Below are positions 1 through 13,929 of a DNA stretch of 13,929 nt, piece after piece. Made by a program: the position numbers and the translations under genes. Position 1 is the stretch's first letter; the number at the start of each line of letters is the position of its first letter. The notes under the pieces are model-generated. The model was not told the origin of the DNA. It saw nothing but the letters and a program-made list of their open reading frames with translations, and searched no databases. Source of the DNA: Candidatus Bathyarchaeota archaeon (GTDB lineage Archaea; Thermoproteota; Bathyarchaeia; 40CM-2-53-6; RBG-13-38-9); NCBI GenBank assembly GCA_007050885.1, contig SMYQ01000003.1, positions 1 through 13,929 on the forward strand, written 5' to 3'.

Positions 1-12
1 AGTAGGTTCTGA

Positions 13-783
13 CTACTCAGGCTTTGGAGTGGATGTTATCGGGGGGTATGTTTGAGATGTCTCAGTTTCTCCTATCAGGCTAATCTTATCCCAAAAGGCA
101 TCAGGTGTCTGCATATTTAAAACAGTAGTTAGTTCAAAGCTTCCCATGAGCTCCTTCAGAACTACATTTTGAGGATTTCCATGTTTAGAAAAGAAATCTT
201 TACCTACGTCTCGCTTAATGAAAGTCCATTGATGAATTCCGCTTTCTGGTTGTGGAGTCTGAGGGTCGGGCATTGGGGTAAACTCTACCATAGATTCTAG
301 AAAGAAAATTGTGTTGTCGGAAGTATTGTATAAAAACTCGCCCACAGCAGGAGGTGCCCATGCGACATATAAGATAGATTGATTGAGCGACTATCTTCTA
401 ATTTCATATGAATTATGGTTATAATATTCGCATGGTCATTCCGACCAGAAACTGCAGGTAATACCCAGAAGCTAAGAATCATATCAAGATCTTTAATGTT
501 GGTCTGGATTATTTGGGTGGCTCCCCCGCTCTCTTTATTGTATAGAGGCTTTGAGGCATGGGGTCTGCCCATGTTCTTACGCTCTTAGTACCTGAGTGTT
601 TAACACCTGCTGTAATTGCAATGTTCCCATGTGTTTCATGATAAACATAGGGGGCCATTCATTCAAATTGGATTCGAAATCCCCATTTACTATATGCTCT
701 GTTTTTGCAGAAACAGATATTAAATATTGGTCATTAACTGCTGCTAGTATTAACAATATGAGAGCAAATTTGAATAATTTCAT
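13..783 (-). pseudogene. frameshifted secreted protein, possible carbohydrate-binding (jelly-roll) fold
   Basis: Three consecutive minus-strand frames read as one protein of roughly 255 residues. The first segment (from ATG at 783) starts with a signal peptide (hydrophobic residues about 5-25, likely cut after VSA) and continues with VNGDFESNLNEW, the opening typical of secreted beta-sandwich or carbohydrate-binding-like domains. It stops at 579-577. A second segment in another frame (about 584 down to 380) continues with GGATQIIQTNIKDLDMILSFW. The original frame resumes near 390-375 with LYVAWAPPAVGEFLYNTSDN and ends with PDAFWDKISLIGE and a Pro/Thr-rich tail at 13. WxF, SFW and AFWDKI are the strands expected late in such domains. 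The second shift lies in a 4-nt tandem repeat (TTGA units, about 374-385), where loss of one unit would explain it. Two sequencing errors in an intact gene are the main alternative. The ligand is unknown. Confidence 0.5.
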
Positions 784-828
784 ACCTGAACTTCGATTTT
801 TTGTGTAATTTTGAAGTTATTGTATCAG

Positions 829-836
829 TAAATAAA
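829..836 (-). promoter_or_regulatory. possible TATA box for the 13-783 gene
   Basis: On the minus strand this reads TTTATTTA, 46 nt ahead of the ATG at 783. That spacing fits an archaeal box A with a short leader. It lies in the divergent spacer shared with the proline-rich gene. It is called on sequence likeness and position only. Confidence 0.3.
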
Positions 837-853
837 GAGAACGAAGCTAAATG

Positions 854-860
854 TTTATAC
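854..860 (+). promoter_or_regulatory. possible TATA box for the proline-rich gene
   Basis: TTTATAC followed by an A-run sits about 67 nt upstream of the ATG at 927. This would place transcription start near 883 and give a leader of about 45 nt that contains the ribosome binding site GAGGT at 914-918. Likeness and spacing are the only evidence. Confidence 0.35.
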
Positions 861-926
861 AAAAATCTTACGCAATATTCATATTCTCTAAACTCTAACT
901 AGCTTGATTGATCGAGGTAAATTGAT

Positions 927-1250
927 ATGTCCTACTATATGAATCCGAGACCACCAATAATGTCATCGTATCTTCCTCCACCAGAACAATATCTAGTTCC
1001 ATATGCGGTTCAGCCACCTCCAGTACCCTACGTTGTACCTCAGCCCCCAGAAGTCTATTATCAGCCGCCGCCCCAACAAATTGTTATTCCTCAACCGCCT
1101 CAAAGGGCGTTTTATCAACCCCCTCCAGTTCAATATTTTATTCAACCGCCTCCACAGCCCGCAGCATATCTTCCTCCGCCACAAGAATACTATATTCCGT
1201 CACCACCGTTGACTTACTTTACTCAGTCTCCGCCTCTACTAGTAGCCTAG
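927..1250 (+). CDS. proline/tyrosine/glutamine-rich low-complexity protein
   Basis: This 107-residue protein is about one third proline (35 Pro), with 14 Tyr and 14 Gln. It has no Lys, Asp, Cys or Trp. PPP or PP followed by aromatic or aliphatic residues recurs about every 8-12 residues (YLPPPEQY, YYQPPPQQ, FYQPPPVQYF, YLPPPQEYY), so the chain is a run of imperfect short repeats that should form polyproline-II-like, disordered structure. It has no signal peptide or membrane segment. A good Shine-Dalgarno (GAGGT, 914-918) lies 8 nt before the ATG and a TATA-like element lies upstream, which supports a real gene despite the low complexity. Function is unrecognised. By composition it resembles linker, surface-coat or adhesive sequences, which is only an analogy. 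Confidence 0.7.
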   Translation: MSYYMNPRPPIMSSYLPPPEQYLVPYAVQPPPVPYVVPQPPEVYYQPPPQQIVIPQPPQRAFYQPPPVQYFIQPPPQPAAYLPPPQEYYIPSPPLTYFTQSPPLLVA

Positions 1251-1510
1251 TATTAATCTACTCTCAATTTTTCTACTATTTGGTAGCGGAGCCAATGTTC
1301 AATGTGACTTGATTTTAGAGCCACGTTGTACACTAAATTCTCTTTTTCGAGAAATTGGCATAGGAATGTTTTATGGTTAACTAGTTTTTCTTTATTTATT
1401 AGATTAAATAGAAAGTATAAACTGCACTTACAAATTGGAAATGAAAAAATCTGTAATGTAAACACTCTTGATGATATTGGTAATAGAATTACTTGTAAGG
1501 TGTAATTTGC

Positions 1511-2380
1511 TTGAAAGGCGTATCAGCGGTATTGGCTACAAAGAATAACGAAAAGACTATCGATCAAGCTCTAAATAGTGTTATTGTCAACGGTTGTGAA
1601 GAAATAATAGTCGTTGATGGGAATTCAATCGATAGAACTGTGGATAAAGCATCAAAATATCCTAACGTAAAGATCATCAGAGATATTCGCGGCATAGGTA
1701 AAGGAAAAGATATTGGTTGGAGATCTGCGACAAATGAATTGATATTATTCCTAGATGCTGACGCCTATATTGATAAGAATACGGTGCGCAAATTAGCATT
1801 GTTTCTTGGGAATAGCGATGTTGCTGGAGTATCCTGTCGCGTGAGTTGTGCAAATAAAAATAAACTACTTCCACGTCTCAAAGATTTTTATTTTCAACAA
1901 ATTTATGATAAGCAATTTCAAGGATCTCATGTTATTGAATCTGATGCAGACCCAACGATTTGCGGATTGTTCAAAAAATCTTTACTGGAATCAATAGAGG
2001 GTTTCGATGTGAGTTACCCTTATGCGGAAGATCTTAAACTTCTACAAAAATTTCAAAGAAGAAAATTAAAAGTATTCATGACTTATTATCCCGTAGTGTA
2101 TCATCATCACAGAGAAACCTCAAGCGGGGTTTATGTTCAACATTATTGTCATGGATTTGGAAGAGGATTACTGGATTATGAGTTAGGTCGTGAAACAAAT
2201 AAATCGATATCCCATAACGATATGGTGGATTATGTGAAGAGAATAACTAGACAAGCAACTAAAGATTTATTTGCATTCATCCTTTATCCCGCTTATCTTG
2301 TCTTTATAGAATTCGCTTTCAGGCTTGGTTACAATCGTGGACTACGGCAAATCGAAAACAATCAATTAGGTTCTACTTAA
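1511..2380 (+). CDS. family 2 glycosyltransferase (GT-A fold)
   Basis: The protein (289 aa) transfers a sugar from a nucleotide-activated donor, probably onto a lipid or glycan at the inner face of the membrane. The N-terminal half carries GT2 features: VSAVLATKNNEKTI at 4-17, the nucleotide-binding DGNS at 36-39, and the metal-binding DxD as LDADAY at 81-86. The acceptor-side ED pair is at 173-174. The C-terminal third holds a basic, aromatic region and a hydrophobic stretch (about 250-275) that may lie against the membrane. The start is UUG, chosen because the GT2 beta-1 strand begins at once and GGTG (1499-1502) lies 8 nt upstream as a ribosome binding site. The stop overlaps the next ATG by one base, so the two glycosyltransferases are probably co-translated. 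Donor and acceptor cannot be told from the sequence. Confidence 0.88.
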   Translation: MKGVSAVLATKNNEKTIDQALNSVIVNGCEEIIVVDGNSIDRTVDKASKYPNVKIIRDIRGIGKGKDIGWRSATNELILFLDADAYIDKNTVRKLALFLGNSDVAGVSCRVSCANKNKLLPRLKDFYFQQIYDKQFQGSHVIESDADPTICGLFKKSLLESIEGFDVSYPYAEDLKLLQKFQRRKLKVFMTYYPVVYHHHRETSSGVYVQHYCHGFGRGLLDYELGRETNKSISHNDMVDYVKRITRQATKDLFAFILYPAYLVFIEFAFRLGYNRGLRQIENNQLGST

Positions 2381-3519
2381 TGAAAATATTATACTTGATA
2401 CAAAGATTCTTGCCATATATTGGAGGAGCAGAAAATCATCTCCATCAAATTGCAAGAAGGCTGCCATCTAATTATGAAACATCAGTAATTACCTTTGGCT
2501 CACAAGATAAGAAGTATCAGGTTGGCAAAATCTCAGTCAGATCATACCAAGGTTTTCGAATTCATTGGGGAACTGGATTTACAACAATCAGCCATGGAAT
2601 GCTCAAAGACCTACTGAGAATGAAACCGGACATAATTCATGCACATACCTATGGGTTTGCCCACACAGACTTTGCATCATTTATCGGCAAGATGAAGAAT
2701 GTCCCATTCGTTGTAACCACTCATTATGATCGAAGTAAAGCAGATGAAATAAGTAAACTTTTGCTGCGAGAATTATATGATAATGTCATTGGTCGTATGA
2801 CTCTGAGTTTAGCAAATAAAATATTAGCAGTGACTGATTATGAAAAAAAATTTCTTGTTTCAAAATTTTCTCTAAATGATGAGAAAGTATCTGTAATTCC
2901 AAATGGTGTTGAAGTTGATAAATTCAGGAATCTTCCTGATCCTCATTCTATGATCTCACGATATGGCCTAAAGAAAAGTAGGGTGGCATTGTTTGTAGGA
3001 CGTATTGAGAGAAAGAAAGGAATACAATATTTACTACGAGCTGCTTCCAAAGTAGTGACCGAATTCCCAAATTTTAAAATTCTTGTTGTAGGTCCAGATT
3101 GGGGATACCAGAATGAGCTCAAAAAAATTGCAAAGAACTTGAAAATAGAAAATATAGTTATCTTTGCGGGGCAACTTAACGAGCTTGATTTGCTTAAAGC
3201 ATATAATCTGAGTGAATTTTCAGTTTTACCATCACTTGGAGAGGCGACAGGACTCACAATCCTCGAATCAATGGCCGCAGGTAGACCAATAGTGGCTTCA
3301 AGACTTCCAACAATCTCTGAATTTTCAACACACGAAAAAGATGGAATCTTATTCGAACCTGGAAATTCTGAAAAATTGGCAAATTCGATAATATCTTTAA
3401 TGTCTAACCAGAAACTTAAAGAAAAATTGATTCAAAATGGAAAAATTATCTCTGAACAGAGAGATTGGTCCAAAATAGTAAAAATGATTATAGATGTTTA
3501 TCAAACGATAATTCATTAG
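2380..3519 (+). CDS. family 4 glycosyltransferase (GT-B fold)
   Basis: This 379-residue retaining glycosyltransferase has two Rossmann-like domains. The N-terminal acceptor domain starts with ILYLIQRFLPYIGGAENH, with the glycine loop and GGAE at 15-18. The C-terminal donor domain has the strand-loop FVGRIERKKGIQYLL near 206-220. It also carries the E-x7-E signature, E288 and E296, within GEATGLTILE, which binds the nucleotide-sugar. AGRPIVAS follows, as in GT4 mannosyl- and glucosyltransferases. Length is normal for the family. The ATG overlaps the stop of the GT2 gene upstream by one base, so the two enzymes probably act in sequence on one glycan or glycolipid. The sugar transferred is unknown. 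Confidence 0.92.
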   Translation: MKILYLIQRFLPYIGGAENHLHQIARRLPSNYETSVITFGSQDKKYQVGKISVRSYQGFRIHWGTGFTTISHGMLKDLLRMKPDIIHAHTYGFAHTDFASFIGKMKNVPFVVTTHYDRSKADEISKLLLRELYDNVIGRMTLSLANKILAVTDYEKKFLVSKFSLNDEKVSVIPNGVEVDKFRNLPDPHSMISRYGLKKSRVALFVGRIERKKGIQYLLRAASKVVTEFPNFKILVVGPDWGYQNELKKIAKNLKIENIVIFAGQLNELDLLKAYNLSEFSVLPSLGEATGLTILESMAAGRPIVASRLPTISEFSTHEKDGILFEPGNSEKLANSIISLMSNQKLKEKLIQNGKIISEQRDWSKIVKMIIDVYQTIIH

Positions 3520-3686
3520 ATTTATTGGTAGGGCGAGTCACGAAATTTTCGGGGAAATAATTAATGATGCTATGTTTTAAATAATGAAATTATATGGTTT
3601 GAAAAAAAGATCAGATTATTCTAGAATATTGTATATGGCAACTAGAAAAATTATTATCTTAGGTATAGATTGGGCATAAACAGATA

Positions 3687-4013
3687 ATGATGGATCAAAT
3701 CATTAAGGCGATTTTAGAGGCGGAAGAAAAGGCGAATGTGGGAATATCAGAAGCTTCTATGAAAGCGGAGCGAATGAAAGATACAATAAAAGTTCCAAAA
3801 GATGAACTATACGATAACAAACTAGCAGGTTGCAAGGAAGAGGCAAAAAAAATTCGTGAATCGGCCAAAAAAACCGCTTCAGACGAATCAAAGAAGATTA
3901 TGGAAGAATGTGAGAATGAACTGGCCGAATTGGAATCTCATGCGAGGAAACATATGCACAAGGCTGTAGAGACGATTGTGAAAGGGATACTATATGGTGA
4001 TGTAATCACTTGA
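3687..4013 (+). CDS. A-type ATP synthase subunit H-like (peripheral stalk coiled coil)
   Basis: This 108-residue protein is highly charged (Lys/Glu-rich with regularly placed Ala). Heptad-like stretches across about 5-35 and 50-100 (ILEAEEKANVGISEAS, KKIRESAKKTASDESKKIME) predict a long coiled coil. In A-type ATP synthases subunit H pairs with subunit E to form the peripheral stalks that hold the catalytic head against rotor torque. Identification rests on size, coiled-coil character and the next gene, a clear subunit E that overlaps it by 4 nt. Two ATGs stand in tandem and the first is used here. No Shine-Dalgarno is evident, so the message may be leaderless. The rest of the ATP synthase operon (I, K, C, F, A, B, D) is not nearby. 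Confidence 0.65.
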   Translation: MMDQIIKAILEAEEKANVGISEASMKAERMKDTIKVPKDELYDNKLAGCKEEAKKIRESAKKTASDESKKIMEECENELAELESHARKHMHKAVETIVKGILYGDVIT

Positions 4014-4657
4014 GTGGTTCACCTGCTGGCAAACTGGTCTCTAAAATATTGAAAGACTCTGATGAACAGACAAAGATGATTATCGATGAGGCTAATGTTT
4101 CATCCGCAGGTTTACGTGAAGAAAAAGTTACAGAGATAAAAGAAAAAGCAGAAACAAATTGTGAAAAAATATTAAACGCTGCTAAATTAGAAGCAGACAA
4201 TATTATTCGCCGTGAGACTGTGAATGCAAAAATTAAAACGCGTTTAAAAATCCTTTCACAAAAACGAAAATTATTAGATGAAGTATTTAAGAAGGCTGAA
4301 CAACAATTTGAGTCGAGTACCAAACAAGAGATTTATGGAAAAATGCTTAGTTCTCTTATAATCGAAGCGGCTACAGCCGCCGGAGGAGGAAACTTAGAAA
4401 TTTTTCTAAATGGGAGTGATGTAAAAAGAAAGCTTCCGGTTAAAGAAATATCAAAAACAGTAAGTTCAGAATTAGGTTCTGATGTAAATATTGTGATATC
4501 GAAGAAGACGATTGATGTCGTTGGTGGTGTACTTGTTCAAACTGCTGATAGGAAAACAAAAATAGATAGTACGCTAGAGGCAATACTCGAGAGATCAAGA
4601 AAAGATCTAGAGCTAAAAATAAGTGAAATCCTTTTCAAAGATCTTGTAAGGAAATAA
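4010..4657 (+). CDS. atpE: A-type ATP synthase subunit E
   Basis: The protein (215 aa) is a peripheral-stalk subunit of the archaeal A1Ao ATP synthase. Residues about 1-105 are a long charged helix rich in Lys, Glu and Ala (EKVTEIKEKAETNCEKIL, AKLEADNIIRRE) that would form the right-handed coiled coil with subunit H. Residues about 110-215 form the globular cap that binds subunit B. This part includes the family hallmark VVGGVLVQTADRKTKIDST followed by a helix ending in LFKDL. Length matches archaeal E subunits. The UUG start overlaps the stop of the subunit H gene (TTGA), which indicates translational coupling. Finding only H and E together, followed by hydrogenase-maturation genes, is unusual because these genes normally sit in the full ATP synthase operon. 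Confidence 0.85.
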   Translation: MSGSPAGKLVSKILKDSDEQTKMIIDEANVSSAGLREEKVTEIKEKAETNCEKILNAAKLEADNIIRRETVNAKIKTRLKILSQKRKLLDEVFKKAEQQFESSTKQEIYGKMLSSLIIEAATAAGGGNLEIFLNGSDVKRKLPVKEISKTVSSELGSDVNIVISKKTIDVVGGVLVQTADRKTKIDSTLEAILERSRKDLELKISEILFKDLVRK

Positions 4658-4716
4658 GATTCATTTTGCTGTCTTTGCCGTAAAGACTTAGTTGCTATGT
4701 TTAAGATGATGTTTTT

Positions 4717-6990
4717 TTGCTTGCTGATATGTTGGTAAAAGGAATAGTCCAAGGAGTTGGTTTCAGACCTTTTGTTTATAGGCTTGCTATGGAGAAAGGA
4801 CTATCAGGATTTATACAGAATAGAGGCGATGCAGGAGTAAAAATAGTAGTCGAAGGTGAAGCTTTACAAATAGAGAGCTTCATCAATGAACTCAAAGCCA
4901 AGAAACCTCCATTATCGGAAATAGATGACATTATTATTGATTATAAAAAGGAAAATGTAGGATATTCAATTTTTAAGATTGAGAGTAGTTTTACAGGTGG
5001 AGAAGAAAGAGGATCAATAATTCCTCCTGACATATCTATCTGTGATAAGTGCATCAAGGAATTGGGAAATAAAGAAGATAGAAGATATCAATATTTTTTT
5101 ATTACTTGCACTGATTGTGGTCCAAGATACACATTAATCAATAAACTTCCTTACGATAGAAGCAATACCAGTATGAATTTTTTTAAAATGTGTACTGAAT
5201 GTAGTAGAGAATATAGATCAAAGAATGATCGTCGATTTCATGCGCAAACAAACGCTTGTTCAAAGTGTGGCCCCCAATTAAAATTGACCGATAATAAAGG
5301 TAAATCATTACGAATTGTCAATGACATCAAAAAAGTTGGACAATTATTAGATGAAGGAAATATACTCGCAGTGAAAGGAAATGGTGGATTTCATTTAATA
5401 TGCTCTGCAATTAACTCCAAACCATTATCAAGACTAAGAAAAGTGAAGCATCGAAGAGCAAAACCTTTCGCTGTTATGGCACGAAATATTGGAATAATAA
5501 AAAAATTTGCATATGTTAATGAAATAGAAACGGGTTTTCTTGAATCTTCTGCAAAGCCAATTGTTCTATTGAAAAAAAACGAAGAGCAATTTCTATCAAA
5601 TCTAGTCTCTCCTGGTCTCCACACCATTGGAATTATGCTTCCATATTCTGGTCTGCATGAGATTATATTTGATGTGACAAAAGAATCTGCTTTGGTAATG
5701 ACCAGCGCAAATCCGCCTAATGAGCCTATAGTGATAGATAACGATAATGCAATACGAAAGCTAGGTAATGTAGTTGACTACTTTCTCTTACATAATAGAA
5801 ACATTGAACAACGATGTGATGATTCTGTTATTCGAGTAATAAATCAAAAAAAAGTTTTTTTAAGAAGATCGAGAGGTTACGCACCTGTACCTTTGAATTT
5901 AAAACTTCCGACTTCAAATGATGTTTTAGCTCTAGGTGCAGAGTTGAATGTCGCTTGTTGTGTTATAGAGAATAATCGTGCATACCTGTCCCAACACATC
6001 GGAGATGTTGATACTCCTGAGACTCTAGATTTCCTAGAGAATGTTGCTAAGCATTTGCTAAACCTGACACATGCTAAAGCGGAAGTTATTGCTTGTGATC
6101 TACATCCTGGATATAATACGACTTTCTTAGCTAAGAGACTAAGTGAGAAATGGGATATCCCGATGGTGCAAATCCAACATCATCATGCACACCTTAGCAA
6201 ATTAATGACAGAATACGGGATAAGTGAAGCCATAGGGGTAGTGTGTGATGGATATGGTTATGGATCTGATGGTGGTGCTTGGGGTGGAGAAGTGCTCAAA
6301 TCTAATTTGCAGGAATTTAAAAGATTAGGTCATTTGCAGGATCAACCAATGCCGGGAGGTGATCTTGCTACCAAATATCCGCTCAGAATGGTTGCGGGGA
6401 TCCTTAATCTCGAAATCGATATCATGAAATTTCTAAGTGAGAGAGTAAGATATCTTCCTTATGGGGATAAAGAGATTGAAATAATCTCAAAACAAATTCT
6501 GTCAGGCAAAACACCTATGACAAGCAGTTGTGGTAGAGTTTTAGATGCAGTTTCATCTATGTTGGGTATATGTTCTGAACGAACCTATGAAGGGGAACCC
6601 GCGATGAAACTTGAAGCAATAGCGTCACAGGGGAAAGACCGTCTTAAGCTTGAACCAGAGATAAAGAATCGAATTATTGACACGACTTATCTGTTAAAAG
6701 AAATTCATGAAGCACAAACAAGAAATGAAATCCAAGTATCAGATTTAGCTCTATCCGCTCAATCGTACCTTGCTAGATCATTGGCTGAATTGGCGGTTGA
6801 ATGCGCAATCAGTGAGGGAATAGAGGCTGTTGGATTTACTGGAGGGGTAGCTTGCAACTCATATATTACTAATATGATAAGACAGAAAGTTGAAAAAAGT
6901 GGATTGAATTTTCTTTCACATGATAAAGTGCCGCCTGGAGATGGTGGAATCTCATTAGGTCAAGCAATTACTGCAACAAACATTATCTAA
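4717..6990 (+). CDS. hypF: carbamoyltransferase HypF, [NiFe]-hydrogenase maturation
   Basis: HypF turns carbamoyl phosphate and ATP into a carbamoyl group loaded on the C-terminal Cys of HypE, the source of the hydrogenase cyanide ligands. All domains are present over 757 aa, the normal length. The acylphosphatase domain has VQGVGFRPFVYR at about 11-22. Two zinc fingers have Cys109/112/131/134 and 159/162/181/184 with the expected CX2C-X18-CX2C spacing. A YrdC-like nucleotide-binding domain spans about 205-385 (KGNGGFHL, KHRRAKPFAVMAR, SANPPNEP). The Kae1-like carbamoyltransferase domain has HHHAH at 488-492, CDGYGYGSDGGAWGGE, and GFTGGVACN near the end. The UUG start places the VQGVGFR motif at the usual distance from the N-terminus. 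ATG at 4729 is the alternative. It lies upstream of the other hyp genes but is separated from hypC by 181 nt. Confidence 0.96.
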   Translation: MLADMLVKGIVQGVGFRPFVYRLAMEKGLSGFIQNRGDAGVKIVVEGEALQIESFINELKAKKPPLSEIDDIIIDYKKENVGYSIFKIESSFTGGEERGSIIPPDISICDKCIKELGNKEDRRYQYFFITCTDCGPRYTLINKLPYDRSNTSMNFFKMCTECSREYRSKNDRRFHAQTNACSKCGPQLKLTDNKGKSLRIVNDIKKVGQLLDEGNILAVKGNGGFHLICSAINSKPLSRLRKVKHRRAKPFAVMARNIGIIKKFAYVNEIETGFLESSAKPIVLLKKNEEQFLSNLVSPGLHTIGIMLPYSGLHEIIFDVTKESALVMTSANPPNEPIVIDNDNAIRKLGNVVDYFLLHNRNIEQRCDDSVIRVINQKKVFLRRSRGYAPVPLNLKLPTSNDVLALGAELNVACCVIENNRAYLSQHIGDVDTPETLDFLENVAKHLLNLTHAKAEVIACDLHPGYNTTFLAKRLSEKWDIPMVQIQHHHAHLSKLMTEYGISEAIGVVCDGYGYGSDGGAWGGEVLKSNLQEFKRLGHLQDQPMPGGDLATKYPLRMVAGILNLEIDIMKFLSERVRYLPYGDKEIEIISKQILSGKTPMTSSCGRVLDAVSSMLGICSERTYEGEPAMKLEAIASQGKDRLKLEPEIKNRIIDTTYLLKEIHEAQTRNEIQVSDLALSAQSYLARSLAELAVECAISEGIEAVGFTGGVACNSYITNMIRQKVEKSGLNFLSHDKVPPGDGGISLGQAITATNII

Positions 6991-7035
6991 GATCTGGAAA
7001 TATTCCTTTTAGAACACACAGAGTTTTTCAGAACC

Positions 7036-7044
7036 GTTTATATG
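7036..7044 (+). promoter_or_regulatory. possible TATA box in the hypF-hypC spacer
   Basis: GTTTATATG in the 181-nt gap between hypF and hypC resembles archaeal box A. It would start a transcript near 7068 with a leader of about 100 nt containing the palindrome at 7109-7123. A second AT-rich candidate (AAATAATTAAC, near 7136) lies closer to hypC. Neither can be confirmed from sequence alone. Confidence 0.25.
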
Positions 7045-7108
7045 AAGGTCTCTTGAACAATATTTTCGTTTTACAGAATGAAAGCGAATCTCTAGTTTAG
7101 ATAAATGC

Positions 7109-7123
7109 GGCAATTTAATTGCC
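7109..7123 (+). promoter_or_regulatory. 15-bp palindrome upstream of hypCBAD (possible operator)
   Basis: GGCAATTTAATTGCC is a perfect inverted repeat of two 7-bp arms around a single T, ending 48 nt before the hypC start codon. Symmetry, size and position in the only sizeable gap of the hyp cluster fit a dimeric helix-turn-helix regulator site. No T-run follows on the plus strand, so it is not an obvious terminator of hypF. Its AT-rich core means chance cannot be excluded. Confidence 0.35.
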
Positions 7124-7171
7124 TAAAAAAGTTTGAAATAATTAACTATTAATCTGAGAGTATAAGAGAAA

Positions 7172-7390
7172 ATGTGTCTTGCGATACCTGGAAAAATAAT
7201 GAAGATCGATGGTGATCTAGCAAAAGTCGATTTCGGAGATGGAACAGCTAGAGAAGTAAATTCTTCCTTAGTTGATGTAAAGATCGGACAATATGTAATT
7301 GTGCATGCGGGATTTGCCATTGAGATTCTTGATGAAAAAGCTGCTAAAGAGACGCTTAAACTATGGGATGAGATATTGGAAAGACGATAA
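7172..7390 (+). CDS. hypC: hydrogenase assembly chaperone HypC
   Basis: This 72-residue protein is the small chaperone that, with HypD, holds the Fe(CN)2CO group and delivers it to the hydrogenase large-subunit precursor. The diagnostic N-terminus MCLAIPGKI fixes the start codon, since Cys2 becomes the essential N-terminal cysteine after Met removal. The following beta-barrel matches the family (AKVDFGDGTAREVN, then IGQYVIVHAGFAIEILDE, then a C-terminal helix). It is the first gene of the hypC-hypB-hypA-hypD run and lies 42 nt before hypB. The gap before it may carry a promoter and a palindromic operator. Confidence 0.97.
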   Translation: MCLAIPGKIMKIDGDLAKVDFGDGTAREVNSSLVDVKIGQYVIVHAGFAIEILDEKAAKETLKLWDEILERR

Positions 7391-7432
7391 ATCAGATTCT
7401 CTGAGAAAAAGATGAAAAAGTGATATTTTGTT

Positions 7433-8107
7433 ATGACGAAAATTGTGGAACACAAGGAAGACGAAGTTTTTGATATTGAATTAGAAGAAAGTATATTAAA
7501 GAAAAATGAGGATTTTGCAAAAAGGAATAGTGAATTATTCAAAACACATAATATCAAAACAGTAGACATTATGGGGTCAATAGGTTCTGGAAAAACATCT
7601 CTAATTGAAGCTATGGTTAAAAGGCTGAAAGAAAAGCATCAAATTGCCGTTCTTAATGGAGATCTAACCACCACAATTGATTCAGATAGAGTAGCAAAAC
7701 ATGGCGTTGATGTCATTCAAATTAATACTGGAAAAGAATGTCACTTAGATGCTAATTTAGTTTCAAAAGCTATTGAAGATATGGAATTAGACCAATTAGA
7801 TCTTATCATAATTGAAAATGTGGGAAACCTGATATGCCCAGGGGAGTTCCGATTAGGAGCTGAAAAGAGGCTTGTAGTCATAAGTGTGACAGAAGGTCCA
7901 TACATGGTGTTAAAGCATCCTTTCATTTTCATGGAAGCTAATGTGGTAGTGATAAACAAGTTAGATCTTGCTGAAGCGATGAACGTAGAATTTGAAAAAC
8001 TCAAAGCTGATGTAATGAGAATAAATCCAAAAGCTGATGTGATTGGAACAAGTTGTAAAACTGACAAAGGAATCATATACGTAATAGGAGCTCTAAATCT
8101 AAACTGA
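7433..8107 (+). CDS. hypB: hydrogenase nickel-insertion GTPase HypB
   Basis: HypB is the SIMIBI-class GTPase that, with HypA, loads nickel into the hydrogenase large subunit. In 224 aa it shows the P-loop GSIGSGKTS at 48-56. The nickel/zinc site at the dimer interface has Cys103-His104 (GKECHLDA) and Cys135 (ENVGNLICPG). The base-recognition motif NKLD is at 175-178. It lacks both the His-rich nickel-storage stretch and the N-terminal CxxGCxC motif seen in some bacterial HypB proteins, as is common in archaea. The ATG is preceded by GTGAT (7420-7424), complementary to the 16S rRNA tail, at 8-nt spacing. The C-terminus is slightly short but complete. It sits between hypC and hypA. Confidence 0.95.
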   Translation: MTKIVEHKEDEVFDIELEESILKKNEDFAKRNSELFKTHNIKTVDIMGSIGSGKTSLIEAMVKRLKEKHQIAVLNGDLTTTIDSDRVAKHGVDVIQINTGKECHLDANLVSKAIEDMELDQLDLIIIENVGNLICPGEFRLGAEKRLVVISVTEGPYMVLKHPFIFMEANVVVINKLDLAEAMNVEFEKLKADVMRINPKADVIGTSCKTDKGIIYVIGALNLN

Positions 8108-8137
8108 TGACAATATTAATTGACGTTGGCTGCATAC

Positions 8138-8509
8138 ATGCATGAATTATCTATGGCAAGTAATATTATAGATATTGCAATCCAAGAAGCAAAGAAAAGA
8201 AATGCTACTTCAGTTTTCGAAGTCAATCTTGTTGTTGGTAAGTATTCAATGCTAGGGCTGGTACAATTACGTTACTGTTACGATCTACTGATAAAAAATA
8301 CACTTCTTGAAAACTCAAAATTAAACATGGAGCATGAAGACGGGAAGATACATTGTGACAAATGTAAATACGAAGGGCCAATACAATTGAAAGATGACCC
8401 GGAATACCACATCATATTTCCAACTCTTGTGTGTCCAAAATGTGGAAAACCGGCGGAGATTATCTCTGGAAGAGACTGTTATATTAAATCATTGAGAGTT
8501 AAGACATGA
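8138..8509 (+). CDS. hypA: hydrogenase nickel metallochaperone HypA
   Basis: HypA binds nickel at its N-terminus and hands it to the hydrogenase large subunit together with HypB. The ATG at 8138 is chosen over the in-frame UUG at 8120. It gives the invariant MHELSMA terminus, where His2 and the N-terminal amine are nickel ligands, whereas the longer form would bury His2. The product is 123 aa, normal for the family. The structural zinc site has two CxxC pairs, Cys73/Cys76 (CDKC) and Cys99/Cys102 (CPKC), with the usual spacing, followed by the C-terminal GRDCYIKSLRV strand. It starts 30 nt after hypB, and its stop overlaps the hypD start by 4 nt (ATGA), so translation is probably coupled. Confidence 0.95.
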   Translation: MHELSMASNIIDIAIQEAKKRNATSVFEVNLVVGKYSMLGLVQLRYCYDLLIKNTLLENSKLNMEHEDGKIHCDKCKYEGPIQLKDDPEYHIIFPTLVCPKCGKPAEIISGRDCYIKSLRVKT

Positions 8510-9597
8510 GTCAACTAATGGAATTCAGGGATAAAACTACCGCTGATAAAATTATCAAAAAATTAGTATCTATGGATCTAAACTTGACGTTGATGCACGT
8601 ATGTGGGACACATCAAGATACTATAGTGAAATATGGCCTAGATGATTTACTCAAAAAACATGGAGTTCGAATTAGACAGGGTCCAGGCTGCCCCGTTTGT
8701 GTAACCACTACTTCCGAAATCGAGATGTCGTTGGAATTAGCTAAAAAAGGTAAAACGATAGCTACTTTTGGAGACATGCTGAGAGTTCCAGGTCTAAAAG
8801 AATCACTAAATGATGTGAGATCACAAGGTGGAAAAGTAAAAATTGTATACAGCATCACTGACGCAGTAAATCTTGCAAAGAAAACTGATGATGACATAGT
8901 ATTTGTTGCGATAGGTTTCGAAACCACAGCTCCAAGCACGGCAATAACTTTGCTCAAGGGTCCTCCAAAAAATTTCTTTGTACTGAGCTTCCATAGATAT
9001 CTTCCACCAGCACTTAATGCTCTCCTTGGAATGGGTGAAATTAAACTACAAGGTATTATTGAGCCAGGTCATGTCAGCACAATAATAGGAATGAACGCAT
9101 ACGAAGGAGTATCCTCTAAGTATAGTATCCCACAGGTAATTGCGGGTTTTGAACCTTTGGATGTACTAATGGCTGTCTATATGATAGCAAAACAAATTCA
9201 TGAATCAAAATCAATTGTAGAGAATGAGTATAAGCGAGTCGTGAAAAAAGAAGGCAACTTGAAAGCTCTTAAGGCAATATCGGAAGTTTTCGAACCGAAG
9301 GACGCAAAGTGGCGGGGGTTCCCAAAAATTTCTTTATCCAAGATGGCGATTAAAAAAGAATTTGAATCTTTTGACGCTGAAAAACAATGGACTGATGAGC
9401 TGAAATCAATTATGCATAATGAATTCACGGAACCTAAGGGTTGTGAGTGCCATAGAGTACTTCGAGGATTAGTTGAACCTAAAGAATGTACATTATTTGG
9501 AGAAACCTGTAATCCAAATCATCCAATTGGGCCGTGCATGGTTTCTATAGAAGGATCCTGCAATATTGAATATAGATACCGAAGAATTATTCGTTAA
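8506..9597 (+). CDS. hypD: hydrogenase maturation iron-sulfur protein HypD
   Basis: HypD is the redox scaffold on which, with HypC, the Fe(CN)2CO unit of [NiFe]-hydrogenase is built. It has 363 aa, the usual length. The active-site cysteines are in HVCGTHQ (Cys33) and GPGCPVC (Cys62, Cys65), matching the family's essential CGTH and GPGCPVC motifs. GFETTAPSTA, PGHVSTIIG and AGFEPLD mark the other conserved loops. The C-terminal part has the cysteines expected around the [4Fe-4S] cluster (Cys313, 315, 328, 335, 344, 352). The ATG overlaps the hypA stop. It is the last gene of the plus-strand hyp run. The next gene starts 88 nt later after a stretch with no clear features. Confidence 0.97.
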   Translation: MSQLMEFRDKTTADKIIKKLVSMDLNLTLMHVCGTHQDTIVKYGLDDLLKKHGVRIRQGPGCPVCVTTTSEIEMSLELAKKGKTIATFGDMLRVPGLKESLNDVRSQGGKVKIVYSITDAVNLAKKTDDDIVFVAIGFETTAPSTAITLLKGPPKNFFVLSFHRYLPPALNALLGMGEIKLQGIIEPGHVSTIIGMNAYEGVSSKYSIPQVIAGFEPLDVLMAVYMIAKQIHESKSIVENEYKRVVKKEGNLKALKAISEVFEPKDAKWRGFPKISLSKMAIKKEFESFDAEKQWTDELKSIMHNEFTEPKGCECHRVLRGLVEPKECTLFGETCNPNHPIGPCMVSIEGSCNIEYRYRRIIR

Positions 9598-9685
9598 CAT
9601 TCACGACAGCTGATGATATGGATTGTATTAAGATGGGCCAAGAAAACCTAGATAATTTATTCTACTTGAATCATCATTATTCATT

Positions 9686-11086
9686 TTGAATCTTTTTTCA
9701 AAGAGAATATTTTTACAGGAGAAATATGGGCTGTATCAGAGACTGATTGTCGTTATTTTATTTTTAGGGAGTCTAATTTTATTATTGACTCATGTATCCC
9801 TAATTTTATTTGAAATATTATTTTGGATTCTTATTATGATTATCTTTTTGGTGATTCAATGTATACTTCTGAAGTTCTTTTTTGAAAAGGGGAACACGAG
9901 ATTTGAGTTTTCTAAATGGAAGATTATTCGTATTAAAATGGGTATTCTTGTACCCTCGTCTTTTGCTATGATATTTCTCTTATTTCATATTTCGATAATA
10001 TGGATAAAAAATGGTCAAATAATTACGTTGATTGAAGATCAACAAAGTTTCGCCTATTACTCATTGGCCCTCCGAATATCAGAACCGATAGGATACATAT
10101 CCGAATGGCTTCGGGAGATGCAAATTCCATTACTTTATTGGGGCGGCCATATGGCAACACATTTACCCGGTTATCCACTGATGATCCATATTGCGGTTCA
10201 GATATTTGGAGAAAATTCCTACTCGGTTATGTATCTAGTTTCAATACTTTCGGCTTTAACATTATTCCCAATATTCTGGATATCCAATTTAATCTACGGT
10301 TGGAGAGTTGCAATACTCTCATGTATTTTTTATTCCTGGGTCCCTTCCTTAATATTGAATTTTCCATACATGGATTTGATACTAGGATTCTTTGTATGCT
10401 CATCTATCTTATTATTCCTACATTCATTTAGAACTCAAAATATAGTTATGAGTCTAATTGGAGGATTGATACTTGCATTATGCATTTTCATGTCTTATGT
10501 TTCAGCATCAATTTTAGTAATGGTTTTGATATTTGTAATCTTTTCAGGTGAATTCAAAAAAATTATTAATTTATTATTCTATTTTCTAGGAACAGTTATT
10601 CCCTATGTAATCTTGGAAATGGCAATTGGTTGGCCTATTATTCAAGCAACATTATCGGCTCAAAAAACAAATTCATGGTTCTACTGGCATCTTAACTCAA
10701 TAAATCCACTTGTTTGGAATATCGGACATTCTACCTTATTCTTTTTCATGCTCATTGGGTTGCCTGTATGCATAATGTTCTTCATAGCTCTGATTAGATC
10801 ACTACGGTGTTTTTTCCATGAACATGAACACAGTACATTTGTATTGAGTTTCGCGGCTGTATTGTTCATCACCATTTTGTTTGCGAAACTCGAGCTAGCA
10901 AGAGTAGCTAGTTTTCTAATTCCATTTATAGTGATAATAGCAAGTAGTGAAATAGCGAAATTGAAGAATGAAGATAGCTTGATAACAAATTTTATTTTGT
11001 TAACTGTCACTCAATTTATTGTATTTCTTGTACTTGTATCACAAGTCGACTTGTATTCTAATATGTTAGGTTATCCTATTGTATGA
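9686..11086 (+). CDS. polytopic membrane protein, probable GT-C glycosyltransferase (PMT/ArnT-like)
   Basis: This 466-residue protein has about ten hydrophobic segments (for example 19-60, 88-107, 180-200, 206-226, 230-247, 253-285, 294-315, 350-370, 384-400, 407-420, 433-453). The loop after the second or third segment has acidic Glu117-Asp118 (IEDQQSF) and THLPGYPL at 158-165. That resembles the HPPGYP motif in the first large outer loop of GT39/ArnT-type enzymes, which use polyprenyl-phosphate sugars outside the membrane. LELARVASFLIPF near 402-414 resembles a late helix of archaeal relatives. The UUG at 9686 is the first usable start and has no clear ribosome binding site. The C-terminus converges on hypE with 12 nt between stops. 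A role in surface glycan synthesis fits the two upstream glycosyltransferases. The exact substrate is unknown, and it could be a non-enzymatic membrane protein. Confidence 0.65.
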   Translation: MNLFSKRIFLQEKYGLYQRLIVVILFLGSLILLLTHVSLILFEILFWILIMIIFLVIQCILLKFFFEKGNTRFEFSKWKIIRIKMGILVPSSFAMIFLLFHISIIWIKNGQIITLIEDQQSFAYYSLALRISEPIGYISEWLREMQIPLLYWGGHMATHLPGYPLMIHIAVQIFGENSYSVMYLVSILSALTLFPIFWISNLIYGWRVAILSCIFYSWVPSLILNFPYMDLILGFFVCSSILLFLHSFRTQNIVMSLIGGLILALCIFMSYVSASILVMVLIFVIFSGEFKKIINLLFYFLGTVIPYVILEMAIGWPIIQATLSAQKTNSWFYWHLNSINPLVWNIGHSTLFFFMLIGLPVCIMFFIALIRSLRCFFHEHEHSTFVLSFAAVLFITILFAKLELARVASFLIPFIVIIASSEIAKLKNEDSLITNFILLTVTQFIVFLVLVSQVDLYSNMLGYPIV

Positions 11087-11098
11087 AAGGGTACGTGT

Positions 11099-12151
11099 TT
11101 AGCATATCCTAGGCACTGGGTCTCCGATAGGTGGTAAGATTATTCGTTTGCCACCAATTGAAGTCTCGAGGATAACGTGATTGGATGCCTTAGTAGCTTT
11201 ACCGATAATTGCAGCGTCGTGACCGATTTCAATACTTTTCAATTTTTCTAGAATCTCTTCAGCTTTTTCCGGTATTGTTGCTATCACAAGTTTTCCTTCA
11301 TTACCGATCTCTAAAGGATCAATGCCTAGCATTTCACACGCAGCTTTAACTCCCGTTCTAATGGGTATCGTTTCTTCTTTAATTGTAATTCCAGTGTTTG
11401 ATTTTTCACTCCATTCATTCAACACATTAGCTAATCCGCCACGTGTAGGGTCCTTGATGTTAACGATGCCTCCTATTTGGAGCAGGTCGTTTACAACTTT
11501 GTTTAGGGGCATCATGTCTGATTTTACTTCTGTTTCAAAACCGTATCCTTCTCGCGATGAGAGGACAGCTATACCATGATCACCTAAGGTTCCAGAAACG
11601 ATTATGATATCTCCATTGGATAAGTTTGAGTCTAAAAGCCATCTGGATTTGAGGTCTCTGTGTTTCCTCACAATCTGCAAATTTTCATCAAGATAGCGGC
11701 TTCGCTTCCCGATGCCAGATGTATTAATTACGAATTTATCTAATGCTCCTTTCTCCATGACTTTGGTGTCGCCAGTTAGGACATATACTCCAGCTTCCTT
11801 ACAAGTTTCTTGCATGCTTTTTAGAATATTTTCGAATGCTTCAATCTCAAAGCCATCTTCAATTATGAATCCGGATGTAAGTGCTAAAGGTTCAGCGCCT
11901 ACTGCGGCAATATCGTTTACTGTCCCAGTAATGGCTAATCTTCCGATGTCTCCCCCTGGAAAAAAAAGAGGTTTAACAGTGTGCGAGTCGGACTTTAGAA
12001 CGATGTCTTCGATTACAGCTGAATCATCAAGAGCTTCTAATGGGACTTCGGCGGAACTTCCACCAAGATATTTTAGAACATATTTCTTGATTAGTTCTTG
12101 CATGGCAGCACCTCCGCCACCATGGGCCATTGAGATTCTATTCATATTCAT
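11099..12151 (-). CDS. hypE: carbamoyl dehydratase HypE, [NiFe]-hydrogenase maturation
   Basis: HypE accepts the carbamoyl group from HypF on its C-terminal cysteine and dehydrates it with ATP to a thiocyanate, the donor of the cyanide ligands. The protein (350 aa) ends in DPVPRIC, the required PRIC tail. ATP-binding features of the PurM-like fold are present: AHGGGGAAM at 9-17, DDSA at 42-45, PLFFPGGDIGRLA at 61-73, TGTVNDIAAVGAEP at 75-88, and later DPTRGGLANVLNE and the GNEGKL loop. It is the only hyp gene here on the minus strand. It starts 66 nt downstream of the tRNA-Pro gene on the same strand, so the two could share a transcript. No good Shine-Dalgarno precedes the ATG, and Met3 or Met8 are alternative starts. 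Confidence 0.96.
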   Translation of the reverse strand: MNMNRISMAHGGGGAAMQELIKKYVLKYLGGSSAEVPLEALDDSAVIEDIVLKSDSHTVKPLFFPGGDIGRLAITGTVNDIAAVGAEPLALTSGFIIEDGFEIEAFENILKSMQETCKEAGVYVLTGDTKVMEKGALDKFVINTSGIGKRSRYLDENLQIVRKHRDLKSRWLLDSNLSNGDIIIVSGTLGDHGIAVLSSREGYGFETEVKSDMMPLNKVVNDLLQIGGIVNIKDPTRGGLANVLNEWSEKSNTGITIKEETIPIRTGVKAACEMLGIDPLEIGNEGKLVIATIPEKAEEILEKLKSIEIGHDAAIIGKATKASNHVILETSIGGKRIILPPIGDPVPRIC

Positions 12152-12234
12152 GCCTTCTAATTGGAGGAGCTTTCAGATTCAATGATTTATGTCTATAGCA
12201 AATAATCAATTTCTATATGGTGGGGTCGGCGGGA

Positions 12235-12252
12235 ATTTCATGACGATGTCAA
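12235..12252 (-). other. tRNA-Pro intron 4 (18 nt, T-loop, 59/60)
   Basis: This is a strict BHB motif. The outer helix is the T-stem GCGGG/CCCGC. The 4-bp central helix is TTCA/TGAA, the bulges are AA|T and AT|T, and the inner helix is TGAC/GTCA closed by loop ATC. Cutting at both bulges gives the standard seven-base T-loop TTCAAAT. Every base from 12263 to 12229 is accounted for. Confidence 0.92.
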
Positions 12253-12274
12253 TTTGAACCCGCGACCGCCAGCA

Positions 12275-12286
12275 ATCTGGTTAGAT
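12275..12286 (-). other. tRNA-Pro intron 3 (12 nt, canonical 37/38)
   Basis: Exon CTGG (32-35) pairs with intron CCAG. The bulges are GG|A and AT|T, and the inner loop is the five bases TCTAA with no inner stem. The outer helix is the anticodon stem CCAGC/GCTGG, which exists only after intron 2 is removed. This is a very short intron at the standard archaeal position. Confidence 0.85.
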
Positions 12287-12293
12287 CCCCAGG

Positions 12294-12312
12294 TTCACCG
12301 CACATATGTGCT
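12294..12312 (-). other. tRNA-Pro intron 2 (19 nt, anticodon stem, 30/31)
   Basis: Exon TACC (25-28) pairs with intron GGTG to form the central helix. The bulges are AG|A and AA|C. The inner stem is the palindrome GCACATATGTGC. Removal brings C31 next to G30 and completes the CCAGC strand of the anticodon stem. No outer helix is evident, so this is a relaxed motif. Confidence 0.85.
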
Positions 12313-12322
12313 CTGGTATCCT

Positions 12323-12339
12323 TTTGGCGGTTCAAACCT
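12323..12339 (-). other. tRNA-Pro intron 1 (17 nt, D-loop, 20b/21)
   Basis: The central helix pairs exon TGGT (17a-20) with intron GCCA. The bulges are CA|A and AA|A, and the inner hairpin is GGT-TTGA-ACC. The outer helix is weak (only U-G pairs), so this is a relaxed form of the BHB motif. Because AAGG recurs at the boundary, several cut registers give the same mature sequence. The one given obeys the bulge rule. Confidence 0.8.
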
Positions 12340-12391
12340 TGACCAAACTAGACGACGACCCCACGATATGGCCTAATTGATTCAACATCCA

Positions 12392-12399
12392 TCTAATAA
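12392..12399 (-). promoter_or_regulatory. possible TATA box for tRNA-Pro
   Basis: TTATTAGA on the minus strand lies 30-37 nt upstream of the first tRNA base. That spacing fits an archaeal box A driving a tRNA transcript with a few leader bases. The match to consensus is only moderate. Confidence 0.3.
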
Positions 12400-12432
12400 G
12401 ATCATTCTTTGTTAAATGGAAATAATGATAAA

Positions 12433-13890
12433 TTAATTATATTCCAAATTGAAATTTCCAAAAATATCGTTGAATAATTGGTTTACATATTGTTTTGTTT
12501 TCATTCCTTTAGATTTGGCCAGAATCTCTATTCTTCTATTCATGCCCGTAGAATATTGAATAGCTTTTTTCGGAGCTTCAGCGAGTTGTTTTGGAAGGTT
12601 GATATCTATAGCTGTTTTTCTCAAGATGTGTTTTCTAACTTTATCATTTGGATTTGAGATCTTTAATTCTGAAGGAATTGATAAGCCATATTGAATAAGT
12701 TCCCAGTCTGCATAAGGATGAAGCATTCTCAACGTTTCTGGAGCAACTGACTTTTCACAAACTTGAAAACTATCTTCATGTGCATCTCTAACTCTATTAA
12801 AAATCGCTTCATGGAGTGCATTTGAATCCCCATGATCTAGTATCTTTAAAAACCTATAATACCCTCCAAAGAGTTCATCAGCTCCTTGACCAGTAAACAC
12901 TCTTGTTATACCAGAGTTCCTTGCAAGTTTTGCACATAAATAAAAAGAAGTAGCTAAACTCAATTTTACTGGATCAGCTTCCTCTATTCGCCATATGCTT
13001 TCTTTCAGAATATTTTCAAGATTATCTCTATCTATTTCTTGAATCTTCAAATTGATTCCAAGAAGTTTCGCTGCCTTTTCTGCCCATTCTGTTGAAGGTT
13101 GACCTTTATCTCCCACAACTAAGCCAACAACATCAATGTCATTTTGAGATAAAATATGTGCAATAAGAGAACTATCTATTCCTCCAGAAAAACTAACACC
13201 TACAGTTTTGGTTTTTAATGATCTTTCTAATACAGCCTTTCGCAATAGACTTCCCAATTTTTTAGCGATTACTTCATTATCAGCGTCAATAAATTTTTGC
13301 AATTTTATTTGTCGTATACATGAAGGTTTACGGTCGTGACCCAATAGCCAAATATGACCAGGTGGGAATATTTTCGTTTTTGTTATTCCAAGATTCCAGA
13401 GTGCTTTTTTTTCAGTCGCTAAAGCTATAAAGTCCGTATCCCAACCATAATAAAGAGGTTTGAGACCGATAGGATCTCTCGCAACAAAAATTTTTCCCTC
13501 GTGAAGGATAACAATCTCGTATTGACCATCAATTTGTGATAAAAATTTTGTTAATGATCTTTCTGGAGTATCTTCGGACAGGATTTCAAATAATTGATCG
13601 AATGATTGTTGAAAATCCAGATAATCGCTTTCAATAATAAACGAACGATTTTGAAATATTATTGGTTGAGGACAATCGCTAGGATCAATCTTAGACATGT
13701 TATATGCAATTGCAATATTTGACGACTGAATTTGGTTTAACTCTTCAAGTTTATTTGTGAAAAAACATCCGTGGTTCGTTGCAATGCCAAGGTTTTCGTT
13801 TCCCCGGTGTGTTTGGGCTTCCATCATCTTCTTCAAAATAGGAATTATGTTGTCGTTATTTCTCGATTTGACTACGCTCACAGCACCCAT
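12433..13890 (-). CDS. asparagine synthetase B-like protein lacking the glutaminase cysteine
   Basis: The 485-residue protein has the two-domain asparagine synthetase layout. The N-terminal Ntn-glutaminase-like domain (about 1-195) has QTHRGNENLGIA at 26-37 and VARDPIGLKPLYYG at 136-149. The synthetase domain has the ATP-pyrophosphatase loop SFSGGIDSS at 233-241 and GQGADELFGGYY at 334-345. The usual MCGI start with nucleophilic Cys2 is absent. The protein begins MGAVSVVKS, and the frame upstream to the window edge shows no Cys codon in the expected place. It may therefore use free ammonia, or make a different amide or adenylate. In-frame codons stay open to the window edge, so a start beyond 13929 cannot be excluded, but ATG 13890 with GGGGGA about 11 nt upstream is the best visible start. 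The tRNA-Pro gene lies downstream on the same strand. Confidence 0.8.
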   Translation of the reverse strand: MGAVSVVKSRNNDNIIPILKKMMEAQTHRGNENLGIATNHGCFFTNKLEELNQIQSSNIAIAYNMSKIDPSDCPQPIIFQNRSFIIESDYLDFQQSFDQLFEILSEDTPERSLTKFLSQIDGQYEIVILHEGKIFVARDPIGLKPLYYGWDTDFIALATEKKALWNLGITKTKIFPPGHIWLLGHDRKPSCIRQIKLQKFIDADNEVIAKKLGSLLRKAVLERSLKTKTVGVSFSGGIDSSLIAHILSQNDIDVVGLVVGDKGQPSTEWAEKAAKLLGINLKIQEIDRDNLENILKESIWRIEEADPVKLSLATSFYLCAKLARNSGITRVFTGQGADELFGGYYRFLKILDHGDSNALHEAIFNRVRDAHEDSFQVCEKSVAPETLRMLHPYADWELIQYGLSIPSELKISNPNDKVRKHILRKTAIDINLPKQLAEAPKKAIQYSTGMNRRIEILAKSKGMKTKQYVNQLFNDIFGNFNLEYN

Positions 13891-13929
13891 AAATACGCTC
13901 TGTCCCCCTTTAGATTGATTTTTTGACGT

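Follow-up and report, generated by a model that had tools for sequence, protein, structure and literature searches.

A tRNA-Pro(GGG) gene with four predicted introns in a Bathyarchaeota-related archaeon

Results

A tRNA-Pro(GGG) gene lies between AsnB-like and HypE-like genes

The window (the whole 13,929-nt stretch of DNA analyzed) has a G+C content of 36%, in keeping with the AT-richness remarked upon in an earlier note on this DNA. On its minus strand, a detail that the earlier note did not give, lies a tRNA-Pro(GGG) gene, read from 12362 to 12218 (Table 1). The asparagine synthase-like gene (AsnB) upstream of it placed the host: the nearest relatives found through this neighbor are five Candidatus Bathyarchaeota loci, and locus L001 (RBG_13_38_9) is 91.5% identical to the window over 9.5 kb. 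The downstream neighbor contains AIR-synthase domains and is read as HypE from these domains and from its context. Both neighbors flank the tRNA gene in the loci of six relatives (L001, L002, L004, L005, L012, and L013). A block directly upstream of the tRNA gene is kept in the relative G004 although the nearby sequence differs; it looks promoter-like and may function as such.

Table 1. Features of the tRNA-Pro(GGG) locus, in window coordinates
Feature	Coordinates	Strand	Details
Asparagine synthase-like gene (AsnB), upstream neighbor	12433..13890	-	
Upstream block TTATTAG...TGAATCAATTAG	12373..12399	-	11 to 37 nt upstream; common to window, G001, G002, and G004
tRNA-Pro(GGG) gene	12218..12362	-	145 nt; four introns; CCA encoded at 12220-12218
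Exon 1, positions 1-20b	12340..12362	-	23 nt
Intron 1, 20b/21	12323..12339	-	17 nt; central helix UGGU/GCCA, inner helix GGU/ACC
Exon 2, positions 21-30	12313..12322	-	10 nt
Intron 2, 30/31	12294..12312	-	19 nt; central helix UACC/GGUG, inner helix GCAC/GUGC; without stable outer helix
Exon 3, positions 31-37	12287..12293	-	7 nt; CCUGGGG, including anticodon GGG
Intron 3, canonical 37/38	12275..12286	-	12 nt; central helix CUGG/CCAG; outer helix is the anticodon stem; inner helix nearly absent
Exon 4, positions 38-59	12253..12274	-	22 nt
Intron 4, 59/60 in T loop	12235..12252	-	18 nt; full motif: T stem as outer helix, central UUCA/UGAA, inner UGAC/GUCA
Exon 5, positions 60-76	12218..12234	-	17 nt
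AIR-synthase-domain gene, downstream neighbor	11099..12151	-	read as HypE

Elsewhere in the window, hydrogenase maturation genes HypF, HypC, HypA, and HypD (assigned by Pfam) occupy positions 4717 to 9597 of the plus strand, and a putative 224-aa frame at 7433 to 8107 looks HypB-like. The HypE-like gene lies on the opposite strand from these genes, beyond a membrane glycosyltransferase-like gene. Two short plus-strand genes at 3687 to 4657, between glycosyltransferases and the hydrogenase maturation genes, match the G (below cutoff) and E subunits of V-type ATP synthase.

Each of the four boundaries follows the BHB rule

At all four introns of the window, two 3-nt bulges stand 4 bp apart and the cut separates bulge nucleotides 2 and 3, as the earlier note had claimed; all four central pairs are formed. 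The precursor contains each intron string a single time, with the length and site proposed there. The exact cut of intron 1 slides over A residues, and the BHB motif fixes the placement used. Joining the exons yields a 79-nt product, including the encoded CCA, in which all 21 stem pairs form and the anticodon is GGG, so the description of a complete and fully paired tRNA also stood. The cloverleaf of this joined RNA has an energy of -29.9 kcal/mol, compared with a minimum of -31.6 kcal/mol for another fold, which is 1.7 kcal/mol lower (ViennaRNA).

The flanking helices, as read from the sequence and its pairings, are less uniform. Intron 4 has both; intron 3 has an outer helix and almost no inner one; and in introns 1 and 2, inner helices are present and stable outer ones are absent. 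In this gene, the central helices and bulges thus appear strict and the flanking helix relaxed. When introns were shuffled with their boundaries held fixed, a full 4/4 central helix arose at frequencies of 0.067 (intron 1), 0.013 (intron 2), 0.012 (intron 3), and 0.014 (intron 4), which gives a joint chance of about 1.5e-7 if the four are independent.

The 7-nt exon 3, also singled out earlier, is taken up completely by the motifs on either side: 1 nt belongs to the bulge that follows intron 2, 4 nt to the central helix of intron 3, and 2 nt to the 5' bulge of intron 3. By this reasoning, 7 nt would be the minimum for an exon whose neighboring BHB motifs form together and share no nucleotides.

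The same four introns recur in related genomes

The same introns are present in at least 9 of the 256 genomes of the class to which the relative G001 belongs. Eight of these genomes (G001, G002, G004, G005, and G035 to G038) match the precursor over its full or nearly full length, the G001 and G002 precursors being identical, and the ninth, G033, was found through a first-exon pattern and has introns at the same four sites. Intron counts by genome are lower bounds, with the best three candidates per genome scored and states read from the fetched loci.

Relatives also carry tRNA-Pro(GGG) genes with zero, one, two, or three introns. A three-intron group, comprising nine distinct sequences, has introns at 20b/21, 30/31, and about 45/46; in G027 to G029, they are at 30/31, about 45/46, and 59/60; and in G032, they are apparently at 20b/21, 37/38, and 59/60 (placed by eye; spliced alignment put the last one elsewhere). 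Two introns occur at 37/38 and 59/60 in G030 and G031 and at 20b/21 and 30/31 in G224, and G142 has a single intron in the D loop.

A tree of aEF-2 was built from 26 of 30 chosen genomes, G035 having no usable protein and G003, G012, and G037 weak matches only; some rows are partial or contain an extra frame, and aEF-2 is present twice in G053 and in G119. In this tree, G001, G002, G004, G005, G036, and G038 fall into a single clade (99/98), nested in a group of 17 genomes (99/97) in which the gene has at least two introns wherever its state was read (G034 aside). The nine genomes outside this group have no intron or, in G142, one; the zero-intron state of G039 and G047 rests on full-length BLAST rows. 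G033 is placed within the 17-genome group and outside the main four-intron clade, at a position that the tree does not resolve, which implies that the four-intron state either is older than the clade and was later lost in places or arose twice.

Central helices are conserved as the intron loops diverge

Across nine distinct precursors (those of the window and the nine genomes, with G001 and G002 counted once), the central helix has 4/4 pairs in 34 of 36 introns and 3/4 pairs in 2, the broken pairs being in intron 1 of G001/G002 and intron 3 of G033. An alignment of eight precursors, from which G033 and the duplicate G002 were left out, shows standard pairing in 99.2% of cells across the 16 central-helix pairs, as opposed to 28 to 51% when partners are slid by 1 to 3 columns. 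The central helices alone contain no double changes, because their exon strand hardly varies, and shuffling letters between sequences gave equally high values in 500 of 500 trials. Support for the central helices is that the intron strands stay complementary while the loops drift. Over the whole motif, 97.4% of cells pair, and 4 pairs have changed on both sides, a number reached by 5 of 500 shuffles; the inner helices covary.

In the full window precursor, ViennaRNA assigns low probabilities to the central helices of intron 1 (0.04) and intron 3 (0.02), and these rise to 0.92 and 0.57 when intron 2 is taken out. The window alone would suggest that intron 2 leaves first. In eight of the nine precursors, the intron 3 helix became more probable once intron 2 was removed, and in G033 its probability stayed at 0; because the overall pattern is not conserved across the nine, no order of removal is claimed.

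No second GGG gene was found in the relatives searched

Among the 126 proline codons in 12 open reading frames of the window, 58 are CCU or CCC, and a GGG isoacceptor is therefore probably needed. (A 107-aa plus-strand frame at 927 to 1250, with proline-rich repeats, has 35 proline codons, of which 14 are CCU or CCC, and is either a real protein or a chance frame.)

It is conceivable that the gene, heavily interrupted as it is, is a decaying or silent copy beside a functional, intron-poor one, and the search for such a copy, a check that the earlier note had called for, covered the genomes of relatives only. A near-complete scan of G001 (1,731,111 bases of contigs C1 to C48, in 120 stretches including overlaps, some joins being nonoverlapping, with 3/4 helices allowed) found the four-intron gene as the only GGG tRNA. 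The eight relatives with full-length matches likewise yielded no intact second copy among the best three candidates per genome, from assemblies (MAGs) that may be incomplete. Against these eight, an intact-gene query gave best matches of 8.7e-12 or weaker, three having none at 1e-4, whereas against full-length intact loci elsewhere it gave 2.2e-34 to 1.2e-20. Stems and cut helices are moreover kept across diverged genomes, and we consider a decaying copy very improbable and a working gene much the better reading.

The G001 scan returned 18 tRNA genes scoring at least 18.5 (shuffled maximum, 15.5), which is an incomplete tRNA set. By scan, with the tRNA-Pro(GGG) call alone checked against relatives, 3 have no intron, 6 have one, 5 have two, 3 have three, and 1 has four, such that the 17 genes other than tRNA-Pro(GGG) range from 0 to 3. 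The tRNA genes of this genome (stretches L140 to L289) are thus intron-rich, with introns in 15 of 18 and two or more in 9 of 18. Seven relatives supplied 20 long tRNA regions for a search for other tRNAs with four or more introns; none was found, the regions having at most three by scan, with no call for 4 of the 20. A search with the Rfam tRNA model at E 1 gave 14 to 31 matches per relative.

Comparison with uninterrupted genes decides the intron count

A BHB-aware scan, which is not a general tRNA caller, was run on both strands. It allows a cloverleaf to be broken by as many as five introns, provided that the central helix at every BHB cut has 4/4 pairs, and it returned a single match in the window. 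This match is the four-intron tRNA-Pro(GGG) with the introns first proposed in the earlier note, which had advised a BHB-aware fold; 400 dinucleotide-shuffled windows gave no match.

The same stretch might instead hold fewer introns. When the intron number is capped, a two-intron parse (anticodon AAC, 20/21 pairs, 9-nt variable loop) and a three-intron parse (anticodon GCG, 20 pairs) also pass the scan, so the scan alone is insufficient for the count. In the G001 copy, the strict scan favored the AAC parse until 3/4 helices were allowed, upon which four introns and GGG were returned. At the strict setting, two introns were assigned to the copies of G001 (anticodon AAC), G004 (GGG), and G037 (GGG); eight copies of the three-intron group were called two-intron genes, mostly with other anticodons (L017, L019, L020, L021, L024, L028, L030, and L032); and the G033 copy received four introns at partly different sites. 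The scan needs an intact 5' part as its anchor, so introns before G19 escape it.

Uninterrupted tRNA-Pro(GGG) genes are present in other genomes of the class, and it is these that settle the count at four. Spliced alignment of the window to ten uninterrupted references, which uses no BHB rule, recovered these four introns as well; against the best reference, there were 5 substitutions over 73 nt. The joined exons differ from 16 distinct uninterrupted sequences, caught by a pattern, at only 5 to 13 of 76 positions, and the differences in the T stem fall on both partners of a pair; this comparison with tRNA-Pro is another that the earlier note had recommended. (L055 and L056 contain introns and were dropped from the pattern-caught set, and the more divergent L090 escaped the pattern.) The AAC parse also requires its 9-nt variable loop and, to our knowledge, A34 anticodons are not expected in archaea. 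A lower intron number is accordingly less probable still than a decaying copy, and four introns remain the preferred count.

Spliced alignment has artifacts of its own. In L017, L020, and L030, it divided a single D-loop intron into two, and in L053 and L054, it introduced an extra 12-nt intron with 0/4 BHB pairs; all five are counted as three-intron genes. Because the letters at 20a/20b differ, intron 1 was off by one or two bases in L014, L015, and L058, the last being the G033 copy (1/4 or 2/4 pairs); for these three, the placement from the nine-precursor set was used instead.

Two common finders miss or misname the gene

ARAGORN reported no tRNA and no tmRNA in the window, and Rfam gave no tRNA match there even at E 1. 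At the gene coordinates, the only Rfam match is a tmRNA of 19.8 bits, below the cutoff of 47. The suspicion that standard finders may miss or misassign the gene was thus well placed, and such genomes probably contain more tRNA genes than are counted. The idea that the locus encodes a different RNA, such as a tmRNA, takes its support from this one match and is extremely unlikely, given that the score is far under the gathering threshold, that the alignment rests on tRNA-like ends, and that ARAGORN, which also searches for tmRNA, is silent. A DUF805b match at 10216 to 10263 (E 0.35) was taken as chance.

Relatives encode a splicing endonuclease with a crenarchaeal-type loop

The splicing endonuclease family was found in all nine relatives searched, with two genes in six of them, which may denote an (alpha-beta)2 enzyme. 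A K-P-K loop motif occurs in each of the eight catalytic subunits found (L095 to L102), and these subunits thus carry the crenarchaeal-type loop (lysine, then proline or valine, then lysine or arginine); the search of G037 returned the other subunit (L103) and no catalytic one. The closest solved relatives of the G001 catalytic subunit are 2cv8_A and 3p1z_B, and we take 3p1z to be the Aeropyrum pernix endonuclease. Residues 5 to 182 of the 183 in the G001 protein align to 3p1z, and in this protein, the one so aligned, K36-P37-K38 falls on K44-P45-R46 of 3p1z_B. Likeness to the two-subunit enzyme, at the level of sequence, consists of this alignment and the loop of the G001 catalytic subunit. 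In the excerpted text of PMC12397907, whose residue numbers agree with those of 3p1z, K44-P45-R46 are tied to cutting, and such loops are described in the accessible part of PMC6379350 as accompanying broad specificity and intron-rich tRNA sets. The earlier note had reasoned that relaxed motifs imply a broad-specificity endonuclease encoded elsewhere. A candidate of the expected kind is present in the relatives, outside the window; the relaxation seems limited to the flanking helices, with central helices and bulges strict.

Discussion

We consider the locus to be, with a probability of about 93%, a working tRNA-Pro(GGG) gene of a Bathyarchaeota-related archaeon, from whose single precursor four introns would be spliced out. 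The reading draws on the scan, on spliced alignment, and on the recurrence of the introns in other genomes. The gene would be transcribed as one 145-nt RNA. At each of the four sites, 4 bp would form between the exon that precedes the cut and the intron end, and two 3-nt bulges would remain. Cleavage between bulge nucleotides 2 and 3 would be the task of a two-subunit endonuclease carrying the crenarchaeal-type loop. The five exons would then be joined by an RNA ligase, presumably RtcB, into a normal tRNA reading CCU and CCC.

Four introns, recovered by both scan and spliced alignment, exceed the number reported in the portions of the literature available to us. Two papers give a maximum of three introns per archaeal tRNA gene (PMC4033280 and PMC4390854), and others speak of two or three (PMC6379350 and PMC3218864). 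Three-intron genes are described in Thermoproteales, namely tRNA-Pro(UGG) of Pyrobaculum islandicum and tRNA-Glu(UUC) of P. calidifontis, and 20/21, 30/31, and 59/60 are listed among the known intron sites (PMC4090602 and PMC4390854). As far as the excerpts of these papers extend, the present gene resembles those of Thermoproteales in having several BHB introns in one tRNA gene, at both canonical and noncanonical sites, and departs from them in having four introns, another isoacceptor, another lineage (with a window of 36% G+C), and a 7-nt exon.

Two further systems come close. In the wetland-soil Asgard Atabeyarchaeia and Freyarchaeia, described in 2024, over half of the tRNA genes are multi-intron, often at noncanonical sites; these belong to another lineage, and their per-gene counts are in Supplementary Data 4, which may include four-intron genes (PMC11291895, main text). 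The tRNA-Ile(UAU) of the red alga Cyanidioschyzon merolae likewise has introns in the D, anticodon, and T arms, but it is eukaryotic and has three (PMC9602550, in the part available). Literature searches found no case of a four-intron archaeal tRNA in the text they reached. This is likely, although not established, to be the first such gene, since the Asgard set may include others; with that proviso, the earlier placement of four introns at or beyond the known limit is upheld. As far as the searched literature goes, the number of introns per archaeal tRNA gene moves from three to four, and does so in a gene that is probably needed.

On a broader view, to which we give even odds, the tRNA-Pro(GGG) gene of this archaeal branch acts as an intron trap, its five recurrent sites (20b/21, 30/31, 37/38, about 45/46, and 59/60) gaining and losing introns independently of one another. 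Under it, the four-site state would have been held through substantial protein divergence, and the 7-nt exon would be a geometric floor (1 + 4 + 2 nt) that puts the gene at its packing limit. Since relatives have zero to three introns at defined sites, intron gain and loss can be traced site by site. The questions of minimal exon size and removal order can be addressed with one short RNA and one enzyme.

Several other genomes of the class (loci L036, L084, L088, L089, and L092 to L094) seemingly have one longer intron in the D loop of tRNA-Pro(GGG). Some of these longer introns end like the neighboring exon (in L036, TTGGTCA stands before the intron and CTGGTCA at its end), which might record how the intron originated.
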